Shown piece by piece: positions 1 through 64,000 of a DNA stretch of 64,000 nucleotides (positions within the stretch are counted from its first letter, which is position 1; every line of letters starts with the position of its first letter). The notes beneath the pieces are model-generated. The model made no database searches. It was not told the origin of the DNA and saw only the letters and a program-made list of their open reading frames with translations. Both the position numbers and the translations under genes were made by a program. Source of the stretch: Candidatus Roizmanbacteria bacterium (GTDB lineage Bacteria; Patescibacteriota; Microgenomatia; UBA1406; GWC2-37-13); the NCBI GenBank assembly GCA_012798265.1, contig JAAZNM010000001.1:1-64000 (forward strand), read 5' to 3'.

Positions 1-90
1 GCTCACAGAATAAAGACGAAGTTAAAACCTTAATTCGTACAACTAATGTTAATAAATAAGTTGTTTTAGATTATTATATCAACATATATT

Positions 91-105
91 ACACCTCTAA
101 GGTGT
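91..105 (+). promoter_or_regulatory. small hairpin over the possible ribosome-binding site of the HIT gene
   Basis: ACACCT and AGGTGT form a six-base-pair stem with a three-base loop. The right arm contains AAGGTG, the only purine-rich Shine-Dalgarno-like sequence before the ATG at 118 (spacing about 13 bases). If transcribed, the stem would hide it. This is weak evidence from one short inverted repeat. Confidence 0.25.
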
Positions 106-117
106 TAAAAGCTAATA

Positions 118-744
118 ATGGATGACTTATCGGAGGAGGCAATAAAGAAAAACTGTCCCCATTGCGATTTAGGTTCACAAGCCTTTAATTATTTTTTAGA
201 GAAGACAAAATTCTTCAATATAGTATGCGACTCTCATCCGCTTGTCGAAGGTCATATCTTAATTATTCCCAAAAGGCACGTTTCCTGTATAGCCGATTAC
301 TCAAAAGAAGAGTTAAATGAGTTTATTGTTCTAAACAAAAAAGTGAGCGATTTTTTAATTAAGAAATATAAATTTGTCAGCTCTTTTGAACATGGGATAT
401 TTGGCCAAACCGTATTTCATTCCCACGTTCATTATCTTCCCTTTAAGGGACGTCCGGACGAAATAGTCGCGGAAGGCAAAGATAATTATTTTTCTATCGA
501 TAATTTTGAGGAGTTAAAAAAACTTTTTAAGCAAGATGGGGGATATCTGTTTTTTTCAATAGGAAGTAAAAAATGGTCGGTCAATAAAAATTTGGCGGCA
601 CCAAGATTTTTCAGAGATAGGTTTGCAAAAGCTTTGGACAGATCTGAAAGAAGTAATTGGAAAATCTTCCACAATGATAATAGGTTAATGGAGCTGGGAA
701 AAAAAGAAAATGAAATAGTGATGGGAAAGTGGATTGTTAGATAA
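118..744 (+). CDS. HIT-family (histidine triad) nucleotide-binding protein
   Basis: The 208-residue protein carries the histidine-triad signature HSHVHYLPF (His101, His103, His105) after an N-terminal segment, SHPLVEGHILIIPKRH, that is typical of HIT hydrolases. A CPHC pair at residues 13-16 may bind zinc, as in many HIT proteins. HIT enzymes hydrolyse or transfer nucleoside monophosphates from phosphoramidate or dinucleotide substrates; the substrate cannot be read from this sequence. The protein is longer than simple HIT proteins (about 110-140 residues) because of a C-terminal extension of about 90 residues that I do not recognise. It ends two bases before the convergent methyltransferase gene. 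Confidence 0.85.
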   Translation: MDDLSEEAIKKNCPHCDLGSQAFNYFLEKTKFFNIVCDSHPLVEGHILIIPKRHVSCIADYSKEELNEFIVLNKKVSDFLIKKYKFVSSFEHGIFGQTVFHSHVHYLPFKGRPDEIVAEGKDNYFSIDNFEELKKLFKQDGGYLFFSIGSKKWSVNKNLAAPRFFRDRFAKALDRSERSNWKIFHNDNRLMELGKKENEIVMGKWIVR

Positions 745-745
745 T

Positions 746-1765
746 TTATTTTGATGCCGATATTACTCCGATCTTAGCTATTTCCCGGACTTTGTTTCCC
801 AGCGTCTGATCTTTTTTTGTCAACAATCTGTCAAAAGCGTAATCATACTCGCTGCCGGCATTTTGCTTTCCTAGAGGAAATCCTTCAAGCTGTTCTGAAA
901 CCAAATTGGTAGTGACTCTGGGGAATCCCGCTTCTGTCAGCGAGGCATCTGCCCGACGGTGAAAGTCAAAAGCCATGTCGATGATTTTAGGTTCGAAACC
1001 AAGTCTTCGTTGAAGATATAATATTTCCAAATTATGTTTTAAGCCACTCATGTGTTGGAAACTGGACAATCTAGAGATAAAAGCTCTTTGCCAGGGTTCA
1101 AGATTCATGTACTCGAGCCAAAATTCCTTTAAGCCCGGAGGTTGTAGGTCGGCAAATATATAAGCCTCTTTTTGGGATAGAGCGACGTAGGGAATATTCT
1201 GGTTATTGTTTTGTTGTGGAAAAGGAATTAAATAGCTGTCCGGATAATGTCTGAAAAACATAAATTCGTCCGGTTGAAGGTCTGTCAATACAAGCAGAGA
1301 ACCTCCCTTGTCGATAATTCTTGACAGTTCGGAACAGGGTTTTGACAGGTCGACAAATTGATCCAACAAGTTATAAACGACAACAGCTTTCTGGGAGGAA
1401 TCGGGTAATCCTGTTTTTTCAATATCTAATTCAAGCACTTGGGTGTCATCTCCGAGATGTTTTTTGACTCTTTCCGTATCTATATCCGAATAGACCATAT
1501 TAGGTATAGGACCGGTCATCGTCAACAACTTGGTCAATTCTCCGGTGCCGGTGCCTATCTCCAATATTGGCTGACCATCACTCCATCCGTTGGATGTAAA
1601 CAAAGAACGAAGTATGTTCGCCCGGGCTCTTGATACGAAAGATCTGGATTGGCTAGGATCTTCCAGCACTTCACATGGGGTTATCCGACCGATATCCTCA
1701 GGTTTTCCGAATTTACTCAAAGAGTCGGTAATGACCCTTTGAAACTGTTCCCTAAAACCAATCAT
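746..1765 (-). CDS. class I SAM-dependent methyltransferase
   Basis: The 339-residue protein has motif I of Rossmann-fold methyltransferases, LEIGTGTG, near residues 68-75, followed by an acidic strand end (YSDID) and a motif-IV-like VVYNLLDQF segment. The family transfers methyl groups from S-adenosylmethionine; the acceptor is not apparent. About 65 residues precede motif I and a long C-terminal part follows the core, so it may be a distinct subfamily. A TATAAT box on the minus strand (1774-1779) sits eight bases before the ATG. It converges on the HIT gene with one base between the stops and has no operon partner. Confidence 0.75.
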   Translation of the reverse strand: MIGFREQFQRVITDSLSKFGKPEDIGRITPCEVLEDPSQSRSFVSRARANILRSLFTSNGWSDGQPILEIGTGTGELTKLLTMTGPIPNMVYSDIDTERVKKHLGDDTQVLELDIEKTGLPDSSQKAVVVYNLLDQFVDLSKPCSELSRIIDKGGSLLVLTDLQPDEFMFFRHYPDSYLIPFPQQNNNQNIPYVALSQKEAYIFADLQPPGLKEFWLEYMNLEPWQRAFISRLSSFQHMSGLKHNLEILYLQRRLGFEPKIIDMAFDFHRRADASLTEAGFPRVTTNLVSEQLEGFPLGKQNAGSEYDYAFDRLLTKKDQTLGNKVREIAKIGVISASK

Positions 1766-1847
1766 ATCCTATAATTATATCATTGTTTACTGGTTATTGC
1801 GTCATTCTTTTCAGCAAAAATATTAGATATATAAAATCTACGTAAGT

Positions 1848-1876
1848 TTGAATATAGACCTATAGTATGATATAAT
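1848..1876 (+). promoter_or_regulatory. sigma70-type promoter of the VanW-like gene, leaderless
   Basis: TTGAAT (1848-1853), a 17-base spacer and TATAAT (1871-1876) make a near-consensus promoter. The expected start site, about seven bases after the -10 box, falls on the ATG at 1883, so the mRNA would have essentially no leader. This is one of the cleanest examples of a pattern seen across the window. Confidence 0.7.
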
Positions 1877-1882
1877 TAAGCC

Positions 1883-2521
1883 ATGTTAAACTCGATTTCA
1901 GCAATAATCGCCTCAGCAGTAATCCTGTTTTCCGGTCAGCCTGCCGAACGCAGCCAGGTTTTGGCCAGGGCAAGCTATTCTTTATCAAACAGATACGGCA
2001 ATTCTTATGTAAACGAAGTTTTTGCCGACAATATTTTGTTGACTTTGGCATATATGGACGGTAAGGTTAAATCGGGACAAAACTTCTCTTGGAGTGAAAT
2101 AAAAGCTTCCGGTTCAAGTATGATTCTCCTGAAGCCGGGTCAGACTTTTGCTTTTCACGACAGTGTTTTATCTAGATACAAAAACTCGGTAGTCGCTACA
2201 ACCAACGCTCATTTTACCTCAAATGAGGGGTTTAGGTCGGATGGTTGGTTGGTCGGTGACGGTGTCTGTCACCTTGCCTCTTTTATGTACGCTTTGACCA
2301 AGGAAGCCGGCTTGAAAGCCGAAGCGCCGACAAATCACGATTTTGCCAATATTCCCGACGTTCCGAAAGAACTGGGGGTATCCATATACTATACGCCTGA
2401 GAACTCAACCTCAAGTACTCTGCAAAACCTCTATATAACCAATAGTTTCAATAAAACTATCGCGTTTGTTTTTGAACACAATAACAACAACCTTGATATA
2501 AGAGTCGAACAACTAAATTGA
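1883..2521 (+). CDS. VanW-like exported protein
   Basis: The 212-residue protein starts with a hydrophobic segment (residues about 3-17) that looks like a signal peptide or anchor. It then shows the two hallmark blocks of the VanW-like family: LKPGQTFAFHD (83-93) and GDGVCHLASFMY (125-136), the latter matching the usual GGGVCQVSTTLY-type block with its conserved cysteine. VanW-like proteins are found in vancomycin-resistance and cell-wall loci, but their reaction is not established. The next gene encodes an L,D-transpeptidase 42 bases downstream, so the pair probably works on the cell envelope. The first glycine of the GGG block is kept and the second is replaced by Asp. Confidence 0.75.
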   Translation: MLNSISAIIASAVILFSGQPAERSQVLARASYSLSNRYGNSYVNEVFADNILLTLAYMDGKVKSGQNFSWSEIKASGSSMILLKPGQTFAFHDSVLSRYKNSVVATTNAHFTSNEGFRSDGWLVGDGVCHLASFMYALTKEAGLKAEAPTNHDFANIPDVPKELGVSIYYTPENSTSSTLQNLYITNSFNKTIAFVFEHNNNNLDIRVEQLN

Positions 2522-2563
2522 TCGCTTCTTTAAAAAAGCCGTCTTTTATATTATTATGATAAA

Positions 2564-3286
2564 GTGGGTAGAAAAAAACTCAAAAAAAAGAAAAAAGCCA
2601 CTGGTCTGACTATATATCATTATGTCGCCTGTTTGGTTATGGCGGCAGTTTTGGCGATATTTATCCACTCTTTTTTTCCAAAGTATACCGCTACATGCGC
2701 AAATACACTAAGCTGCAATGAAGGGCCGAAACTGTTGGTGGAAAACGACGGATATGGGATTTTTAATAACAAAAAAGTTTCGGCGCCGAAGATCGATCTT
2801 ACTCTCGAAAAATACAAATCAAAGGTACTTGGCGTCAATTCTAAGCCGAACGAAAAGCATATCTATGTTAATTTGAAAACCCAAACCTTATACGCCTACG
2901 AAGGCAAAAATTTGTTCATGAAGACTTTTATCTCTTCCGGAAAATGGTTTCCGACGCCGACCGGCGAGTTTACGATTTGGGTCAAGATCCGTTCCACCCG
3001 GATGAGTGGTGGTTCAGGAGACGACTATTATGATCTGCCCAATGTTCCGTATGTCATGTTTTTTTCCAACGACAAAGTTCCGGCCAGTGCCGGTTTCAGC
3101 TTGCACGGAGCATACTGGCATAATAACTTTGGCCATCCGATGAGCCATGGCTGTGTTAATATGAGGACGACCGATGTTGCAAAGTTATATGAATGGGCGA
3201 CCCCGATTAGCGATGGATTAACTACCCACGCGAGTGGCGACAATCCGGGGACTAAAGTTACTATCTATGATGGAGACTCGATATAA
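2564..3286 (+). CDS. membrane-anchored L,D-transpeptidase (YkuD domain)
   Basis: A GTG start gives 240 residues with a lysine-rich N-terminus, one transmembrane segment (about 17-37) and a YkuD domain (about 97-220). The catalytic block SHGCVNM (194-200) contains the nucleophile Cys197, and the upstream histidine is in SLHGAYW (about 179-185). L,D-transpeptidases make 3-3 peptidoglycan cross-links or anchor proteins to the wall on the outer face of the membrane. The length fits a short anchored family member with only the catalytic domain. The preceding VanW-like gene and the overlapping next gene suggest a wall-modifying operon. Confidence 0.88.
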   Translation: MGRKKLKKKKKATGLTIYHYVACLVMAAVLAIFIHSFFPKYTATCANTLSCNEGPKLLVENDGYGIFNNKKVSAPKIDLTLEKYKSKVLGVNSKPNEKHIYVNLKTQTLYAYEGKNLFMKTFISSGKWFPTPTGEFTIWVKIRSTRMSGGSGDDYYDLPNVPYVMFFSNDKVPASAGFSLHGAYWHNNFGHPMSHGCVNMRTTDVAKLYEWATPISDGLTTHASGDNPGTKVTIYDGDSI

Positions 3287-3905
3287 TATTGCTCTTACAA
3301 AAAGACACAAGTTTGAGATGGTAGTTATTATAATATTGGCAACGACTTTGGGTCTTTTTGGATTGATTCAGAAGGATAAAAAGGTTAACGAAAGAGTCTC
3401 GGCAGTTGTTCCGACCGTTATGCCGACGGATACGGTTGAGAGTTCGGCTATGGAATCGCCTGACGGTTCAAAAATATTGACTTTGAAAAAACAACTGACG
3501 ACCAAAAACAGGCAAAAATACTCTTTTTATACGTCTTCAACCGGCGATGGCGAGCGACTCATATTTTACAAAGAACTGGAAAAAGGCGGGTATATTTCAA
3601 TCCCTTACAATGCCTGGTCGCCAGACAACAAATACGTCTTTTTAAAAGAAACAACTTCGACTTTTAATAATTACTATGTTTTTTTATCATCAGGTAACCC
3701 AATCTCCGATAACGCCCAATATGTAAATATTCAAGAATTATTTTCTCAAAAACTGCCTGATTATAAGATCGTTGATGTTACCGGATGGGCAGATCCTGCT
3801 TTAATTATTGTCAATACTCAGCCAAACGAAGGGGGGCAGAACATCTCTTACTGGTATGACGTTACCGGCCAATCATTTATCAGACTGGGTACTTATTTTG
3901 ACTGA
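3270..3905 (+). CDS. hypothetical membrane-anchored protein with a propeller-like repeat
   Basis: I place the start at the ATG at 3270 (another at 3267), overlapping the transpeptidase end by 17 bases, rather than at the GTG at 3234; this gives 211 residues. There is one N-terminal transmembrane segment (roughly residues 17-35) and an extracytoplasmic domain. SPDGSKILTL and WSPDNKYVFLKE resemble TolB/WD40-type (PD40) beta-propeller strands, but only about two such repeats are visible, so a full propeller is not supported. The function is unknown; translational coupling to the transpeptidase suggests an envelope role. It ends four bases before the convergent gene. Confidence 0.6.
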   Translation: METRYNIALTKRHKFEMVVIIILATTLGLFGLIQKDKKVNERVSAVVPTVMPTDTVESSAMESPDGSKILTLKKQLTTKNRQKYSFYTSSTGDGERLIFYKELEKGGYISIPYNAWSPDNKYVFLKETTSTFNNYYVFLSSGNPISDNAQYVNIQELFSQKLPDYKIVDVTGWADPALIIVNTQPNEGGQNISYWYDVTGQSFIRLGTYFD

Positions 3906-3909
3906 TTAT

Positions 3910-4509
3910 TTAATAAATCAACTTCTTGGCAAAAAGGATCCCGAAAGAAAAAAGTCCTAACGCAAAAACGTAGATAAGGTATTTTTTTATAGATGTCTGA
4001 GTTGTTGTGCCGAGAACTTCAGCGTTTTGTTTTTTATAAACAAAGCCGATCTCAATATCAAACGAAACAATATTTCCCTGCGCCACATTTCCGATCTCTT
4101 TCGGGATAAAGATATTTATTCGGTAAAGCTCGGTTTTATGAACTGCAATCTGTCCCAAGCTTATAGGTTTTTTTTTATTAGCGTAAAATATGTCACCGAT
4201 AGATCCTTTATATACAATTTTATTGTTACTTAGATTTACTATTTCCCCAAAAATGATACGATCGTCGTTGTTTTGGGGAACGTAATTCTTAATTATAATG
4301 TTCGTATCCAAAATGAAATCCGTATTATTGGTTATGCTTATAGTTTCAGATTCGCTTTTTCCCGGATACCAGGTTTCTATATGGGAAAATAAGGGTTTTA
4401 TCTCAGTTGGTTTACAACCATTTTTTTCACATACGATTGATCTATCACTGGCAAGGACATAGCCGGGGAAAATAAAATAAAACAAAAATAAATATATTAA
4501 GTTTTTCAC
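3910..4509 (-). CDS. exported protein with C-terminal membrane anchor
   Basis: The 199-residue protein has a signal peptide (residues 1-20, ending VLA), a cysteine pair in the mature N-terminus, a beta-rich region with SITNNTDF and FDIEIGFVY, and a C-terminal transmembrane helix (about 174-195). The region resembles conserved-domain modules that present a surface protein, but I cannot name a family. Its ATG overlaps the stop of the upstream lamin-tail gene (ATGA), so it is probably translated as the last gene of that four-gene unit. Confidence 0.6.
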   Translation of the reverse strand: MKNLIYLFLFYFIFPGYVLASDRSIVCEKNGCKPTEIKPLFSHIETWYPGKSESETISITNNTDFILDTNIIIKNYVPQNNDDRIIFGEIVNLSNNKIVYKGSIGDIFYANKKKPISLGQIAVHKTELYRINIFIPKEIGNVAQGNIVSFDIEIGFVYKKQNAEVLGTTTQTSIKKYLIYVFALGLFSFGILFAKKLIY

Positions 4510-6902
4510 TGTTTTGACTCAATGGTTATGGTTTGATTGTTATTGTCGGTAAGTTTTATTTTTAATCTAAAGTCATGGGGATTACTGTGGATAATACAAC
4601 TACCACCTGTAGAACAGGTTCCTAAAATCAAATCATTTTTCTTGTATTCATCCAAATTACTAATTTTTTGTTCTCCCAGCAAACCTTGAGTTCCTGAATC
4701 CGATTCGTACGTTAATTCGTAAGTCAAGAAAACATACTTGGCGATATCATCGATAATGAAAGAGACTGTTTTCATATCAGTACCTTCTTTAAAAATTAAT
4801 TTAACCTCAGGTATAAAGCTTGACCTGTCCTTATAATTTTTTGATAATTTAAAAGGCTCATTATCGGATCGATTATCGGCTCCTGGAGTTCCTCGTTCAT
4901 CGGCACCGCCATCAAAAAAATCTCCGGTTGACTTCGGATCGATACATGTATACCAACTTAAAGGATTAGAACCGTCGCCATGCTCAGAAACCCTTTCCAT
5001 CGAAAAAAATTTATTTTCGCTTTCCAACAGTAAACCTTCAGAAGCCGCTCCGCCATTCCAGGCTTGATCAATAAGGTGATCATTATTATTTTTAGAGTAA
5101 TAAATTTTTATCACAAAATTATTTTTATCGAAGTTTAGGGATTCAGACCAAATATCAGTAGGAACGTTAAGTTGGGAATCTTTATTTTTTCCATAATCAT
5201 TTTTTTTGGCGATTAAATAGTAACCGTGAGGTTTAATGGTTTTTCCCGATAAACTCAAGTCGATAGTTTCTTCAATATTATTTATTAGACTTGTAATTGA
5301 TATATCGTCTAATCTTATAGTACGATCGGTAGTATTAGCTAATTCCAGCCATATGTCTTCAGGAGAGATGGAGGATCCGGCCCACATAATTTCGTTAATA
5401 ACGATATCTCCATAGTTTATCTCTTGTCCTGAGGATGTTTGGACTAGTACAGGATTTGATGTCTCCGACCAATTAGGCGCTTCATCGGCCGACCTGATTG
5501 AAAAACAGTATTTTGTATCTGGGCTTAATCCTGTAGTTTCTAAAAATTCGTCTTGATTATAAGGTTTAGGCGAATGTATTTTTGTCAGTTTAGTTGATTC
5601 GTTAAAATTGAACATAGAGCAATCTGTTTGAGTATTATCGACTTTGGTATAACCAACTTCGTAGGTTGAACTACGGCCAAAATCCTGATCAAAGTTGTTG
5701 GCCGGTGATTTCCAGGTCAAAATGACGGAGTTCTCAGTAACTGAATCAACTGTCAAATTGATTTTCCCTGGTGGTTTATCATCGACGATTATTTTAACTG
5801 TTTGGATAAGGCTTGTGTTACCGGCTTTATCAACCCCCATATAAGATACATAGTGTGTCCCTGGTATGTTGATGGTGAATTTTGAACCTGAAAGCCAAGA
5901 AGCCTCATCTATCCGATAAAAATAATCTATATCTTCTTGGTTGATGCTGTTTATATTATAAGTCGCGTTAATTGGGGCGGTTGCTAAAGAAGTGCTGATA
6001 TTTTTAATGTTCACCCATGAATTTAACTGAGATAGAATATCATAAGTATTTCCGGAATAAAAAATCAAATCTATAGGTTCATTAAAGCGACTAAGGTCGA
6101 AATAAAAATCTTTCCAGCCGGTGTTTTTTATTGATCCATCTGTATTGTCTTCAGGGTTGGCGGCAAGGGTGTTTAAACTAAATATTTCGTCTCCATTTAT
6201 TCTTACAAAAAATCCCGGATCATCAAAAGGCGAATAATCTTGGGTAAAAAAATCATATTGGAAATACAGGCTTTTTGCTCCAGGATTAATAGGCTGCATC
6301 ACTCTGTTTTCCCAGACGTAGTTGCCAACAGAATCTTCTTCATAACCGATCTTTATAATATTGTCAGAAATTGAAGTGTATCCTGATGTTATCCAACTGT
6401 CAGAGACGTTTTCCGTTATTAACAAGTCCTTTGACCATGGACCATTAATTTTTAAGTAAACATTTGGGGCTGTTTTATCAACAAAAACAAATCTGTTGTT
6501 ACTTACCGTTATGTTGTCGTGCTTGTCCTTTATTTTTAAATGCCACCAGTATTTCCCCTCATAGAGTCCGTTAACATGATAAAAATTTCTATTTATCCAG
6601 CCGGAGCTGTTTACGATTCTTTCACGGTCATCTTTATTTCCTATTTCCAAGTTATACAAAATATCAGATGAAGAGCAAATATTGGTTGAGTTATTCCATT
6701 GAAAAACAACCTCATCTTTATTTGTATATATATTGTCAGAAGGATAATAAAAAGTTGGTTCAATCGGTTTTGTCCAACACCCGGTACCAAAAAAATTATT
6801 GTCCATACCGATTTTTTTGGTAAAAAAAGCCCGACAACCTTTAATCAAATATATATTTGATAAATAGACCGCAAACAAAAAGATAATAGCTTTTTTAAGC
6901 AT
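4506..6902 (-). CDS. large exported protein with fibronectin type III and lamin-tail domains
   Basis: The 798-residue protein starts with a hydrophobic signal or anchor (residues about 3-20). A region of Ig-like strands (PSDNIYTNKDEVVFQWNNS, then KTAPNVYLKI) follows, then a fibronectin type III domain around residues 378-490 (SVILTWKSP ... LSPDTKYCFSIRSADEAP) and a lamin-tail domain from about residue 494 (DIVINEIMWAG ... IWLELANTTDR). Lamin-tail domains occur in many secreted bacterial proteins and are thought to mediate surface association. No catalytic site is visible, so a structural or adhesive role is inferred. It lies 14 bases after the TasA-like gene and overlaps the next gene. Confidence 0.75.
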   Translation of the reverse strand: MLKKAIIFLFAVYLSNIYLIKGCRAFFTKKIGMDNNFFGTGCWTKPIEPTFYYPSDNIYTNKDEVVFQWNNSTNICSSSDILYNLEIGNKDDRERIVNSSGWINRNFYHVNGLYEGKYWWHLKIKDKHDNITVSNNRFVFVDKTAPNVYLKINGPWSKDLLITENVSDSWITSGYTSISDNIIKIGYEEDSVGNYVWENRVMQPINPGAKSLYFQYDFFTQDYSPFDDPGFFVRINGDEIFSLNTLAANPEDNTDGSIKNTGWKDFYFDLSRFNEPIDLIFYSGNTYDILSQLNSWVNIKNISTSLATAPINATYNINSINQEDIDYFYRIDEASWLSGSKFTINIPGTHYVSYMGVDKAGNTSLIQTVKIIVDDKPPGKINLTVDSVTENSVILTWKSPANNFDQDFGRSSTYEVGYTKVDNTQTDCSMFNFNESTKLTKIHSPKPYNQDEFLETTGLSPDTKYCFSIRSADEAPNWSETSNPVLVQTSSGQEINYGDIVINEIMWAGSSISPEDIWLELANTTDRTIRLDDISITSLINNIEETIDLSLSGKTIKPHGYYLIAKKNDYGKNKDSQLNVPTDIWSESLNFDKNNFVIKIYYSKNNNDHLIDQAWNGGAASEGLLLESENKFFSMERVSEHGDGSNPLSWYTCIDPKSTGDFFDGGADERGTPGADNRSDNEPFKLSKNYKDRSSFIPEVKLIFKEGTDMKTVSFIIDDIAKYVFLTYELTYESDSGTQGLLGEQKISNLDEYKKNDLILGTCSTGGSCIIHSNPHDFRLKIKLTDNNNQTITIESKQ

Positions 6903-6916
6903 CGATTAACAAGGAA

Positions 6917-7486
6917 CTAAAAACTCGGCCAAACGGCATTGGAATCGGTTTGTTTGGCAACTACAGTCAAACCGGCATCAAAGTATTTTTCCTGATATCG
7001 GTTATCGATATCTTCAGCAAGTTGAATACTGACACGAAATTGTTTAGATTCGTCTGGCTCAATAATATTGAGCTTGTTTGTATTGTTACTAACACTATCG
7101 TAAACGATCTCACCAAAACTAATATTTGACTTGATACTAACCCACTGCACGTCGTTTTTGTTTAAATATTCAACATTGGTAATGTTAAAAACATTTTCAC
7201 TTAAACTATTATCGTCCCATTTTCCGGTCAGTTTGAAAGCAATATTTACTGGTAGATTGCCCGTATTTTTTATTGTGAATAGAATCTGTTTTTTTGAACC
7301 TGGTTGTAAGTTATCAAAATTAATAGGTGTTTTATCTGTGTTTTCAAAATCAATCGATAAAGTTCCCATTTTAAAGATATTGTGATTAATACTGGCGTTG
7401 AAACCGAAATACGCCCAAACAGAAGAGCTTAAAAATACAATGGCTATAAGAATAAGGATAAAGCCAACAGCAAATCGTTTTTTCAT
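6917..7486 (-). CDS. TasA/camelysin-like fibre-forming exported protein
   Basis: The 189-residue protein has a signal sequence (about 1-26) followed by a mature start, YFGFNASINHNIFKMGTLS, that matches the TasA/camelysin (CalY) family, and a conserved block with GSKKQILFTIKNTGNLP. Family members in Bacillus assemble into extracellular matrix fibres and are processed by the SipW signal peptidase; no sipW gene is visible here. The length is close to that of CalY. Its start codon shares a base with the stop of the upstream lipase gene (TAATG), implying translational coupling. A role as a surface fibre or pilus-like subunit is inference. Confidence 0.7.
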   Translation of the reverse strand: MKKRFAVGFILILIAIVFLSSSVWAYFGFNASINHNIFKMGTLSIDFENTDKTPINFDNLQPGSKKQILFTIKNTGNLPVNIAFKLTGKWDDNSLSENVFNITNVEYLNKNDVQWVSIKSNISFGEIVYDSVSNNTNKLNIIEPDESKQFRVSIQLAEDIDNRYQEKYFDAGLTVVAKQTDSNAVWPSF

Positions 7487-10188
7487 TATTTTCTCACCTC
7501 CTTGACCAGTCCCAAAATAGTCCTTATCAAAATGTCGGATAAGATAAATTTTTTGTTTGTTAAACTCTCTTCTGCGACGTTCAGTCTGTTTTCAATTTCT
7601 TTCAATAGAATAACATTATCTGAGATGTTTCCTCCTTTCTGTTTTTTCCCTAGAAAATAGCTAGGTAAGGAGGCTACGACTTTTTTGTAAATCTGTAAAT
7701 CGTTTGTCAGTTTAGTTTTAGTTGAGTTTGTGGAGTATCCGTAAAGTGATTTCTCATAAAGATACTCGAGTTTTTCAACTGAAAGTAATAGTTTGTTCCG
7801 TAATTTTGGATCGGTAAGTTTATTTCTGGTTGTTAATATTCTATTGAGAACATTTATTAAACTTGACTGGACTTTTCCTTTATTGCCGCTTGAATAGTGA
7901 TTTTTGGACTGTCTTATGTTATCGATAACAGAGTTGATGTCGTTTGACTTTACGTCCTCGTTCGTTTCCTGTAAAAAAATGATTAGTTGATCAAATAAAT
8001 TAGCAATGGAAGCTTTATCTATCTTTATCGGATAAGGATTTGGGTTCTGGGAGTCAAAGTTTATGTAATATCTGTCAATCTGTGAAGACGGATTATCATT
8101 TTTTATTTCGCCTTCTATTCTTGACCAGACATCCTTATTATCGGTTATTTGGCCGATTAAGATACTATATCTTCCTTTTGCAGTTCCTTTAGCCGTAAGC
8201 AGATATTCGCCTGATTCGGCATTTTCGATAAACGCGATTCCTTCTTTTTCAAGATAGGTTTTACCGTTATGCATGACCTCTAAATTAACTGGAGACATTA
8301 TTAAAAACAATAAAGAAGGAAATAGATTAGTGGTTGTTCCCTCAGATATTTGATTGTCAGAGTAGGAAATATTTGTTAAATGGAGGATTTCCTTAATTGC
8401 TTCTTTTTTTGCGACTATTCCGCCATGATCAAGATTGATGGTTTTTTGATTGTCACCTATCAAACTGCTTCGATGATTAATAAGGTAATCGCCATTTTCA
8501 ACGGTATTCTCAGTAGGGTGTCCGTCAGGATAATAATCCATAAGTTGATCCATGAGGTTTCTTGTTTTGATTTTGTATCCGGAAAGAGTATTCCCTTTTT
8601 TACTGCCGATCGTATATAAAATAGGGAACACTTCAGATAGGTTTGGATTATAAGTAAGTAAAAAATCATTTTTAATCTTCATGTTTTCTATGTGGACGGA
8701 GTTATTGTCAGTCGTTTTTAAAAAATCATATGTCGGCAAAAGATCTTTGAGTATAGGAATCTTTTCTTGTACGATTTGCCTATCGTTTTTGACTCCATCT
8801 CGGTATATCTGAAGAATTAACTTCTGAGTAAGCCACATCAGGTTGTTTCCGTTTTCAAAATCACCAGCTTCAACCGCTTTATAAACTTGGGCTGTTCCCA
8901 AATGAGGAGACCCGGAGGTTATGATTTTAGATATGCGGTCGTCGTGGTATTTTTGGATATATACTCTAGAAACCAGACCTCCTAAAGAATGTCCAATAAG
9001 AACAATGTTTTTACCCGGATGTTTTGAGTAGACTTTTTCTTTCAGATAATAATTCAGATCTTCAGTTATGCTGTCTATATTTTTTCTCCAGTCGTAGTTA
9101 AAAATATAAAAGTCTTTATCAAATTCAAATCCCAAATTAAAAAAAGTGTTTTTAATACCATCGTATTCCTTAACGACAGGATTCATCTGCCAATCGTTTC
9201 GGCTGACGGATTGACCATAGACTATAGCTTGTTTATTCCATGAGGCAAATAATCCGGGGATTAATACGACGGGATTTTTGTCTATAAATTCAAGACCGGA
9301 AGTCGCCAAATTAATTGTCCAAACATTGTTTATAGACAATCCTCCGTAAAACAGCTTAATTTGGTTATTGGCCTCTATTACCGAGGGGCTAGTCAGATAA
9401 TTTTGATCATAGTTCTTGTCGTTACGAAGTAATATTTGAGGTTGGGTCCAGACAGAGTTACAGCTTAACGAACTTGATGTAGAAGTAACTTTTATACCGC
9501 TTCTATTAGGTAGATGATAAAACAAAAACAGCTGATTATCTTTTTCAAACAGAGTAGGCCCATCGGCTTCTTCATAGACATTGTTGAACTTGAGAATCGG
9601 ATTCGGGCATTTATTCCAGTTGACTCCGTCATGCGAAATGGCTAAACCTATTTTCCATGCTCCGCTTGAGGCAGAATAAAATAAATAATAGACTCCGTTT
9701 TTAAAAATAACAGCCGGTGAAGAAACATCATTGCCTTCCCAAGGCAAGGTTGGCCTAATTATTTCCCTTATGGAGTCGGCAACGATTTGATTTCCGTTGG
9801 ATAAGGTGGCTTTATATACTTTTATACCAGCGCCTGATAGAGGAGAAGCGGCAAAAAAAAGCGTAAAATTGTTGTCTTCCTTAAGGGCAAACGGATCATG
9901 ATTATGAATCTGCGGATAAGGGTCTATCAAGGTTGTCCCTTGCCAGTTTATTCCGTCAACAGAAATGGCATAAGCTATCCGAAATCGGTTACCGCTATAG
10001 CTGGCGTACCACATTTTATATAAGCCGTTGTCATAAATTACGTGAGGTTGAAAACGACCGGTCTCCGGATAGTAATTTGAAAATTGTAAAGGATTGCTTC
10101 CCGACTTAGAAAAAGATTCGAAAGCGTAAATATTTCGTACAAAGAACATGCTGAAAAGGAAAAACACCAACAGAGATATTTTTTTCAT
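7486..10188 (-). CDS. exported beta-propeller plus LCAT-like lipase fusion protein
   Basis: The 900-residue protein has a signal peptide (about 1-22). Residues about 30-295 repeat strand patterns such as YKMWYASYSG, YYLFYSASSG and LFLFYHLP, characteristic of the five-bladed propeller of GH43/GH68-type glycosidases. An alpha/beta-hydrolase follows from about 305 (NPVVLIPGLFASW), with YDWRKN (365-370) and the nucleophile elbow GHSLGG (399-404, Ser401), which resembles lecithin:cholesterol acyltransferase-type lipases; LDHGGI downstream may hold the catalytic His. The last 200 or so residues are largely helical and unrecognised. It is the first gene of the minus-strand exported-protein cluster. 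Confidence 0.75.
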   Translation of the reverse strand: MKKISLLVFFLFSMFFVRNIYAFESFSKSGSNPLQFSNYYPETGRFQPHVIYDNGLYKMWYASYSGNRFRIAYAISVDGINWQGTTLIDPYPQIHNHDPFALKEDNNFTLFFAASPLSGAGIKVYKATLSNGNQIVADSIREIIRPTLPWEGNDVSSPAVIFKNGVYYLFYSASSGAWKIGLAISHDGVNWNKCPNPILKFNNVYEEADGPTLFEKDNQLFLFYHLPNRSGIKVTSTSSSLSCNSVWTQPQILLRNDKNYDQNYLTSPSVIEANNQIKLFYGGLSINNVWTINLATSGLEFIDKNPVVLIPGLFASWNKQAIVYGQSVSRNDWQMNPVVKEYDGIKNTFFNLGFEFDKDFYIFNYDWRKNIDSITEDLNYYLKEKVYSKHPGKNIVLIGHSLGGLVSRVYIQKYHDDRISKIITSGSPHLGTAQVYKAVEAGDFENGNNLMWLTQKLILQIYRDGVKNDRQIVQEKIPILKDLLPTYDFLKTTDNNSVHIENMKIKNDFLLTYNPNLSEVFPILYTIGSKKGNTLSGYKIKTRNLMDQLMDYYPDGHPTENTVENGDYLINHRSSLIGDNQKTINLDHGGIVAKKEAIKEILHLTNISYSDNQISEGTTTNLFPSLLFLIMSPVNLEVMHNGKTYLEKEGIAFIENAESGEYLLTAKGTAKGRYSILIGQITDNKDVWSRIEGEIKNDNPSSQIDRYYINFDSQNPNPYPIKIDKASIANLFDQLIIFLQETNEDVKSNDINSVIDNIRQSKNHYSSGNKGKVQSSLINVLNRILTTRNKLTDPKLRNKLLLSVEKLEYLYEKSLYGYSTNSTKTKLTNDLQIYKKVVASLPSYFLGKKQKGGNISDNVILLKEIENRLNVAEESLTNKKFILSDILIRTILGLVKEVRK

Positions 10189-10242
10189 AATTACCTTTTA
10201 TAAATTATCAAGAATACTGACAATGGACTATAAACAACAAAA

Positions 10243-11145
10243 TTAACGTTTTTTCCTAATATAAAGGCCTAAGAATGTACCTTTATGCCCAATATCAATT
10301 AGCCTAAAAAATAACGTCGCCAAGAAGCGATCAAAAATAATTAATTTAATTTGTTTTTGAAGAGGATTTCTCTGTTCGATTTTATTATTTCTAGGATTTA
10401 TTTTTAGTGAGTTTACCTTTTTTCTGTTTATAAACCTTCTGATAATTCCTATAAAATGTTCGGGATAACTATATGTGTTGATTAAAATATCTTTTATCCC
10501 GTTTAACCTTGATGTCAATAACATTAAACTCTTTAAGGAAAAAATCCAAATATGATCGGGGGGCGTCAGAAAGGTATAGTCTTTGCCTTCGGCCTTAAAA
10601 AGCCAGCCGGACAAATTTGGCGTTTCCAGATATAAGACGCCGCCGTCATTTAACAGGGAATATGCTTTTTTTAAATCCGATTCGGGATTAAACAGATGCT
10701 CTATCACGTGAATCAATACGATAAAATCATATTTTTTTGAAGGATATTTCAAATAATAATTTTGAAAATTGTTACGAACGACTGTATTTTTTTTAAAACG
10801 ATTTATTGATGAAGGTTCGACTCCTGTCACTTTTAATCCAGTCCTATAAGCCTCATCAAGAAAAAAACCATACCCTGATCCGATATCTAACAGAGTTTGG
10901 CCTTCGGGATTGAGTCTTTTGAGTTTTTTTAAAATAGATCTCGCCCTGTTTCTGATTCTTTTTTCTTCGGTTTTTCCGGAGGAATAATCAAAATTATTTT
11001 TATAAAGCGAATTTATTTTGTTTAAAGAAGGTGACGGATATAAAAAAACAGTGTAACAATCGTAACATAGATAATAGGAATATATTATTTTTTTAATAGT
11101 ATATAAATGAACTCTATTCGATTTACACAGTAAGCAATTTGGCAT
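10243..11145 (-). CDS. zinc-ribbon class I methyltransferase
   Basis: The 300-residue protein begins with a CLLC ... CYDC zinc-ribbon-like pair (residues about 4-30). A Methyltransf_23-type core follows, with motif I LLDIGSGYGFFLDEA and the later motifs VLIHVIEHLFNPE and GGVLYLETPNLSGW. Proteins with this layout are common in polysaccharide and sugar-modification loci. The acceptor is not apparent. It is transcribed away from a second gene of the same layout at 11233, and both border the glycosyltransferase cluster. Confidence 0.8.
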   Translation of the reverse strand: MPNCLLCKSNRVHLYTIKKIIYSYYLCYDCYTVFLYPSPSLNKINSLYKNNFDYSSGKTEEKRIRNRARSILKKLKRLNPEGQTLLDIGSGYGFFLDEAYRTGLKVTGVEPSSINRFKKNTVVRNNFQNYYLKYPSKKYDFIVLIHVIEHLFNPESDLKKAYSLLNDGGVLYLETPNLSGWLFKAEGKDYTFLTPPDHIWIFSLKSLMLLTSRLNGIKDILINTYSYPEHFIGIIRRFINRKKVNSLKINPRNNKIEQRNPLQKQIKLIIFDRFLATLFFRLIDIGHKGTFLGLYIRKKR

Positions 11146-11232
11146 AAAACGAAGTTTATTTGTCTTTGCCAGGACTATCTATGGATTATAAGCTACAAAA
11201 ATGAGAAAATGGGGGAGTAGGGGGCGATAAAT

Positions 11233-12147
11233 ATGACTAAATGCCATCTTTGCGGAAGACGAATGACAGCAGTTAGAAGGATAGGGACAGCTGATCTTTT
11301 TGAATGCCAAAGGTGCCGCATTGTCAAAATAAAAAACGGGAAGGTCGACAAAAAAAAACTAGAAGAACTTTATTGTTTAAAAGATTATCTCACTAATGAA
11401 AAAAGACAAAGAAAAAAATTCTCCAAATTGGCGACGATCGTCGTTAAAAAAGGGAATTATTCGAAAGTGCTTGACGTCGGCAGCGGCTATGGTCTTTTTG
11501 TTCAAATTTTGGCAAATCGCATATCAAAAAATATAAAATCCTCAAAAAATTTAGGAGGCAGTTTTTCCGGGAATAACAATAATCGATTGTCTATTGATGC
11601 GGTAGAACCGAGTCAAAGACCGTATTTTTTACCTAAAGATGCCTGTGTTTACAAACAAACCTATGAAAGATTTCTTCAATCAGCCAATAAAAAATACGAT
11701 CTCGTTTTGATGATGGATGTTCTTGAACACTTCGATGAACCCCTGAAAAACCTTGTGAGAACAAAGAAAATTCTAGATGAAAAAGGCATCTTGGTTATCC
11801 AGACGCCCAACTATCAAAGTCTGATCCAGCGGTTGTGTCCCGGGTGGTCGTGGTGGATGGTCGAAGATCATCGTTACTTATTTTCAGTCAAGTCAATCAA
11901 AGATATTTTAAAACGGGCCGGGTATGAGATAGAGTTTTTCAGAACTTACGAAGACTATTATTCATTCAAGAAAAATCTCGACGGTAACTTTACTTCAATT
12001 GAAAATATTTTTCTAAGACGGACAATCAAGTTAATTTTTTTCAGCTGCTTTATTCCTCTTTATTTTATCTTTCGGCCCATCTTATGGTTCTTCGGATATG
12101 GAGGACTTATATTTTTAGTTGTCCGACCGCTGTATAATAATACGTAA
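11233..12147 (+). CDS. zinc-ribbon class I methyltransferase
   Basis: The 304-residue protein has an N-terminal CHLC ... CQRC pair (residues about 4-28), motif I VLDVGSGYGLFVQIL, a motif-IV-like LVLMMDVLEHFDEPL and ILVIQTPNYQSL, so it has the same plan as the divergent gene at 10243-11145. A hydrophobic C-terminus (FIPLYFIFRPILWFF) may bind the membrane. A purine-rich AGGGGG stretch lies about ten bases before the ATG. Its stop shares a base with the next start (TAATG), making it the first gene of the plus-strand polysaccharide operon. A role in methylating a surface sugar is inferred. Confidence 0.8.
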   Translation: MTKCHLCGRRMTAVRRIGTADLFECQRCRIVKIKNGKVDKKKLEELYCLKDYLTNEKRQRKKFSKLATIVVKKGNYSKVLDVGSGYGLFVQILANRISKNIKSSKNLGGSFSGNNNNRLSIDAVEPSQRPYFLPKDACVYKQTYERFLQSANKKYDLVLMMDVLEHFDEPLKNLVRTKKILDEKGILVIQTPNYQSLIQRLCPGWSWWMVEDHRYLFSVKSIKDILKRAGYEIEFFRTYEDYYSFKKNLDGNFTSIENIFLRRTIKLIFFSCFIPLYFIFRPILWFFGYGGLIFLVVRPLYNNT

Positions 12148-12890
12148 TGAAAATAAAGCTAACCGGCCTGATGATTACCAAAAACTCGGACGCGATTCTT
12201 GATGAAAGTCTTGCCTCCTTAAAAAAACTTACCGACGAGATTATTATCGTAGATAGCCGATCAACGGATAATACACTTAGGATTGCCCGCAAATATCGGG
12301 CAAGGATATATGTATCCGACGAAGAAGACCTGGGGAAAAAAAGAGCCCTTGGTTTTAAAAAGGCAAAAAACAACTGGATCCTGACGATCGATGCCGACGA
12401 AGTTATCCCGCCGTCACTTGCTTCGGAAATAAAACAGGTGGTCGAGTCGGGTAAGTACGATGGTTATTACCTTCCTTTTCAGTGTCACTATCTTGGTCGG
12501 CCGGTCTGTTACGGCGGCGAAAGTCATCGCAAACTCCGTCTTTTCAAAAAAGACTGCGTCGTGATCAAGCCGGCCCTGGTTCACGAAGGCTATGAGATGA
12601 CAAAAGGAAGGACAACGACATTGGAAAACAAGATATGCCACTATTCTTACCGTTCTTTACCCCAGATGTACGGTAAGTTTACCGACTATGCCTTGCGGGA
12701 AGCCAGGCAAAAAAAGGTTAAGGGAGAAAAAACCTCTTTCAAAAAAATATTTATGTATCCGGTTCACATGTTTTACGCAAGATTCGTCAAAGACAAGGGT
12801 TATAAAGACGGACTGTGGCGTCTGCCTCTTGATCTGGGATTCGCCTACATGGAATGGGCCACATATTTTTTTATGATCTTTTTAAGATAA
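12147..12890 (+). CDS. GT2 family glycosyltransferase
   Basis: The 247-residue protein has the GT-A fold signature of family 2 enzymes: LTGLMITKNSDAILDESL at the N-terminus, EIIIVDSRSTDNT, and the metal-binding DADEV motif near residue 90. The layout resembles the WaaE/KdtX-like subgroup that adds sugars to lipopolysaccharide cores or other glycans. The second GT2 at 16925 belongs to the same subgroup. It is translationally coupled to the upstream methyltransferase and lies nine bases before the GT2-flippase fusion. Confidence 0.85.
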   Translation: MKIKLTGLMITKNSDAILDESLASLKKLTDEIIIVDSRSTDNTLRIARKYRARIYVSDEEDLGKKRALGFKKAKNNWILTIDADEVIPPSLASEIKQVVESGKYDGYYLPFQCHYLGRPVCYGGESHRKLRLFKKDCVVIKPALVHEGYEMTKGRTTTLENKICHYSYRSLPQMYGKFTDYALREARQKKVKGEKTSFKKIFMYPVHMFYARFVKDKGYKDGLWRLPLDLGFAYMEWATYFFMIFLR

Positions 12891-12899
12891 AATATCTTT

Positions 12900-14831
12900 A
12901 TGGGTAAAGTCGCCTTTGTCACCAATTATTATAAGGAAAGCGAAAAAAAAGAGCTCGAACGGGTGGAAAAAGAGATAAGAAAGATGGGTTTTGCAAAAGA
13001 AAAAATATACGCAACCGACAGTACTAAAGATAATCGAGGTTATGTCTACGGCTTGAATAAGGGTATAAAAAAAGCTGTTGCCGACGGAGCCGAAATTTTT
13101 ATTACCTTCAATCCCGATATTTCGCTTGAGGGAGTCAAAAAAGAAAATCTGTTGCACGGTTTGGAAAAATTCGACGTTTTGGGTTTTTGCCAAAGACAGA
13201 ACGGTAAGATATACTACGGCGGAAGTTTGGACAGATGGCGCCTTAGCGGTAGCTTGAACGAAAAAAAACCTAAGTCGCGTTTTTCAGGGGTCGATTTTGT
13301 CTCGGGATCATTTCTCGTCTTCAAAAAAAAAGTACTTGATGCCGTCGGATACTTTGACGAAAGCTACTTCCTTTTTTATGATGAGGTCGATTTTTGCCAT
13401 AGGGCCAAAAAAAAAGGTTTTAATATCGGGGTTGACAGCGGCGTAACCTACGATCATTTTGAATTTTCACAGCGCAACCTCAGAAAAGAGTATTTTTTAG
13501 CCAAGAGCCGTTTTAAATTTTTTATAAAATACGCAAGTTTTGCCCAGAAGGCGCGTGAGTTGATCCGTTTGCCAAAGACCTTCTTTGAATACCTGCCGCT
13601 TATCAAAAATATTTTCTTAAATAGCCGCTTTCTGGTCAATTTTTTCAGCCTTAATTTGTCTTCCGTCCTCGTGAAGTTGCTTTATTTTTTGCTTTTCATA
13701 TTACTTATCCGTTACCTGTCGCCCGAACAGTATGGTGTCTATAACGTCGTTTGGGCTCATGTCGCTTTGCTTTCGCCTCTTATGGACTTCGGGACGACAT
13801 CCTACAGTATCGTATATCTGCCTCGCGAAGAAACAAAAAAATTCAACTCGCTTTTTTCTTTGCGCTTTTTTTTGTCCTTCATCGTTTTTATCGCCACTAT
13901 GGTTTTAGCTTGGATCTGGTCATATGATTTGCCAACAAAAAAATACATCTATCTGACTTCGGTGGTAATTTTTTCAAACATGTTTTCCGGCAGTTTTCTT
14001 ATCCTCAATTCTTTACGGGAAAAAGTATATCTGTCTTCAATAGTCTCATTTGTCTTTAATTTAATCCTGGTTTTTGCTTATATCATGGCTCTAACGCTCA
14101 ATCAGGGATTAAACGGTGTTTTTGTCCTGGTTTTTATATTCTACGGACTTTATGCTCTTTCAAATCTTATGTTGATTAAAGGAACCTTAAAAACTGATTT
14201 CCAACTGGTTTTTTCGCCGTCGACATGGTTGCAAGTAATGAAAAAATCGTATGTTTTCGTCCTGATAAGCTTGTTTGCCGGACTTTATTTCAAGCTTGAC
14301 GTCTTTTTGCTCAACTTCATTAAAGGGCCGAAAGCGGTCGGGATCTATTCGGCCGGATACAAGTTTCTCGACGCGTTGATGTTTATGGTCGGCAGCTACA
14401 ACATTTCGGCGACGCCGATTCTGTCAAAACTGTCGGAGGGCAACCCTAGTCGGCTTGTCAGAAAAATCAAAAAAGATATAATACTGTTGATCGCCGTCAG
14501 TTTTCCTCTTGTTCTTGGAATGCAGCTGCTCGGGCCGTATCTACTACCCCGCCTCATCCGTAATTTTTATCCGCCGTCGGTCGGGGTCGCCAAAACAGTC
14601 ATTTTTGCCTTGCCGCTTATCCTGATCAGCTCGGTTTTTATCAACACTCTTTATGTTTTGAACAAAACCAAGTGGGTGATATTCGTCTTCCTTTTCCAGG
14701 TGGTTTTTACTTTGGCGGCCAACCTTATTTTTATACCGAAATTTTCCTTTATGGCATCCGCTTATATTACCGTGGTTTCGGAGATAGTGAACGCAATTTC
14801 TTTTTACATATTGCTTAGACGTTCGATATGA
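12900..14831 (+). CDS. GT2 glycosyltransferase-polysaccharide flippase fusion
   Basis: This single 643-residue frame joins two normally separate proteins. Residues 1 to about 225 look like a rhamnosyltransferase-type GT2, with FITFNPDISLEG and the acceptor block GYFDESYFLFYDEVDFCHRA. From about residue 236 onward the chain is a multi-spanning Wzx/MATE-fold polysaccharide flippase, with RYLSPEQYGVYNVVWAH near the start, LDVFLLNFIKGPKAVGIYSA and about twelve hydrophobic segments. The flippase would move lipid-linked sugar units across the membrane and the GT2 would act on the cytoplasmic face. No stop or frame break is visible at the junction. It overlaps the next gene by four bases. Confidence 0.85.
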   Translation: MGKVAFVTNYYKESEKKELERVEKEIRKMGFAKEKIYATDSTKDNRGYVYGLNKGIKKAVADGAEIFITFNPDISLEGVKKENLLHGLEKFDVLGFCQRQNGKIYYGGSLDRWRLSGSLNEKKPKSRFSGVDFVSGSFLVFKKKVLDAVGYFDESYFLFYDEVDFCHRAKKKGFNIGVDSGVTYDHFEFSQRNLRKEYFLAKSRFKFFIKYASFAQKARELIRLPKTFFEYLPLIKNIFLNSRFLVNFFSLNLSSVLVKLLYFLLFILLIRYLSPEQYGVYNVVWAHVALLSPLMDFGTTSYSIVYLPREETKKFNSLFSLRFFLSFIVFIATMVLAWIWSYDLPTKKYIYLTSVVIFSNMFSGSFLILNSLREKVYLSSIVSFVFNLILVFAYIMALTLNQGLNGVFVLVFIFYGLYALSNLMLIKGTLKTDFQLVFSPSTWLQVMKKSYVFVLISLFAGLYFKLDVFLLNFIKGPKAVGIYSAGYKFLDALMFMVGSYNISATPILSKLSEGNPSRLVRKIKKDIILLIAVSFPLVLGMQLLGPYLLPRLIRNFYPPSVGVAKTVIFALPLILISSVFINTLYVLNKTKWVIFVFLFQVVFTLAANLIFIPKFSFMASAYITVVSEIVNAISFYILLRRSI

Positions 14832-15826
14832 AAATCAGCCTTGACGGGGGAGCTTTATGCGGATCGGGACGTTTCGGTAACTATTTTTTTTCGGAGAATC
14901 TGATCAAAGCCTTGTCGATCTACGACAAAAAAAATGACTATTGGATATATTCTTTTTGCCAAAGACCGCCTTGGCTTGACCGAAACTTGGTTTATCAGGA
15001 TCTCCGTCCGAAAAAGCTTTGGATGAATTTTAGGGTGGCGCTTGAGGAGAACCTTTTTCCAAAAGATGTTTTTTTGGCCCTTAACCAGAGCTTACCGTTT
15101 TTCTTCCGTTCCAAGAAAATCATTAGCTTCTCCCACGGTTTGTCTTTTCATTTTTACCCCAAGTATTATCCTGACTCGGTCAACAAAATGGCCAAGCAGC
15201 TGGAAGATATTGTCGGAAGATCGGATAAAATCGTTGTTTCTTCTAAAAAAGTCGAAAAGGAAATCGCAAATATATTCCCAAAACTTAATAAGATTGAGGT
15301 CATTCCTTTTGGAGTTCCTTTTGACATGCTCGTAAATTCGTCCTGCCAAAAAAAAGACTATTTCCTTTTTGTCGGCATGAATCATCCAATCAAAAATATC
15401 GAATTTCTAGTAAAGGTTTTTAAGAAGTTTATCTCCGATAAAAAATATCGGCATTTTAAACTCAGACTGGTCGGCGATTATTCCGATTATGCCGACAATA
15501 AGAATGTTTTTTCTTTGGGTAATCTGGATAGAATCAATCTGAAAAGACAGTATAGTCAGGCGACCGCTTACCTGACCGCTTCATATTATGAAAGTTTTAA
15601 TCTGCCGGTTTTGGAAGCTCTGTCTTGCGGAACTCAGGTGGTTGGAATGGCAAGCGCGATTATTCCCGAATTCGACCCTTATGTTTTGTCAGCTAAAGAC
15701 GAGGAACAGTTTGTTAGCAATATGTCAAAGACCGTGGAGGAGAGGACTGTGTCGGAAGCAAAAAAGATCAAAGAAAAATTCTCCTGGAAAAAGTATGTCG
15801 AAAGTTTGCTTAAGCTCTATGATTAG
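14828..15826 (+). CDS. GT4 family glycosyltransferase
   Basis: The 332-residue protein has a GT-B fold pattern: an N-terminal GGALCGSGRFGNYF loop, the mid-protein KKDYFLFVGMNHPIKNIEFL strand common in GT4 enzymes, and the nucleotide-sugar block ASYYESFNLPVLEALSCGT. The EX7E motif is represented by the two glutamates of YESFNLPVLE. The ATG overlaps the stop of the flippase fusion (ATGA) and the end overlaps the next GT4 by eight bases. The donor and acceptor sugars are unknown. Confidence 0.87.
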   Translation: MKISLDGGALCGSGRFGNYFFSENLIKALSIYDKKNDYWIYSFCQRPPWLDRNLVYQDLRPKKLWMNFRVALEENLFPKDVFLALNQSLPFFFRSKKIISFSHGLSFHFYPKYYPDSVNKMAKQLEDIVGRSDKIVVSSKKVEKEIANIFPKLNKIEVIPFGVPFDMLVNSSCQKKDYFLFVGMNHPIKNIEFLVKVFKKFISDKKYRHFKLRLVGDYSDYADNKNVFSLGNLDRINLKRQYSQATAYLTASYYESFNLPVLEALSCGTQVVGMASAIIPEFDPYVLSAKDEEQFVSNMSKTVEERTVSEAKKIKEKFSWKKYVESLLKLYD

Positions 15827-16928
15827 AGTCGCCTGGGTCAGGGGCAAATATCTTAATCCTTTTGAAGGACAAAATTACGTGTTTACCGATCCGGATATAC
15901 GCCTGACCGGCATATCATCGTTGCGCCCCATAGACGGAGGCCTGCCTTTTCCGGTGATCCGGTTTCCGAGTCTGCCGGATATCAATAGGCCGATATTCGC
16001 CGATCTGTTTATAAAATACCTAACCAATAGACTGATAGGTGATCGCCAGATACTTTTCGGATTGGAAAAAATCAGAAACGATTACGATATATTTCATACC
16101 GCCGATCCCCATTATTACTACAGTTATCAACTGGCGTTATTAAGGCAAAAAAAACTGATAAACAAACTGTTGGTTACCAGTTGGGAAACTATACCTTTTA
16201 ACAACGAAGGAACCCTAAGAAAATCGTCTAACAAAAAATTTGTTTTGAAAAACAGCGACGCGTTTTTATGTTATAGCCTTAGAGCCAAAGAGAGCTTGAT
16301 CCTTGAGGGAGTCGGTCAGGATAAGATAAGTTTAATAAGGGCGGGCGTCGATCTGAAGAATTTTTTTCCGAAGTTTCATAAAAAGCCGTTTAAAACGCTT
16401 CTTTTTGTCGGACGTCTGGTTGAGGAAAAAGGAGTAATCGATCTTTATCAGGCTTATAGGGGTGCCGGACTTAAGGACTGGTGTTTGAAGATAATCGGTA
16501 ACGGTGGTTTGAAAAAAGATCTTCTTACCCGGATAAAAAAAGATGGTTTGAAAAATAAAGTGTCCATAGCCGATGTCGGCTACAGAAATATCCCGGATAT
16601 TTACCGACATGCCGATATCCTAATCATTCCTTCGAAAACAACCAGAACCTGGGAGGAGCAGTACGGGATGGTTATGGTTGAAGGGTTGGCAAGCGGTTTG
16701 CCGCTGATCGCCTACGACAGCGGCAGTCTGCCCGAACTTATGGACGGAAAAGGATTATTGGTCAAGGAAGGCGACACAGATTCTTTAGCAAGGGCGATTT
16801 TACGATTGGCTAAGGACGATCATTTGCGCGCCAAACTTGGTAAAATGGGAAGAGAGAGGGCGGAGGCGGAGTTTGATTGTCGTCAGCAAGCCCGCAAGCT
16901 GGCAGACCTTTATCGGCAACTTATATGA
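15819..16928 (+). CDS. GT4 family glycosyltransferase
   Basis: I start at the ATG at 15819 (369 residues), which overlaps the previous stop by eight bases; the longer frame from 15588 would read through the preceding gene. It has RVAWVRGKYLNPFEGQNY at the N-terminus, the GT4 strand FKTLLFVGRLVEEKGVIDLY, and the C-terminal donor-binding block EQYGMVMVEGLASGLPLIA. This is a classic retaining GT-B enzyme. It is coupled to the next GT2 by an ATGA overlap. The donor and acceptor sugars are unknown. Confidence 0.87.
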   Translation: MIRVAWVRGKYLNPFEGQNYVFTDPDIRLTGISSLRPIDGGLPFPVIRFPSLPDINRPIFADLFIKYLTNRLIGDRQILFGLEKIRNDYDIFHTADPHYYYSYQLALLRQKKLINKLLVTSWETIPFNNEGTLRKSSNKKFVLKNSDAFLCYSLRAKESLILEGVGQDKISLIRAGVDLKNFFPKFHKKPFKTLLFVGRLVEEKGVIDLYQAYRGAGLKDWCLKIIGNGGLKKDLLTRIKKDGLKNKVSIADVGYRNIPDIYRHADILIIPSKTTRTWEEQYGMVMVEGLASGLPLIAYDSGSLPELMDGKGLLVKEGDTDSLARAILRLAKDDHLRAKLGKMGRERAEAEFDCRQQARKLADLYRQLI

Positions 16929-17695
16929 AAAAAAATAAACTTTCGGCCGTTTTGATTACCAAAAACGAAGAAAAAAATATAGAGTCATGTCTTGCATCGC
17001 TTTCCTTTTGCGACGAAGTGGTCGTCGTTGACGATGCTTCATCAGACAGAACGGCGCTTTTGGCCGAAAAATATGGTGCCAGGGTTTATAAAAGGGAGTT
17101 GAAGGGTGATTTTGCCGCTCAAAAAAACTTCGGGATGGAAAAGACCGTTGGAGATTGGATTCTTTTTGTCGACGGCGACGAAAGAGTGTCGGTCGATCTG
17201 AAGAATAATATAATCAGGGCGGTGGAAACAGATGGGGATATTTTTGCCTATTACATTAAACGACGTGATTTTTGGTGGGAAAGAGAATTGAGATTCGGAG
17301 AGACAAAAAAAGTCCGCAACCGTGGCTTGGTTCGTCTTGTTAAAAAAAAGGCCGGGGTATGGCACGGTAAAGTTCATGAGGAACTGGCCTGCCGAAACAA
17401 GGTCGGTTTTTTGGACGGATTCCTTGATCACTATCCCCATCCCACCTTGTCCGAGTTTATAAGGGAGATTAATAATTATAGTTCCATAAGGGCAAATGAG
17501 TTGAAAAAAGAAGGGGTCGGAACCAACATAGTTCAGATTGTTCTGTGGCCGGCCGCCAAGTTTATCCTGAACTATTTTGTCTATCTCGGTTTTTTGGACG
17601 GACCGGCGGGTTTTGCCTACGCGTTTTTAATGAGTTTCCATTCGTTTTTAGTGCGCGCCAAACTCTACCAGTTGTCTTTTGAAAATGCCGGCTAG
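16925..17695 (+). CDS. GT2 family glycosyltransferase (WaaE-like)
   Basis: The ATG at 16925 overlaps the previous TGA and gives 256 residues; an earlier in-frame start at 16877 lies inside the upstream gene. The N-terminus LSAVLITKNEEKNIESCL, then DEVVVVDDASSDRT and the metal-binding VDGDERV are GT2 motifs of the WaaE/KdtX-like subgroup. KVHEELACRN and a hydrophobic C-terminus follow. It is a paralogue of the enzyme at 12147, suggesting successive sugar additions on one lipid-linked glycan. Confidence 0.87.
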   Translation: MKKNKLSAVLITKNEEKNIESCLASLSFCDEVVVVDDASSDRTALLAEKYGARVYKRELKGDFAAQKNFGMEKTVGDWILFVDGDERVSVDLKNNIIRAVETDGDIFAYYIKRRDFWWERELRFGETKKVRNRGLVRLVKKKAGVWHGKVHEELACRNKVGFLDGFLDHYPHPTLSEFIREINNYSSIRANELKKEGVGTNIVQIVLWPAAKFILNYFVYLGFLDGPAGFAYAFLMSFHSFLVRAKLYQLSFENAG

Positions 17696-18827
17696 ATTGC
17701 TTATTTACCTGACTTTTCTCTTTTTTTCATTTGGACAGTTGGCGAGGGTATCTTTTTTTGGCCAGCAGGTAAATCTTTATCTTTACGAAATAACTCTTTT
17801 CCTCACGTTGATCTATTTTTTATTCAAATACGGACCGTCTCCCTTAAAGATCTTTCTGAATGACTTGAGATCTGTTTTTGCCTTTTTATTTTTCTTGTTT
17901 CTGTCATTTTTGATTGGGGCAGGTGGTTTTAGCGTTAGGGAGAATTGGATCGCATTTCTTTACTTGGGACGGCTTTGTCTGTACTTCACTTATCTGGCCT
18001 ATCTCATGTTTTATTTGAAGAAAGAAAAGTCGGCCGGAAAGACCATTAGCAGATCAATACTAATCTTTATAGTCGTAACCGTAGTTTTTACGGCTATCCA
18101 GTACCTGTTTTATCCGGACCTGATCAATCTTTTTTATCTTGGTTGGGATCCTCATTATTACCGGACCTTCGGCGTCTATTTTGATACCGGCGTTAGCGGC
18201 GCGGTTTTCGGCCTTTCTTGGTTTTACGTATACAAGCGCTGTCGAAGGCCGTGGTTTTTGCTCGTTGTCCTGCTTGCGGCTATCTATCTTACTTACTCGC
18301 GCAGTCTTTATTTGGCGTTTATCCTTACTCTCGGTATCGTTACGGTAAGCCAAAAACGGTATTGGGCAATTTTTTTGCTGATAGGGTTTTTTCTGGTTCT
18401 TTATTTTTTTGTCCCGAAACGGACAGGCGAAGGGGTAAATCTATTGCGGACTTTTTCCATCGAATCGCGAATCGCCGACAACAAAACCGCCCTGAGTCTG
18501 TGGGGTAAGAAACCGATATTCGGTTGGGGGTATAACAGAATCCGCTATGTCAAAAAAAAATTTAACCTGATAAACCCCCAAGATTATGAGATGACTCATG
18601 CCGGCGCTTCTTTTCATTCGAGTTACGGTATTATCCTTGTCTCAAGCGGTCTAGTTGGTTTGTTGCTTTTTTTGGCGGCTATGTTTGCAGTCGGCAGGAT
18701 AAGCAGTCTGGCGAGCAGTCTGGTTTTTTTTGCCGGAGTTATGTCTTTGACCGACAATATAATTCTTCATCCCTTCATTCTTTTTTTGATGTTTACCTTT
18801 TCCGTCAGTCCTCTTTCTGATAGGTGA
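17685..18827 (+). CDS. O-antigen ligase/polymerase-like membrane protein
   Basis: From the ATG at 17685 (preferred over a TTG at 17679) the protein has 380 residues and about ten to twelve transmembrane segments, with a large loop before the last few helices containing FGWGYNRIRYV and THAGASFHSSYG. That loop with its histidines is the usual feature of the Wzy/WaaL (Wzy_C) family, which joins glycan units or ligates them to a carrier on the outer face. Together with the flippase fusion and glycosyltransferases it completes a Wzx/Wzy-type export locus. It overlaps the convergent gene by 23 bases. Confidence 0.75.
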   Translation: MPARLLIYLTFLFFSFGQLARVSFFGQQVNLYLYEITLFLTLIYFLFKYGPSPLKIFLNDLRSVFAFLFFLFLSFLIGAGGFSVRENWIAFLYLGRLCLYFTYLAYLMFYLKKEKSAGKTISRSILIFIVVTVVFTAIQYLFYPDLINLFYLGWDPHYYRTFGVYFDTGVSGAVFGLSWFYVYKRCRRPWFLLVVLLAAIYLTYSRSLYLAFILTLGIVTVSQKRYWAIFLLIGFFLVLYFFVPKRTGEGVNLLRTFSIESRIADNKTALSLWGKKPIFGWGYNRIRYVKKKFNLINPQDYEMTHAGASFHSSYGIILVSSGLVGLLLFLAAMFAVGRISSLASSLVFFAGVMSLTDNIILHPFILFLMFTFSVSPLSDR

Positions 18828-19512
18828 CGGTCAGGATTTTGTTGTCTGTATTGCCGGCCAGGTCTTCGGCGGTGATTTCAATTTTATTTTCGCCCTCTTT
18901 GAGTGAAACGGCGGATTGGAAGACGCCCAAAGCATCGACAACTACCGGTAGGTTATTGATCTTGATCATCACTTCCTTGTCGGTTTTGCCGCTTACCTTG
19001 ATTTCGTTTTTGGAGGTTTTGCTGTTGTCCGACGGCTCGGTTATCTCAAGCTTCGGTTTTTCATTCATATATAAAATCGAATACTTGTTCGTTTCTTTTT
19101 TTTGAGATGACTTTGACGATTTGGCGACAAGGTAGACTTCGTTGTTGCCCGGTTTAAGATCGCCTATCTGTTCATCAAACCGGTCGGTCGGCTTTAACTC
19201 CTGGACTTTTTTTCCGTTGACGTAAACCTCAATCCTATCGAAGTTGGCGACCGATCCGGAGATATAAATCTTGGCCGAGTTAGTGGCTGAGGGGATCGAG
19301 GCAACATCGATAAGGCCATAGAAATCAGCATCCTTGTTTACCGTGGTTTCCTTCTGGTTTTTATTGGTTATCTGGGCGACGAAGACAGCCGAGTTAAGAA
19401 CAATCTTAAGGCCGATCGTAGAAATAAAAAAAACAAGAGCGATAAGGACAAGAATCGCGGTAAAAAGAGTCAGTGACAGCTGTTTTTTGCGATGGTGTTC
19501 CAGTCTTCTCAT
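18805..19512 (-). CDS. membrane-anchored protein with Ig-like (glucodextranase-B-type) domain
   Basis: The 235-residue protein has a basic N-terminus, a transmembrane helix (about 14-36) and an extracytoplasmic part with two Ig-like modules. The second (KLEITEPSDNSKTSKNEI to about residue 230) matches the glucodextranase domain-B/Big_9 pattern, with GKTDKEVMIKINN and GENKIEITAEDLAGN. Such domains are binding or spacer modules without catalysis. The location at the end of the polysaccharide locus suggests a surface-glycan role, which is inference. It lies just downstream of tRNA-Thr on the same strand. Confidence 0.7.
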   Translation of the reverse strand: MRRLEHHRKKQLSLTLFTAILVLIALVFFISTIGLKIVLNSAVFVAQITNKNQKETTVNKDADFYGLIDVASIPSATNSAKIYISGSVANFDRIEVYVNGKKVQELKPTDRFDEQIGDLKPGNNEVYLVAKSSKSSQKKETNKYSILYMNEKPKLEITEPSDNSKTSKNEIKVSGKTDKEVMIKINNLPVVVDALGVFQSAVSLKEGENKIEITAEDLAGNTDNKILTVTYQKED

Positions 19513-19519
19513 ATAAGGG

Positions 19520-19591
19520 AGCCGACTGTCGGACTTGAACCGACAACCTACTGTTTACGATACAGTTGCTCTGCCGTTGAGCTAAGTCGGC
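19520..19591 (-). tRNA. tRNA-Thr (anticodon CGT)
   Basis: The minus strand folds as a 72-base cloverleaf: a seven-base-pair acceptor stem GCCGACT/AGTCGGC, a D arm, an anticodon stem ACTGT/ACAGT with loop ATCGTAA (anticodon CGT, reading ACG), and a T arm GTCGG-TTCAAGT-CCGAC. The discriminator is U and the bases after it are CCC, so CCA is not encoded. It closely resembles tRNA-Thr(TGT) at 59316. Confidence 0.93.
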
Positions 19592-19614
19592 AATCGACTT
19601 CTTTATTTTATTGC

Positions 19615-19620
19615 TATAAT
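19615..19620 (+). promoter_or_regulatory. TATAAT box upstream of the GT39 gene
   Basis: TATAAT lies 26 bases before the ATG at 19647, between a minus-strand tRNA gene and the plus-strand gene. A weak TCGACT at 19594 is only 15 bases upstream, so the -35 element is uncertain. Confidence 0.4.
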
Positions 19621-19646
19621 ATCATAGTTTCAACTGCTATTTAAAT

Positions 19647-21080
19647 ATGAAGACAAAAAAAACTCTCAGGCAAAAGACGGGCAGCCTTTTGTTCGTTTTA
19701 TTGGTCACGGTTGCCGCCTATCTCTGTTTTTACAAGCTGGGAGTCGCCAGTCTTGAGAACTGGGACGAGTCATGGTATGCCGATATGGTCAAAAACATGC
19801 TTCGCACAGGAGACTATATTGCCACTGTGTTTAACCGTCACATTCTTCTGGATAAACCACCTATGTTCATTTGGTTCGGCGTTTTTTTTTCAAAACTATT
19901 CGGCTTGTCGGAGTTTTCCGTCAGATTCGTCTCCGGGTTGGCCGGGTTTTTAACGATCGTCATGGCCTGTCGTTATGCCTGGAAAAGATGGGGAACGGTG
20001 GCCATGTTTTTTTGTTTTGGTACTCTGGCTTTAAACAACGTTTTTATCTGGAGAACGCGGACGGCCAATATTGATGCCTTGGCAACCTTTTTCATATTTG
20101 CGTCTTTTATAGCCGTCATGCAAAAGAGCAACAAAAAATATATTTGGCTGGGAATAATATTTGCCTGTGCTTATCTTACCAAGGCTTCACTGGCTTATTT
20201 TCCGCTGGTTTTGATTGCAAGCGGCGAAATTCTCTATGAATTCAAACATCTTTTGCGTCGTTTCGGATGGTATTTGCTTATGATTGCCATCCCCGTCATC
20301 ATCTGCGGATTTTGGCTTCATACCGGGGATATGCAGATCGGCGGCCGGTTCTCGGAATATTATCTGTATCACTCCGACCAAAACGTCGCCCATATCACAA
20401 AAGAAAATTTCAAGACAGATTACATAATGTTCACTTATTATTCGCTGCAGCGCCGTTTTACCTACCTTTTGGTTTTCGGACTGGTTTTTTTGTTATGGAA
20501 ATGGAAAAAGAAAGAATCTTTTTTGCTTGTTGGTTTTTCCTTGGCTCTTTTGTTTATGCTCAGTTTTACCGAGCGGAAAAACAACTGGTATCTTATGCCG
20601 TCGATGCCTTTTTGGTCGTTGGTTATCGGCTACGCCGCCCAAAAGATCGCTGATTTTTTCAAAAAATACCCGTTGATAATAGCCGCTTTCGTACTGGTGA
20701 GTTTTTATCTTTTCATCAAGACGTTAAGAGTGAATATCATGCCGATTGTGAACACCAGCTCGACCAGATTCCAGGCGGAGAGCTCAAAATACGTCAAGGC
20801 CCATTCGGGTTATGACGAAATAGTCATAAGGATGGACGAGATGTACCCGACCAGTATTTATTATACTGACCGTAAAGTCTTAAGTTTTAGCGTCGACTCG
20901 GCCATCTCCGATTTTTTCATTGGTTGGAAAGACCTGTCGGAGATGCTCGGCAAAAAACAGATCCGTTGGTTTATCGGAAATAAGGATAAAGCCGTAACTT
21001 TTGCCAGGGAGTTCCTTAAAGATTATCCTTACACAACCGTTTTCAAAAACGACGAGGAAGTGGTTTTTTTACTAAGGTAA
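19647..21080 (+). CDS. GT39/ArnT-like membrane glycosyltransferase
   Basis: The 477-residue protein has about ten transmembrane segments. It carries the first periplasmic-loop motif ENWDESWYADMVKNML with the acidic pair expected to hold the catalytic residue, followed by LDKPPMFIWF, both typical of the PMT/ArnT-like GT-C superfamily. These enzymes take a polyprenyl-phosphate sugar and transfer it on the outer face of the membrane to lipid A, protein or glycan; the acceptor cannot be told here. The hydrophilic C-terminus fits the family. The gene has its own promoter region after tRNA-Thr. Confidence 0.83.
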   Translation: MKTKKTLRQKTGSLLFVLLVTVAAYLCFYKLGVASLENWDESWYADMVKNMLRTGDYIATVFNRHILLDKPPMFIWFGVFFSKLFGLSEFSVRFVSGLAGFLTIVMACRYAWKRWGTVAMFFCFGTLALNNVFIWRTRTANIDALATFFIFASFIAVMQKSNKKYIWLGIIFACAYLTKASLAYFPLVLIASGEILYEFKHLLRRFGWYLLMIAIPVIICGFWLHTGDMQIGGRFSEYYLYHSDQNVAHITKENFKTDYIMFTYYSLQRRFTYLLVFGLVFLLWKWKKKESFLLVGFSLALLFMLSFTERKNNWYLMPSMPFWSLVIGYAAQKIADFFKKYPLIIAAFVLVSFYLFIKTLRVNIMPIVNTSSTRFQAESSKYVKAHSGYDEIVIRMDEMYPTSIYYTDRKVLSFSVDSAISDFFIGWKDLSEMLGKKQIRWFIGNKDKAVTFAREFLKDYPYTTVFKNDEEVVFLLR

Positions 21081-21097
21081 GTTAGATAGTCCAATTT

Positions 21098-21862
21098 ATG
21101 AGAATATTCGTAGAAAGGATTCTCAGAGGGGCGGGAAAATTGATACTGAACTCTTCCAAAAATATCGTCTCCAAAAAAGATGGCGTCGGTAATTTTGTTC
21201 TTCAAGCCGATCTAATCAGCGAAAAATATATACTTGAGTCGATAAAAAAACGTTATCCTTCTCATAAGGTGTTTTCAGAAGAAAATACGGACAGGATCGA
21301 CAATCCTGAAAACGAAAAGGGTCTTTGGATAGTTGATCCTTTGGACGGTACGACAAACGCAAAAAACAACATTCCTTTTTTTTCCGTTTCTATCGCTTAC
21401 GTTGAAAACGGAATAGTGAGGGTGGGGGGAGTTTATGATCCGAATAGGGACGAATTGTTCCTGGCAAAAAAAGGGGAAGGCGCATATTGCAACGGAATAA
21501 AAATATCGGTCAAAAACGAAACGGAGTTAGAGGATTTAATTGTCAATATAGGTTCACCTTACAGTACAGAAAATTTCCGATTGACCTATCCTATGGAGAA
21601 AGTATTTTACGAAAAAGGAGCAAGAATGGTGAATTTTGGTTCTGCCGCATTGGAGGGCGTATGGGTAGCTTCCGGAAGACTCGGGGCTTACTTTGAAGCT
21701 GGTTTAAAACCTTGGGATATCGCGGCGGTTCAATTAATAGTCTCGGAAGCGGGAGGCAGAATGGTAGATCCATATAATGTAGGCAACTTTTCCGTATTCA
21801 ATCAAAAAGCAGTCGTAATCGGAAACGAGAAAATAGTCAATAAAATACTTAAATTTTGGTGA
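21098..21862 (+). CDS. inositol monophosphatase-family phosphatase
   Basis: The 254-residue protein has the metal-binding blocks of the family: SEEN near residue 60, WIVDPLDGTTNA (78-89, with Asp80 and Asp83) and the C-terminal KPWDIAAVQLIVSEAGG. These enzymes remove phosphate from inositol phosphates, fructose-1,6-bisphosphate, PAP or related molecules with Mg2+; substrate specificity is not readable from the motifs. The length is normal. It follows GT39 by 17 bases and may share its transcript. The family is cytoplasmic. Confidence 0.88.
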   Translation: MRIFVERILRGAGKLILNSSKNIVSKKDGVGNFVLQADLISEKYILESIKKRYPSHKVFSEENTDRIDNPENEKGLWIVDPLDGTTNAKNNIPFFSVSIAYVENGIVRVGGVYDPNRDELFLAKKGEGAYCNGIKISVKNETELEDLIVNIGSPYSTENFRLTYPMEKVFYEKGARMVNFGSAALEGVWVASGRLGAYFEAGLKPWDIAAVQLIVSEAGGRMVDPYNVGNFSVFNQKAVVIGNEKIVNKILKFW

Positions 21863-21874
21863 CTTAATACAATT

Positions 21875-21949
21875 TGGAGCGGTGGACGGGATTTGAACCC
21901 GTGACCTTCTCCTTGGGAAGGAGACATTCTACCGCTGAACTACCACCGC
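21875..21949 (-). tRNA. tRNA-Gly (anticodon CCC)
   Basis: The minus strand folds as a cloverleaf of 75 bases including an encoded CCA: acceptor GCGGTGG/CCACCGC, anticodon stem TCTCC/GGAGA with loop TTCCCAA (anticodon CCC, reading GGG), T arm CGGG-TTCAAAT-CCCG. Discriminator U, then CCA encoded. Confidence 0.93.
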
Positions 21950-22020
21950 TTACTTGAAAATAATTTGAATAAAGTATAGCAAACAACCATACTCTCCTCA
22001 ATAATTATTGCGTTCCCCTT

Positions 22021-22042
22021 TTATGCGACGATCGTCGCATAA
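22021..22042. repeat. perfect 22-base palindrome with adjacent hairpin
   Basis: Each half is TTATGCGACGA, and its reverse complement follows without a loop. Immediately after, GGTGAAC (22045-22051) can pair with GTTCGCC (22061-22067, one G-T pair). The 158-base gap between tRNA-Gly and the SDR gene holds these two structures and no open reading frame I believe. There is no U-tract, so it is not a standard terminator. Confidence 0.6.
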
Positions 22043-22107
22043 TTGGTGAACGGACTTCCTGTTCGCCGGTTTTATCACGATCTATGGCGGAGGCGCGAGT
22101 ACAGGTA

Positions 22108-22875
22108 TCAGGTTATCAGAACACCGCCGTCGACGACGATCTGGCTTCCGGTCATATATGAAGCCATGTCCGAAGCTAAAAACAAAGCCACTTTTCCGAT
22201 ATCGTCAGGGTCGCCCATCCTTTTCATGGGGATGTTGGCGGTGAAACTGGGATCGGCTTTGCCGCCTGTGCCCGGAGTATTGACGCCGCCAGGAGCAATG
22301 GCATTGATCCAAATCTTATGCTGAGCCAGCTCAAGGGCGGTGTTTTTCGTGAAACCCCAAGCGCCATGTTTTGAAGCGTCATAATGAGCCAGTCCTATCA
22401 TGGATGGGTGGAGGGCATCGATCGAAGTTATATTGATGATACGGCCGCCTTTTCCTTGTTTTATCATCTGTCGGGAGACATATTTGGTGCAAAGGAACAA
22501 TCCCTTAAGATTTATGGCAATTACTTTGTCAAAGACTTCGGCGGTAAGTTTTTCAAGAGTGACAAAAGGGTAGATACCGGCGTTGTTAACAAGAATATCA
22601 ACCGACCCAAAAGCATTGACGGTTCCGGAAACCAAATTTTGGACTTGGGTTTCGTCGGCGACGTCGGTTTTGATAAACCTGGTTTTCCAGCCTTTCGAGT
22701 TCAACTCGCTGACGGTTTTGTCGGCTTCTTCCTGGTTACGGCTGGCAATGACGACATTGGCTCCGGCTTCGGCCAGGCGATAGGAAATGCCCCAGCCGAT
22801 ACCGATACTGCCGCCGGTAACGATGGCGGTTTTCCCGGAAAGGTTAAGCAGTTTATCATGGGGAATAATATCCAT
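22108..22875 (-). CDS. short-chain dehydrogenase/reductase (SDR)
   Basis: Starting at the ATG at 22875 the protein has 256 residues, the usual classical SDR length; a longer frame to 22938 adds an unlikely hydrophobic leader. It shows the NAD(P)-binding VTGGSIGIGWG, VNNAGIYP, and the catalytic YDASK with an upstream ITSID serine. It resembles 3-ketoacyl-ACP reductase/glucose-dehydrogenase-like SDRs, but the substrate is not determined. It faces away from TspO and shares no obvious operon. Confidence 0.88.
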   Translation of the reverse strand: MDIIPHDKLLNLSGKTAIVTGGSIGIGWGISYRLAEAGANVVIASRNQEEADKTVSELNSKGWKTRFIKTDVADETQVQNLVSGTVNAFGSVDILVNNAGIYPFVTLEKLTAEVFDKVIAINLKGLFLCTKYVSRQMIKQGKGGRIINITSIDALHPSMIGLAHYDASKHGAWGFTKNTALELAQHKIWINAIAPGGVNTPGTGGKADPSFTANIPMKRMGDPDDIGKVALFLASDMASYMTGSQIVVDGGVLIT

Positions 22876-22951
22876 ATTTTTAATTCGACTTTTAATATAG
22901 AAATTGTTCCAAAAAAACCAAACAAAGTCAAATACCAATTACCAGATCTGT

Positions 22952-22957
22952 TATAAT
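22952..22957 (+). promoter_or_regulatory. TATAAT box of the tspO gene
   Basis: TATAAT ends 14 bases before the ATG at 22972, in the gap between the divergent SDR and TspO genes. The resulting leader would be about seven bases. I see no convincing -35 box. Confidence 0.45.
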
Positions 22958-22971
22958 TTTTTTTAAAAGAG

Positions 22972-23448
22972 ATGAAAAACAACAAAGTTGTTTCGTTTTT
23001 TTTCTCCGTCGGCATCTGTTTTTTGGCTGGTATTGTCGGATCGATATTCACTTATCCGGCGATAAAAACCTGGTATGTTTTTTTGAACAAATCGAGCTTT
23101 AACCCTCCCAACTGGATATTTGGGCCTGTCTGGTCTCTTCTTTATCTTATGATGGCTGTGGCCCTATATTTGGCAATCAACTCCAAAACGAAGAAAATCG
23201 TCAAAAATCAAGGTCTTAAATATTTTTATATACAACTCGTTCTCAACCTCTTTTGGTCGGTGATTTTTTTCGGGGCGAAGCTACCCTTGGCCGCTTTTTT
23301 CGAGATAATTTTTCTTTGGGTTTTCATATTTATCACAATAATGAAGTTTATGAAGATAAATAAGGTCGCGGCCGCCCTTCTTATTCCTTATTTAATCTGG
23401 GTAAGTTTTGCTTCGGTCCTGAATCTTTTTATCGCGGTTTTAAACTGA
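22972..23448 (+). CDS. TspO/MBR family membrane protein
   Basis: The 158-residue protein has five transmembrane segments and the family's aromatic-rich motifs KTWYVFLNKSSFNPPNW, FGPVWSLLYLMM and LVLNLFWSVIFFG. TspO proteins (bacterial relatives of the mitochondrial translocator protein) bind porphyrins and cholesterol-like ligands and influence stress responses. The length is typical. It converges with the LysM gene six bases away and has its own promoter. Confidence 0.93.
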   Translation: MKNNKVVSFFFSVGICFLAGIVGSIFTYPAIKTWYVFLNKSSFNPPNWIFGPVWSLLYLMMAVALYLAINSKTKKIVKNQGLKYFYIQLVLNLFWSVIFFGAKLPLAAFFEIIFLWVFIFITIMKFMKINKVAAALLIPYLIWVSFASVLNLFIAVLN

Positions 23449-23454
23449 AGGAAT

Positions 23455-24057
23455 TTACTGGGGAATAACCAGTTTTTGGCCGGTTTCAATATTATAAGGA
23501 TAGGGAATGTTATTGGCATCTATAATCCGGTTTTGGGCGTAACCGTCACCATAAAATTTTTGGGCAATCTGCCATAGATAATCTCCGGATTGGACGACAT
23601 ACGTCTTAACTGTGGCGGTTACCTGAGTAGTTGCTGCCGCCTGCGGTGTCACTTCGCCGCTTGAGGGATTTCTTTTCGGCACCTCGGGCAGAATCAGGGT
23701 GTTGCCGACGTGAATAAGATTAAAATCGGTTATTTGGTTGGCTATGGCAATGTCGTAGGCGTTGTATCCTGATCCGTAGTTGTCTTCGGCGATCTTCCAG
23801 AGGTCGTCTCCCTCTTTTACCGTGTATATTTTGTAGGTCGGTTTTTTCGGTTGGGCATTTTTATCGCTTTTTTTGACGATGCGAGCCTGAAAAAGTTTGG
23901 CTTTGGCCACCAGGCCGGATACAGCAAAATAAAACAGACCGGTGACAACAAGACCGACGATAAGCGCCCGATATTTTTTTCGGACGGATTCGATGGTCAT
24001 TGTTTTATAATCAAGTTTTTCTTCAGGCTTTTCCGACGAAGGATCTTTTTTGCTCAT
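23455..24057 (-). CDS. membrane-anchored protein with two LysM domains
   Basis: The ATG at 24057 gives 200 residues; an upstream in-frame ATG at 24120 is less likely. There is one transmembrane segment (about 28-50) after a charged cytoplasmic tail. Two LysM domains follow, one around TYKIYTVKEGDDLWKIAEDN and one around KTYVVQSGDYLWQIAQKFYG, each ending with a LILPE or LVIPQ strand. LysM modules bind N-acetylglucosamine in peptidoglycan, so the protein probably links membrane and wall. A proline- and threonine-rich linker joins the repeats. No enzymatic domain is present. Confidence 0.88.
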   Translation of the reverse strand: MSKKDPSSEKPEEKLDYKTMTIESVRKKYRALIVGLVVTGLFYFAVSGLVAKAKLFQARIVKKSDKNAQPKKPTYKIYTVKEGDDLWKIAEDNYGSGYNAYDIAIANQITDFNLIHVGNTLILPEVPKRNPSSGEVTPQAAATTQVTATVKTYVVQSGDYLWQIAQKFYGDGYAQNRIIDANNIPYPYNIETGQKLVIPQ

Positions 24058-24127
24058 ATTTAAGTTTTGAGCATATATTAAACTAATAATTTCTGATTTG
24101 CAACAGTTATCTTTTTGCAATAAATGT

Positions 24128-24180
24128 TATAATGAAGCATTATCAGTTAATGTATTTATTTTTATAAATTGAGGAGGTGA
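24128..24180 (+). promoter_or_regulatory. promoter -10 box and strong ribosome-binding site of lemA
   Basis: TATAAT (24128-24133) lies about 53 bases before the ATG at 24187, giving a real leader. GAGGAGGTGA (24171-24180) is a near-perfect Shine-Dalgarno with six bases to the start. This contrasts with the leaderless pattern of many neighbours. Confidence 0.6.
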
Positions 24181-24186
24181 AAACTT

Positions 24187-24729
24187 ATGATTGCTATAGG
24201 AATATTGGTCGTGATCGGAGTTTTTTTAGTGGCCACTTACAATAGTTTGGTAGTTTTGAAAACCCGTATCCAGGAAGCTTTCTCAGGCATAGACGTTCAG
24301 CTTAAAAGGCGGGCGGATCTTATTCCCAACCTGGTTGAATCGGTTAAAGGATATGCCAAACATGAAAAAAGCGTTTTTGAAAACGTCACAAAGGCCAGAT
24401 CGGCGTTAATGTCGGCCGAAGGCGCAAAAGAAAAAGCCGAAGCCAACAACAAGCTTTCCGGAGCGCTAAAAAACCTTTTTGCCGTAGCTGAAGCCTATCC
24501 CCAGTTGAGAGCCAGCGAAAACTTCAAGGACTTGCAGCAACAACTGGCCGATACCGAAGATAAGATCGCTTATTCAAGACAGTTCTATAACAGCAACGTT
24601 TTGGAATACAACACCAAAGTGAAAGTTTTTCCGTCCAATCTAATCGCCGGAGTGTTTGCTTTCAAGGAAGAGGAGTTTTTTGAAGCGGTGGAGGAGGAGA
24701 GGAAAAAGGTTGAGGTTAAATTTGAATAA
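24187..24729 (+). CDS. lemA: LemA family protein
   Basis: The 180-residue protein has a single N-terminal transmembrane helix (about 2-20) and the family hallmark [24 protein letters not shown] (about 31-55), followed by a helical domain with [20 protein letters not shown]. LemA proteins are membrane-tethered helical-bundle proteins of uncertain function. The next gene, nine bases downstream, encodes an HtpX-type protease; this lemA-htpX pairing is common in bacteria and suggests a joint role in membrane-protein quality control. Confidence 0.93.
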
Positions 24730-24737
24730 AAATATCT

Positions 24738-25640
24738 ATGACTATATATAGTCAGATATCCGCCAATAAAAGGCGGAGTTATCTTATTGTTGTTCTTTTT
24801 ATCATTCTTGTCACCGGTTTTTTTTATTTGATCGGCAAGTTTTTCGATTCTCCCAACACTTATCTTTTTTTTGGGCTGGCTTTTTCGTTTGCTTCTTCTT
24901 TCGGCAGCTATTTTTATTCGGATAAAGTGGTACTTTGGACAACCGGGGCCGTTCCGGCGGATAAGGAAAAATACTTTGATTTTTATACCGTGGCCGACAA
25001 TCTGGCGATAGGTTCAGGTTTACCGAAACCGGCATTGTACGTGATCGATGATCCGTCGCCTAACGCCTTTGCCACCGGACGCGATCCCAAACATGCGGTA
25101 GTTTGTGCGACAACCGGACTTTTGGAAAAACTGGGCCGGAGTGAACTCGAAGGTGTGGTTGCCCATGAACTTTCCCATATCAAAAACTACGACATTCTTT
25201 TGTCGTCTTTGGTTGCCGTTTTGGTTGGGACAGTATCTCTCGTGTCCGACTGGTTGATGAGAAATCTCTGGTGGGGGGGGTTGAAGGACGATGGTAATGA
25301 CCGGGACAACCGTAATCCCCTTCTTTTTATTTTTTTCGTTTTGGTCCTTATCATTACTCCGCTCGTTTCTACTATAATTCAGCTGGCCATTTCCAGAAAA
25401 AGGGAGTTCTTGGCCGATGCCAGCGGCGCTTTGCTTACCCGGTATCCTGAAGGTTTGGCTCGGGCCCTTGAAAAAATCAATGCCGACCAAAATATTCTGC
25501 AGACGGCATCGACCTCAACCGCCCATCTTTTCATAAGCAATCCTTTTAAGAGAAACGAAAACAAGGGCGGTTGGCTTTTGTCCCTTTTCAGCACTCACCC
25601 GCCGGTTGAGGAAAGAATAAGGATGTTGAGAAATATGTAG
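24738..25640 (+). CDS. htpX: HtpX-like membrane zinc metalloprotease (M48)
   Basis: The 300-residue protein has two N-terminal transmembrane helices, the zinc-binding motif VVAHELSHIKNYD (HExxH) around residues 136-148, further membrane segments and the downstream glutamate block KREFLADASGA. HtpX degrades misfolded membrane proteins with the catalytic site facing the cytoplasm. The length is in the normal range. It pairs with lemA. Confidence 0.93.
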   Translation: MTIYSQISANKRRSYLIVVLFIILVTGFFYLIGKFFDSPNTYLFFGLAFSFASSFGSYFYSDKVVLWTTGAVPADKEKYFDFYTVADNLAIGSGLPKPALYVIDDPSPNAFATGRDPKHAVVCATTGLLEKLGRSELEGVVAHELSHIKNYDILLSSLVAVLVGTVSLVSDWLMRNLWWGGLKDDGNDRDNRNPLLFIFFVLVLIITPLVSTIIQLAISRKREFLADASGALLTRYPEGLARALEKINADQNILQTASTSTAHLFISNPFKRNENKGGWLLSLFSTHPPVEERIRMLRNM

Positions 25641-25693
25641 AGATATATAAATTACAAATTACATAGCACAAAAAAGTCAAAATTTAAAAAATT

Positions 25694-27523
25694 ATGTGCG
25701 GTATCGCCGGCTTTGCCACTGCGGACAATCTGGATAAAAGCGAGATTCTGCTTGACGAAATGTTGAACTCGATCAAACACCGGGGACCTGACGGCCAAGG
25801 TAAAGAAGTGAACGAGGACTTCTCAATCGGTATGAGGCGTCTGGCAATAATTGATGTTGCCTCCGGCTGGCAGCCCATTTATAGCCATGACAAAAGATTG
25901 GCGATCGTTTTGAACGGCGAGATTTACAACTATCAGGAACTTTGGCAAGAATTGAAGAAAAAACGCTATAGCTTTACTACCGATCACTCCGATACCGAGA
26001 CGGTTCTGCACGGATACGAAGAGTGGGGAGAAAAAGTGGTCGATCATCTTGTCGGGATGTATGCTTTTGTTATTTACGACAAAAAGAGACGGGAACTTTT
26101 TATCGCCCGCGATCGACTTGGAATAAAACCCTTGTATTATTTCGAAAGGAACGGTCGGTTCTTTTTCGCATCGGAGATAAAAGCGCTGTTAAAATCCAAG
26201 TTGATAAAGCCAGAGGTTAATTTGCCCGTGCTTTACCGGTTCCTCATGTTCAGGGTCCATGATAACGGAGAAGAGACTTTTTTTAAGGGCATAAAAAGGC
26301 TTCTTCCCGGTCATTACATGACGGTGGGTAAAAGAGGTATAAAAAAAATAAAAAAATACTGGCAGCCTAGACACAACCCACAGTTTTCCTCGGAAAAGAC
26401 GGATCGGGAATATGCCGATGAATTTCTACACCTGTTCAAAAAAGTCGTCAAAAGACATCTCATTGCCGATGTCCCCGTAGGGATTACTTTGTCGGGCGGA
26501 CTTGATTCCAGCGGCGTTTCTTCTTTGACGGCCGAGTTGATGAGGGAAGGGGTCGATCTCCATCTGGGAGGCAAACTCCATACTTTCTCTTCTCTCTACC
26601 CGAACAAAACCATAGACGAGAGCGGCTATATCCATACGGTCGAAAGGTACATCGGCAGCGAACCGCATTATGTCTATCCGAAGGTCGAGGAATTTTGGCA
26701 GGATCTGTCACGTTGGATTTACCATCAAGAGGAGCCGACGATCTCATCGGCCCCTTATGCTTACTACCGAGTCTATCAACTGGCCCATCGATTCGTCAAG
26801 GTAACCCTATCCGGGAACGGCGGGGATGAACTTTTGGCAGGATATCTTCCCTATTTCCGGTCCTACCTGACTGCCGCTCTTGACCAAAAAAAATATTTCA
26901 ACGCCGTCAAGGAAGTTGTTGCCGGATGGGATATATACAAGAGGTATTTTTGCGATTTGATAGAACAGAAAAACCCATTTAGCAAAAATCTGAAGATGAA
27001 CGAGTTGCTTTCCCGGGCTTTTGTTGGCCAAGGAGGCGACTTCCAATATTTTATAAGCCGCAATCTTAACGAAAGATTGATGCAGGATGTTCTTTATTAT
27101 TCGACGCCCAACCTGCTTCGATACGAAGATAAAAACTCAATGGCTTTTTCGATCGAAGCCAGAGTGCCTTTTTTGGACCACCAGTTGGTTGAGTATATAT
27201 TCGGCTTGCCGATCGACCAAAAGATCAAAAACGGTTGGACCAGATATGTTTACCGGAATGCCATGAAAGGTCGGATCCCTGAAAAAAACCGCTTACGTAG
27301 AAGTAAGGTGGGTTTTACCAATCCCGAACTCGACTGGCTTAAGGCAAAAGCCGATGTTATAACCGATATTTTTTCGTCGAATACCTTCAAAAACAGGGCC
27401 TTGTATGATAACGACAAATTGCTGAACTCTTTTGAAAAGTGGCTCGATGGTTCTCCGGGCGACGGATTGATTTTTTGGAGGATAATGGTCAGCGAGTTGT
27501 GGATGAGGGAGTTTATAGATTAA
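25694..27523 (+). CDS. asnB: asparagine synthase, glutamine-hydrolysing
   Basis: The 609-residue protein starts MCGIAGF, so Cys2 is the N-terminal nucleophile of the class II glutaminase domain, with KHRGPDGQG and FNGEIYNYQEL-like blocks (here LNGEIYNYQEL). The synthetase domain has the pyrophosphate-binding SGGLDSSGVSSL and later SGNGGDELLAGY. It makes asparagine, or amidates a related acid, from aspartate, glutamine and ATP in the cytoplasm. It precedes a CofE-like ligase and then gatCAB. Family members also act in glycan or peptide amidation. Confidence 0.92.
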   Translation: MCGIAGFATADNLDKSEILLDEMLNSIKHRGPDGQGKEVNEDFSIGMRRLAIIDVASGWQPIYSHDKRLAIVLNGEIYNYQELWQELKKKRYSFTTDHSDTETVLHGYEEWGEKVVDHLVGMYAFVIYDKKRRELFIARDRLGIKPLYYFERNGRFFFASEIKALLKSKLIKPEVNLPVLYRFLMFRVHDNGEETFFKGIKRLLPGHYMTVGKRGIKKIKKYWQPRHNPQFSSEKTDREYADEFLHLFKKVVKRHLIADVPVGITLSGGLDSSGVSSLTAELMREGVDLHLGGKLHTFSSLYPNKTIDESGYIHTVERYIGSEPHYVYPKVEEFWQDLSRWIYHQEEPTISSAPYAYYRVYQLAHRFVKVTLSGNGGDELLAGYLPYFRSYLTAALDQKKYFNAVKEVVAGWDIYKRYFCDLIEQKNPFSKNLKMNELLSRAFVGQGGDFQYFISRNLNERLMQDVLYYSTPNLLRYEDKNSMAFSIEARVPFLDHQLVEYIFGLPIDQKIKNGWTRYVYRNAMKGRIPEKNRLRRSKVGFTNPELDWLKAKADVITDIFSSNTFKNRALYDNDKLLNSFEKWLDGSPGDGLIFWRIMVSELWMREFID

Positions 27524-27537
27524 AAATTAAAAACTTT

Positions 27538-28248
27538 ATGAATATTTTGGATTTAAGGCCTAACCCGGAAAAAAAGCTCACCGTAGTCATCCAGGGAATT
27601 AGTTATAACCGTTATCCGATAAGGACGCATCTTGTTAAAATAAAAGAACCGCTCCTTCCCTTTATTGAGAATTATGTTAAACCTTATTTCAAAAAGGGAG
27701 ACTGGGTAGCTTTATCGGAAAAGATGGTGACGATAACCCAAGGTCGGGTGATTCATGAGTCCCAGGTTAAGCCGGGATTGCTTGCCAGATTGATAGTTAA
27801 AGGCGTAAAAAAGTACGAAGACGATATCGGCTATTCGCATCCGAGAAAGATGCAGGTTGCCATCGATCAGGCCGGTTGGTTGAGGGTCTTTGCGGCTATG
27901 ATAATCGGATCGGTCACCAGACTCTTTGGTCGCCACGGTGATTTTTACCGGATTGCCGGACACAGGATATCTGAGATAGACGGTTTTAATCCGGCTGCCA
28001 TCCCTCCATTCAACCACTATGCGATGATCGGTCCGAAGGACCCGGATAAAACCTGTCAGACTATAGAAGATACTCTCGGTATTCCTTCGGTGATTATCGA
28101 CGGCAACAACATAAACGTCGAAGTTTTGGGGAAAAGCGATGGTGTCGATCTTGACAAAAAAACGATCAGATTGATTTTGCTTGACAACCCCATGGGCCAG
28201 GGAGATGAAAAAACTCCGATAATACTGGTGAGAAAAATCGCCAAGTAG
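27538..28248 (+). CDS. CofE-like (F420-0:gamma-glutamyl ligase family) protein
   Basis: The ATG at 27538 gives 236 residues; an earlier frame start overlaps asnB. The sequence RTHLVKIKEPLLPFIENYV, KGDWVALSEKMVTITQGRV and the C-terminal RLILLDNPMGQGDEKTP resemble the CofE family, which adds glutamate to coenzyme F420-0 in a GTP-dependent reaction. No other F420 gene is in the window and CPR bacteria are not generally thought to make F420, so the true substrate is probably another acid. It lies between asnB and gatCAB. The family assignment is moderately sure, the reaction is not. Confidence 0.7.
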   Translation: MNILDLRPNPEKKLTVVIQGISYNRYPIRTHLVKIKEPLLPFIENYVKPYFKKGDWVALSEKMVTITQGRVIHESQVKPGLLARLIVKGVKKYEDDIGYSHPRKMQVAIDQAGWLRVFAAMIIGSVTRLFGRHGDFYRIAGHRISEIDGFNPAAIPPFNHYAMIGPKDPDKTCQTIEDTLGIPSVIIDGNNINVEVLGKSDGVDLDKKTIRLILLDNPMGQGDEKTPIILVRKIAK

Positions 28249-28253
28249 TGTAA

Positions 28254-28259
28254 TATAAT
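28254..28259 (+). promoter_or_regulatory. TATAAT box before gatC
   Basis: TATAAT ends five bases before the ATG at 28265. If used, the transcript would begin at or within the first codons; no -35 box is obvious. It may mark a leaderless internal promoter for the gat genes. Confidence 0.3.
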
Positions 28260-28264
28260 GAGCT

Positions 28265-28564
28265 ATGGGAAAAAAAATCCTTTCCAGGGAAGAGATCCTT
28301 CATCTGGCCGGTTTGGCCAAACTCCATCTGTCTGATGAAGAAATAAACAAATACCAGGGACAGCTTGACGAGACGATAAATTATATTAAAAACCTTGAAG
28401 AACTTGATACGTCAAAAGTTGTTCCCACCAACTCGGTCGTCGACCTGAAAAACGTCACCTTTGAAGACGGAGCGGAGAATAAAAAAGGTTTGACAGTTGG
28501 CGAGTCCCTGTCAAACACCAAAGAAACCGAAAAAAACGAGTTTGCCGTAAAAAGAATTATGTAA
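28265..28564 (+). CDS. gatC: Asp-tRNA(Asn)/Glu-tRNA(Gln) amidotransferase subunit C
   Basis: The 99-residue protein fits GatC in size and pattern: SREEILHLAGLAKLHLSDEE at the N-terminus, then YIKNLEELDTSKVVPTNS. GatC forms a belt that stabilises GatA and GatB. gatA and gatB follow in order. The complex amidates misacylated Glu-tRNA(Gln) or Asp-tRNA(Asn) in the cytoplasm. Confidence 0.95.
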   Translation: MGKKILSREEILHLAGLAKLHLSDEEINKYQGQLDETINYIKNLEELDTSKVVPTNSVVDLKNVTFEDGAENKKGLTVGESLSNTKETEKNEFAVKRIM

Positions 28565-28586
28565 TTAAATTTGATGTAACCATACT

Positions 28587-29969
28587 ATGTTACTTGGAAA
28601 AACTTTAGTCGAACTTAAGGAGCTTATCGACAGCAAGGAGATTTCTCCAGATGAACTTTTTAAGTATTTTATGCAACGAATAAAAAAATATAACCCAAAG
28701 CTTAATGCTTATCTTACCTTAAATAAGGATGTGGACTTTAAGAATAGCGGCGTTTTAGGTGGAATTCCTTTGGCGATCAAAGATAACTTTTGCACTTATG
28801 GCTTGAGGACAACCGCCTCATCAAAGGTACTGGAAAATTTCATTCCTCCTTATGAGTCTACGGTTACGGCACGACTGAAAAAAGAAAATGCGGTTTTTTT
28901 GGGCAAGACCAACATGGATGCTTGGGCTCATGGTTCATCTACCGAGACGTCAGATTTTGGCGCCACTAAAAATCCTTGGGATCTTACCAGGGTTCCTGGA
29001 GGTTCGTCAGGCGGGACTGCCTGCGCCGTATCCTCCTATCTGGCACCGGGCGGGATCGGTTCCGAGACGGCCGGTTCAATCAGACAACCGGCTGCCTGGA
29101 GCGGTGTCGTTGGTTTAAAACCGACTTACGGCCGTGTTTCCAGATATGGAGTAATCGCAATGGGTTCATCACTTGATTGTCCCGGTCCCCTAACTCTCTG
29201 TGTCAAGGATGCTGCCCTAATATTGGGAGTGATCGCCGGCCATGACAGTATGGATGCCACTTCCTCACCGAGGTCGATCGAGAACTATCTGGAAGCCCTC
29301 AAACAAAAAAAATCATATACGATCGGTCTTTGCGACGATTATTTCGAGGGGCTTGACAGGGATGTATTAAATGCCGTCGAAAAATCAATAGAAGTTTTTA
29401 AGAAGCTTGGTTTTAAAACAAAAAAAGTCAAACTGCTTTCGCCTCAATATGCTATCTCGGTCTATACGATTATTCAGAGAGCCGAGGTGTCTTCAAACCT
29501 GTCCCGATACGATGGTATACGATACGGCAATGACCGGCGATCTTTTGGGGACGAGGCAAAACGAAGAATAATGCTCGGGACGTATACATTGTCCTACGGT
29601 TATTATGATGCCTTTTACAAAAAAGCCCAGAAGGTAAGGACTCTTATAATCGAAGATTTTAAACGTGTCTTTACGGAGGTTGATTTTGTTATCGGTACGC
29701 CGACACCGATTACGGCCCTGAAACTGGGCGAGTTCGAAAAGTATCCTTTTTTTGGCGAATTGATGGACAAGTTCAACGAACCGGGCGCTATGGCCGGTAT
29801 TCCCGGCATCAGTCTGCCGGTCGGCCTTGACCGCAACGGATTGCCAATAGGGATGCAGCTTATGGGGAGTTATTTTAGGGAGGCAGATATTTTAAATGCC
29901 GCCTATCTTTTTGAACAGGAAACCGATTACTATGGAGTTATAAAAAAAGGCATTCATAACTATGAATAA
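28587..29969 (+). CDS. gatA: amidotransferase subunit A (amidase)
   Basis: The 460-residue protein is an amidase-signature enzyme. Its Ser-cisSer-Lys triad is visible: the lysine in GGIPLAIKDNF (Lys65), the cis-serine in PGGSSGGTACAV (about 137-148) and the nucleophile serine in GSETAGSIRQPA. It releases ammonia from glutamine and channels it to GatB. Length and motifs are normal. It overlaps gatB by eight bases. Confidence 0.97.
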   Translation: MLLGKTLVELKELIDSKEISPDELFKYFMQRIKKYNPKLNAYLTLNKDVDFKNSGVLGGIPLAIKDNFCTYGLRTTASSKVLENFIPPYESTVTARLKKENAVFLGKTNMDAWAHGSSTETSDFGATKNPWDLTRVPGGSSGGTACAVSSYLAPGGIGSETAGSIRQPAAWSGVVGLKPTYGRVSRYGVIAMGSSLDCPGPLTLCVKDAALILGVIAGHDSMDATSSPRSIENYLEALKQKKSYTIGLCDDYFEGLDRDVLNAVEKSIEVFKKLGFKTKKVKLLSPQYAISVYTIIQRAEVSSNLSRYDGIRYGNDRRSFGDEAKRRIMLGTYTLSYGYYDAFYKKAQKVRTLIIEDFKRVFTEVDFVIGTPTPITALKLGEFEKYPFFGELMDKFNEPGAMAGIPGISLPVGLDRNGLPIGMQLMGSYFREADILNAAYLFEQETDYYGVIKKGIHNYE

Positions 29970-31296
29970 ATACATTCCGGTGATCGGATTGGAAATTCAC
30001 GTTGAGTTGAAAACCAAATCAAAGATGTTTTGCCAGTGTCGGGCCGACTATTTTGCCAAAAAACCGAACACCCAGACCTGTCCCGTATGTCTTGGATTGC
30101 CGGGCGCTTTACCGGTACCCAATAAAAAAGCCATAGAATGGGTACAGAAAATCGGAGCCGCCTTGGACTGCAAGTTAAGACCGCACTCAAAGTTCGACCG
30201 CAAACATTATAACTATCCGGATTTGGCTAAAGGTTACCAGATAAGCCAGTATGACGAGCCTTTTGCCGTCAACGGCCGGGTAACGGTTTGCAATCCCCGC
30301 AACAAAACCAAAAAATCTTTCGGAATTACCCGAGTCCATATGGAAGAGGATACGGCCAAGTTGACCCATAGGGGCAGCGGTACTTACGTCAACTTCAACC
30401 GGTCCGGCGTTCCTCTTGTCGAGATCGTCACCGAGCCCGACTTCCACAATGCCGATGATGTCAAAATGTTTTTGGAAGAACTACAGGTGATTATCAGATA
30501 TCTTGACGTATCGGATGCCGATATGGAAAAGGGCAGTATGAGAATGGAGCCGAACATATCGTTGCAAAAGATCACAAATGACAGATCACAAATTACAAAA
30601 AAATCCGAACTACCAAATTATAAAGTGGAGGTGAAAAATATTAATTCATTTCGTTTTGTCAAGCAGGCGATTGAGTATGAAATAAAAAGACAAACGGAAA
30701 TTTTGGAAAAAGGAAAGACTCCGGTTCAGGAGACGCGTGGTTGGGACGACAAAAAAAACAAGACTTATTCGCAAAGGTCCAAAGAAGAAGCTCAGGACTA
30801 TCGTTATTTTCCCGAGCCAGACATACCTCCCTTTATTTTTGAAGAAAATTACCTGGATGAGGTTGGGGTAAGTTTGCCGGAACTTCCCCAGGAAAAGATT
30901 GACAGATATATCGCTGATTACAAGGTAAGGGAGAGTGATGCTTTTGTCTTGACCCGTAGTCGAAAACTGGCCGAATATTTTGAAAAGGTCGTGTCCATAT
31001 CAAAAAAACCCCAGCAGGTTGCCAACTTGATAATCAACAAAAAAATCAGTATCGATCTTACTCCCGAGAAGTTTTGTCAAAAAGTAGAAGCTCTGCTGTC
31101 TCCGAAAGTAACCGACAGGAAGATGTTAAGTGAAACTGTCAAAAAAACAATTGTCGACAACCCAAAGGTTGTTTCCGATTATAAAGCCGGCAAAAAAAAC
31201 GTCCTCATGTTCTTAGTCGGCCAGGTGATGAAAGCGATGAAAGGCAGGGCGGACGCCAACCTTGTTCGCCAACAGTTACTTGAAAATATTTTGTGA
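29962..31296 (+). CDS. gatB: amidotransferase subunit B
   Basis: The 444-residue protein opens with IPVIGLEIHVELKTKSKMFC and contains CPVCLGLPGALPVPN, FDRKHYNYPDLAKGYQISQY and RMEPNIS, all conserved GatB blocks. GatB binds the misacylated tRNA and, with ATP, activates the glutamate or aspartate side chain for amidation. The C-terminal YqeY-like helical domain (ARQ..., here PKVVSDYKAGKKNVLMFLVGQ) is present. It is slightly shorter than most GatB (about 475). Confidence 0.96.
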   Translation: MNKYIPVIGLEIHVELKTKSKMFCQCRADYFAKKPNTQTCPVCLGLPGALPVPNKKAIEWVQKIGAALDCKLRPHSKFDRKHYNYPDLAKGYQISQYDEPFAVNGRVTVCNPRNKTKKSFGITRVHMEEDTAKLTHRGSGTYVNFNRSGVPLVEIVTEPDFHNADDVKMFLEELQVIIRYLDVSDADMEKGSMRMEPNISLQKITNDRSQITKKSELPNYKVEVKNINSFRFVKQAIEYEIKRQTEILEKGKTPVQETRGWDDKKNKTYSQRSKEEAQDYRYFPEPDIPPFIFEENYLDEVGVSLPELPQEKIDRYIADYKVRESDAFVLTRSRKLAEYFEKVVSISKKPQQVANLIINKKISIDLTPEKFCQKVEALLSPKVTDRKMLSETVKKTIVDNPKVVSDYKAGKKNVLMFLVGQVMKAMKGRADANLVRQQLLENIL

Positions 31297-31318
31297 TTTG
31301 TAATTTTTAGGTTAATAT
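31291..31318 (+). promoter_or_regulatory. possible promoter of dnaE
   Basis: TTGTGA (31291-31296), a 16-base spacer and TAATAT (31313-31318) precede the ATG at 31325 by six bases. The gatB stop lies inside the -35 region. It fits the short-leader pattern, but the boxes are imperfect. Confidence 0.35.
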
Positions 31319-31324
31319 ATAATC

Positions 31325-34300
31325 ATGTCTTTTGTCCACCTTCATGTTCATACGGAATATTCGCTGCTAGACGGCATGTGCCGAATCGACGACCTTTTCC
31401 AAAAAGTAAAGGACTTGGGGATGTCATCGGTCGCGATTACCGATCACGGAGCTTTGTATGGAGCCTTCAAATTTTTTATAAAAGCCAAGGAGTACGGAAT
31501 AAAGCCGATTATCGGAGTAGAAATATATAAAGCCAAAAAATCACGCTTCGATAAACAGCCCGGATTGGAGCGCGATCAATACCATTTGGTTCTTTTGGCC
31601 AAAAATCTTCAAGGTTATAAAAATCTTCTGAAGATAGTGACTATAGCTCATCTTGAAGGTTTTTACTACCGGCCCCGGGTTGATTTCGAAATACTGGAAA
31701 AATACCGCGAAGGTTTGATTGCCTTGTCCGGCTGCCTTCAGGGAGAGATCAGTAATCTGCTGCTTCAGGATCAGATGAAAGAGGCGGAGGCTGTCACAAA
31801 AAAATATCTTGACATATATAAGGATAATTTTTATCTGGAGATTCAACGGCATCCGAAGATGGATAATCTGGACAAAGTCAATCGCGAGTTGGTTAAATTA
31901 TCAAGAAAACTCGGCGTTCCTTTGGTGGCCACTAACGACGTTCATTATCTTGAGGCTGATGACGCTTATGCCCAGGAGGTTCTTCTTTGTATCCAGACCC
32001 AAAGGGTGGTTTTCGAAAAAAACCGGCCGGTATCGATGATTGATGTTCCTGATTATTACCTGAAATCATCCCAGGAAATGAAAGGTGCGTTTTTGGATTT
32101 GCCTGAGGCGATCGATAATACGGTTAAGATCGCCGCGCAGTGTACGCTTGAGATACCTTACGGCAAATGGGTGCTCCCCAGGTATAAGACTCCCGAAGAC
32201 GAACCGGCCAACGATTACTTGAGGCAGTTGGTGAAAGAGCGGATCGAAAGGGTGCCAAAAAACTACGACATAGAATCGGTTAAAAAAAGAGTCGATTATG
32301 AACTGGATATCATCAACAAAAAAGGCTATTCGACTTATTTTTTGATTGTCCAGGATTTTGTCAACTGGGCCAAACACAACGATGTTGGAGTCGGCCCGGG
32401 CCGAGGATCGGTAGCCGGATCTTTGGTTGCCTATATTTTGGGTATAACCGACATCAATCCTCTGGAATACAATCTGCCTTTTGAAAGATTTTTGAATCCG
32501 GAGAGGCCGACCCCTCCGGATATCGATATTGATTTTGCCGATATAAAAAGGGATACCGTTCTCAGTTATGTGGCAAAGAAATACGGCGAAGAAAAAGTCG
32601 CCCAGATAATTACCTTCGGGACAATGGAGGCTCGTTTGGCTGTTCGGGATGTTGCCAGGGCTTTAGGCATGTCATATACCCAAGGAGACCGTCTGGCAAA
32701 GATGATTCCCCAGGGAAAACAGGGGTTCCCGATGACGATCAGTCAAGCTCTTGAGGAGTCACCCCCTTTGAAATTTGCCTACAACTCCGAACCGGAGACA
32801 AAAAAGGTCATAGACGTCGCCACCAAACTGGAAGGACTTTCGCGTCATGCCTCAGTCCACGCCGCCGGCGTAATCATCGCCGATAAGGATCTGACCGAGT
32901 ATGTTCCCCTGCAACGGGAGTCTAAAGAAGGACGAATTATCACCCAATACGACATGTACTGTATCGACCTTAACGCCGTATCGAATAATAAGGCTGTTGG
33001 TCTGTTAAAAGTCGATTTCCTTGGTCTCAGAAACCTGACGATTATCGAAGAGGCGATCAAATTCGTCCATCAGTCGGCAGGCACAGATATCGATATCCAT
33101 CATATTCCTCTTGATGACAAAAAAGCCTATGAGTTGATCTCACGCGGCGAGACTATCGGAGTGTTTCAGCTGGAGTCATCGGGCATGCGGCATTTAGCCA
33201 AGGAACTGCAGCCGAACAAAATGACAGATATTTCGGCCATGGTAGCTTTATACCGGCCCGGTCCCATGGACCTGATCCCCTCATTCTTGGAGGGAAAAAA
33301 GAATCTGAAAAAGATCAAATATCTGCACCAGGACCTCAAACCGATTCTTGAGGAGACCTACGGAGTCTTGGTATACCAGGAACAAGTAATGGAAATTGCA
33401 CATAGTCTAGCCGGTTACTCGATGAGTGAAGCCGACAATTTGCGGATGGCCATGGGCAAGAAAAAAAAGGAACTCATGGAAAAAGAAAAGGAAAAGTTTA
33501 TTACCGGTTGCGTCAAACACGGTTATACGAAAAAACTCGCCGAAAACATCTTTAACTTTATCGAAAAATTCGCCAGTTACGGATTCAATAAGCCGCATTC
33601 GGCTTCATATGGGCTGATAGCCTACTGGACCGCTTATATGAAAGCCAACTATCCGGTTGAGTTCATGACCGCTCTTCTTTCGGCCGAGCTTAAAGGGGTG
33701 GCCGGTCCGCTACGGGCTATCAAGATGGCCCAGGCCTTGGAGGAATGTCGTCGCATGGAAATAAAGGTTCTTCCTCCCGATATCAACAAGTCAAGTCAGG
33801 ACTTTACCATCGAAAAAAACTCAATCAGGTTCGGTCTTTCGGCGATCAAAAACGTCGGACAGGCGGCGATCGAGTCAATCGTCATCGCCCGGAAGAGACC
33901 TTATACGAGTTTTAAGGATTTTCTTTACCGGGTTGACCTGCGCAAGGTAAATAAAAAAACGATCGAAAGTTTAGTTAAAGCCGGTGCCTTTTCGCAGTTC
34001 GGCAACAAAGCTTCCCTTCTTGCTTATTATCCGGTAGTCCTTAAGGAGGTCAACAATATGAAATTGGAACAGGAAAAAGGCCAATTCGGTCTTTTTTCAT
34101 CCAGTCAAAATCCAGAGCAAAACCTTAAGGACAAGTATGAAGTCCTTCCCGAGTTCACCGAGGACCAGGTAACGGCGATGGAAGAGGAGGTAATCGGTTT
34201 TTTTATAAGTAAAAATCCTTTGGCCAAACATAACGATGTCATCAGCAAAAGGATCTCAAAAAAAATAGGGGAAATAAACAGTACCGATATTAACAAGACT

Positions 34301-34540
34301 CTGGTTATTGCCGGAATAATCAGTGGCAAAAAAATCATCAAAACGAAAAAAAACAATCAGGAAATGGCTTTTATTAACCTGTTTGATGAAACCGGTTCCA
34401 TCGAAGGGGTTGTCTTCCCAAGGACCTATAAGGAGATGCGGGAGTTCATCGCCATCAACCATATGATTATCCTTAAGGGCAAGATTGTGGAAAAAGACAG
34501 CAAACTGAGCATTATCATTGACAGGGCAAAAAAACTATGA
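31325..34540 (+). CDS. dnaE: DNA polymerase III alpha subunit (DnaE)
   Basis: The 1071-residue replicative polymerase starts with a PHP domain (FVHLHVHTEYSLLDGMCR). Its palm carries GVGPGRGSVAGS near residue 358 and PDIDIDFAD near 399-406, which hold catalytic aspartates. The fingers, the helix-hairpin-helix region and a C-terminal OB fold (KTLVIAGIISGKKIIKTKK) follow. It copies chromosomal DNA with the clamp and loader. The length is close to DnaE1/DnaE3-type enzymes. It overlaps the next gene (ATGA), so replication and ATP-synthase genes are cotranscribed here. Confidence 0.96.
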   Translation: MSFVHLHVHTEYSLLDGMCRIDDLFQKVKDLGMSSVAITDHGALYGAFKFFIKAKEYGIKPIIGVEIYKAKKSRFDKQPGLERDQYHLVLLAKNLQGYKNLLKIVTIAHLEGFYYRPRVDFEILEKYREGLIALSGCLQGEISNLLLQDQMKEAEAVTKKYLDIYKDNFYLEIQRHPKMDNLDKVNRELVKLSRKLGVPLVATNDVHYLEADDAYAQEVLLCIQTQRVVFEKNRPVSMIDVPDYYLKSSQEMKGAFLDLPEAIDNTVKIAAQCTLEIPYGKWVLPRYKTPEDEPANDYLRQLVKERIERVPKNYDIESVKKRVDYELDIINKKGYSTYFLIVQDFVNWAKHNDVGVGPGRGSVAGSLVAYILGITDINPLEYNLPFERFLNPERPTPPDIDIDFADIKRDTVLSYVAKKYGEEKVAQIITFGTMEARLAVRDVARALGMSYTQGDRLAKMIPQGKQGFPMTISQALEESPPLKFAYNSEPETKKVIDVATKLEGLSRHASVHAAGVIIADKDLTEYVPLQRESKEGRIITQYDMYCIDLNAVSNNKAVGLLKVDFLGLRNLTIIEEAIKFVHQSAGTDIDIHHIPLDDKKAYELISRGETIGVFQLESSGMRHLAKELQPNKMTDISAMVALYRPGPMDLIPSFLEGKKNLKKIKYLHQDLKPILEETYGVLVYQEQVMEIAHSLAGYSMSEADNLRMAMGKKKKELMEKEKEKFITGCVKHGYTKKLAENIFNFIEKFASYGFNKPHSASYGLIAYWTAYMKANYPVEFMTALLSAELKGVAGPLRAIKMAQALEECRRMEIKVLPPDINKSSQDFTIEKNSIRFGLSAIKNVGQAAIESIVIARKRPYTSFKDFLYRVDLRKVNKKTIESLVKAGAFSQFGNKASLLAYYPVVLKEVNNMKLEQEKGQFGLFSSSQNPEQNLKDKYEVLPEFTEDQVTAMEEEVIGFFISKNPLAKHNDVISKRISKKIGEINSTDINKTLVIAGIISGKKIIKTKKNNQEMAFINLFDETGSIEGVVFPRTYKEMREFIAINHMIILKGKIVEKDSKLSIIIDRAKKL

Positions 34541-34968
34541 GTTCTTTTACTCCCCTTAAGATCGGTCGTCACAAAAAACACCGGCCTTTAAGTTCCGATC
34601 AGCTCGGTAAGGACGAGGACACTCCTTTTTATTATTCTTTCAAACTGAAAACAAGCCGTCTCAAGGAAAAAATCAGGAAAAAAGGCTATTTTGAAATCGA
34701 CCGTTATTTGGAGATGAAAAGAGTCGATAGCGGATCTTCCCTTAACATCAAAAAAAACGCGGATAAAGACGAAGAGAATCGTTTTGTACTTGCAAGTTTT
34801 GTAAATATCGGTTATTATATATTAACTCCGATAATTCTTGGAGTAGTAGTTGGACTTTATTTTGACAAAATTTTCAAAACAAAAGGGTTTTTCGTTTCGT
34901 TATTGATAATTTTTGGAGCTTTGTCGTCTATTTATAATATTTGGAAGATAGTCAAAGAACAAAAATAA
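34537..34968 (+). CDS. AtpZ/AtpI-like F0 accessory membrane protein
   Basis: The 143-residue protein has a long basic cytoplasmic N-terminus (about 80 residues) and then two transmembrane helices, NIGYYILTPIILGVVVGLYF and FFVSLLIIFGALSSIYNIW, with the GLYFDKIFKTKGF loop seen in AtpZ/AtpI-type proteins. These small proteins help assemble the c-ring or carry Mg2+/Ca2+. Its location right before atpB supports this. The extended N-terminus is not usual for the family. Confidence 0.75.
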   Translation: MSSFTPLKIGRHKKHRPLSSDQLGKDEDTPFYYSFKLKTSRLKEKIRKKGYFEIDRYLEMKRVDSGSSLNIKKNADKDEENRFVLASFVNIGYYILTPIILGVVVGLYFDKIFKTKGFFVSLLIIFGALSSIYNIWKIVKEQK

Positions 34969-34976
34969 TTTAAGTT

Positions 34977-35726
34977 ATGCATAAGCCTCACATTAGCTTA
35001 AAAGCCGAGGAGGTATTCCGTCTTTTTCATTTTCCCTTTACCAACTCTTATCTTTCTTCCCTAATAGTGGTTTTTTTCTTTATACTTGTTGCCGTTTATT
35101 ATAAAAATCAGTCGACTAAACCTCTTAAGGAAAAATCCCTGGTTTTCTTTTTCATCAATTTCATTAATAACGCTTTATACGGTTTCTTCTACAGTATACT
35201 CGGCGAACAGACGAAGATTTTCTATCCGGTGTTGGGAGCTTTTTTTCTTTATATCCTTTTGCAGAACTGGTTTGGCCTTTTGCCGGGGGTGGGAAGTCTG
35301 CTCGTTAAAGTCGGCCACGGCGAAGAACATCATATGATCCCCCTTTTCCGCGGCGGCACCGCCGACTTGAATGCCACCCTGGGTTTGGCGATGATATCTG
35401 TTGGTATCACTCAATACTTCAGTGTTAAAATCCTTGGCTTCAAAGGATATATCAGGCGTTTTTACAACCTGAAGGATCCGATGACACTGTTTATCGGGAC
35501 CCTCGAGATAGTCTCTGAGTTTTCAAAGGTTTTGTCTTTCAGTTTCAGGCTTTTCGGCAATATCTTTGCCGGAGAGGTCTTGTTGTCGGTAATCGCCTTC
35601 CTTATTCCTATCCTAGCCTCGTTGCCTTTTTTGGCGCTGGAGATATTTGTCGGGTTTATCCAGGCGGTGGTCTTTGCCACATTGACATCGGTTTTTATCA
35701 GTTTGGCCGTAGTTAAACATCATTAA
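34977..35726 (+). CDS. atpB: F-type ATP synthase subunit a
   Basis: The 249-residue membrane protein has the conserved helix SFSFRLFGNIFAGEVLLSVI, whose arginine faces the c-ring carboxylate during proton movement, and the helix LEIFVGFIQAVVFATLTSVF. Five to six membrane segments are visible. It forms the two ion half-channels of F0. It is the first canonical subunit of a complete operon (a, c, b, delta, alpha, gamma, beta, epsilon). Confidence 0.95.
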   Translation: MHKPHISLKAEEVFRLFHFPFTNSYLSSLIVVFFFILVAVYYKNQSTKPLKEKSLVFFFINFINNALYGFFYSILGEQTKIFYPVLGAFFLYILLQNWFGLLPGVGSLLVKVGHGEEHHMIPLFRGGTADLNATLGLAMISVGITQYFSVKILGFKGYIRRFYNLKDPMTLFIGTLEIVSEFSKVLSFSFRLFGNIFAGEVLLSVIAFLIPILASLPFLALEIFVGFIQAVVFATLTSVFISLAVVKHH

Positions 35727-35737
35727 CTTATTATGGA

Positions 35738-35746
35738 AGGGGGTGA
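35738..35746 (+). promoter_or_regulatory. strong ribosome-binding site of atpE
   Basis: GGGGGTGA lies about ten bases before the ATG at 35756. It is much stronger than the sequences in front of neighbouring genes and probably raises translation of the c subunit, which is needed in ten or so copies per complex. Confidence 0.55.
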
Positions 35747-35983
<237 letters not shown>

Positions 35984-36022
35984 AGGATCGGTCGGAAAAA
36001 GGTACTATTTTAATAATATTTT

Positions 36023-36517
36023 ATGGAAAATTTAGGCATTGATGTAAATTTGTTAATAGCCCAGATCTTTAATTTTGTCGTTTTTCTTTTTATTTTCAAA
36101 AAATTTGTCGCCAAGCCTTTTATGCACTTCCTTAAAAACCAGAAGGAGAAAGAGGCGGAAAAAGAGGCTCTTGAGCAACAGATAAAGGAAAAAGAAGAAT
36201 CCTGGAAGGCGGAAGAAGTTAAGCTGCGCACTCTTTTCAATAAGGAAAAGGCAGCGATGATAAAAGAGGCCAGCGAAGAAGCTTCCCAGCTTAAAGCCGA
36301 TCTGATAGCCAAAGCCAAAGAAGAGGTAGTTCAGCTCAAAGACAAGGCTAAAAATGAGATAGAGGCGGAACGGAAAAACGCCGAAAAGGATTTGGAACAA
36401 AAGATAATCGATCTGTCTGTGGCTATCGTGGAAAACACTTTTAAGAATTACTTAAGCTTGTCGATGCGTAAAGAGATCACCGAACAGATGCTTAAAAATT
36501 TAAACAAAGGAAACTGA
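36023..36517 (+). CDS. atpF: F-type ATP synthase subunit b
   Basis: The 164-residue protein has one N-terminal transmembrane helix (about 8-30, IAQIFNFVVFLFIFKKFV) and then a long charged coiled coil rich in Glu, Lys and Ala, ending in a short helix (DLSVAIVENTFKNYL). This is the peripheral-stalk subunit b. There is no b-delta fusion, which matters because the delta gene that follows is very short. Confidence 0.93.
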   Translation: MENLGIDVNLLIAQIFNFVVFLFIFKKFVAKPFMHFLKNQKEKEAEKEALEQQIKEKEESWKAEEVKLRTLFNKEKAAMIKEASEEASQLKADLIAKAKEEVVQLKDKAKNEIEAERKNAEKDLEQKIIDLSVAIVENTFKNYLSLSMRKEITEQMLKNLNKGN

Positions 36518-36525
36518 ATCAGCTT

Positions 36526-36753
36526 ATGGAGTCAAAACCCAAAACAATCATAGTTTCACCTTACAAACTGGAACAGGCAGATTTAGAGTCGCTTGGTCGT
36601 AATTTTGAGTTTATTGATCTGCAAAAGGTGGAAAATGTCGTTGACGAAAGCTTGATAGCCGGTGTGGTTATCAAAAATCGTTCCAAAGTGATCGACTTGT
36701 CTTTTAGAGGTAAGTTATTTAATTTAAAACGATATTTATATGAAACAGATTGA
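36526..36753 (+). CDS. atpH: F-type ATP synthase delta subunit, C-terminal domain only
   Basis: The gene encodes 75 residues instead of the usual 170-180. Only the C-terminal part of delta is present: VENVVDESLIAGVVIKNRSK and the end VIDLSFRGKLFNLKRYLYE match the domain that meets subunit b. The N-terminal six-helix bundle that grips the alpha-subunit N-termini is missing, and no in-frame sequence before 36526 encodes it. The reading frame is clean and the gene sits in its normal place between atpF and atpA, overlapping atpA by 14 bases. It may be a reduced functional subunit. Confidence 0.75.
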   Translation: MESKPKTIIVSPYKLEQADLESLGRNFEFIDLQKVENVVDESLIAGVVIKNRSKVIDLSFRGKLFNLKRYLYETD

Positions 36754-38254
36754 TAATTATTTTCAAAAAATTCAATCAAAGCTTCAGACGGAATCAACGG
36801 GCTATAAAATTGATGAGGTAGGTTATATCGACGAGATTAAAGACGGAGTCGTTGTTCTGTCGGGTTTGGATGAGGTCGCCTACGGCGAGATGATTGAGTT
36901 TGAGAACGGAGTCTATGCGATGGTTATCAATCTGGATAAGAACAAGGTCGATGCGATTGTTTTGGGGGATTATCTGACTCTTAAATCCGGGGATACCGCT
37001 AAAGCAACCGGAGTTCAAGCATCGATTCCGGTCAGTGACGGTTTTTTGGGCAGGGTGGTTAATCCCATAGGCGAACCTATTGACGGTGGGCCAAAGGTAA
37101 AAAGCGAAAAAAATTATCCTTTGGAAAAGATCGCTCCAGGAGTCGTTTACAGGAAAAGCGTTAAGAAACCGCTGCAAACGGGGATAAAGGCTATTGATGC
37201 CCTTATTCCCATTGGTCGCGGACAGAGAGAGTTGATTATCGGCGATCGGGGTACCGGTAAAACAACCATTGCCGTCGATACCATCATAAACCAAAAAAAA
37301 GAAAAGGTCATTTGCGTTTATTGTGCTATCGGCCAAAAAAACTCAAAGGTTGCCCAGATAGTCGATCTTTTGAGAAAAAACAACGCCTTGGATTATACGG
37401 TAGTTATTTCTTCATCGGCCGGTGATCCGGCTGCCGCCCAGTATTTGGCTCCTTATGCCGCTTGTGCGATCGCCGAATACTTTATGGACAAAGGGAAAGA
37501 CGTATTGGTAGTTTACGATGATCTTTCAAAACACGCTTGGGCCTATCGTCAGGTGTCGCTTGTTTTACGTAGACCAGCTGGCCGTGAGGCTTATCCGGGA
37601 GATGTCTTTTATCTCCATTCCCGTCTTTTGGAAAGGGCTTGTAGTCTGGACGATAAATATGGTGGAGGAACGATTACCGCTTTACCCATAGTTGAGACGC
37701 TGGAAGGGGATGTGTCGGCCTATATTCCGACCAATATCATCAGTATTACCGACGGTCAGATTTTTTTGGAGACAGAACTGTTTAACGCCGGTGTCAAACC
37801 GGCCATCAATGTCGGACTTTCTGTTTCCCGTGTCGGCGGCAGCGCCCAGACTAAGGCCATGAAACAGGTAGCCGCCAAACTTAAGCTGGATTTGGCCCAG
37901 TATCGGGAGATGGCTGCTTTTTCCCAGTTTGAGTCGGAGCTTGATGACGAGACTAAAAAGTTCCTCAATCGGGGAGCAAAGATTACCCAGGTGTTGAAAC
38001 AGAACAAACAGGAAACTTACGATTTGGCTTCTGAAGTGGCCATAATTTGGGCCGCCACCAAAGGTTATTTGGATAGACTTCCCCTGGAAAAAGTCGAGGA
38101 GTTCGAAAAAAAATATCTTGATCTTCTAAGAAAAAAAGCGTCCGAGTTGATGGAAAACATAAAGGAGCAACGGACTATCAACGATAAGGATGAAAAAGGT
38201 TTGGAGAAATTTGTTAAAGAGGCTCTTAAGCCATATCAGACAGAGGAAAAATAA
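36740..38254 (+). CDS. atpA: F-type ATP synthase alpha subunit
   Basis: The 504-residue protein has an N-terminal beta-barrel (DGVVVLSGLDEVAYGEMIEF), the nucleotide-binding P-loop GDRGTGKTTIA and the arginine-finger block VGLSVSRVGGSAQTKAM. The usual P-loop is GDRQTGKT; here the glutamine is glycine. Alpha subunits bind nucleotide non-catalytically and complete the catalytic site of beta. Other motifs and the length are normal. Confidence 0.96.
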   Translation: MKQIDNYFQKIQSKLQTESTGYKIDEVGYIDEIKDGVVVLSGLDEVAYGEMIEFENGVYAMVINLDKNKVDAIVLGDYLTLKSGDTAKATGVQASIPVSDGFLGRVVNPIGEPIDGGPKVKSEKNYPLEKIAPGVVYRKSVKKPLQTGIKAIDALIPIGRGQRELIIGDRGTGKTTIAVDTIINQKKEKVICVYCAIGQKNSKVAQIVDLLRKNNALDYTVVISSSAGDPAAAQYLAPYAACAIAEYFMDKGKDVLVVYDDLSKHAWAYRQVSLVLRRPAGREAYPGDVFYLHSRLLERACSLDDKYGGGTITALPIVETLEGDVSAYIPTNIISITDGQIFLETELFNAGVKPAINVGLSVSRVGGSAQTKAMKQVAAKLKLDLAQYREMAAFSQFESELDDETKKFLNRGAKITQVLKQNKQETYDLASEVAIIWAATKGYLDRLPLEKVEEFEKKYLDLLRKKASELMENIKEQRTINDKDEKGLEKFVKEALKPYQTEEK

Positions 38255-38259
38255 CCCAT

Positions 38260-39132
38260 ATGAACATCAGACAGGTCAGAAAAAAAATTAAGACGATCGG
38301 AAACGTGAAAAAAATCACCCGAGCCATGGAACTTGTTTCGGCGGTCAAGATGAAAAAAAGCCAACAGGAAGCGGTCGACAGCCGTCCCTATCGGGAAACG
38401 TTGGAAGACGTGATCAAAAGGATAATCGGCCTTGTCGATGTCAATCTTTCACCGCTTCTTACGAGTACCGTCTCTGAAAAACATTTGGCGATAATAATAT
38501 CCAGCAACAAAGGGTTATGCGGTTCCTTCAACTTCAACCTTTTCCGTTTCTGTCTGAAAAACGTTGACTTTGAAAAAACCGACTTCATAATCCTTGGCAA
38601 AAAAGCGTCATTTTTGGTAAACAAAATGGGTGGCAATATCATTGCCGATTTTTCAACTGGAAAACCGCAGTCGGCCATATCGGCCATTTTCAATCTGGTT
38701 TTGGAAAAATTCCTAAGTCATGAATATGCCTCGGTTTCTTTAGTCTACAACAAATTCATCTCCGCCTTGCAATATAATCCCGTCAAGGAGACCATTCTGC
38801 CGGCCAACTTTTTATCCGAACTGTCGGTTGAGGCAGACGGCCATGGACAAGACGTAAAAAACATCAGGGAGGAATATTTGATAGAACCTTCAGCCAAATC
38901 TATAGTCGATGTTTTGCTCAAAAGCTTTGTCGAAGACAAAATAAGAGGCGCTGTTATCAGTAACGAAGCCGGTGAACATTCGGCACGGATGATGGCGATG
39001 AGAAACGCCACTGAAAACGCTTCCGATATTATTTATGAGATGACCCTTTTGCGCAATAAATTAAGACAGGAAAAAATCACCTATGAACTTTTGGATATGA
39101 TAACGGCCAAAGAATCGGTTGAAAACAACTAA
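38260..39132 (+). CDS. atpG: F-type ATP synthase gamma subunit
   Basis: The 290-residue protein starts with the conserved helix IRQVRKKIKTIGNVKKITRA and ends with the matching helix MAMRNATENASDIIYEMTLL. These two helices form the rotating shaft inside alpha3beta3. The central Rossmann-like part contains ISSNKGLCGSFN. Gene order and length are normal. Confidence 0.96.
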   Translation: MNIRQVRKKIKTIGNVKKITRAMELVSAVKMKKSQQEAVDSRPYRETLEDVIKRIIGLVDVNLSPLLTSTVSEKHLAIIISSNKGLCGSFNFNLFRFCLKNVDFEKTDFIILGKKASFLVNKMGGNIIADFSTGKPQSAISAIFNLVLEKFLSHEYASVSLVYNKFISALQYNPVKETILPANFLSELSVEADGHGQDVKNIREEYLIEPSAKSIVDVLLKSFVEDKIRGAVISNEAGEHSARMMAMRNATENASDIIYEMTLLRNKLRQEKITYELLDMITAKESVENN

Positions 39133-39140
39133 ATTAATAA

Positions 39141-40526
<1,386 letters not shown>

Positions 40527-40546
40527 AAGTTTAAGTAATTTGACTA

Positions 40547-40987
40547 ATGGAGATTTTACAACTGAGAGTCATTACTCCGAAAAAAGTTGTTCTCGAAGAC
40601 AAGGCGTTGTCGGTGAGCGTTCCAGCACTTGACGGAGAGATCACGGTTCTGCCGCGGCATACCAATCTTTTTACCCTTTTGTCAGAAGGAGTCGTCAGAA
40701 TAAAAAGACAGTCTGGCTCAGAGGAGATGTTGGCTATCGGCGGCGGTTATCTCCAGACCGATGGCGAATCGGTCAATGTTCTTGTTTCCCGTGCCTACGG
40801 CCAGGATCAGATTGACGAAGAGATGACAAAAAAAGCGATAGACGACGCAAAAAACATTCTTAAGGAAGCCAAAGATATAAGACAGCGACAGGAAGCAACC
40901 GCTGTACTGCGACGATCGATTATCGATCTAAAACTCGTCCGACGTCGAAAGAAGACGTCTCCTTCGCCGATGGGACAGAATATTTGA
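40547..40987 (+). CDS. atpC: F-type ATP synthase epsilon subunit
   Basis: The 146-residue protein has the N-terminal beta-sandwich (LQLRVITPKKVVLEDKALS, VPALDGEITVLPRHT, LAIGGGYLQTDGESVNVL) and two C-terminal helices. Epsilon joins gamma to the c-ring and can inhibit hydrolysis. It closes the atp operon; topA follows after 18 bases. The last 20 residues are basic and not conserved. Confidence 0.94.
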   Translation: MEILQLRVITPKKVVLEDKALSVSVPALDGEITVLPRHTNLFTLLSEGVVRIKRQSGSEEMLAIGGGYLQTDGESVNVLVSRAYGQDQIDEEMTKKAIDDAKNILKEAKDIRQRQEATAVLRRSIIDLKLVRRRKKTSPSPMGQNI

Positions 40988-41005
40988 TGTACAATTTAAG
41001 TTATT

Positions 41006-43027
41006 ATGAACCTTATCATCGTAGAGTCCCCGACAAAGGCACGGACATTTAACCGGATCCTTAAAGGCAAAGATTACTTTGTTTTTGCCACTATGGGTCA
41101 TATTCGAGATCTGCCGACCAAATCAATCTCGATCGATTATAAAAAAAAGTACAAACCCAAGTACGAAATCATCAAAATCAAGAAAAAAGTAGTCGACCAG
41201 TTGAAAAAATTGGCCAAAAAAAACGACCAGATCATTCTGGCGACCGATCTGGACCGTGAAGGTGAGTCCATCTCCTATCATGTTGCCTATCTTTTGGATC
41301 TGATCAAGGAAAAATGGCCAGACTTCAACATCTCAAACCCCGACAAGCTTAAGAGAATCGTTTTTCACGAAATTACGGAATCAGCCCTTAAGGAAGCGTT
41401 GGAAAATCCCCAAAACCTCAGGTCTGACTTGGTTAAGGCCCAGCAGGCCAGGCGGATTCTTGACAGGATAGTCGGTTATGAACTTTCACCTTTATTATGG
41501 AAAAAAATCGGCAAAAACTGGCTTTCGGCCGGGCGGGTTCAAACCGTGGTTTTACGATTGATCGTCGAAAGAGAAAAAGAGATACGTCGTTTTGTCACGG
41601 AAACTTATTTCCAGATCTATGGTCATTTTGGAGGAAAACAACCATTCAAAGCGAAATTGGTCAAAAAAAATGGGCAGTCATTTGAGATATCAAACAAGAT
41701 CTCTCTTTTCGACGGAGACTACACTTACACGAAAACAAGTATTGTCAGGAATAACGTCGAGACAATCAAAGCTGATCTGCCGGACGATTACCTTGTTACA
41801 GATCTTCAGGAAAACACCATCAGCCGTTTTCCGCCGCCGCCGCACACGACATCGCTTTTGCAGCAGGATGCTTTCATAAAACACGGCTTTTCTTCGAAGT
41901 TGACCATGAAACTGGCCCAGGATCTTTATGAGCGCGGTCTTATCACATATCACCGCACTGATTCGTTTAATCTTTCGACTCAGTTTGTTTTTCGTGCCAA
42001 AGACTATATCGTCAAAAACTTCGGAGAGGCATATGCTCTTGTCAAGCCTCGAGGTTACCGGACCAAATCAAAGATGGCTCAAGAGGCTCATGAAGCTATC
42101 CGCCCAACCAACGTCAATAAGGATGTGGCGACGGTTTTCGACAACGAAAAGCTCACTATGAACCACAAACGGCTTTATCAGCTTATCTTTAACCGGGCAT
42201 TGGCAACCCAGATGAAAGAAGCCCAGATAAAGAACATCAAACTGGTTATCTCGGGAAAAAAACAGTATTTTTTCGAAAGCGATTTTCAACAGGTGCTTTT
42301 TGATGGTTTTTTGAAGGTACTTAATCCGGATTTCGTCAAAAACAACATTCAGACGGTAGATATTAAAAAAGGAGAATCGATCATTCTTAAAGACACAGAG
42401 TCGGTCGAGCTAAACACCAAACCGCCGGTACGGTATAACGAAGCTTCGTTGATCAAGTCGCTTGAGGAAAAAGGTATCGGCAGACCTTCAACCTACGCTC
42501 CGATAATCTCCCTTATCCAGGATAAACACTATATCGAAAAACAGATGCGGTACTTTGTTCCGACCAAGTTGGGCGAGGCGATCTGCGACTATCTGTCTCA
42601 ATCCTTTTCCCAGGTATTTGATCTCGGATTTACGGCCAGGATGGAAGAGGGATTGGATCTGGTGGCTCAAGGCAATAAGGAACTGGTCCAGTTGCTCGAT
42701 GAGTTTTACCAACCGTTTAAATCCGCCCTTGAACAAAAAAAAGATGATAAAATAGTGATTGACGTTGAAGAAGAGGTTGACGAAAAGTGCATTAAATGCG
42801 GCAGCAAGATGGTGGTTAGGTATTCGAAGTTCGGTAAATTTTTGGCATGCAGCAATTATCCGAAGTGCAAAAATACCAAGCCGTTTTTGCAGTTTGTCGA
42901 GGGCAAAAAGTGTGAAAAGTGCGGCGGTAGGTTGGTTATCCGTTTCACAAGAAAAAGAAAAAGATTTTATGGATGCGAAAATTACCCAAAGTGTGATTAT
43001 TCGCTTTGGAAGTTAAAATCAGTTTGA
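41006..43027 (+). CDS. topA: DNA topoisomerase I
   Basis: The 673-residue type IA enzyme starts with a TOPRIM domain (NLIIVESPTKARTFNRIL, LATDLDREGESISYH) and has the catalytic tyrosine in GLITYHRTDS near residue 315. Two four-cysteine zinc ribbons close the protein (CIKCG ... CSNYPKC and CEKCG ... CENYPKC). It relaxes negative supercoils behind transcription and replication. Its TGA stop overlaps the pyrG ATG, which also shows that UGA is read as stop here. Confidence 0.97.
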   Translation: MNLIIVESPTKARTFNRILKGKDYFVFATMGHIRDLPTKSISIDYKKKYKPKYEIIKIKKKVVDQLKKLAKKNDQIILATDLDREGESISYHVAYLLDLIKEKWPDFNISNPDKLKRIVFHEITESALKEALENPQNLRSDLVKAQQARRILDRIVGYELSPLLWKKIGKNWLSAGRVQTVVLRLIVEREKEIRRFVTETYFQIYGHFGGKQPFKAKLVKKNGQSFEISNKISLFDGDYTYTKTSIVRNNVETIKADLPDDYLVTDLQENTISRFPPPPHTTSLLQQDAFIKHGFSSKLTMKLAQDLYERGLITYHRTDSFNLSTQFVFRAKDYIVKNFGEAYALVKPRGYRTKSKMAQEAHEAIRPTNVNKDVATVFDNEKLTMNHKRLYQLIFNRALATQMKEAQIKNIKLVISGKKQYFFESDFQQVLFDGFLKVLNPDFVKNNIQTVDIKKGESIILKDTESVELNTKPPVRYNEASLIKSLEEKGIGRPSTYAPIISLIQDKHYIEKQMRYFVPTKLGEAICDYLSQSFSQVFDLGFTARMEEGLDLVAQGNKELVQLLDEFYQPFKSALEQKKDDKIVIDVEEEVDEKCIKCGSKMVVRYSKFGKFLACSNYPKCKNTKPFLQFVEGKKCEKCGGRLVIRFTRKRKRFYGCENYPKCDYSLWKLKSV

Positions 43028-44688
43028 TGAAAAAACTAAAATACATCTTTATATCCGGAGGCGTAATATCGGGTATCGGTAAAGGTCTTACATCTTCCTC
43101 GATCTCCTTTCTTCTTAAATCGGCCGGCTATCGGGTGGCGCCGCTGAAGTTCGAAAACTATCTGAATATCGATGCCGGGACCATCAATCCAATCGAACAT
43201 GGCGATCCTTTTTTATGCGAAGACGGGACGGAGGCCGATATGGATATAGGTACTTACGAAAAGTTCCTTAACGAAGACATGGGAGTCGATAACTTCATCA
43301 CCATGGGAAAAATATATAAGACGGTTATCGACAAAGAAAGGAAATTTGAGTATAAAGGCGAAGATGTGGAGGCCATTCCAAATATCACCGACGAGATCAT
43401 AAGAAGGATCGGCTATTTGGCCAAAAAAAAGGATGCCGACATTGTCGTTATCGAACTTGGAGGAACCGCCGGCGAATATCAAAACGTTTTCTATTACGAG
43501 GCTTCTCGTCTCCTGACACTTAAATATCCAGGCGACGTTATCCATATTCATGTCAGTTACGTTCCCATTCCAAAACATATCGGCGAACCAAAGACCAAAC
43601 CGACACAGCTTTCGGTGCGGACCTTAAACTCAATGGGTATCCAACCAGATTTTATCATTGCCCGTTCCGAAGCTTATCTTGACGAAAGGCGAAGAGAACG
43701 TTTTGCCCTTTTTTGTAATGTCCATCCCGACAATATAATTTCCAATCCCGATACCTCACTCGTTTACGAGATTCCCCTAATCTTGCATAAACAGGGCCTG
43801 GACGGAAAAATCCTGCGGAAGCTCGGGCTTTCTTATAAAAAACCGCGTCTAGCCGATTGGGAAAATCTCATCGGCCGTATCAAATCGAAAAAATCAAAGC
43901 AGATAGAGATTGCCATAGTCGGCAAGTATTTCGGTACCGGCAATTATCAACTACGCGACTCTTATGTGGCTTTGTTTGATGCTATTGATCATGCTTCGTG
44001 GCGGGTTGGTGTTGAGGTTAAAACCAAATGGATTGACGCTGAAAAAATAGAGAAGAACGGTACCGATTCGATAGGAAGTCCCGACGGAATAATCGTTCCG
44101 ATTGGCTGGGGGGTCAGGGGAGCCGAGGGAATGATTAAAGCGGCCAGTTATGCCAGGATCAATAAGATTCCATATCTTGGGCTTTGTTATGGTATGCAGT
44201 TGGCCGTTATTGCTTTTGCCCGGGATGTGCTTGGAATAAAGGATGCCAACACCACCGAAAACTCAACTAAAACCAAAAATCCGATAATCCATCTTATGCC
44301 TTCGCAAAAAAAGGCGATGAAAAGACGAGCTTATGGCGGGACCATGAGACTTGGAGCCTGGCAAGCCATTATTAAAAAGGGGACAATGGCTGAGGAAATA
44401 TACAAAAAATACAACGGTTACATTGATGAAAAAAATCTTCTTACCAGCGAAAGGCACCGCCATCGTTATGAATTTAACGACCGCTACGCCAAAAAGATGG
44501 AGGACTCCGGATTAATCGTAAGCGCCCGATCCAAGGTCGAAAACTTAGCCGAAATCATTGAACTGCCCCGGTCAATCCATCCTTTTTACATGGGTACCCA
44601 GGGACATCCGGAGTACAAAAGCCGGCTTTTGTCGCCTCATCCGATATTTTTGGCGTTTATTGAAGCTTGTAAAAATCGCAAGGTGTGA
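43027..44688 (+). CDS. pyrG: CTP synthase
   Basis: I start at the ATG at 43027 that overlaps the topA stop; an earlier in-frame start at 43006 lies inside topA. The 553-residue protein has the synthetase P-loop GGVISGIGKGLTSSS (10-24) and a C-terminal glutaminase domain with the nucleophile in LGLCYGMQLA (Cys near 388) and the His-Glu pair in TQGHPEYKSR. It turns UTP into CTP using glutamine and ATP. It has the usual two-domain layout and length. Confidence 0.97.
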   Translation: MKKLKYIFISGGVISGIGKGLTSSSISFLLKSAGYRVAPLKFENYLNIDAGTINPIEHGDPFLCEDGTEADMDIGTYEKFLNEDMGVDNFITMGKIYKTVIDKERKFEYKGEDVEAIPNITDEIIRRIGYLAKKKDADIVVIELGGTAGEYQNVFYYEASRLLTLKYPGDVIHIHVSYVPIPKHIGEPKTKPTQLSVRTLNSMGIQPDFIIARSEAYLDERRRERFALFCNVHPDNIISNPDTSLVYEIPLILHKQGLDGKILRKLGLSYKKPRLADWENLIGRIKSKKSKQIEIAIVGKYFGTGNYQLRDSYVALFDAIDHASWRVGVEVKTKWIDAEKIEKNGTDSIGSPDGIIVPIGWGVRGAEGMIKAASYARINKIPYLGLCYGMQLAVIAFARDVLGIKDANTTENSTKTKNPIIHLMPSQKKAMKRRAYGGTMRLGAWQAIIKKGTMAEEIYKKYNGYIDEKNLLTSERHRHRYEFNDRYAKKMEDSGLIVSARSKVENLAEIIELPRSIHPFYMGTQGHPEYKSRLLSPHPIFLAFIEACKNRKV

Positions 44689-44694
44689 TAAAAT
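44667..44694 (+). promoter_or_regulatory. likely promoter of rplS
   Basis: TTGTAA (44667-44672), a 16-base spacer and TAAAAT (44689-44694) end eight bases before the ATG at 44703. The pyrG stop overlaps the -10 region. The mRNA would be leaderless or nearly so. Confidence 0.4.
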
Positions 44695-44702
44695 TATAAC
44701 TT

Positions 44703-45035
44703 ATGGCTAATGCAATCAAATATAAAGATAGTGATTTGAAAATAGGCGATACTCTTTCCATCGACTATATAATCAAGGAGGGTAACAAAGAACGTCGTCA
44801 GGTTTTTCGCGGAATACTTCTCAGAATAAAAGGAAGCACTGCCGAAAACAAAATGATTACGGTTAGGAAAATCACCCGTTCCGGTGTCGGAGTGGAAAGA
44901 ATAATTCCTTTATTTTCTCCCTATATAGCCGGTATCAAGGTCGTCAAAACCGGTAAAACCAGAAGGTCGAAAATCTACTTTGTTCGGGGACTTTCCGAAC
45001 AGGATTTACGGCGTAAACTTTACCATAAAAAATGA
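44703..45035 (+). CDS. rplS: 50S ribosomal protein L19
   Basis: The 110-residue protein matches L19 in size and blocks: LKIGDTLSIDYIIKEGNKER, QVFRGILLRIKGS, TVRKITRSGVGVERIIPLFSP and the C-terminal YFVRGLSEQDLRRKL. L19 lies at the interface of the two ribosomal subunits. The stop overlaps the start of the next gene by four bases. Confidence 0.97.
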   Translation: MANAIKYKDSDLKIGDTLSIDYIIKEGNKERRQVFRGILLRIKGSTAENKMITVRKITRSGVGVERIIPLFSPYIAGIKVVKTGKTRRSKIYFVRGLSEQDLRRKLYHKK

Positions 45036-45406
45036 CCTCTACCAATCTAAAGGTAGCAAAAATTGGCGAGACTGCCGCCTCCAAACATCTGACCCTTCTC
45101 GGTTACAAGATAGTCAAAAAAAACTTCCGTTGCCGTTGGGGCGAGATCGATCTTATCGTTTCGAAAGGCAACAGGTTGGTTTTCGTTGAGGTTAAGACCA
45201 GACTGGGCGACCGGATGGGTAAACCTCACGAAGCGGTCGGTTTCAAAAAAATACACGATCTTAAAAGGGCTATTGAGTATTTTCTCTTGAAAAACAAATA
45301 CAAGGATTATAAGCTTTCATTAGACGTAGTTTCGATTGTGTTGAACAACGACATGAGTATAGGAAAACTTAGTCATTTTGAAAATGTGGATACGGAAAGG
45401 AGGTGA
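45032..45406 (+). CDS. YraN/UPF0102-family nuclease-like protein
   Basis: The 124-residue protein contains KIGETAASKHLTLLGYKIVK and the core WGEIDLIVSKGNRLVFVEVK, the D-ExK pattern of restriction-endonuclease-fold proteins of the UPF0102 family. It is commonly found near rplS-rnhB in bacteria, and here it overlaps rplS. The cellular role is unknown, though a DNA repair or recombination role has been suggested for the family. Confidence 0.9.
   Translation: MTSTNLKVAKIGETAASKHLTLLGYKIVKKNFRCRWGEIDLIVSKGNRLVFVEVKTRLGDRMGKPHEAVGFKKIHDLKRAIEYFLLKNKYKDYKLSLDVVSIVLNNDMSIGKLSHFENVDTERR
45398..45405 (+). promoter_or_regulatory. strong ribosome-binding site of the MscS-like gene
   Basis: AAGGAGGTG lies six bases before the ATG at 45412 and supports that start over a GTG at 45403, whose codon lies inside the Shine-Dalgarno. 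Confidence 0.65.
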
Positions 45407-45411
45407 AAAAT

Positions 45412-46062
45412 ATGTTACAACCTGTTAATTCGATATTGGTCCAGTTTTGGTCCAAGTTCAGCAATTTCTTACCCGATTTTTTCGTTGGCCTGCTCATATT
45501 TGTCGTCGGTCTGATTATTGCCGAACTTCTGAAGAAGTTTATCGTCACCATACTGAATTTTTTTCGCCTGGAAAACTTGATCCAGAAATCAAAACTTCTC
45601 TCAAGGGAAGAAATAAAAATTTGGGAGGAGGTTCTGGCGGAAATACTTCGTTGGACGGTGATAATACTTTTCCTTGTTCCGACGCTTGAAGTTTGGGGGT
45701 TATCCAAAGCGACGGCGGTCATCAATCAATTCCTCTTTTACATCCCGAACGTCATAATTGCCGTCATTATTGGATTTATCGGGATAATCGCTGCCAATCT
45801 GGTTGCCGGCCTGGTTAAAAACAGTATTCTTACCATAGGTTCGACTTCGGCTAACGCCTTATCGGTTTTCACAAAATCAACTATAATTTTTTTTACGGTG
45901 CTTGTCGTGATGAACCAACTCGGCGTCGCCCAGGACCTGATAAGGATACTTTTTACCGGTATTGTCGCTATGTTGGCTATAGCCGGAGGTTTGGCTTTTG
46001 GCCTGGGCGGACAATCGATAGCCAAGGATTTGCTGGATGACCTGAAAAAAAAGCTCAAATAA
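45412..46062 (+). CDS. mechanosensitive-channel-like membrane protein (TM-helix repeat)
   Basis: From the ATG at 45412 the protein has 216 residues and about five transmembrane helices, including PDFFVGLLIFVVGLIIAELL and LFYIPNVIIAVIIGFIGIIA, and ends with GLAFGLGGQSIAKDLLDDL. That last block is the pore-helix signature of MscS proteins and of the CmpX/TM_helix family. The MscS beta and lower vestibule domains are missing, so it resembles short TM-helix proteins whose channel activity is unproven. It follows yraN with a strong ribosome-binding site. Confidence 0.75.
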   Translation: MLQPVNSILVQFWSKFSNFLPDFFVGLLIFVVGLIIAELLKKFIVTILNFFRLENLIQKSKLLSREEIKIWEEVLAEILRWTVIILFLVPTLEVWGLSKATAVINQFLFYIPNVIIAVIIGFIGIIAANLVAGLVKNSILTIGSTSANALSVFTKSTIIFFTVLVVMNQLGVAQDLIRILFTGIVAMLAIAGGLAFGLGGQSIAKDLLDDLKKKLK

Positions 46063-46066
46063 CCTT

Positions 46067-46095
46067 TTGAATAAGAGGTTGCGAATTGGTAAAAT
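46067..46095 (+). promoter_or_regulatory. likely original promoter of tRNA-Glu
   Basis: TTGAAT (46067-46072), a 17-base spacer and TAAAAT (46090-46095) stand 26 bases before a 12-base copy of the tRNA-Glu 5' end at 46122. This position fits an original tRNA promoter now separated from the intact tRNA by the inserted hairpins and GIY-YIG gene. Confidence 0.45.
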
Positions 46096-46121
46096 ATAGA
46101 TGTTTTTTTATTGGTTTGGCC

Positions 46122-46133
46122 GGTCCCGTCGTC
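46122..46133 (+). repeat. 12-base copy of the tRNA-Glu 5' end
   Basis: GGTCCCGTCGTC is identical to the first 12 bases of tRNA-Glu (46453-46464). The flanking bases differ on both sides. The two copies, 331 bases apart, bracket the hairpin pair and the GIY-YIG gene, as expected for a duplication made or used by an insertion at the tRNA 5' end. Confidence 0.8.
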
Positions 46134-46191
46134 CCATGAACCAGTGCAAGCACGGTTCATGGTCCTAAACCGAACTTGTTCTGGTTTAGGA
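46134..46191. repeat. two abutting mirror-image bulged hairpins
   Basis: Hairpin 1 (46134-46162): CCATGAACC, bulged A, GTGC, loop AA, GCAC, GGTTCATGG. Hairpin 2 (46163-46191): TCCTAAACC, GAAC, loop TT, GTTC, bulged T, GGTTTAGGA. Read on the other strand, hairpin 2 has exactly the plan of hairpin 1: nine bases, bulged A, four, AA, four, nine. The two share the core AACCAG..CAAG..CGGTT, and the remaining stem positions differ in a way that preserves pairing. No U-tract follows. The layout resembles paired REP sequences (REPINs). Confidence 0.8.
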
Positions 46192-46452
46192 TAGAGGCTG
46201 ATAATATGTTTTACGTATATGTTTTGTATAGTAAAACAACTGACAAGTCTTATGTTGGATTCTCAGGTAATTTAAAAAAGAGATTACATGATCATTTAAG
46301 TAAAAGAGTCCATACAACAAAAAGAATGGGAAATATTGAACTAATTTTTTATGAAGCGTATCTGGTAAAGACTGATGCACAGAGAAGAGAAAAATATTTT
46401 AAGACTACAAAAGGAAAACGTACTTTAAAATTAATGTTAACGGATTATTTCA
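46134..46452 (+). mobile_element. candidate GIY-YIG element inserted at a tRNA-Glu 5' end
   Basis: The proposed element is the 319 bases between the two copies of the tRNA 5' end: a mirror-image hairpin pair followed by a GIY-YIG nuclease gene. A hand count of 180 bases in the gene (46201-46380) gives 50 G or C (28 percent), lower than surrounding genes. It separates tRNA-Glu from a promoter-like sequence at 46067-46095. No transposase, integrase or group I intron core is seen. Mobility is inference from structure. Confidence 0.5.
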
Positions 46453-46475
46453 GGTCCCGTCGTCTAGCGGCCTAG
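46206..46475 (+). CDS. GIY-YIG nuclease-like protein (COG2827/URI family) ending in tRNA-Glu
   Basis: The ATG at 46206, eight bases after an AGAGG sequence, gives 89 residues. FYVYVLYSKTTDKSYVGFSG holds the GIY and YIG strands (YVYVL, SYVGF). LKKRLHDH carries the catalytic arginine and RREKYFK a candidate metal-binding glutamate. These are single-domain nucleases, related to homing endonucleases and UvrC N-termini. The last seven residues (RSRRLAA) and the TAG stop are encoded by tRNA-Glu bases. The gene is A+T-rich relative to its neighbours. Activity is not proven. Confidence 0.85.
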   Translation: MFYVYVLYSKTTDKSYVGFSGNLKKRLHDHLSKRVHTTKRMGNIELIFYEAYLVKTDAQRREKYFKTTKGKRTLKLMLTDYFRSRRLAA

Positions 46476-46529
46476 GACATCTGGTTTTCAGCCAGAGAAT
46501 CAGGGGTTCGAATCCCCTCGGGATCACCA
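46453..46529 (+). tRNA. tRNA-Glu (anticodon TTC)
   Basis: A 77-base cloverleaf with encoded CCA: acceptor GGTCCCG/CGGGATC (one G-U), anticodon stem TCTGG/CCAGA with loop TTTTCAG (anticodon TTC, reading GAA), T arm GGGG-TTCGAAT-CCCC, discriminator A. Its first 23 bases are also the end of the GIY-YIG reading frame. Confidence 0.95.
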
Positions 46530-46568
46530 TAGTAGACTTCTGAAAATCTTCTTGATCCGTTTGGATAA

Positions 46569-47513
46569 TCAGGTTGTTGCGATGATTTTTTTTAGTTCCG
46601 AAAGGGACTCCTCATCATAAATGGAAATAGGTAGTATGTCTTTGCCAAAGTCTTTGAGAACGGCTGTTTTTTTTAATACTTCTTCCGGACTGGCAAGATC
46701 GGTTTTTGTTAAAAGAATGACTCTTTTTTTGTCGGCCAGTTTTTTATTGTAGTTGGCCAGTTCGCTAATGACGGTGTCATGTTCTTTGACAACGTCGTTC
46801 GACTCCACCGATATGCAATGGAATATCAGGTTGACTTTTTCAATATGTTTCAGAAATTTGATCCCCAATCCTTTTCCGGAAGAAGCCCCTTCGATAAGAC
46901 CGGGAACGTCGGCAATCACTTTGCCTTCATAAACGCCTAGATTGGGTTCTAGGGTAGTAAAAGGGTAGTCAGCGGTTTTTACGTTGGCAGCCGTCAGCGA
47001 GTTAAGAAGGCTGCTTTTACCGGCATTAGGCAGCCCGATCAATCCGAAATCGGCGATCAACTTCAAGATAAGCGCAAACTCTTTTTCTTCGCCCTTTTTG
47101 CCAACTTCGGCTTTTTTCGGGGTCTGATTTACCGACGATTTAAAAGCGCTGTTTCCCAAACCTCCTTGACCACCCGCGCAAAGAAGGATCTTTGGATGAT
47201 TTTTATCAAGGACGATCTCTTTTTTAATGGAGGTGTCGATTATTGTCGTACCTATGGGCATTTTTAATAAGAGATCTTTCCCGCCGGCGCCTGTCTTATG
47301 GTTATCGCCACCCGGTTCACCGTTTTCCGCCATATATTCAAATACCTCGACATAATTTTTTAGATGGGTCAGATTGGAAGTGGCGACGGCGTATACGTCG
47401 CCTCCTTTACCGCCGTTACCTCCTGAAGGCCCTTTTCGGTTACGAAAAAAAGCTACCTTTCCGTAACCGCCTTGACCGCCTTTGACCGTGATCCTTGCTT
47501 CATCAATAAACAT
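46569..47513 (-). CDS. obgE: Obg/CgtA GTPase
   Basis: The 314-residue protein starts with the glycine-rich Obg fold (DEARITVKGGQGGYGKVAFF, GPSGGNGGKGGDVY) and continues with a GTPase domain: G1 GLPNAGKSS (160-168), the DYPFTTLEPNLG switch and DVPG, and G4 as TKTD. Obg binds the 50S subunit and links ribosome maturation to stress. It lacks the variable C-terminal (OCT) domain and so is shorter than many Obg proteins. A TATAAT box (47523-47528 on the minus strand) is nine bases before the ATG. Confidence 0.95.
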   Translation of the reverse strand: MFIDEARITVKGGQGGYGKVAFFRNRKGPSGGNGGKGGDVYAVATSNLTHLKNYVEVFEYMAENGEPGGDNHKTGAGGKDLLLKMPIGTTIIDTSIKKEIVLDKNHPKILLCAGGQGGLGNSAFKSSVNQTPKKAEVGKKGEEKEFALILKLIADFGLIGLPNAGKSSLLNSLTAANVKTADYPFTTLEPNLGVYEGKVIADVPGLIEGASSGKGLGIKFLKHIEKVNLIFHCISVESNDVVKEHDTVISELANYNKKLADKKRVILLTKTDLASPEEVLKKTAVLKDFGKDILPISIYDEESLSELKKIIATT

Positions 47514-47522
47514 AATTTCCTA

Positions 47523-47590
47523 ATTATACTTCAATCCGAGCGACCTCGCAGGTCGACCTGCGAGGTCAAATAGGCTCAATCTGCTATAAT
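47523..47590. promoter_or_regulatory. divergent promoters sharing a perfect 26-base palindrome
   Basis: A minus-strand TATAAT (47523-47528) serves obgE and a plus-strand TATAAT (47585-47590) serves the hypothetical gene at 47598. The palindrome 47542-47567 (halves GACCTCGCAGGTC and its reverse complement, no loop) fills the space between them and covers both expected -35 positions, where no TTGACA-like box is present. Confidence 0.55.
47542..47567. repeat. perfect 26-base palindrome
   Basis: The left half is GACCTCGCAGGTC and the right half its exact reverse complement, with no spacer; each half is itself nearly symmetric (GACCT..AGGTC). It could be an operator for a dimeric regulator or a copy of a dispersed palindromic repeat. 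Confidence 0.8.
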
Positions 47591-47597
47591 AAAAATT

Positions 47598-48005
47598 ATG
47601 GAACCTAGGCCAAGCCTTACCAGATCAAACGCCGATCGACTGACGGCAAAAGTTAACGAAACGGTAACCTCAAGGGAGACGGTGTTGAAAACCCTCGAAG
47701 GATCTAAACTGCCTTATTCCGTATATCGAGTTCCTCTTAACATGGCTAAAACCCCGGAGACCTTAATCCGCTGGTGTACGGATGGCATGTCGGTTGAACC
47801 CAAGATTTTACTTAGTCCTCAGATCCGCCCCGATGTCCAAAAGCAGACTGAGGGAGAGGTGTTGGCTTGTCTTAAAAGTTATCTAATTGGAGAGGCTAAA
47901 TCCAGAGGTCTAGTCGTAAAACAGGACCAACTACTCAGATTGTTTTCCGAACTTTTTCCGTCGGCCGATGCCAAAATCGTGGCTCCCTATCTGACTTTTT
48001 ATTAA
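47598..48005 (+). CDS. hypothetical protein
   Basis: I do not recognise this 135-residue protein. It is mostly helical by eye, rather polar, with no signal peptide or membrane segment. Segments such as LPYSVYRVPLNMAKTPETLI and VVKQDQLLRLFSELFP stand out, but no known motif. The ATG follows a TATAAT box by seven bases, which supports expression, and codon use looks like the neighbours. It is divergent from obgE across a 26-base palindrome. Confidence 0.6.
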   Translation: MEPRPSLTRSNADRLTAKVNETVTSRETVLKTLEGSKLPYSVYRVPLNMAKTPETLIRWCTDGMSVEPKILLSPQIRPDVQKQTEGEVLACLKSYLIGEAKSRGLVVKQDQLLRLFSELFPSADAKIVAPYLTFY

Positions 48006-48030
48006 ACTTTTTTGTTTTTTCCTTTATAAT
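48002..48030 (+). promoter_or_regulatory. promoter of the DedA gene
   Basis: TTAAAC (48002-48007), a 17-base spacer and TATAAT (48025-48030) end eight bases before the ATG at 48039, so the mRNA is predicted to have a leader of about one base. The -35 box begins in the stop codon region of the previous gene. Confidence 0.55.
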
Positions 48031-48038
48031 TAGTCCTT

Positions 48039-48674
48039 ATGATTAACCAAATTATTTCATTTTTAACCCATATTATAATCTCCTTTATCAGCGGTACCGG
48101 TTACTGGGGAGTGTTTATCTTGATGACCGCTGAGTCCGCCCTCATCCCTTTTCCGTCGGAAGTAACCATGCCATTTGCCGGATATCTGTCATCGTTGGGT
48201 CGTCTTAACGTCTACTGGGTGATAGTTGTCGGAGCGCTCGCCAATCTCTTTGGATCGATTCTTGCTTACTGGTTGGGTTATTGGGGCGAAGAAACATTTG
48301 TCAGAAAACTGATAAAAAAATACGGAAAGTTTTTTTTGATTACTATGTCAGAATATGACCGATCGGAAAAATGGTTCAGGAAATACGGTGAAAAGATCGT
48401 TTTTTTCTCAAGGGTGCTTCCTGTAGTAAGGACATTTATATCACTTCCGGCCGGCATCGCCGAGATGAACTTTACAAAATTCTGCATATTTACCTTTGTC
48501 GGTTCGCTTATATGGTCGGCTTTGTTGACTTACATAGGTTTTGTTTTAGGCAACAACTGGCACAGTCTTGAGGGTTATTACCGAAAATTCGAGTATGTGA
48601 TAATCTTTGCCGCACTTGCCCTGGTCCTTTATTACATAATCCATAAAATAAAAAAACTGAGGAAGGAAAAGTAA
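48039..48674 (+). CDS. DedA family membrane protein
   Basis: The 211-residue protein has four to five membrane segments and the family blocks ESALIPFPSEVTMPFAGYLS, NLFGSILAYWLGYWGEE and FFSRVLPVVRTFISLPAGIA, the last with the conserved arginines of the SNARE-associated/DedA domain. DedA proteins are lipid scramblases or undecaprenyl-phosphate flippases needed for envelope integrity. The length is typical. In a bacterium with a glycan export locus, recycling of the lipid carrier is a plausible role. Confidence 0.92.
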   Translation: MINQIISFLTHIIISFISGTGYWGVFILMTAESALIPFPSEVTMPFAGYLSSLGRLNVYWVIVVGALANLFGSILAYWLGYWGEETFVRKLIKKYGKFFLITMSEYDRSEKWFRKYGEKIVFFSRVLPVVRTFISLPAGIAEMNFTKFCIFTFVGSLIWSALLTYIGFVLGNNWHSLEGYYRKFEYVIIFAALALVLYYIIHKIKKLRKEK

Positions 48675-48713
48675 CCGGCTTGCATGTCTCTGTTTTTCTC
48701 CCTTAAAAACTGC

Positions 48714-48719
48714 TATAAT
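48714..48719 (+). promoter_or_regulatory. TATAAT box of uvrB
   Basis: TATAAT ends 13 bases before the ATG at 48733. There is no good -35 match at the right distance. The predicted leader is about seven bases. Confidence 0.45.
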
Positions 48720-48732
48720 ATTTGGTTTGCTT

Positions 48733-50730
48733 ATGTTCAATCTAAGATCATCTTTTAAGCCTACCGGGGATCAACCCCAGGCTATAGACAAGTTGGTTGC
48801 GGGAGTAAATAGCGGCCTTAAAAATCAGGTACTTCTTGGCGTAACCGGTTCAGGCAAGACCTTCACGGTTGCAAACATCATCAAGCGCCTCAATATGCCT
48901 TCCATTATCATTTCCCATAACAAAACCCTGGCTGGTCAGCTTTATCAGGAAATGAGGGATTTTTTTCCCGAAAATGCCGTTTCCTACTTCGTTTCCTATT
49001 ATGATTATTACCAACCAGAGGCTTACATACCCCAAAGTGACACTTACATTGAAAAAGAGGCTCAGATAAACGAGCTTATCGACAAACTCAGGCTTCAGTC
49101 AACGGCCAATATTTTGACAAGAAAAGACGTGATCGTTGTTGCGTCTGTGTCATGCATCTACAATATCGGATCGCCAAAAGAATACGGCAATTTCGTTCTA
49201 CAGCTCGCCCTACGGCAAAAGTTCGACATAAATACGGTCAGTTATCAACTGGTGCAGCTTCAGTATGATCGATCGGAGTTTGAGTTTAAAAGGGGAACCT
49301 TCCGCATTCGAGGAAGTTATTTTGATGTTTATCCGGCCTATGAGGATTTTGCCTTCAGGATATATTTTGAAGATAGCTCCGTCGCAAAAATCGAGAAGAT
49401 AGAACCGCTTACCGGAAAGGTTATCTCCGTTGAAACAAGAATAATAGTTTATCCGGCGAAACATTTTTTGGCCGATCCCGACATCATAAACTCGGCGATA
49501 GCCAATATAAGACAAGACCTGCATGTTGAACACGATATGTTGAAGCGCCAGAACAAAGCGGTTGAAGCCGACCGACTCGTACGACGCGTCAACTATGACC
49601 TTGAGATGATCAAGGAGGTAGGTTATGTCAACGGCATCGAAAACTATTCCCGATACTTTGACGGTCGGGCGCCCGGTGATCCTCCCTATAGTCTACTTAA
49701 CTATTTTAAGGAGGCCTATGGTGATGATTTTTTGGTTTTTATAGACGAGTCGCATATGACCGTTCCCCAGATAAAGGGGATGTTTAACGGTGACTACTCC
49801 CGTAAAAAGATACTTACTGATTTTGGTTTTCGGTTAAGGGCCGCTTTTGATAATCGACCGCTTAAATTTGAGGAGTTTTATAAAATACCGAGTAAAATCA
49901 TCTATGTGTCGGCGACTCCAGACCGATGGGAAATGGAGCGATCGACGGTAGTTGAACAACTGATTAGGCCTACCGGCATAGTTGATCCGGATATCATCGT
50001 CAGACCGTCAAAAAACGAAGTCGCTGATCTTGTATCCGAGATCGAAAAAAGAGTGGTCAAGGGAGAAAAGATCCTGGTGACGACGTTAACCAAAAGGATT
50101 GCCGAAGATCTTTCAGAATTTTTAAAAGAGAAAAAAATCAGAGCCGAATACCTTCATTCGGACATAAAGACCCTTGAGCGATCCAATGTTTTGGATAATC
50201 TGCGGAAAAATCAGTTTGATGTCCTTATCGGCATAAATCTCCTTCGAGAAGGCCTCGATCTGCCTGAGGTTTCTTTGGTGGCTATACTTGATGCCGACAA
50301 AGAAGGATTTCTCAGGTCAAAAACCGCCCTAATCCAGACTATGGGAAGGGCGGCCAGGAATGTTGCCGGTGAAGTGATCATCTATGCCGACAAAATTACA
50401 AAATCGATTAAAGAAGCAACGGAAGAGATCGAACGTCGACGCCGATACCAACAGCTTTACAACATGAAACACCATATCAAGCCGAAAACCATCAACAAGC
50501 CGATCAGGGAAAAGATCGTTGAATCGGATGAAATTTCCAAGTATGTCGAAAAAAAAGGTCTTAAGGTAGGTTACAAATATCTTGAGGAAATAAATGTCGA
50601 ATCAATGACGCCTTACGACAAAACCAAAATTATAAAAAAACTGGAAAGGGAGATGAGGGAGCAGGCGCATAGCCTAAATTTTGAACTGGCCATAAGGATC
50701 AGGGATAAGATTAAAGACCTTAAAAATTGA
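48733..50730 (+). CDS. uvrB: excinuclease ABC subunit B
   Basis: From the ATG at 48733 (a TTG at 48727 is less likely) the protein has 665 residues. It shows the helicase P-loop [10 protein letters not shown], the DNA-wedging beta-hairpin region [12 protein letters not shown], the helicase block [19 protein letters not shown] and a C-terminal UVR motif ([17 protein letters not shown]). UvrB verifies damage and recruits UvrC in nucleotide excision repair. uvrA follows immediately. Confidence 0.97.
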
Positions 50731-50756
50731 TCATCTGCCGTTCTAATAAACACAAA

Positions 50757-53627
50757 ATGGACAAAATAACTATAAAAGGAGCTCGTGAACACAATCTGAA
50801 AAACATCAGCCTGGAAATTCCGAAAAACAAGCTTGTCGTAATGACTGGCATTTCCGGATCGGGCAAGTCGTCTCTGGCTTTTGATACTATTTATGCCGAG
50901 GGTCAAAGACGTTATGTCGAGTCGCTTTCCGCCTACGCACGGCAGTTTTTGGGAATAATGGACAAGCCGGATGTCGATCTTATCGAGGGATTGTCTCCGG
51001 CAATCTCAATCGACCAGAAATCTTCTTCCCATAATCCCCGCTCGACCGTTGGAACGATTACCGAAATATATGATTATCTCAGGTTGATTTTTGCCCGTAT
51101 AGGTCACCCTCATTGCCCCAACTGCCATATAGAGATCAGTAAACTCTCCCTTGACGAAATCGTCGATAAGATAATCAACGAAATCAAAAGCGCGTTGGCC
51201 ACCGATAAAATAAAACCACACCGATTTGCCATTCTTTCGCCCGTTGTCAGGCAAAAAAAAGGCGAGTTTAAGGATCTTTTTGATAATCTGCAAGCTAAGG
51301 GTTTCAAAGACTTGATTGTCGACGGTAAAAAAATTTCCTTGGGAAGCGATATTTCCCTTTTGAAAAACAATAGACACGACGTCAACGTTGTTGTTGATTT
51401 TATCAGCCTGACGGCCAAAGAAATGAAAAACCCGATATTTTTGTCCAATATCCGTTCAAGACTTAACGCCTCGGTTGAGACGGGACTCAACCTTTCGGAT
51501 GGACTGGTTGTCCTTGATGCAGATGACCATACCAGACTCTTTTCCGAAAAGTTTTCCTGTCCCAACTGCAACCTTTCACTTCCGGAAATTGAACCGAGAA
51601 TGTTTTCTTTTAACTCGCCTCTTGGAGCTTGCGATAAATGTCACGGCATCGGAACAATCTACCAGGTCGAACCCGATCTGATCCTCAACCCGAGCCTTAG
51701 CATCAACGAAGGAGGAATACTGCCTTTTAACAAATCTTTTTTCAATGAAACCTGGTATGCCAGACTTATAAGAACGGTTGCCGAAGAGGAAGACGTTCCC
51801 CTGGATACTCCTATAAAGGATCTCCAAAAAAAACAAGTCGACACGCTGCTTTACGGAACCGGCAAGGTTTACCGTGTTTATGGTCAGAACCGTTTCGGAA
51901 GGGAAACGGCCATATTTGAAAAATATGACGGTCTTGTCAAGGAACTTGAGCGCCGATACTACGAGAATCAGGAAGGTTTTTACGACTGGCAGAAGTATCT
52001 TAGAGAAAAAATCTGTCCGAAATGTCATGGATCAAGACTCAAAGAAGAAATTCTTGCCATTACCATCGATTCCAAAAACATAAACCAGTTTGCCGACCTT
52101 ACCGTTATCGAGTTGGCAAAACTTCTTCAGGAAAAGATCTTATCGAAGATAAACGACTATGAAGGTCAGATCGCCAATCCGATAATTAAGGAAATCATAA
52201 CCAGACTGGATTTCTTAAAAGACGTCGGGTTGGGATATCTGACTGTTAGTCGTCCGGCAAAAACCCTTTCCGGAGGCGAGCTCCAGCGTATAAGATTGGC
52301 TTCACAGATCGGCACCGGGTTGACGGGGGTCCTTTATGTCCTCGACGAACCGTCGATCGGCCTCCATCCTAAAGACGTCTCCTCCCTTATCAACACCTTG
52401 AAAAAACTCCGTGACCTGGGAAACAGCATACTGGTAGTTGAGCATGATCGGGAAACTATTGAATCGGCCGATTACGCCGTTGAACTCGGACCTAAAGCCG
52501 GTAACTACGGCGGTCAACTGATCTTTTCGGGAGAGATAAAAAAGATGACGGAGGACCCGAAATCCCTTACCGGACTATATTTAAGCGGCAAAAAGAAAAT
52601 CCAGTCCAACCGACAGGAGTTTTCCAGGAACAAAGGCCTCTTGACTATTTCGGGAGTTAAAGAAAACAACCTTAAAAACATCACGGCAAAATTTCCTTTG
52701 GGCAATCTGATAGCGGTTACCGGTGTTTCCGGATCGGGTAAATCAACCTTGGTGATCGATACCCTGTATCCGGCCCTAAAATATTATATCGACGGATATT
52801 TCTACGAAAAGATGGGCAAATTCGATAGTCTGGAAGGTTACCAGTACCTGGATCGGGTATACCTGGTCGATCAGTCGCCAATAGGCAGGACTCCCAGATC
52901 CAATCCGGTCACATACATAGGCGTTTTTGACGATATAAGGGAAGTATTTGCCGAGACCGTCGACGCCAAAGCCAGAGGCTTTAAAAAAGGACGATTTTCC
53001 TTTAACGTGAAAGGGGGCCGTTGCGAAAAATGTCAAGGGGCCGGTATTTTGAAGATCGAGATGCAGTTTTTGTCTGACGTTTATATAAAGTGCGACGTTT
53101 GCGATGGAAAAAGATATAACAAAGAGACTTTGGAGATTAGATACAAAGGTAAAACGATATATGACATCTTAAAGATGACGGTCGACACCGCCGTTGATTT
53201 TTTTCGCAACCATCACGAAATATACAGGAGACTGCTCCTGTTGCAACAGGTGGGTCTTGGATATATCGAACTCGGCCAGTCGGCCCCGACTTTGTCAGGA
53301 GGCGAAGCTCAAAGGATCAAACTGGCCCACGAACTTTCAAAAAAAGATACCGGCAGAACCGTCTACATACTCGACGAACCGACAACCGGTCTTCATTTTT
53401 ATGATATAGAAAAACTTATAAGCATACTCTACCGCTTGACGGAAAAAGGCAATACGGTTATCGTAATCGAACACAATCTGGACGTCATAAAAAACTGTCA
53501 GTATATCGTCGATCTCGGACCCGATGGGGGCGATGCCGGCGGACAGATCGTTTACCAGGGCGAAGCGGCCGACGTAACCGACTGTCAGAGGTCACATACC
53601 GGCAAATACTTGAAAAATTCTATATAA
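50757..53627 (+). CDS. uvrA: excinuclease ABC subunit A
   Basis: The ATG at 50757 gives 956 residues. There are two ABC ATPase modules with P-loops [14 protein letters not shown] and [14 protein letters not shown], signature blocks [13 protein letters not shown] and [13 protein letters not shown], and zinc-binding cysteines in CPNC ... CDKC and CEKC ... CDVC. UvrA dimers find lesions and load UvrB. It follows uvrB by 26 bases. Confidence 0.97.
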
Positions 53628-53635
53628 TGACTAGC

Positions 53636-55468
53636 ATGGCGCTAAAAAAAACTGCTGCCTTTTTTTTGCTTTTTCTTTTGTTTCTGTTTGTGCCGCTTAA
53701 ACCCACTCAGGCCGACGACTACACGGCTGACTACGACGTCAACTATTATCTTGTAGAAAACGGTTCTTCTCTTCAGACTGAGGTCGGTTTTAACATAAAA
53801 ACCACCAATCTCCGCTCTGATATCTACGTAAAAAAATTTTCGCTGATTTTCCCCAGTAGCTTCAAAGTCTCAAAAATATCCGCGTTTGACGACAGGGGAG
53901 AGGTGGTGCCGAAAATAGTCTCAGATGATCAGAAGATCACAATCGAACTTGAATTTTCCGATCCGAATACGGGAAAAGGCAGTGTCAATAATTTTTACGT
54001 TAAGTTCTTTCAGGAAAATCTTTTTAAGGTAAACGGCAATGTTTGGGAGGTAATCTTACCGACCGTCGACAATCGCTCAGGATCAAACTACAGAGTAAAC
54101 GTAGTCCTGCCGAAGAATACCGAAAAAAAAATATCGATAGCTAAACCAAAGCCCGACAGCATTGTGAACCAGGGCGATTTCAGGTCGATCACCTGGAACA
54201 ATCCCACCTCAAAAACCATTTATGCAGTTTTTGGAGAATATCAGTATTACCAAGCCAAACTAACCTATAATTTGAAAAATTCCAAGCTTGTTCCCGTTTT
54301 TACCGAGATAGCTCTGCCCCCCGATACGCTTTATCAAAAGACATTTTTGCAACACCTCAATCCCCAACCGTCATCGGTATACGTCGACGAAGACGGTAAC
54401 TTCATGGCCAGATATTTTCTTAAGCCTAAAGAAAATATGACGGTTAATTACCAGGGGATAATAAAGGTATTCAACCAGGCGAGACCCGATTTCTTACCGG
54501 TGATAAGAAGCACTATAGAACAGCAGAAAAAGTACCTTTTGACCGAAAAACCCCTATGGAAGATTAATCCCGACGTCAAAATCAACTCCCTGAAATCGAT
54601 GGCCGACATATATGGATACCTGGTTGGACAGTTCCAATATGATTACAAAAAGGCCTTATCCTTGGATAGTAAACGTCTGGGGGCGCAACAGGCTTGGTTA
54701 AACCCAAAATCGGTCGTCTGTACGGAGTTTGCCGATCTTTTTGTCGCCCTAAGTCGGGAAAAGGGTATTCCTGCAAGAGAAATAGAGGGATACGGATTTT
54801 CAGCCGATCCCCAATTGCGCCCTCTTTCTCTTGCCTCCGACGTTCTTCATGCCTGGCCGGAGTACTACGACGAGTCAAAAAAAATCTGGATCCCCATAGA
54901 TCCGACCTGGGAAAATACGTCAGGCATAGACTATCATTCTTCGTTTGATCTCAACCACGTCGTCTTTGCTATCCACGGGAAAGATCCCCAGTATCCTTAT
55001 CCGGCCGGCATGTACAAAATAGAGAATTCCAAGGACATTATAATTAATGCCGTTAACCAGGAACCTGAGGAAAAGACCAGTTTGGAGGGAAGGGGAGATT
55101 TTTTGAAAAAAATCAACAATAAAAATATTTATCAAGGCAAGATAACTATAAAAAATAACGGCAATGTTTTTTTGAACGACCTAAATTTCTCCCTTGACAG
55201 CCCTGACATATCGATAAACCCGAGTGCTCTGTCGGTAACATCAATCGCCCCTCTTGAAACTAAAGAGTTTTCCGTTTCTTACTCGTCAACCGGTGTCAAA
55301 CGAGGGAAAAAATCAAAGATAACCTTAAGCAACCAGTACGGCAAAATCTTTGATTTTGATATTGAGATCGTCGATTACTACGCTGATCTTGAGATTAAAA
55401 TAAGCCTAGGAATTCTTTTTCTTGTTTTGGTATTTTTGGCGGGCAGATTCTTATGGACAAAAAAATAA
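53636..55468 (+). CDS. exported transglutaminase-like protein, membrane anchored
   Basis: The ATG at 53636 (seven bases after a TATAAT at 53623-53628) gives 610 residues. A signal peptide (about 1-27, ending in PTQA) precedes beta-rich domains and a transglutaminase core with the triad cysteine in VVCTEFADLFVALSREKG, histidine in DVLHAWPEYYDE and aspartate in WIPIDPTWEN. A C-terminal membrane helix (about 588-608) anchors it. Proteins of this fold act as proteases or amidases or cross-link proteins; the substrate is not known. It sits between uvrA and uvrC and overlaps uvrC by 16 bases. Confidence 0.85.
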   Translation: MALKKTAAFFLLFLLFLFVPLKPTQADDYTADYDVNYYLVENGSSLQTEVGFNIKTTNLRSDIYVKKFSLIFPSSFKVSKISAFDDRGEVVPKIVSDDQKITIELEFSDPNTGKGSVNNFYVKFFQENLFKVNGNVWEVILPTVDNRSGSNYRVNVVLPKNTEKKISIAKPKPDSIVNQGDFRSITWNNPTSKTIYAVFGEYQYYQAKLTYNLKNSKLVPVFTEIALPPDTLYQKTFLQHLNPQPSSVYVDEDGNFMARYFLKPKENMTVNYQGIIKVFNQARPDFLPVIRSTIEQQKKYLLTEKPLWKINPDVKINSLKSMADIYGYLVGQFQYDYKKALSLDSKRLGAQQAWLNPKSVVCTEFADLFVALSREKGIPAREIEGYGFSADPQLRPLSLASDVLHAWPEYYDESKKIWIPIDPTWENTSGIDYHSSFDLNHVVFAIHGKDPQYPYPAGMYKIENSKDIIINAVNQEPEEKTSLEGRGDFLKKINNKNIYQGKITIKNNGNVFLNDLNFSLDSPDISINPSALSVTSIAPLETKEFSVSYSSTGVKRGKKSKITLSNQYGKIFDFDIEIVDYYADLEIKISLGILFLVLVFLAGRFLWTKK

Positions 55469-56730
55469 TTGACAGTCTTCCTAGCTCTCCCGGCGTATAT
55501 GTTTTTAAAAAAGAAAAACACTATCTTTATATCGGAAAGTCGGTAAATATCAAAGCCAGGGTCAAATCCCATTTTGAAAATGCCAGGATCAGCCAGAAAG
55601 AGGCGCAAATCGTCAGTCTATCTGACTCGATTGACTGGATTACCGTCGACTCCGATTTTAAGGCGCTTTTACTGGAGTCATCGCTTATAAAAAAATATTC
55701 TCCAAAATACAACTCACTTCTTAAGGACGGCAAAAGTTACCTGTACCTGAAAATTACCGTCAAGGAAAAATATCCCAAGGTTTTTATCTGCCATCGGGAG
55801 AATGATGGTCTGTCGTTGTATTTTGGTCCTTTTTCCTCATACAGAATAACCAAAAGTCTCTTTTCCGAAATCCGGAAAATAGTGCCGTTTTGCACGCAGA
55901 AAAAAGACGGACATCCTTGTTTTTACAGTAAAATCGGTCTCTGTAGTCCTTGTCCCGGACAGATAGGGTCGATTGCCGAGCCGACAATCAAGAAAAAAGC
56001 ATCTGCCCTTTACAAGAGAAATATAAGGAACGTTATCAGGATTTTGTCCGGCAATCCGGAAAAAGTTGTTAAATCCCTTAATGCAGAGCTTAATATTATG
56101 TCAAAATCCGAAAAATACGAGGAAGCGATTAAACTGCGCGATCGCATTTACAGGCTTAAATACCTTGTCGGACAACGGAATTTCAACCTTGATCTTGATG
56201 CGGACTTTTTTGATGCAAAAGCGGGTTTAACTGCCCTGATCGGAGTTTTGAAAAAATATTATCCGGATATGAATATTTTACGAAGGATAGAGTGCTACGA
56301 TGTAAGTCATTTCGGCCAAAAGCAAACGACCGGTTCGATGGTGGTCATGAACGAAGGTGTGCCCGATTTGTCGCAGTATCGTCGTTTCCGGGTAAAAAAA
56401 GAGGGAAGACGATCCGATTTTGACAGCTTGGCTCAGGTAATCAAAAGACGGTTTGCCAACGACTGGCCCTATCCCGACTTGATTGTCGTCGACGGCGGAA
56501 GACCTCAAGTCAAAAAGGTAATATCGGAGATAAGATCTTTAAGGATCGATCTACCCGTTATCGGCATTGCCAAAGACCCCGACAGATTGATTGCCGGCAC
56601 AGACGGTTTTCCCACCGTAAAACTTCCTATAAATCATACCGGTTTCAATCTTGTCCGGCTTGTCAGAGACGAATCCCATCGCTTCGCAAAAAAATATCAC
56701 CTGTTATTGAGAAGGAGGGAGATGATATAA
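55453..56730 (+). CDS. uvrC: excinuclease ABC subunit C, without the C-terminal HhH domain
   Basis: The 425-residue protein has the N-terminal GIY-YIG nuclease (SSPGVYVFKKEKHYLYIGKS), the cysteine-containing GLCSPCPGQIGS, a UVR motif (KSEKYEEAIKLRDRIYRLKY) and the RNase H-like nuclease domain (ECYDVSHFGQKQTTGSMVV, IVVDGGRPQVKK, RDESHRFAKKYH). Normal UvrC has about 600 residues and ends with a helix-hairpin-helix pair; here the frame stops shortly after the DESHRFA block. UvrC makes both incisions in nucleotide excision repair. The start overlaps the transglutaminase gene. Confidence 0.93.
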   Translation: MDKKIIDSLPSSPGVYVFKKEKHYLYIGKSVNIKARVKSHFENARISQKEAQIVSLSDSIDWITVDSDFKALLLESSLIKKYSPKYNSLLKDGKSYLYLKITVKEKYPKVFICHRENDGLSLYFGPFSSYRITKSLFSEIRKIVPFCTQKKDGHPCFYSKIGLCSPCPGQIGSIAEPTIKKKASALYKRNIRNVIRILSGNPEKVVKSLNAELNIMSKSEKYEEAIKLRDRIYRLKYLVGQRNFNLDLDADFFDAKAGLTALIGVLKKYYPDMNILRRIECYDVSHFGQKQTTGSMVVMNEGVPDLSQYRRFRVKKEGRRSDFDSLAQVIKRRFANDWPYPDLIVVDGGRPQVKKVISEIRSLRIDLPVIGIAKDPDRLIAGTDGFPTVKLPINHTGFNLVRLVRDESHRFAKKYHLLLRRREMI

Positions 56731-56737
56731 TTTGCAT

Positions 56738-57124
56738 ATGAAAAAGATTTTTCGGATGGTTGCTTTTTCGGGTGCTGCTTTATATCTGACTACCTTGTGG
56801 AACGCCGGTTTCAAACTTAATTTCCAAACGGAGGTTTTTATAAAGACCGTTATCATAACCGCGGCTTTGTACTATTTGATCTTTCCGTTTGCCAAGCTAG
56901 TCTTGATGCCTTTAAACGTGATTACCTTGGGTTTGGCCGGTCTGGTCGTTTACTTTCTTCTTTTTCATTTTTTTCTGGTAAAATTTTCTCTTATTTCGAT
57001 TACGTCATGGACTTTCCCCGGTTTATATTTTATAGGGAAAACTCAGATCAGTTATATGGCCAATGTGGCCGTTTCCGCTTTTTCGGTATCAACAATTATT
57101 AATTTTTTTGAAAAGATATTATGA
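56738..57124 (+). CDS. phage-holin-like four-helix membrane protein (superfamily IV)
   Basis: From the ATG at 56738 the protein has 128 residues and four transmembrane helices, with LIFPFAKLVLMPLNVITLGLAGLVV in the middle, matching the 4-TMS 'phage holin family' (superfamily IV, YvlD-like). Most members are not phage holins, and their function in bacteria is unknown. It overlaps secG by four bases. Confidence 0.75.
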   Translation: MKKIFRMVAFSGAALYLTTLWNAGFKLNFQTEVFIKTVIITAALYYLIFPFAKLVLMPLNVITLGLAGLVVYFLLFHFFLVKFSLISITSWTFPGLYFIGKTQISYMANVAVSAFSVSTIINFFEKIL

Positions 57125-57339
57125 AAAATTTTTTATTGATATTGAATATCATCCTTAGTGTCGCCATTGTTTTTTTTATCCTTATCCAAGGTCGGGGAGC
57201 GGGACTTGGAAGCGCTTGGGGAGGCGGGGGAGAACACTTCCAGACCAGGCGGGGAATTGAAAAGTTTACCCTCAGGTTAACCGTCGTTCTCATTATCCTC
57301 TTTTTTGTGATTTCGGTAATCAATTTGTTTCTTAAGTAA
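57121..57339 (+). CDS. secG: preprotein translocase subunit SecG
   Basis: The 72-residue protein has two transmembrane helices with the SecG loop IQGRGAGLGSAWGGGGEHFQ between them. SecG assists SecYE in moving proteins across the membrane. Many exported proteins in the window need this route. Size and layout are typical. Confidence 0.93.
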   Translation: MKNFLLILNIILSVAIVFFILIQGRGAGLGSAWGGGGEHFQTRRGIEKFTLRLTVVLIILFFVISVINLFLK

Positions 57340-57344
57340 ACGCT

Positions 57345-58709
57345 ATGATTTTGCCAAAAAAGACGTTTCGGTATTATTACTGGCTTATTCTCGAGTTTCT
57401 CAAGAAAAACCTCAAACTGATAGTCATGACCTTTCTTCTGAGCTTCGTTTTTATCATCGCCTTAATCTCGCTGCTTCCCTTTATAGAAGATATTGTCGTT
57501 GCCAAAAAAAATATTATCGGTATCGTTGGCCAATATGATCAAAACAACTTTCCCGAAGAAATATCGGCAAAAATTTCCAATGGCCTTATCTACGTCAATG
57601 AAAAAGGCGAGTCGATTCCTGCCTTAGCTTCTTCCTGGGAAATTAAGAACAACGGCCGCGAGTTTCTTTTTCATCTGAAAAACAATCTTTTGTGGAACGA
57701 CGGCAAGCCTTTTAAGGCTTCACAGATCGACTACGGTTTTCGGGATGTCGAAATAAAAGCTTATGATGATCGGACGATCGTTTTTAAGCTTAAAAACCCA
57801 TTTCCCACTTTTATCACCTACCTGTCAAAAGCGATTATCAGGCCGCCTCTGACCGGCGTAGCCGGACTTTATCGGGTATCGACCATTAAATCAAAATACG
57901 GACGCCTCAAGGAAGTCCACCTGTCTCCCAATAAATCAAATCTTCCCTACTATATATATAAATTTTACGAAAATGAAAACCAGCTATTGAACGCTTATAA
58001 ACTGGGCGAAGTAAAAGAGATCATCGTTTACAAAAAATCGATAGCCGATACTTTTAAATCGTGGAAAAACACCAAAGTCATCAAGAGCGTCGATTACGGA
58101 CGACTTCTGACTCTGTTTTTTAATTTTTCCCACCCTTTACTTAAGGAAAAGGATATCAGGGCAGCTATAAGGACGGGGATAGATCCTTCTTTATTCAATG
58201 ATCTTGGCGAAACGACCGTTGGCCCGATACCGCCGACCTCATGGGCTTTCAACAGCAGTCTTAAACCGATTGCATACGATATCGAAACGGCTGAAAAAAT
58301 AATAAAAAAAGCCATTCCCGCTTCGCAGGAAGCCAGCTTCAGCTTCGTTACTTCCTATGATTATGCCGATCTGAATGAAAAGATCTCCGATCAACTTAAA
58401 AAGATGGGAATAAACACCGAAATAAGCTATCTTAACCAAACCGTTCCCGAAAACTTTAATTTTTTTCTGGGAATGTTGAAGATACCGGTCGACCCGGATC
58501 AGTACTTTTTTTGGCATTCGACCCAGAAAAACAGTAATGTCGGCAATTATGTCAACCTGAAGATCGATAAGTTGCTTGAAGACGGACGGAATAATTATTA
58601 TCCCCTTGAGCGTAAAAAGATATATCTTGAGTTCCAAAGGATTCTTGAAGACGATCCGCCGGCAGTCTTCCTGTACTATCCTTATATTTACACGATAAAG
58701 CGGAAGTGA
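57345..58709 (+). CDS. membrane-anchored family 5 solute-binding protein
   Basis: The 454-residue protein has an N-terminal transmembrane segment (about 24-47) and a SBP_bac_5 (DppA/OppA-like) fold: ISNGLIYVNEKGESIPALAS, LWNDGKPFKASQIDYGFRDV and near the end ERKKIYLEFQRILEDDPPAV. Such proteins capture peptides or nickel for ABC importers. No permease or ATPase gene is adjacent, and the protein is shorter than the usual 500-550 residues. A signalling or scavenging role is possible. Confidence 0.85.
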   Translation: MILPKKTFRYYYWLILEFLKKNLKLIVMTFLLSFVFIIALISLLPFIEDIVVAKKNIIGIVGQYDQNNFPEEISAKISNGLIYVNEKGESIPALASSWEIKNNGREFLFHLKNNLLWNDGKPFKASQIDYGFRDVEIKAYDDRTIVFKLKNPFPTFITYLSKAIIRPPLTGVAGLYRVSTIKSKYGRLKEVHLSPNKSNLPYYIYKFYENENQLLNAYKLGEVKEIIVYKKSIADTFKSWKNTKVIKSVDYGRLLTLFFNFSHPLLKEKDIRAAIRTGIDPSLFNDLGETTVGPIPPTSWAFNSSLKPIAYDIETAEKIIKKAIPASQEASFSFVTSYDYADLNEKISDQLKKMGINTEISYLNQTVPENFNFFLGMLKIPVDPDQYFFWHSTQKNSNVGNYVNLKIDKLLEDGRNNYYPLERKKIYLEFQRILEDDPPAVFLYYPYIYTIKRK

Positions 58710-58715
58710 TATAAT
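58687..58715 (+). promoter_or_regulatory. promoter of tRNA-Leu(GAG)
   Basis: TTTACA (58687-58692), a 17-base spacer and TATAAT (58710-58715) end eight bases before the first base of tRNA-Leu, so transcription should start within a base or two of the mature 5' end. The -35 box lies inside the end of the solute-binding protein gene. Confidence 0.6.
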
Positions 58716-58723
58716 CATCAAAA

Positions 58724-58812
58724 GTCGGGGTGGCGGAATTGGCAGACGCGCTAGCTTGAGGGGCTAGTTCCCTTTAAAAGGAGTGCAGGTTCAAGTCCTG
58801 TCCCCGACACCA
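58724..58812 (+). tRNA. tRNA-Leu (anticodon GAG)
   Basis: A 89-base class II tRNA with encoded CCA: acceptor GTCGGGG/CCCCGAC, anticodon stem CTAGC/GCTAG with loop TTGAGGG (anticodon GAG, reading CTC), a long variable arm, T arm CAGG-TTCAAGT-CCTG, discriminator A. Confidence 0.95.
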
Positions 58813-58815
58813 AAA

Positions 58816-59223
58816 ATGAGACTAATCATTGGAGTCAGCGGGTTAATAAGACAGAACAACCGATATCTTTTTACAAAAAGGATTTCCAGACATGATCGAC
58901 GCTATCACGACATCTGGCAGATACCTGGCGGAGGATTGAGGACCAGAGAACATCTACTTGACTGTCTTCATCGCGAGTTGAGTGAAGAACTTGGTATAAA
59001 AATCAAAAACCCGAGATTTATCCCGAAGATACACGATATATTTCGGGACAACTATCATTTTATCTTTTTTTATTTTTTGTGCGATATGATCGATGACAAA
59101 GCCAAAATAACTTTAAACCACGAAGCCTCGGAATATGCCTGGTTCAATCATAACGAGATTATGGGAAAACCTTCTTTTGCTGAAGTGCCGGAGATTGTCG
59201 CTTTGGCCGATAAGATTTCGTAA
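58816..59223 (+). CDS. NUDIX hydrolase
   Basis: The ATG at 58816 (an earlier in-frame start lies inside the tRNA) gives 135 residues with a clear Nudix box, GGGLRTREHLLDCLHRELSE followed by ELGI, containing the metal-binding REL-EE pattern. NUDIX enzymes cleave nucleoside diphosphates linked to other groups. The specificity is unknown; the sequence WQIPGGGLRTREHLL resembles GDP-mannose or ADP-ribose type enzymes. It starts four bases after tRNA-Leu. Confidence 0.9.
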   Translation: MRLIIGVSGLIRQNNRYLFTKRISRHDRRYHDIWQIPGGGLRTREHLLDCLHRELSEELGIKIKNPRFIPKIHDIFRDNYHFIFFYFLCDMIDDKAKITLNHEASEYAWFNHNEIMGKPSFAEVPEIVALADKIS

Positions 59224-59227
59224 GCTC

Positions 59228-59304
59228 TGGTGCGCTCGGAGCGACTCGAACGCTCAACCTATTCCTTAGAAGGGAATTGCTCTATCCAGTTAAGCTACGA
59301 GCGC
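59228..59304 (-). tRNA. tRNA-Arg (anticodon TCT)
   Basis: A 77-base minus-strand cloverleaf with encoded CCA: acceptor GCGCTCG/CGAGCGC, anticodon stem ATTCC/GGAAT with loop CTTCTAA (anticodon TCT, reading AGA), T arm GAGCG-TTCGAGT-CGCTC, discriminator A. Confidence 0.95.
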
Positions 59305-59315
59305 AAAAAAAACAG

Positions 59316-59387
59316 AGCCGCCTGTCGGATTTGAACCGACGACCTATTGTTTACAAAACAATTGCTCTGCCGCTGAGCTAAGGCGGC
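59316..59387 (-). tRNA. tRNA-Thr (anticodon TGT)
   Basis: A 72-base minus-strand cloverleaf: acceptor GCCGCCT/AGGCGGC, anticodon stem ATTGT/ACAAT with loop TTTGTAA (anticodon TGT, reading ACA), T arm GTCGG-TTCAAAT-CCGAC, discriminator U. CCA is not encoded. It is a close relative of tRNA-Thr(CGT) at 19520. Confidence 0.94.
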
Positions 59388-59412
59388 TTCTACCCGACTC
59401 CCCCGGTTTCGG

Positions 59413-59496
59413 TGCCGCGGGAGGGAGTCGAACCCTCACGATTTATGCAATCACAGGATTTTAAGTCCTGCGTGTCTGCCATTCCACCACCACGGC
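59413..59496 (-). tRNA. tRNA-Leu (anticodon TAA)
   Basis: A 84-base minus-strand class II tRNA: acceptor GCCGTGG/CCGCGGC with one G-U, anticodon stem CAGGA/TCCTG with loop CTTAAAA (anticodon TAA, reading TTA), long variable arm, T arm GAGGG-TTCGACT-CCCTC, discriminator A. The genomic sequence after it is CCG, so CCA is not encoded. Confidence 0.94.
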
Positions 59497-59513
59497 TGGC
59501 TAAAAGAATTATA

Positions 59514-60503
59514 TCAAACCAGTTTGTCCTGGTGGGTTTCTTTTTGGCTAACTCCGATTTTCAAATGGGAGAGGGCTTTCGGTGTAAGCACGCGGCCCCG
59601 ACTCGTTTTTTTAATAAAACCTATCTGGAGCAGGTAAGGCTCGATAAACTGTTCCACCGTCTCCTTGTCTTCGGCAAGTGAAGAGGCGATCGTTTCCACT
59701 CCGACCGACGAGTTTTGGAACTTATGACCGAGCAGATTGAGGTATTGAAGGTCAATATCGGTCAGACCAAGTTCGTCGATTTCAAGCAGAGAAAACAGTT
59801 TGTCAAGAAGCGATTCGTCAATGATTTTATATTTTTCTACTTCAAAGGCGTCCCTGGCCCGTTTAAGGATTCTGTTGGCGATTCGAGGCGTATGTCGAGA
59901 ACGGTTAGCTATTTGCACGGCGGCTTTCTCCGTAATCGGAATATTGAGGATTCGGGCGGAGCGGATGACTATCTCTTTTAGCTCCTCATTATCATAATAA
60001 TCTATCCTCAAGAGAAGGCCGAATCGGTCACGTAGCGGCGACGAAAGCAAAGCAAGCTTGGTGGTAGCACCAACTATGGTAATTTTTGGGACCGGTAACC
60101 GGACGGTTCTGGCCGACGGCCCCTTCCCGATAATAATATCAAGAGAGTAATCCTCCATGACCGGATAAAGCATCTCTTCAACAGGCTTAGGCAGTCGATG
60201 AATCTCATCGATAAACAGAATGTCTCCGTCTTTCAGATTGGTCAAAATCGCTGCCAAATCGCCGCCTTTCGTCACGGTGGCTCCGGAGGTTATTCTTATC
60301 TGACCGGAAAGCTCATTGGCTATAATATTGGCCAATGTGGTTTTGCCGGTTCCGGCCGGGCCGTAAAAAAGCAGGTGTTCCGAAGCGAAGCCGCGTTTTT
60401 TTACCGCTTTTATAAAAAGATTGAGACTCTTGACGATATTTTTTTGACCTATATATTCGTTTAAACGTTGCGGTCGAAGGTTAACGGGGTCAGTTTTTGC
60501 CAT
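59514..60503 (-). CDS. ruvB: Holliday junction branch-migration ATPase RuvB
   Basis: The 329-residue AAA+ ATPase has the P-loop GPAGTGKTT (48-56), the Walker B/sensor block FIDEIHRLPKPVEEMLYPVME, GATTKLALLSSPLRDRFG with the arginine-finger region and a C-terminal winged helix (GPYLLQ-type, here IEPYLLQIGFIKKTSRGR). RuvB hexamers pull DNA through the RuvA-bound junction. ruvA lies 18 bases upstream; ruvC is not in the window. Confidence 0.97.
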   Translation of the reverse strand: MAKTDPVNLRPQRLNEYIGQKNIVKSLNLFIKAVKKRGFASEHLLFYGPAGTGKTTLANIIANELSGQIRITSGATVTKGGDLAAILTNLKDGDILFIDEIHRLPKPVEEMLYPVMEDYSLDIIIGKGPSARTVRLPVPKITIVGATTKLALLSSPLRDRFGLLLRIDYYDNEELKEIVIRSARILNIPITEKAAVQIANRSRHTPRIANRILKRARDAFEVEKYKIIDESLLDKLFSLLEIDELGLTDIDLQYLNLLGHKFQNSSVGVETIASSLAEDKETVEQFIEPYLLQIGFIKKTSRGRVLTPKALSHLKIGVSQKETHQDKLV

Positions 60504-60517
60504 ACTATATATAGTAT
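60502..60517. repeat. A+T-rich palindrome over the ruvB start
   Basis: ATACTATATATAGTAT is a perfect 16-base palindrome that includes the first bases of the ruvB start codon. Two overlapping TATAAT-like boxes (60516-60526, minus strand) sit upstream. It may be an internal promoter region; significance is low because the sequence is simple. Confidence 0.35.
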
Positions 60518-60521
60518 TATA

Positions 60522-61097
60522 TTATATTTTCCCGACTTTCTGCAGGCCTTGCCTTATTTTTTCTTCAAGCGTCAATCCTTTGGGAAGTTTGGAAAGAAGA
60601 TCTTTGGCATCGGCAGATTTGAATCCTAAAGAAACAAAGGCATCAACGACAAGTTTGTCGTCTTCGGAAAGGTACATCTTATCCAATGAAAAATTTTCTT
60701 TTAGTTTTTGGGAAAGTTCCAGTATGATCTTCATTGCCGTCTTTTTGCCCAAACCCGGTATTTTGGTAAAATAATCCAATTGATTCGATCGCACCGCTTC
60801 ATACAATAAAGTCGGCTTGGTAAAAGATACTATACTATAAGCCGTTTTTGGTCCGATCCCCGAAACCGTCAAAAGTAGGGTAAATAGATCGTGTTCGCTT
60901 TGGTCTTCAAATCCGAAGAGAATTAAGGCGTCTTCCCGAACCTGAAGATAAGTGTATATCTCTATTTTTTCACCCGGAGTTTTAGCCGAAAGGATCGCCG
61001 GCGTAAGATAACACCGGAAAAAAATACCACTGGACGTTTCTATAAGACCCATATTACCTTTTATTTCGCTTACCGTTCCTTTTATCTTTCCAATCAT
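60522..61097 (-). CDS. ruvA: Holliday junction-binding protein RuvA
   Basis: The 191-residue protein has the RuvA OB fold (IGKIKGTVSEIKGNMGLIET), the helix-hairpin-helix region (LLTVSGIGPKTAYSIVS, FTKIPGLGKKTAMKIILEL) and a C-terminal RuvB-binding helical domain (VVDAFVSLGFKSADAKDLL). Length and domains are normal. A TATAAT box on the minus strand (61107-61112) lies nine bases before the ATG. Confidence 0.97.
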   Translation of the reverse strand: MIGKIKGTVSEIKGNMGLIETSSGIFFRCYLTPAILSAKTPGEKIEIYTYLQVREDALILFGFEDQSEHDLFTLLLTVSGIGPKTAYSIVSFTKPTLLYEAVRSNQLDYFTKIPGLGKKTAMKIILELSQKLKENFSLDKMYLSEDDKLVVDAFVSLGFKSADAKDLLSKLPKGLTLEEKIRQGLQKVGKI

Positions 61098-61119
61098 ATC
61101 TTAAATATTATAGCAGCTC

Positions 61120-62394
61120 TTATTTATTGATTAGTCCATCCGACTCTATTTCCAAAAGTCGGTTGTATTTGGCTACCCGTTCTCCCCTGGCCGGTGCACC
61201 GAACTTGACGAAGTCTGACTGGACTCCAACGGCCAGATCGGCGATAAAATCGTCGTTTGTCTCGCCCGACCGATGGGAAATGATGTAGCTGAAGTTGTTT
61301 TTTCTTGAAATATCTATGATCTCCATGGTTTCGGTGATGGTTCCTGTCTGATTCGGTTTTATAAGGACGGTAGAACAAACCTCTTCTTTTATGGCTTTTT
61401 CCAAACGCTCCTTGTTGGAAGCGATTAAATCATCGCCGACTATATACAGATCTTCCTTCATCTGTTTATTGATCTTTTTCCAATTATCCCAGTCATCCTG
61501 ATCCAACGGATCTTCCACCATCAAAAATGAATAAGTTTTGACCCAACTTAATAAAAATTCGGTTAACTGCTCGGCCGTCAAAGGCTGAGGTTTGTCCTTT
61601 ATCGAGTATCGTTCGTTGCGATAAAAAGTTGAGGCGGCAACGTCAATACCTAGAAATAAATCCTTACCCAGCTTAAAATCACAGTTATTGACTGCCTCGA
61701 CCAGCACCTCGACGGCATCGACATTGGCGGAAAGCGGTGGGGCAAAACCACCTTCTTCGCCTACGGCCACCATCGTATTACGGTATTCGAGGACTTTTTT
61801 CAACTGATGGTAAATATTTATTCCCATTTTATATCCGTCGGAAAACGATAGGGATGATGACGGTATTATTTGGAACTCCTGAAAATCTAGATCGTTGTTG
61901 GCGTATTTGGCCCCGTTAATAATATTAAATATGGGGATCGGAATCCTTTCGATTTTTATCTTTTGGGAAAAATAACTCTGATAGAGGGCGTTTACATATT
62001 GGAATACCGGCAGATTGTTATTTTTCGCCCCGGCCTTAACCATAAGTTGTGAGATCAATAAAGTAGTATTGGCTCCCAACCGATTTTTGTTTTTTGTTCC
62101 GTCGGCCCCGATTAACCAATAATCAATTTCCTTAAGTTTTTCCGGAGCGATGCCGACAAGCTTTGGAGCGATCAAATCGTTAACGAAAGATACGGCTTTG
62201 CCAACCCCGTTTCCACCGTAAGCGCCTGGGTCATGATCCCTCAGCTCTACTGCTTCATATTTGCCGACAGTACTGCCTGAAGGTATGGATGTTATAACCT
62301 CGGTATCGTTATCAAGCCATAAACGTCCTTCAAGTGTCGGATATCCCCGGGAATCAATAATTTGCCTTGCTTTTATTTTTTTTATTTTTGCCAT
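61120..62394 (-). CDS. eno: enolase
   Basis: The 424-residue protein has DSRGYPT at the start, VGEEGGFAPP, LVEDPLDQDDW (as MVEDPLDQDDW), the catalytic lysine in LIKPNQTGTITET and SHRSGET. It converts 2-phosphoglycerate and phosphoenolpyruvate. The catalytic loop reads PSGSTVG (38-44) instead of the usual PSGASTG, so the metal-binding serine position appears as threonine. The gene follows ppsA by nine bases on the same strand. Confidence 0.96.
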   Translation of the reverse strand: MAKIKKIKARQIIDSRGYPTLEGRLWLDNDTEVITSIPSGSTVGKYEAVELRDHDPGAYGGNGVGKAVSFVNDLIAPKLVGIAPEKLKEIDYWLIGADGTKNKNRLGANTTLLISQLMVKAGAKNNNLPVFQYVNALYQSYFSQKIKIERIPIPIFNIINGAKYANNDLDFQEFQIIPSSSLSFSDGYKMGINIYHQLKKVLEYRNTMVAVGEEGGFAPPLSANVDAVEVLVEAVNNCDFKLGKDLFLGIDVAASTFYRNERYSIKDKPQPLTAEQLTEFLLSWVKTYSFLMVEDPLDQDDWDNWKKINKQMKEDLYIVGDDLIASNKERLEKAIKEEVCSTVLIKPNQTGTITETMEIIDISRKNNFSYIISHRSGETNDDFIADLAVGVQSDFVKFGAPARGERVAKYNRLLEIESDGLINK

Positions 62395-62403
62395 AATCTG
62401 TGT

Positions 62404-64000
62404 TTATTTCCCTTTTATTTTTCTTATCTCGTCAAATCTCTTAGACTCTATTTCATAGATCAGGTGTCTGGTCCGTAAAGCCACATCGGGAGTCACCGAC
62501 ACGCTGGTAATGCCGCTTTCGATAAGAGGCCCGATAATCTCAGGATAATCAGAAGCCGCCTGACCGCAGATGGAACAGGTAACGCCGCTTTTACTGCAGG
62601 TGGAAACTATTTTTTTCAGCGTATCGATGACTACCGGATTACGCTCGTCATAGATATTGGCAACCTCTTGATTATCCCTGTCGACCCCGAGAAGCATCAT
62701 GGTGAGGTCATTGGTTCCGATAGAAACGCCGTCAATACCGATTTTTATGAACTCATCCAGATTTAAAGCGCAGGCCGGTACTTCAACCATAATCCACAAC
62801 TTGAAACCCGGTAGATCAAGCAAACCGTAGTTTTTTACGATCTCTTTTATCTTGATGAGTTCCCAAGGTACCCTGACGAAAGGGATCATCAGATGAAGAT
62901 TGCGGAAACCTTTAATCCAGACATTGCGGATAGCTTCAAGTTCCATGCCGAAAACATCCGGAGTCATCGTATAGCGGGAAGCTCCCCTGAAACCAAGCAT
63001 CGGATTTTCTTCGTGCGGTTCGTAAGCCTGACCGCCGGAAAGATGGCGATACTCGTTGGTTTTAAAATCGGTAGCCCGATAAACGACCGGTCGGGGAGAA
63101 AAAGGAGTGACAAACTTCATAAGATCGCGAGTCAATCTATTGACAAAAACAGACTGTTTTTTTTGTTTGATGAACTCCTTCGGATGAACCCCGATCTCGG
63201 CGATCATAAACTCGGCCCTCAGTAATCCGATACCGTCGACATCAAGCAAAGACACTTTTTCCGCCTGTTCGGGTTCGGCTAAATTGACATAAACTTTTGT
63301 AACCGTCCTCAATTTCTTACGGAAAACTTCTTGCTTTGACTTTTTGATATCGGCGTTGCCGATATCGGAACCATTTTTCGATCTTTGATTTGGACCTAGT
63401 ATATTACCTTTAAAAACCTCGCCGGTAGCTCCGTTGACACTAATAAACATCTCGTTCTTGACGATCTTTGTGACGTTATCGGCACCGACAACCGCCGGAA
63501 TTCCCAACTCCCTTGAGACGATGGCCGCGTGCGATGTCCTACCCCCTTTTTCCGTAACGATGGCGGCCGCCTTTTTCATAGCCGGTACATAATCAGGGTT
63601 GGTTTGTGGCGCAACCAACACATCTCCTTTTTTGATCCGATCGATTTCTGCCGGCTTGAATATTATTTTGGCCGGACCGGCCCCGATACCCGGAGATGCG
63701 GGTGACCCTATGGCAATTACGTCTTTGTTTCCTGTCACCGTTTGGCTTTTTACCCCGGCAGTCTTGGCGATCGTCGTTATCGGTCTTGACTGAACTATAA
63801 ATACTCTGTTTCCCTCGATGGCCCACTCGATATCCTGAGGAAAATAATAATGGTCTTCTATTTGTTTTACCAAAAGAGCTACTCTGATTATCTCCTGATC
63901 GTTTAATTTGACAGCCAACCCTTCTTTGCGACCCAGTTTTATCTCTTTGTTTTCGGTATAGCTCTTCACCAGTTTGGCTTGTTGATATTTGTTCTCTTTT
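62404..64000 (-). CDS. ppsA: phosphoenolpyruvate synthase (partial, runs off the right edge)
   Basis: The frame is open to the window end; the visible GTG at 63969 is probably internal, since upstream codons (ending QQAKL) continue without a stop. The visible part has the end of the ATP-grasp domain (IEWAIEGNRVFIVQSRPIT), the swivelling phosphohistidine domain (GGRTSHAAIVSRELGIPAVV) and the PEP-binding barrel (SIGTNDLTMMLLGVDRDN, CSICGQAASDYP). The enzyme makes PEP from pyruvate and ATP, or can run in the reverse direction. Paired with eno, it forms a PEP-node operon. Confidence 0.93.
   Translation of the reverse strand, partial: KENKYQQAKLVKSYTENKEIKLGRKEGLAVKLNDQEIIRVALLVKQIEDHYYFPQDIEWAIEGNRVFIVQSRPITTIAKTAGVKSQTVTGNKDVIAIGSPASPGIGAGPAKIIFKPAEIDRIKKGDVLVAPQTNPDYVPAMKKAAAIVTEKGGRTSHAAIVSRELGIPAVVGADNVTKIVKNEMFISVNGATGEVFKGNILGPNQRSKNGSDIGNADIKKSKQEVFRKKLRTVTKVYVNLAEPEQAEKVSLLDVDGIGLLRAEFMIAEIGVHPKEFIKQKKQSVFVNRLTRDLMKFVTPFSPRPVVYRATDFKTNEYRHLSGGQAYEPHEENPMLGFRGASRYTMTPDVFGMELEAIRNVWIKGFRNLHLMIPFVRVPWELIKIKEIVKNYGLLDLPGFKLWIMVEVPACALNLDEFIKIGIDGVSIGTNDLTMMLLGVDRDNQEVANIYDERNPVVIDTLKKIVSTCSKSGVTCSICGQAASDYPEIIGPLIESGITSVSVTPDVALRTRHLIYEIESKRFDEIRKIKGK

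Follow-up and report, generated by a model that had tools for sequence, protein, structure and literature searches.

A GIY-YIG gene beside a hairpin-plugged tRNA remnant in Candidatus Roizmanbacteria: a candidate homing-type element of tRNA genes

Transfer RNA genes are classic docking sites of mobile DNA, and several described systems resemble, each in part, a small unit that adjoins a tRNA-Glu gene in Candidatus Roizmanbacteria. The closest in logic are the mORFs of fungal mitochondria, known from atp6 of Allomyces macrogynus and from atp6, atp9, cox2, and nad3 of Glomus, in which an endonuclease gene (GIY-YIG in atp9) inserts together with a foreign replacement gene end and the native end is displaced (PMC3630166). 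The closest in enzyme and place are SegB and other free-standing GIY-YIG homing endonucleases of T-even phages. The segB gene lies among tRNA genes, and SegB acts on a tRNA-containing sequence and drives tandem amplification of a tRNA-segB segment, in which the 5′ end of the tRNA and the 3′ end of segB have sequence in common (PMC2988022, PMC13096335). REPINs, the partners of RAYT, consist of two inverted palindromes that act as a unit beside the gene of a putative mobilising enzyme (PMC3116915). Finally, GIY-YIG insertions without a match to group I or group II introns occur in the rRNA genes of CPR bacteria, where they sit at the tops or bases of stem-loops; the authors of that study place GIY-YIG outside homing spread, and tRNA genes and hairpin pairs go unmentioned there (PMC11270868).

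As in mORFs, the displaced native gene end is found beyond the endonuclease gene. mORFs, however, concern C-termini of protein genes in mitochondria, whereas the elements described here occupy either end of bacterial tRNA genes, are marked by a plug of two hairpins, and bring a whole replacement tRNA in one clear case. The replacement differs from the native sequence at two related loci (L136 and L113, see below), while nt 1–12 are identical in both copies in the window, the whole 64,000-nt stretch of contig JAAZNM010000001.1 under analysis. The gene stands free in the manner of Seg-type endonucleases, outside any intron and adjoining its target tRNA-Glu, but on a bacterial chromosome instead of in a phage. 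The tRNA remnant with an inserted hairpin pair has no counterpart in the available portions of the SegB accounts (PMC2988022, PMC13096335), and none of the named proteins matched by the window protein is SegB. The pair of inverted palindromes recalls REPINs, and dispersed copies exist in one genome (G003); yet the RAYT enzyme is a Y1 (HUH) tyrosine transposase where a GIY-YIG protein stands here, and REPINs are many per genome, whereas here tRNA genes are split and there is usually one pair (about ten in G003 only). The CPR rRNA insertions share the host group of the window but target rRNA instead of tRNA genes. The mobile double-hairpin elements of fungal mitochondria, also built of two adjacent hairpins, resemble the plug in architecture. 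In the literature searched, tRNA-breaking elements so small that leave a whole tRNA were not found described in bacteria, nor were hairpin-plugged tRNA remnants found in work on GIY-YIG genes with tRNAs in CPR, a search that mostly lay outside subscription journals.

Parts of the element at tRNA-Glu

A sequence-only reading of this stretch had named a promoter-like site followed, at 46122–46529, by a copy of the tRNA-Glu 5′ end, two mirror-image hairpins, a GIY-YIG gene, and an intact tRNA-Glu. All of these parts are present and follow one another on the same strand:

46067–46095, plus strand: sigma-70-like promoter with a TG-extended −10 element (TAAAAT), 9/12 matches
46122–46133, plus strand: displaced tRNA-Glu 5′ remnant, nt 1–12, identical to 46453–46464
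46134–46162, plus strand: hairpin 1 of the plug, CCATGAACC-loop-GGTTCATGG, 9 bp
46163–46191, plus strand: hairpin 2 of the plug, TCCTAAACC-loop-GGTTTAGGA, 9 bp, approximately hairpin 1 in inverted form
46192–46198, plus strand: post-plug tRNA remnant TAGAGGC (compare TAGCGGC, tRNA nt 13–19)
46206–46475, plus strand: GIY-YIG nuclease gene, start codon ATG at 46206, 89 amino acids, lone catalytic domain
46453–46529, plus strand: complete tRNA-Glu(UUC), matched at full length nowhere else in the genome

The sequence GGTCCCGTCGTC is found twice, at 46122–46133 and, as nt 1–12 of tRNA-Glu(UUC), at 46453–46464. The copy does not end at its twelfth base, as had been supposed, and resumes as TAGAGGC past the hairpins, so the hairpins interrupt it between nt 12 and 13. 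Taken alone, the window TAGAGGC is too short for significance (R score 4, p 0.86); the corresponding continuation is significant at L031, L039, L045–L047, L049, L051, L052, L066, L106, and L123. The break thus lies inside the tRNA, in the D-arm, and not at its 5′ end, where the sequence-only reading had put the insertion, and what is duplicated is a displaced 5′ portion of the tRNA, plugged by hairpins, instead of a target duplication or attachment-site pair that brackets the unit exactly. No 3′ tRNA remnant is present at the window locus, where the complete tRNA is indistinguishable from a native one, and the locus is a one-sided case. The promoter directly precedes the 5′ remnant, in the place where relatives lacking the element have the tRNA itself. 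It is probably the native tRNA-Glu promoter and would now drive the GIY-YIG gene and the tRNA in one transcript. The two overlap: the final 23 bases of the open reading frame, including the stop codon, fall within tRNA-Glu, and the last codons (RSRRLAA) are tRNA sequence. No integrase ORF lies between the repeats within 46122–46529, which leaves the GIY-YIG gene as the only gene of the unit and, as first proposed, the only coding candidate for mobility. A group I or II intron is rejected as well, as no catalytic intron RNA matched at E ≤ 1 in an Rfam scan of 45900–46700 and no known RNA was found there besides the tRNA.

Each hairpin of the adjacent pair spans 29 bases with a 9-bp stem, and folding of 46100–46215 gives z = −3.0. 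A covariance model built from hairpin pairs at other loci alone has a single match in the 954-kb genome, at 46134–46193 (E 3.8e-5). Plugs with six-base loops share the consensus CCATGAACC-ACGTAG-GGTTCATGG, two bases, CCCTGAACC-CTACGT-GGTTCAGGG, in which the hairpins are inverted copies and the loop of the second is the reverse complement of that of the first. The stems covary (14 of 20 pairs are altered on both sides), and the hairpin motif reaches 3.4 per kb within 300 nt upstream of the gene against 0.16 per kb elsewhere in the same loci, about twentyfold. In a kissing-loop test, the loops are complementary in 78% of cells, with covariation not beyond that of shuffles. Hairpin pairs were detected by motif count and covariance model, a generic adjacent-hairpin detector having missed many known pairs.

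The product of the 46206–46475 frame matches the GIY-YIG domain PF01541 (54.9 bits, E 1e-14) over residues 1–73 and retains the family-invariant residues Y5, Y16, G18, R26, H30, and E62. Its predicted fold is a confident (pLDDT 95.7), compact single domain close in structure to UPF0213, SLX1, and I-TevI, with UPF0213 proteins and SLX1 nearest by sequence. Domain match, invariant residues, and predicted fold together assign the protein to the GIY-YIG nuclease superfamily. No DNA-recognition domain is recognisable beyond the catalytic domain in the 89 residues, and a folded DNA target for such a lone domain would fit its SLX1-like relatives. In the four pairs with an estimable dS, dN/dS is 0.03–0.26, synonymous change being far above amino-acid change, a pattern indicating that the nuclease gene is under purifying selection.

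Interrupted tRNA genes and empty sites in relatives

The sequence-only reading had proposed looking for duplicated tRNA segments and hairpin pairs at the GIY-YIG genes of other genomes, and both recur. Among elements with the gene upstream of the tRNA, 52 loci have a tRNA copy that starts at nt 1, lies upstream of the gene, and scores above all shuffles. The remnant is typically broken by a hairpin plug, often with the tRNA resuming beyond it: tRNA-Ser(CGA) runs from nt 1 to 36 and, after the plug, from nt 36 to 54 at L046; tRNA-Ser(GGA) from nt 1 to 70 and from nt 72 to 79 at L066; and one tRNA-Leu(UAA) from nt 1 to 36 and from nt 35 to 45. All seven tRNA-Glu elements are broken at nt 10–12, and the remnant is placed as in the window at L017, L030, L031, L038, L039, and L072. 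Four loci (L030, L075, L082, and L106) hold two plugs at two sites of one remnant. With break points resolved to about two bases, plug positions cluster in the D-arm (nt 10–25, 38 of 52) and at nt 35–37 (10 of 52), counts in which L136 was misread as nt 10, its true break being nt 35. A preference for tRNA hairpin loops is unsupported, with 28 of the 52 plugs in loops against 42% expected from ARAGORN structures (P 0.05). At tRNA-Leu anticodon loops, a two-base repeat (TA or CA) flanks the plug, and its complement forms the linker between the hairpins. It is not a general target-site duplication: the repeat is confined to tRNA-Leu and one tRNA-Ser anticodon break and is missing from D-arm breaks.

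The side is not fixed, and relatives occur on both the 5′ and the 3′ side. Where the gene lies downstream, the hairpin pair starts at the tRNA 3′ end, its first stem having the tRNA's CCA or CCC as its foot, and a displaced 3′ piece of the tRNA is found beyond the gene at L033, L083, L104, and L120.

Insertion into a tRNA gene appears most directly at two loci. At L136, a native tRNA-Leu(UAA) is split after its anticodon loop, and between the halves lie a plug, the gene, a different and whole tRNA-Leu(UAA), and a second plug; when the halves are joined across the insert, ARAGORN calls a full tRNA-Leu(UAA). At L113, remnants (GCGCGAG...CTCGCGCA) with matching acceptor strands (GCGCGAG and CTCGCGC) flank a tRNA-Leu(GAG) that bears another acceptor stem. 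Together, these two arrangements are the most direct evidence that the elements insert into tRNA genes.

The genome of the window holds a second and clearer element at tRNA-Gly(GCC) (contig C7, about 6963–7334; L003, 1430–1801). There, a 5′ copy of about 25–26 bases is followed by a perfect single hairpin that replaces the anticodon arm, then by AGGTCACG as in the tRNA, and then by a GIY-YIG gene, of another clade than that of the window, that runs into the intact tRNA-Gly(GCC). A third GIY-YIG gene of this genome sits after tRNA-Ser. Elsewhere, at L088 (1840–2200), four successive hairpin pairs behind an intact tRNA-Leu interrupt separate tRNA-Leu remnants, in the anticodon loop or the T-loop; we read this run as a graveyard of repeated insertions. 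A tRNA-Tyr remnant at L100 (1300–1490) has one hairpin in the D-arm and its partner in the anticodon loop, so hairpin partners can sit apart.

Empty sites exist at the orthologous position. In a comparison of one genome per species, 30 relatives have the channel gene found upstream of the window element; 16 of these have tRNA-Glu straight behind it with nothing inserted. In three others, not counting the window, a plug and gene precede tRNA-Glu, and in two they follow it. The elements at these tRNA-Glu loci come from two distant protein groups. Recurrence and empty orthologous loci together bear out the insertion of an element at a tRNA gene; the sequence-only reading had held that its proposal would fail if relatives offered no empty sites or lacked the tRNA match, and relatives have both.

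One genome (G004) carries 13 identical tandem units of 357 bases, each made of tRNA-Ser nt 1–36, a plug, and the gene, at a contig end (L067, 1–4646, on contig C2; also L068 and L070). At the end of contig C3, the same gene stands before an intact tRNA-Ser(UGA), and a sister genome has one copy, likewise at a contig end.

Candidate mechanism and competing explanations

The unit is probably a minimal, tRNA-gene-specific homing-type mobile element, one that cleaves tRNA genes while a complete tRNA either remains or is brought along. This reading draws on the anatomy of the unit, its recurrence at many tRNAs on both sides, the empty loci, one clear split-tRNA case, the purifying selection on the nuclease, and the target-specific clades described below, all features of sequence; from them we infer the cutting of tRNA genes, the mobility, the repair route, and a protective role of the hairpins. 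The GIY-YIG protein would cleave an empty tRNA gene at a fixed position, for the window element between nt 12 and 13 in the D-arm of tRNA-Glu. Recombinational repair off an occupied copy would then import the hairpin pair, the nuclease gene, and tRNA sequence that completes one tRNA, while the old tRNA end would be displaced and kept as a remnant. With the hairpin pair plugging its cut site, the remnant would no longer be a target. The gene would be transcribed from the tRNA's own promoter with the complete tRNA on the same transcript, so that the host could not simply lose the unit of promoter and element, and insertion would be tolerated because a whole tRNA is left or supplied.

The fate of the complete tRNA is less simple. 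At several loci, L045 and L046 among them, its sequence near the break point matches the target exactly, so it should still be cut, unless cutting is rare or needs a longer site or a DNA structure. A rescue tRNA resistant to cutting is not part of this proposal, a difference from the target at the break being seen in some of the complete tRNAs only. A tandem array such as that of G004 is expected from repeated cutting and repair at one tRNA, and it suggests that the complete tRNA sometimes fails to escape cutting. A stronger form of the proposal, which we put forward only tentatively, is a natural cleave-and-rescue system in which a hairpin-bounded nuclease and a replacement tRNA destroy and substitute an essential tRNA gene and jump among tRNA and tmRNA genes in many phyla; L136 would then be the full form and the window the one-sided form. 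Were a homing-type element confirmed, it would account for the abundance of small GIY-YIG genes in CPR genomes, give bacteria an equivalent of the gene-end-swapping elements known from fungal mitochondria, and offer a natural model for a nuclease coupled to an essential gene's rescue copy. For annotation, a protein tail encoded by a tRNA and a partial tRNA in front of the gene would have to be treated with caution, as scars of insertion.

Alternatively, the hairpin pair could be the true mobile unit, REPIN-like, with tRNAs as favoured landing sites and the GIY-YIG protein acting like a transposase that nicks and pastes hairpins. Structure-specific GIY-YIG nucleases nick hairpins, and SLX1, a nuclease of branched DNA, is among the nearest solved folds. 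Remnants with two plugs, the two-base repeat at tRNA-Leu anticodon loops with its complement in the linker, and the dispersed pairs of G003 point the same way. We nevertheless regard this as unlikely: the window's genome has a single pair and 32 of the 37 genomes searched have none by the covariance model, plugs adjoin the gene instead of being scattered, and the two-base repeat is missing at D-arm insertions such as that of the window. The pairs of G003 number about ten (L155, L163, L166, L168, L170–L172, L175, and L178) and lie mostly in A+T-rich intergenic repeats, without a GIY-YIG gene or an interrupted tRNA alongside.

It is considerably less plausible that nothing moves and that the gene is a resident whose partial tRNA and hairpins form a tRNA-like RNA-switch leader that regulates or stabilises the GIY-YIG mRNA. 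Such a leader would explain why the hairpins are always near, 5′ of the open reading frame and on the same strand, and why the stems covary as in an RNA, although covariation is equally expected of DNA palindromes. Loci without the element, native tRNA halves split around a different tRNA, and the use of many different tRNAs and of both sides all speak against it, and remnants on the 3′ side cannot serve as a leader.

Integrating islands classically use tRNA genes and leave a duplicated tRNA end, and a duplication of this kind is seen in the window. Integration of the att type by a tyrosine recombinase, with the unit as a decayed satellite of such an island, is nonetheless disfavoured and in our estimate very improbable, given the lack of an integrase ORF between the window repeats, breaks in the D-arm and at nt 35–37 as well as 3′, a hairpin plug within the repeat, and viral contigs without relatives by the pattern used. 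Coincidence between an ordinary small nuclease gene beside a tRNA and an accidental 12-base match is refuted by the comparative data and deserves hardly any credence: shuffled tRNAs attain 12 matches in local alignment if the start is left free, but none of 100 does so when anchored at nt 1, and the arrangement is repeated at the tRNA-Gly of this genome (a 26-base match) and among dozens of relatives, with matches of 17–70 bases in the corresponding place at other tRNAs.

Distribution and phylogeny of the family

Related proteins occur in 51 of 57 relatives. Among 42 GIY-YIG genes, the hits listed in near-complete relatives, 33 adjoin a tRNA of the same orientation: 22 precede it and 11 follow it, and none is antisense to the tRNA. 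In other genomes, 54 of 80 copies adjoin a tRNA; these 80 come from CPR, Omnitrophota, Phycisphaerae and other Planctomycetota, and one member of the Nitrospirota. Viral contigs gave no relatives in a narrow test that scanned one peptide pattern. The elements form a large and apparently undescribed family that uses many tRNA genes in CPR and other phyla.

On the protein tree, target tRNA and side require 63 changes against a mean of 97 (minimum 90) when shuffled, and the host label requires 97 against 106. Protein phylogeny therefore appears to follow target tRNA and side far better than host, proteins with the same target grouping across phyla; relatives about 73% identical, for example, serve tRNA-Asn in Phycisphaerae and in one Nitrospirota member.

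Seventeen loci at which no tRNA had been found were examined further. Three lie behind a tmRNA, and at four a same-strand group I intron stands close upstream. The tRNA finder therefore overlooked some sites, which are tmRNA genes or, as we infer for the intron loci, tRNA genes that contain an intron; at the remainder, no tRNA was found. The GIY-YIG gene follows the tmRNA by about 140–200 bases on the same strand at L096 (970–1357), L182 (38–516), and L189 (155–551), and tmRNA 3′ ends also seem to be used as sites. The group I introns lie upstream of same-strand GIY-YIG genes at L080 (862–1136), L081 (1141–1334), L085 (1098–1299), and L137 (466–670), and the intron of L081 is followed by an apparent 3′ part of tRNA-Met.
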